7,150 nt of DNA. Origin: Nitrospinae bacterium RIFCSPLOWO2_12_FULL_45_22 (GTDB lineage: Bacteria > 2-12-FULL-45-22). The notes beneath the pieces were generated by a model. The model did not search any database, was not told the origin of the DNA, and saw only the letters and a list, made by a program, of their open reading frames with translations. Each line of letters opens with the position of its first letter. Positions within the stretch are counted from its first letter, which is position 1. Below are positions 1 to 7,150 of this stretch, one piece after another. The stretch lies in assembly GCA_001803565.1 (NCBI GenBank), contig MHDQ01000144.1, positions 1-7,150 of the forward strand, in the 5' to 3' direction. The position numbers were made by a program, and so were the translations under genes.

Positions 1-2724
1 GGGATTCTTGGTATTTTTTACCTCTTTCCAGGGCATCTTTATATTCCGAATGGTCCGCTCATCCCAATGCATCGCCTTAGGATCAATGCCATAATCCTCA
101 GGCCGGATGTAAGGATTAGAGCTGACAATAACATTGGGCAGGTAAGGGCTCGCCTCTGGACCTTCCCGGTGCACTACGAAGTTTTCTCCGTACTCGATGG
201 CATCAGGGATGTCACAGTAGGCATGGAGCCTGCCGGTATCGGTATAGAAAGGTATGCTGTCTGTAACCTGCTCATAAAAGGGATTCCTGGGATAAGTCCG
301 GAAAAGCATCAGTGCTGCCCCCGGCTCTCCGTACTTGCCTGCCATAATATCTTCCACTCTATACCCCACGGTAGTAGTGGATGAATCGAGGAGCCGCTGG
401 ATATAGACCTCCCGCTTTCCTTCCAGGGCAAACCTCCAGTAGTCGGAGAATCTCTTATCGCCCGTCAGCTCCCCCAGTTTCTTGGCGATCTCAGCTAATA
501 TTGTTAGGTCATCCCTGGTATCATATAAGGGCTTAATACCTCCCTTCCAGATTTGCAGGAAGGGATTAGAACAGGCGGCGGTGATCTCTAATCCCTCAAA
601 CTCCATCCAGGAATTGGCTGGGAGGGCAATATCTGAATACTCGACACTGGCCGTCATCTCAATATCTACTGAGATGATTAATTCAACGTGGGGGTCTACG
701 TTCTTAAGCATATCGTAGGCATGCTTAGCATTGTTGATGAGATTAACATTGGAAAAGAACATCACCTTTGTCGGGGTGGGCATATGGGTCTTGCCGGTGA
801 ATACCTTACGGCCATGCTTAGGGGTTTCAACTATTAATGGCCGGTCTCCATGATTCCAGTAGGCCGGCTCTTCATCCTTGGTATAGGCATGGGCATGGAT
901 TTCCTTTCCATGAGCCTTTTCATCCAGGTTCATCTGGAAGGGGTCTTCAGCTACCCAACCCTTGAAGCCTGGGCCCGTCTCTGCTGAGCCCTGAAAAAGG
1001 GCTGACTTATAATTGCCTGCCCAGGTATGGGCACCAGAGCCAGGGATACCAATATTGCCGGTAAGCATTAAGGGTAGATAGGTAGCCCGGTTATGAAGGG
1101 TAGCATGGAAATAATGATTAATCCCTTCGCCGTAATGGATAGAAACGGGTTTAATGGTAGCAATATCATGAGCCAGCCTGAGGATCAGGTCTTTTGGGGC
1201 ATGAGTAATCTCTACGACGGTATCTATATCATAGTCCTGGAGATGGATTTTATACATCTCCCAAAGGGTCATGGCTTCAACGCTGCTACCATCTGCCAAT
1301 TTGACCTGACCTTTCCATTCCAGCTTTGGGTCAATCCCCTTCTCAACCATCTTGGCGCCCACATGGTCTCTGGTAATAGCCTGTGGCTCGCCAGTCTTAG
1401 AATCTATAACTACATAATCCCCTAGTTTTTCGTACTGTTCGTCCTTAAGACCATGGAGTTTGAAGCTGGCACCATCTTTGCTCAGGCCGGGTTTATAACC
1501 GGGAAATACCTCATGAGCCCTGAGACGCATTAGGTTATCGGTCCGGACTAACAGGGGAAGGTCGGTGAATTTCTTGACAAAATCCTCATCATATTTCTTT
1601 TCATCCATCAGGATCTTAGTGATCCCTAAGAATATGGCAGTATCAGAGAGACCGGGTCTTACTGGGATATAGTAATCGGCCTTGGCACCCGGCGGATTAT
1701 ACTCCGGGGCTATGACGACAATCTTTCCTCCTCGTTCTACCGTCTCATTGAGCCAATGGGATTCGGGCATCTTGTTCTCTATAAGGTTTTTACCTACCTG
1801 GATAGTCAGCTTGGAGAAGCGGATATCATTAAAGTCTATCTCAGAAGCCTGGAGACCATGGACATAGGGATGACCTGGGGCCTGGTCACCATGCCAGGTA
1901 TAGTTAGACCAGGTTCTTCCTCCTAAAGCCCGCTCCGGCTCTACCTTCCGGATATGGGTATCTAACAAGGCCAAAGAATTGCTTAGACGATACATACCAT
2001 ATTTGCCTATAACGCCAAGGAGGCCCATGCCACCCCGGAGCTTGAAAGTCCGGGTGCCGGCGATTCCTCCTTGAGTATCCTTCATCGGCTCGATCATCTC
2101 TGGGGGATACCCTTCATCGAGCAGACGTTTGGCACCCTCCTCGCCACTATATGTTTGGGCAATATGGATAAACCCTTTGGCTATATAGTCATTTACCTCC
2201 TCCCAAGATGCTCTAACAAACTCGTCCTGCCCCCGGGCATCAAACATATACTTGCTTTTATTCGCTGGTGTAAGCTCGGGAAAACCGTCATCCGCCCATT
2301 GTTTCCATCCCTTACGGATGATAGGATATTTAAGCCGGTAAGGGCCGTAGACCCGCCGAGGGAAGGTATAACCTTTGAGACACATCCGGGGATTCCAGTT
2401 AGGAGTCGCCTTATTTCCATAGAGATCAGAGTATCTTTGATGGTCATAATTCTGCTCTACCCGTACTGCTACCCCATTTCGGACAAATGCCTTTACCCGG
2501 CAATGATGGGTATCGTTCGGAGAACAAACAAAGGTAAAAGAAGAATCATAACGGTACTGATCATGATAAATCTTTTCCCAATCCCGGTCGGGATAGTTTT
2601 CTAAAGGATTACCAACGTCTACCGCGGGCTGCAAGCTCTTGAGCCCGTAAGCTTTACCAGTAATAGCTGTCAATACTCCGGCCGTCAAGGACCCTTTCAA
2701 AAACTTCCTTCTGGTTAGATCCAT
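1..2724 (-). CDS. nxrA: Nitrite oxidoreductase alpha subunit NxrA, Nitrospira/anammox type (partial, C-terminus outside window)
   Basis: Molybdopterin catalytic subunit of the type II DMSO reductase family. It oxidises nitrite to nitrate, or the reverse, on the periplasmic side, with NxrB and NxrC as partners. The 908 codons present run off the low edge; as I recall the family it is about 1,130-1,150 residues long. The N-terminus carries a twin-arginine export signal (TRRKFLK, residues 4-10, then a hydrophobic stretch). The FS0 iron-sulfur set is C67-x3-D71-x3-C75 and C115; the Cys/Asp pattern differs from His-x3-Cys-x3-Cys of cytoplasmic NarG and fits the Nxr clade. The segment [15 protein letters not shown] (272-286) holds D280, the likely Mo ligand. 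Long stretches match my memory of Kuenenia and Nitrospira NxrA (for example [35 protein letters not shown]). The start is ATG at 2724, with GGAGG 8 bases upstream. nxrB and nxrC are not in the window. Reaction direction in vivo is inferred; a nitrate-reducing homologue of the clade is the alternative. Confidence 0.93.
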
Positions 2725-2920
2725 TATCCCTTCCTCCACAAATAATAACTAATAACCAAACAAAAACTCAAAGGCGGCACAGGTAAAAACTCCCTTTTTT
2801 ATCAGGCATTCTTTATTTCCTCGTTGGCATTTTTAAAACAAGAGGGATAAAAATGACATCTATTTATCCCCATTATTCTCAAAATCCCCCTCTTTTGTTC
2901 GGTTGATATGTTATACCCTT
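2725..2920 (-). promoter_or_regulatory. nxrA leader / intergenic region
   Basis: AT-rich gap between the HExxH gene and nxrA. It must hold any promoter specific to nxrA, but I see no clear -35/-10 pair and no -24/-12 sigma-54 motif. It does hold a strong ribosome binding site for nxrA (GGAGGAAGGG, 2728-2737) and an inverted repeat listed separately. The gap of nearly 200 bases suggests nxrA is transcribed at least partly on its own. Confidence 0.4.
2838..2899 (-). terminator. Imperfect inverted repeat downstream of the HExxH gene, possible terminator or leader structure
   Basis: Read on the minus strand, an arm containing ACAAAAGAGGGGGAT (about 2884-2898) can pair with ATCCCTCTTGT (2838-2848), with extra unpaired A and G bases in the longer arm. 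The second arm runs into TTTTAAAAA. It begins 22 bases after the stop codon of the HExxH gene. The loop of roughly 35 bases is long for an intrinsic terminator, so a regulatory fold in the nxrA leader is as likely. Confidence 0.25.
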
Positions 2921-3925
2921 TCAATTAGTCATAGCCTCTACCATAATACTGTAACACTCTATGCACCTGGAACAGGCCCCATCCTCTACGGCCCATTGAG
3001 GATGATTCTCCTGAATAATTTTTATTACCGGCTCCTCAAGCTTTGCGGGCAAGTCATCTTCCCAGTAATAAGTGGGAAAACGGCAGAGGGGGCAGGGTGT
3101 TCCCGGAATATTCACTTTATTGCTATTACCGTTACCTTCTAGATAAAGGGTCCCGGTTCTTTTTATAAGATTGGATATATCTTGAGCCATCTCTAATAAA
3201 TCTCTATGGGTCAAGTCTTTGGCATTCCAGAACCATTCAAATATTGTCTTCCTTTGAGACTCCGGCAACCCTTGATAAAGGGTATCAAATTCCTCTACCC
3301 GCTTATCTCTTCCCTTCATCAATTCTTTACCCTGGCGGGATAGACGACCATCAATATAAATATCCCATAGTAAACTATATCGTTCCCTGACCCAATTTTT
3401 GGGAGACGGAATCATTTTAAGACCTTCGTCGTATTTAAATGCCTTATCGAGGATATCTGACACGTGCATAAATTCGTGGCGCAGAAAATTTTGTAACCGG
3501 TCTTTCTCAGTAAAATAGTGGCTCAGTAGTTTTATTAAGATGATTTTAGCGCCCCTCCCTTCTTTTTCACCCATAAGATCAGCGCCAGCATCTCCTTCAA
3601 AGGAAGCCATCTTAAGGTAGATAAGGTCTACATCGTCTTCAAATAAGGGGTATTCTCTAACGGTTTCCTCTAACGTATTTCCTAATCTCCATTTACGAAA
3701 GAGCTTCTGGTAGATAAGCTGGAAGGCTTTATCTCGTTCCTCCAGAGAATCCATTTCGTAAACCGGGTCTGTTAATGAATGATATTCCTTAAAAAACCCG
3801 AGATTCCCCTCCCCTTCTTTACGCTGAACTTCTAGCAAAACCACTGACTCAATTAATGCTGGGTCATACTGAATATCCATAATAGCGTATTCCCTTTGCC
3901 TTGGAGAAAAACTATTAAGTTGCAT
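2921..3925 (-). CDS. Unrecognised protein with HExxH motif and C-terminal zinc-ribbon-like cysteines
   Basis: I do not recognise this 334-residue protein as a named family. Residues 150-154 are HEFMH, an HExxH zinc-metalloprotease signature in a helix-like context. About 35 residues on, WDIYIDGRL (187-195) offers D188 and D192 as possible third metal ligands. The C-terminus has CPLC (278-281) and CSRC (318-321, plus C324), a spacing typical of a zinc ribbon. No signal peptide or membrane segment is seen, so it is probably cytoplasmic. The start is uncertain: the first ATG (3925) has no visible ribosome binding site, while ATG at 3880 (residue 16, MDIQYD) has AAAGGG 11 bases upstream. It lies just upstream of nxrA on the same strand, which hints at a role in maturing or regulating the oxidoreductase, but that is inference only. 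A non-proteolytic metal-binding protein is an alternative. Confidence 0.8.
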   Translation of the reverse strand: MQLNSFSPRQREYAIMDIQYDPALIESVVLLEVQRKEGEGNLGFFKEYHSLTDPVYEMDSLEERDKAFQLIYQKLFRKWRLGNTLEETVREYPLFEDDVDLIYLKMASFEGDAGADLMGEKEGRGAKIILIKLLSHYFTEKDRLQNFLRHEFMHVSDILDKAFKYDEGLKMIPSPKNWVRERYSLLWDIYIDGRLSRQGKELMKGRDKRVEEFDTLYQGLPESQRKTIFEWFWNAKDLTHRDLLEMAQDISNLIKRTGTLYLEGNGNSNKVNIPGTPCPLCRFPTYYWEDDLPAKLEEPVIKIIQENHPQWAVEDGACSRCIECYSIMVEAMTN

Positions 3926-3949
3926 TCATAACGAATGTAACGGAGACCC

Positions 3950-3980
3950 TAAAAGGAAAGGCGCCCAAAGGGCCCCCTGC
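3950..3980 (-). terminator. Possible weak terminator after the receiver-like gene
   Basis: On the minus strand GGGCCC-TTT-GGGCGCC forms a short GC-rich hairpin with a one-base bulge, followed by TTTCCTTTT. It lies between the receiver-like gene (stop at 4002) and the HExxH gene. The stem is short and the T run is interrupted, so this is a weak call. Confidence 0.3.
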
Positions 3981-4001
3981 CACTATAAGCGCTCCTGGTC
4001 T

Positions 4002-4379
4002 TTAAGGGTTTATGCAAGGATCCAGTTTTTGCAATACATTTGATAATTCTTCCTCTCTAACGGGAGTCGTTATAACTTTCCAGACCCCTGCCTGCAGAAT
4101 TTGTCTAGGATCAATTTGCGAGTTTTCTGGGATGACGGCTAGAATAGGGGCCTTCTTTGATGCTGCATGTATGGTAGAAACCATGTTCCAATCAAGGGCA
4201 TCGCCTAAACAAGCAATGATCAAGTTGAATTCCCTTTTATGAAGAAACTTTAAAGCCTCCAGGGTGTTGGAGGTAGTGATGGTGTGATAAGGACCCCGGT
4301 TTAAGACATCTTGCACTATCCTCTGGTCAGACGTTCCAGAATTAAAAACCAAGATATCCCTCGATATGGTTACCATCAC
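4002..4379 (-). CDS. Degenerate response-regulator receiver domain protein (pseudo-receiver), stand-alone
   Basis: The 125 residues have the alternating strand/helix pattern of a CheY-like receiver: DILVFNSG (8-15) as strand 1, EALKFL (41-46), FNLIIACLGD (51-60) as strand 3, APILAVIP (77-84) as strand 4, and VITTPVREEEL (102-112) as strand 5 with the conserved Pro before the last helix. The phosphorylation chemistry is gone. The acidic pair at the end of strand 1 is N-S, the acceptor Asp after strand 3 is A/C, the Thr/Ser of strand 4 is V/I, and the switch Lys before Pro is Thr. There is no output domain. It is likely a phosphorylation-independent protein-interaction module. The start is GTG (4379) or the next codon, ATG (4376); GGGAG lies 8 or 11 bases upstream respectively. 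It is co-directional with the HExxH gene and nxrA. Very low-identity receiver folds can be mimicked by other Rossmann-like domains. Confidence 0.72.
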   Translation of the reverse strand: MMVTISRDILVFNSGTSDQRIVQDVLNRGPYHTITTSNTLEALKFLHKREFNLIIACLGDALDWNMVSTIHAASKKAPILAVIPENSQIDPRQILQAGVWKVITTPVREEELSNVLQKLDPCINP

Positions 4380-4544
4380 CTAATGATCTCCCTTGATGGA
4401 TGATTGCGCCAGGTTTTAATAGGTCCCCAGAATGCAGCAAGACTTATGCCATTTAAGCTATGGGATGCAGGTAGAATAAAGATTGGTGGCTATTATTGGT
4501 TATGTTAGCAGAGGATAATTTCTTAAGAGGAAGGACTAACTTTG

Positions 4545-4592
4545 CCTGGCAAGCAGGGCATTTTGCCCTGCTTGCCAGGGCAAAATGCCCTG
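4545..4592. repeat. Nested double palindrome (two hairpins of opposite loop sequence)
   Basis: Arms 4545-4560 and 4564-4579 are perfectly complementary over 16 bases with a TTT loop (core CAGGGCA-TTT-TGCCCTG). The second arm overlaps another hairpin, CAGGGCA-AAA-TGCCCTG (4576-4592), which repeats the same core with the complementary loop. The structure can therefore fold as either of two mutually exclusive hairpins. It is flanked by the direct repeat TAACTTTGC at 4537-4545 and 4607-4615. It may be a small REP/MITE-like element or a terminator; I see no T run. Confidence 0.7.
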
Positions 4593-4717
4593 CTGGGGTA
4601 GTAGCATAACTTTGCGGTTTAAGTAGCTTTTGATTATCATGGCGTCGCTCCTAAAACGATACAATCTTAAGCGTAACGAAAACGAGCTGAGCGGCGGGGC
4701 TGATCGTTAATTGATTC

Positions 4718-4813
4718 TCACGGATTGTAGAGATCGTTTTCTTTGATAGCTTTTAGACATTCATCTACTCCTAATCCTTGCTCCAATTCTATCCATTCGC
4801 CGGTATGCCTCAT
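4718..4813 (-). CDS. Possible 31-residue open frame, cassette or gene remnant
   Basis: ATG at 4813 opens a short frame that includes TGEWIELEQGLGVDECLKAI and ends ...DLYNP. The composition is protein-like rather than random, but there is no ribosome binding site and an in-frame stop lies just upstream. It sits just beyond the last recognisable attC, so it could be the remnant of a decayed cassette gene. I do not recognise it, and it may be chance. Confidence 0.2.
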   Translation of the reverse strand: MRHTGEWIELEQGLGVDECLKAIKENDLYNP

Positions 4814-4913
4814 GTACGATAAATTGATTTAATACTATCTTCGATACCCTACCGCGGTAAATTGCTATCCTTTGCCATTGCCTTCTCGGTAAGACTCTAC
4901 TGCTTAGCACACC

Positions 4914-4986
4914 GTCTAACGATGTGCTGGCCGGCTGGAAATGAGCGTCAGCGATTTACCAATCCGTGTCCAGAGACTGGTTAGCA
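4914..4986 (-). repeat. Candidate integron recombination site attC-2, closing the toxin-antitoxin cassette
   Basis: Read on the minus strand, R'' is TGCTAAC (4980-4986) and R' is GTTAGAC (4914-4920), the latter a full match to GTTRRRY. Between them lies an imperfect stem: CTGG..CGG pairs with CCG.CCAG, and inside it GG.AAAT pairs with ATTTCC, leaving unpaired bases mainly on the R'' side as expected for extrahelical bases. Spacers of 6 bases separate both boxes from the stem. The site starts 11 bases after the toxin stop codon. R'' is exactly complementary to the TTAGCA at the start of the same cassette (5625-5630). Confidence 0.7.
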
Positions 4987-4996
4987 GGAAATGTTT

Positions 4997-5266
4997 TTAT
5001 TCAAATAAGTCAGAATGGGTACCAGTTCTTTCAAAGATTATTGCGGAACCTGTTATCTTGTAAATCAACAGCCAATCTGGCTCTATATGGCATTCCCGCC
5101 TGTTTTTATAGTTGCCTATTAATTTGTGGTCTTTATAATTAACATCAAGGCGGTCTCCATTTACAAGCTTTTTGATAACCTTTTTGATTTTTTCTGGGGA
5201 CTTCCCTCGTTTCTCCATTCTTTTTATATCTTTTACAAATTGCTTTGTATAAGAAGGAATTCGCAC
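4997..5266 (-). CDS. yafQ: YafQ-family mRNA interferase toxin (RelE/ParE superfamily)
   Basis: An 89-residue ribosome-dependent endoribonuclease toxin that cleaves mRNA in the ribosomal A site and is held inactive by the antitoxin encoded just upstream. It aligns along its length with E. coli YafQ, including KDHKL (45-49), CHIEPDWLLIYK (59-70) and FERTGTHSDLF (78-88). The YafQ functional residues H50, H63, D67, W68, H87 and F91 correspond to H47, H60, D64, W65, H84 and F88 here, so the toxin looks catalytically intact. The start codon is GTG, directly after the TAA of the antitoxin; a GGGG inside the antitoxin's last codons serves as ribosome binding site. This implies translational coupling and lower toxin output. 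Its stop lies 11 bases before attC-2. Confidence 0.92.
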   Translation of the reverse strand: MRIPSYTKQFVKDIKRMEKRGKSPEKIKKVIKKLVNGDRLDVNYKDHKLIGNYKNRRECHIEPDWLLIYKITGSAIIFERTGTHSDLFE

Positions 5267-5527
5267 TTATATCCCCAGCTTGTCGAACATATCATCTGCG
5301 TCTTCACAACGAATCAGATTCCTATTTGCGTCTGTGTCTTTGAATACCTTTTCAGTTGTTTTGTTGGGGATAACAACATTAAATGGCAACCCATTCCTTA
5401 ACTTAACCTGTCGATAAAATACAGTAATCGCCTCTGTTGCAGAAAGACCTAATTTTTCAAAAAGTTTTTCTACGTCTTCCTTAAGTTCAGGTTCAATTCG
5501 TGCTCTGACTGTAGCAGTCTTTGCCAT
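5267..5527 (-). CDS. dinJ: DinJ/RelB-family antitoxin
   Basis: Antitoxin of 86 residues, partner of the YafQ-type toxin and probable autorepressor of the pair. The N-terminus ATVRARIEPELKEDVEKLF and then LGLSATEAITVFYRQVKLRNGLPF is the ribbon-helix-helix DNA-binding region typical of DinJ/RelB. The C-terminal part is hydrophilic and likely wraps the toxin. An in-frame GTG lies upstream at 5536, but it is part of the ribosome binding site GGAGGTGG (5533-5540). ATG at 5527, 8 bases after GGAGG, is therefore the real start. The stop codon abuts the toxin GTG. The two CCCATATGGG palindromes upstream are the likely binding sites of the complex. Confidence 0.93.
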   Translation of the reverse strand: MAKTATVRARIEPELKEDVEKLFEKLGLSATEAITVFYRQVKLRNGLPFNVVIPNKTTEKVFKDTDANRNLIRCEDADDMFDKLGI

Positions 5528-5547
5528 AAACACCACCTCCCAATAAA

Positions 5548-5576
5548 AAAATAACCCATATGGGCTACGATGTCAA
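5548..5576 (-). promoter_or_regulatory. Promoter of the toxin-antitoxin operon
   Basis: On the minus strand, TTGACA (5571-5576) is a perfect -35 and TATTTT (5548-5553) a plausible -10, with an optimal 17-base spacer. The spacer contains operator 1. The antitoxin ATG lies 20 bases downstream of the -10, leaving a very short leader. Confidence 0.8.
5555..5564. promoter_or_regulatory. Operator 1, palindrome CCCATATGGG
   Basis: Perfect 10-base palindrome placed inside the -35/-10 spacer, where a bound repressor would block RNA polymerase. It is identical to operator 2, and ribbon-helix-helix antitoxins of this family bind such short palindromes. Binding by this antitoxin is inferred. Confidence 0.75.
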
Positions 5577-5589
5577 TTTGTTTTTGTGG

Positions 5590-5599
5590 CCCATATGGG
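5590..5599. promoter_or_regulatory. Operator 2, palindrome CCCATATGGG
   Basis: Second exact copy of the palindrome, centred 35 bases from the first and upstream of the -35 box. With the flanking C/G the two copies form a larger mirror-symmetric pair (CCCATATGGGC and GCCCATATGGG), which suggests cooperative binding or looping. Confidence 0.7.
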
Positions 5600-5616
5600 G
5601 TGTGTGTAGGGGATGT

Positions 5617-5622
5617 ATTATA
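5617..5622 (-). promoter_or_regulatory. Possible second -10 box (TATAAT) upstream of the operators
   Basis: A perfect TATAAT lies on the minus strand just inside the start of the cassette, but the matching -35 position (GTGATG, within attC-1) is poor. If used, transcription would start upstream of both operators. Confidence 0.3.
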
Positions 5623-5624
5623 CC

Positions 5625-5700
5625 TGCTAACGGCTGAGGCATCACCTGCGGGCGCGTCCGCGCGGGCGGGCGGTCCGTCAGGTGCATGCCCGGGTTCGAC
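5625..5700 (-). repeat. Candidate integron recombination site attC-1, between the two cassettes
   Basis: Read on the minus strand, R'' is GTCGAAC (5694-5700) and R' is GTTAGCA (5625-5631); each matches the consensus at 6 of 7 positions. The L arms are GGCATGCACCTG (5679-5690) and CAGGTGATGCC (5638-5648). They pair over 11 bases with one extra base on the R'' side, as the extrahelical base in known attC sites. The right half, CTCAGCCGTTAGC, closely resembles the CTCAAGCGTTAG of resistance-cassette attC sites. Unpaired spacers lie between the boxes and arms, and the apex is a GC-rich variable region. The stop codon of the upstream gene overlaps the site. Confidence 0.78.
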
Positions 5701-6810
5701 GACCCTTCCGCTGAAGAGGTTTCCCTGCAGTCAACTTGAATAGCACACTCAAGCCCGGATCCCCGGCGATCGTGATCCCGTGAGCGGAACCGAGGAGTTT
5801 CGTCATGTCCTTGCCAGCCTCTTCGATCGCCTTCAGGACGAGAGCACCCGTCGGATCCGCAAAGGAGGCCATTCCCAGTGATACCCATTTCAGAGCCGTG
5901 CCGAAAATCTTGCGCCAGAGCTTGCCCTTCTCCAGTTCAATTCTTCTATGGATTTCGGCAACGTAGGGCATGACGGTGGTCTCGACCAGGAAGCGGGCCT
6001 CCTCTCGGACGCGGGAGTAATCAGGCTTGTCGCCAAGCAGTTTCCGTAGCTCGGCGGCCAACTTCAGAGTCATCATGCGAAAGGGGACAAGTTCGTCTGA
6101 AAAACGCCCGCGTATCTCAAGCAAGTCCTCGGCGGTTGACCAGTGCACCGCTGGCATATGGAGAGAAAGGAGCTCCAGACCGATTGCCGCCGCTAGATCC
6201 GGCGCGGAGCGCAGCAGGGGCCGAACATCGGGAACCGGAAGAGCACCTTCGTCGCTAACCGCAATCCATCGGTTCTTGATTGCGAGGTACCGGGCGGAAG
6301 GCAGAACTCGGACAAGAATGTCGTCATCAAGCTCCGGATGCGCCTTGGTGAACTCTTCCACGGCCTCCAACTCGGGTGTCTTGCCCATGAGGAAGGCGGC
6401 GAATTCGTCCACAGGCAGCCCACCCGACGTGAGCTTGGAGACCATGTCATTGACCGTGGCGGTCAAGAGACCCGGGTGGTAGTAGACCGTGTCGCCAAGA
6501 AGCGGCTTGATGTCCAAAACGAAGCAGTAGAACTTGCCGGTCCTCTCGATGGTCTTCTGCGCACTAGGACCCGAATGGTCCCCCATCACCCCGATTTGGA
6601 TCTTGTCTGGAAGGCCCTTGAGATACTGGGTATATCTTGCGACCGTTGACGCGTCGTCGCTCAGGGTCACGAAATGGACGCGGTCAAAATAGAGGTGCAT
6701 CGACGCGAAGTGGTTTCGGTCGTGCGGGTAACAGTCTGGGTAGTAGATGGCCTCCAACGCCTCGTTGCTGCCTTGGGGCATGTGCCCACCTCCATGTTTG
6801 GTCCGTCGAA
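5631..6810 (-). mobile_element. Candidate integron gene cassette carrying an unrecognised gene
   Basis: The cassette starts with TTCGAC (6805-6810) and ends at the G of GTTAGCA (5631). Its start is exactly complementary to its own R'' box, GTCGAAC (5694-5700), as required for a circularised cassette. It contains one gene that fills nearly all of it. It is markedly GC-rich compared with its neighbours. The group II intron abuts its first base, so the preceding attC is interrupted. Confidence 0.7.
5678..6781 (-). CDS. Unrecognised cassette-encoded protein
   Basis: This 367-residue protein matches no family I can name. It starts at ATG 6781 with GGAGGT (6788-6793) 6 bases upstream. An in-frame ATG at 6832 would begin inside the group II intron and is rejected. 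The N-terminus (EAIYYPDCYPHDRNHF, then LYFDRVHFV) has a pattern weakly like the start of DUF6236-type proteins (aromatic-Pro stretch, then LYWDR), which is only a lead. The middle is mixed alpha/beta. A helical, acidic/basic stretch follows (ELRKLLGDKPDYSRVREEARF), then a moderately hydrophobic region (ALKWVSLGMASFADPTGALVL). No signal peptide or clear transmembrane helix is seen. The last residues are basic and encoded by the attC arm. Many integron cassettes encode such orphan proteins; a defence role is possible but unsupported. The gene is GC-rich, with G/C-ending codons unlike the nxr genes. Confidence 0.8.
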   Translation of the reverse strand: MPQGSNEALEAIYYPDCYPHDRNHFASMHLYFDRVHFVTLSDDASTVARYTQYLKGLPDKIQIGVMGDHSGPSAQKTIERTGKFYCFVLDIKPLLGDTVYYHPGLLTATVNDMVSKLTSGGLPVDEFAAFLMGKTPELEAVEEFTKAHPELDDDILVRVLPSARYLAIKNRWIAVSDEGALPVPDVRPLLRSAPDLAAAIGLELLSLHMPAVHWSTAEDLLEIRGRFSDELVPFRMMTLKLAAELRKLLGDKPDYSRVREEARFLVETTVMPYVAEIHRRIELEKGKLWRKIFGTALKWVSLGMASFADPTGALVLKAIEEAGKDMTKLLGSAHGITIAGDPGLSVLFKLTAGKPLQRKGRRTRACT

Positions 6811-6849
6811 TCGGGATAGGGGGACGTCTCACGACGCCCCTCCTCCCAC
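6811..6849 (-). ncRNA. Group II intron domain VI with branch-point adenosine
   Basis: The inner stem GGGGCGUC-GUGA-GACGUCCCC has one bulged base, and the outer stem pairs GGGA with UCCC. The A at 6817 (in CUAUCCC) is left unpaired between the two stems, 7 bases before the intron end at 6810. This is the expected position of the lariat branch point. Confidence 0.65.
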
Positions 6850-6883
6850 ACCACCGGGCATACGGATCACGTACCTCGGCGGT
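6850..6883 (-). ncRNA. Group II intron domain V (catalytic hairpin)
   Basis: Exactly 34 bases, the canonical length. The lower stem ACCGCCG pairs with CGGUGGU, including a G-U wobble at the position of the catalytic triad, which would be CGC. The upper stem UACG/CGUA and its small loop are separated from the lower stem by an asymmetric bulge on the 3' side, as in known domain V folds. Confidence 0.75.
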
Positions 6884-7150
6884 TCGGCTGATTAAGTCAA
6901 CCAGACTTGTTGACCGAGGCGTCTCTTCTTAGCTCCGGTCACGAATTTCACCGGGTCTAGTGCATTATCCATGAGCGTTACTAAGCAACTTCCTCTCTCT
7001 TTTAATCCCTTTCGGGAACCGTTCAGGCCTTCGGAGACGGCATGACACCAAACTCAGTCCGTTTAGGTCAAGAGTTTCCGTCACCTGCTCTTTCGATATA
7101 CAGGGCGGGTTCCTAGTTCGTCCATGCGAGCCTTGCCTGCTGCCTGCGTC

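Follow-up and report, generated by a model that had tools for sequence, protein, structure and literature searches.

The window, meaning the whole stretch of DNA that was analysed, is the complete 7,150-bp contig C144 of Nitrospinae bacterium RIFCSPLOWO2_12_FULL_45_22, whose assembly is fragmented (3.67 Mb in 321 contigs, 85% complete) to a degree at which misbinning of a single contig is possible. Its minus strand carries, from left to right, an NxrA homologue, a 334-aa ORF, a response-regulator-like ORF and a cassette region (Table 1). The sequence bears out the claim of the first-pass annotation that a nitrite oxidoreductase locus adjoins the cassettes: the best solved relative of the NxrA homologue is subunit A of the nitrite oxidoreductase 7b04 (approximately 1438 bits), with similarity over its full length (residues 6-912), and nitrite oxidoreductase activity is predicted. 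NxrA-related enzymes also reduce nitrate or other oxyanions. Among named genomes, the top identity is with Ca. Schekmanbacteria GWA2_38_11 (79% over residues 416-913), followed by values of 47-70% for the others. The adjoining 334-aa ORF has no family in Pfam or NCBIfam. A set of nested, perfect inverted repeats (CCTGGCAAGCAGGGCA / TGCCCTGCTTGCCAGG) at 4545-4594, in the space that separates the response-regulator-like ORF from the array, is possibly a REP- or MITE-like element; Rfam matches to miRNA families at 4552-4594 were rejected in favour of a plain inverted repeat.

The cassette region consists of two gene units, each ended by a hairpin, and is bordered on the outside by part of a group II intron. 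Cassette 1 contains a toxin-antitoxin pair, in which the antitoxin gene has a possible ATG start at 5527. An inverted repeat with two CCCATATGGG palindromes lies ahead of the pair and is probably its operator. The 367-aa protein of cassette 2 has no family in Pfam, NCBIfam or PADLOC. Searches of plasmids, of 59 other genomes and of viral contigs gave no match to it, and AlphaFold, run without relatives, gave no usable model (pLDDT 37).

Table 1. Features of the 7,150-bp window, in order of position.
Feature	Position	Strand	Description
NxrA homologue	1..2739	minus	TAT signal; 7b04_B 1437.7 bits; 3' end cut by contig end; outside array
334-aa ORF adjoining nxrA	2921-3925	minus	HExxH motif (HEFMH), cysteine pairs
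attC_A	4914..4986	minus	R'' TGCTAAC 4986-4980; R' GTTAGAC 4920-4914; stem CTGG.A.C.A.CGG / CCGGCCAG
Cassette 1	4920..5630	minus	711 bp; first bases TTAGCA, last base the G preceding the cut point of the next R'
YafQ/RelE-family toxin gene (cassette 1)	4997..5266	minus	PF15738, E 1.5e-33; TIGR02385, 81.2 bits (cut-off 27.9)
RelB/DinJ-family antitoxin gene (cassette 1)	5267..5536	minus	PF04221, E 3.5e-10; TIGR02384, 61.0 bits (cut-off 45.65)
Inverted-repeat pair	5555..5599	none	Ahead of the toxin-antitoxin pair; probable operator
attC_B	5625..5700	minus	R'' GTCGAAC 5700-5694; R' GTTAGCA 5631-5625; stem GGCAT.G.CACCTG.A.CGG / CAGGTG ATGCC
Cassette 2	5631..6809	minus	First T across the intron; TCGAC 6809-6805 matches R'' of attC_B
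367-aa ORF (cassette 2)	5678..6781	minus	ATG at 6781; GGAGGTG Shine-Dalgarno; stop inside attC_B
Group II intron, 3' part	6810..7150	minus	D4 remainder, D5, D6; ends ...CCCTATCCCGAT; runs off contig end

Cassette borders and attC hairpins

The first-pass annotation had taken the region for two successive integron cassettes, on the ground that the first bases of each unit are complementary to the R'' box of its own terminal attC (TTAGCA/TGCTAAC and TTCGAC/GTCGAAC). Read on the sequence, both matches are exact. The start of cassette 1 (GTTAGCA) agrees with its R'' at four of four variable bases, and so does that of cassette 2, (T)TCGAC at 6809, so that both units have the complementarity that belongs to a G^TT junction. 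The match of the second start stands, with one amendment to its bases: the T at 6810, with which TTCGAC opens, still belongs to the intron as its final base, and the cassette's own first T lies across the intron. The annotated difference in base composition is likewise present, cassette 1 having a GC content of 0.39 against 0.59 in cassette 2.

Both hairpins have the R''/R' and L''/L' boxes of attC sites, an imperfect inverted repeat and unpaired bases on one arm. When each site is joined to the start of the cassette that it ends, which reproduces the free cassette circle, the bottom strand folds with z scores of -2.9 (attC_A) and -3.9 (attC_B), and both folds leave two unpaired bases, restricted to one arm; if the R' found in the array is used instead, the values are -1.4 and -2.1, respectively. 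The stem of attC_A is imperfect in the fold, and no T run was found 3' of either hairpin.

Covariance models gave weak support at the level of the single site. The first model (R1) was built from the arms of known attCs, namely those of eight class 1 integron cassettes and one Kovacikia plasmid attC, because MAFFT misaligned the L boxes of whole attCs; one alignment that included an approximated OXA-1 arm was tried and dropped. R1 places attC_A at 4914-4986 (6.5 bits, E 3.6) and did not find attC_B in the window. A second model (R2), made from 36 R1 matches elsewhere in the genome and none from the window, has attC_B as its top match in the window (5626-5700, 10.4 bits, E 0.46) and returns attC_A at the same position (6.9 bits, E 2.6). 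R2 recovers both sites on the minus strand where the first-pass annotation had placed them, but with weak E-values, and R1 misses one of them. The low scores arise in part because the R'' and R' of one site derive from different cassettes in an array. A box-and-stem scan that demanded R''-R' pairing within one site missed both sites, since their R' belongs to the next cassette, and an Rfam scan of the window returned no attC family match. Single-site covariance scores are insufficient by themselves, and it is the genome-wide evidence that settles whether these are attCs.

The integron system of the genome

A search of the genome with R1 yielded 11 attCs other than those of the window at E<0.01, clustered on contigs such as C261, C304, C216 and C17. 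With R2, there are 61 matches at E<=1, 36 of them by construction. A loose attC pattern performed no better than its reversed control (121 versus 213 matches) and was used for the choice of contigs only. The arms of attC_B are identical to those of an attC in an array on contig C206 (L026 2167-2226, 32.7 bits), and the string CAGGTGATGCC is found again on C17 and C131. An attC type with CACCTG...CAGGTG arms recurs, in whole or in part, at L026 2167, L038 9243-9253, L029 186-196, L134 8361-8452 and, in the window, 5638-5648.

The relation between R'' and the upstream R' could be followed across the genome in 31 consecutive attC pairs. The two boxes agree at four of four variable bases in 19 of these (61%), the pair in the window being one of the 19, compared with 4.4% upon random pairing of the same boxes. 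A four-base match had been called unlikely by chance, and this holds now that the rule is seen genome-wide.

Two integron integrases exceed the TIGR02249 cut-off of 265, on C243 (467 bits) and C304 (439 bits). Both are 49-50% identical to IntI1 and retain the catalytic residues R146, H277, R280, H303 and Y312. On C304, intI (4868-5809, plus strand) lies beside a divergent run of attCs (90-4158, minus strand), which is the layout of a complete integron. Both an integrase and further attCs, whose absence would have told against the first-pass annotation, are present in the genome. Further integrase fragments below the family cut-off, some of them in pieces, are present on C115, C136, C7, C317, C55 and C202. 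Contig C140 (L036) carries, at 438-7860, attCs and a truncated intron copy alongside a molybdopterin oxidoreductase and an iron-sulfur subunit. Outside this genome, R2 gives nine attC matches in Ca. Schekmanbacteria GWA2_38_11 (G060) and four in G001, the one other genome of the host order among the relatives returned.

An intron in the R' box and the extent of the array

On its outer side, cassette 2 is bounded not by an attI or attC junction but by the 3' terminus of a group IIC-type intron, which splits the R' box as GT^TCGAC. RF00029 matches the D5/D6 region of the window intron at 6884-6810; the score, 23.4 bits, falls short of the gathering threshold (40). The window intron is 88% identical to a copy on C17, and blastn aligns it at approximately 80-93% over approximately 80 bp with plasmid group II introns. 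The C17 copy has both ends, reading ...CTCAACCGT^GTGTGCCGGGC ... CCCTATCCCGAT^TAGCTG (carets mark the junctions). D1-D4 (RF02001) score 122 bits in C17 and 125 bits in C87, and the intron 5' part is 72% identical over its whole length to plasmid copies. With the class ends GUGYG...AY, here GTGTG...AT, these domains identify the intron as class IIC, the window itself having D5/D6 only.

The positions of the ends are consistent between copies. At the 5' side we read ...GCAGCGT^GTGTGCC in C87 and ...TTCGGCGT^GTGTGCC in C140, and in C17, C87 and C140 alike the intron begins directly after the GT of an attC R'. At the 3' side, C140 has GAT^TATGCC and the window GAT^TCGACG. The intron of plasmid pVb0499, which may be the published Enterobacter cloacae intron, is inserted in the aadA1 attC (CAAGCGT^GTGTGTC ... 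GAT^TAGATG). The 3' end has the same form in C17, C144, C140 and pVb0499, and the T of the R' box follows each. The exact cut is placed by the class ends, because the 5' GT can be read as the end of the exon or the start of the intron. In C17, C87/C144, C140 and pVb0499, the intron splits R' as GT^T and runs parallel to the cassettes. No reverse transcriptase frame is present in the window part (6810..7150) and none was seen in the C140 copy, whereas pVb0499 has ltrA. A search of the genome for intron proteins gave two weak PF08388 matches and no intact protein was recognised; the C17 copy has an N gap.

Counting C87 and C144 as one, this genome has three intron insertions (C17, C87/C144 and C140), all of them in attCs. 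In the same-order relative G001, an intron copy follows an attC-like hairpin, as judged by eye, and is likely an insertion at the same attC place and in cassette orientation. On two viral contigs (L152 near 3566 and L153 near 2327, minus-strand coordinates), 5' ends of introns of the same class come right after terminator-like hairpins, and these copies were rejected as attC insertions. Class C introns usually sit after terminator-like hairpins.

Contig C87 stops inside D4 and C144 starts approximately 7 bp further on, as measured on the C17 copy. Because C87 is the only unmatched 5' half and C144 the only unmatched 3' half, the two are probably one intron, C87 being assigned to the window by elimination. 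Past its one interrupted attC, C87 is chromosomal, with ABC-transporter, radical-SAM and GGDEF genes, and a search of it with R2 gave no match. A TIGR02249 search of C144 found no integrase, so that the window does not have the intI and attI of a complete integron. It does have two attCs 640 bp apart and no integrase nearby, which is the definition of a CALIN (at least two close attCs). Together, the window and C87 probably make up a short CALIN that has ordinary genes on one side and the nxr region on the other. Of the annotated integron array beside the nxr locus, the cassettes therefore stand, but with no intI on the contig it is better called a CALIN than a complete integron.

It is extremely improbable that the hairpins are chance inverted repeats, such as terminators, behind two unrelated genes with coincidental box matches. 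The weak single-site scores would suit that origin, but both units fit a rule that random pairing of boxes reproduces in so few cases, attC_B has a near twin inside the C206 array, in each fold the two unpaired bases are confined to a single arm, no T run stands behind the hairpins, and a group II intron occupies the expected R' box. A decayed array, made of former cassettes whose attCs are no longer recombinogenic and which have no present mobility, is a possible if somewhat unlikely reading. The intact R boxes, cassette-start matches and one-sided unpaired bases speak against it, as do the catalytic residues kept by two integrases in the genome; for it are the low covariance scores, the imperfect stem of attC_A, the neighbouring R' box interrupted by an intron and a contig without integrase.

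A further alternative is that the window belongs to the genome's main integron, whose intI would lie further along the same array, and is not a separate CALIN. The contig ends in an intron, after which further array could come, and C304 does have intI with a run of attCs. However, the best candidate for the other side is C87, which goes from one interrupted attC straight to ABC-transporter, radical-SAM and GGDEF genes and has no R2 match, and we consider membership of the main integron unlikely.

The boxes and hairpins, the dozens of further attCs and the two integrases over the TIGR02249 cut-off uphold the annotation of two successive cassettes, and with the same-position intron ends in several attCs these observations strongly suggest that an uncultivated bacterium with a chromosomal integron system carries a short array of cassettes (a CALIN) in this region, and that a group IIC-type intron inserted afterwards.

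Origin of the array and relation to known systems

On this CALIN reading, each gene unit would once have been a free circle, its attC hairpin folded from the bottom strand. An integron integrase of the genome would cut R' between G and TT and join the attC to another attC or to attI; cleavage at that point makes each cassette start complementary to its own R''. The cargo gained would have been a RelB/YafQ pair with its own likely operator (cassette 1) and an orphan gene (cassette 2). A group IIC-type intron would later have retrohomed into the R' that borders cassette 2 upstream (GT^TCGAC), probably by recognising the hairpin of the attC top strand. The integrases encoded elsewhere in the genome may act in trans on attC_A and attC_B.

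CALINs are common, and integrons have been reported across many bacterial phyla and archaea (PMC9668308). The window resembles known CALINs in its successive co-oriented cassettes, attCs with R and L boxes and one arm with unpaired bases, G^TT junctions, and toxin-antitoxin and orphan cargo on a contig without intI. It differs from them in its host, an uncultivated lineage with an NxrA homologue, in holding two whole cassettes only, and in the CACCTG/CAGGTG arms, which place attC_B in a small group of local attCs. From the complete integron on C304, with IntI beside a divergent attC run, it differs by having neither intI nor attI.

The introns share with the group IIC-attC introns of the S.ma.I2 type their class, the use of attC and a split GT/T motif. 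The usual target of group IIC-attC introns, however, is R'' (TTGT/T) on the bottom strand of attC, and they run antiparallel to the cassettes (PMC7923331), whereas those on C17, C87/C144 and C140 all lie in R' and parallel to the cassettes. The same source describes one Enterobacter cloacae group IIC intron, called non-IIC-attC, that is on the top strand in cassette orientation (PMC7923331), and by position and orientation the introns here are of the same sort as the case described there. With the pVb0499 intron they share the cassette orientation, the GT^T point in R', and closely similar D5/D6 and ends; what differs here is the number, since a single genome holds at least three insertions, each of them in an attC. 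We tentatively put forward, as quite possible, that a branch of group IIC introns uses the attC top strand (R', in cassette direction) as a regular target and lives in the integrons of an uncultivated environmental lineage; the basis for this is the three insertions found here, a further probable one in a relative and a single plasmid type.

The cassettes themselves are ordinary; what lends them a little added weight is the bacterium they occur in, the extent of its integron system and the recurrence of introns in the same orientation. An uncultivated bacterium that has a nitrite-oxidoreductase-type enzyme is here found to carry an integron system of considerable size (two integrases and approximately 60 attC matches), and a literature search for integron and nitrite oxidoreductase together returned passing mentions only. 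For the detection of such systems, matching of cassette starts to R'' can confirm divergent attCs that covariance models score near background. With introns recurring at one point of the attC top strand, the published oddity looks like a testable target preference. If a regular preference of this kind is true, the same-orientation intron of clinical integrons would be an offshoot of environmental introns and not the product of a stray event.
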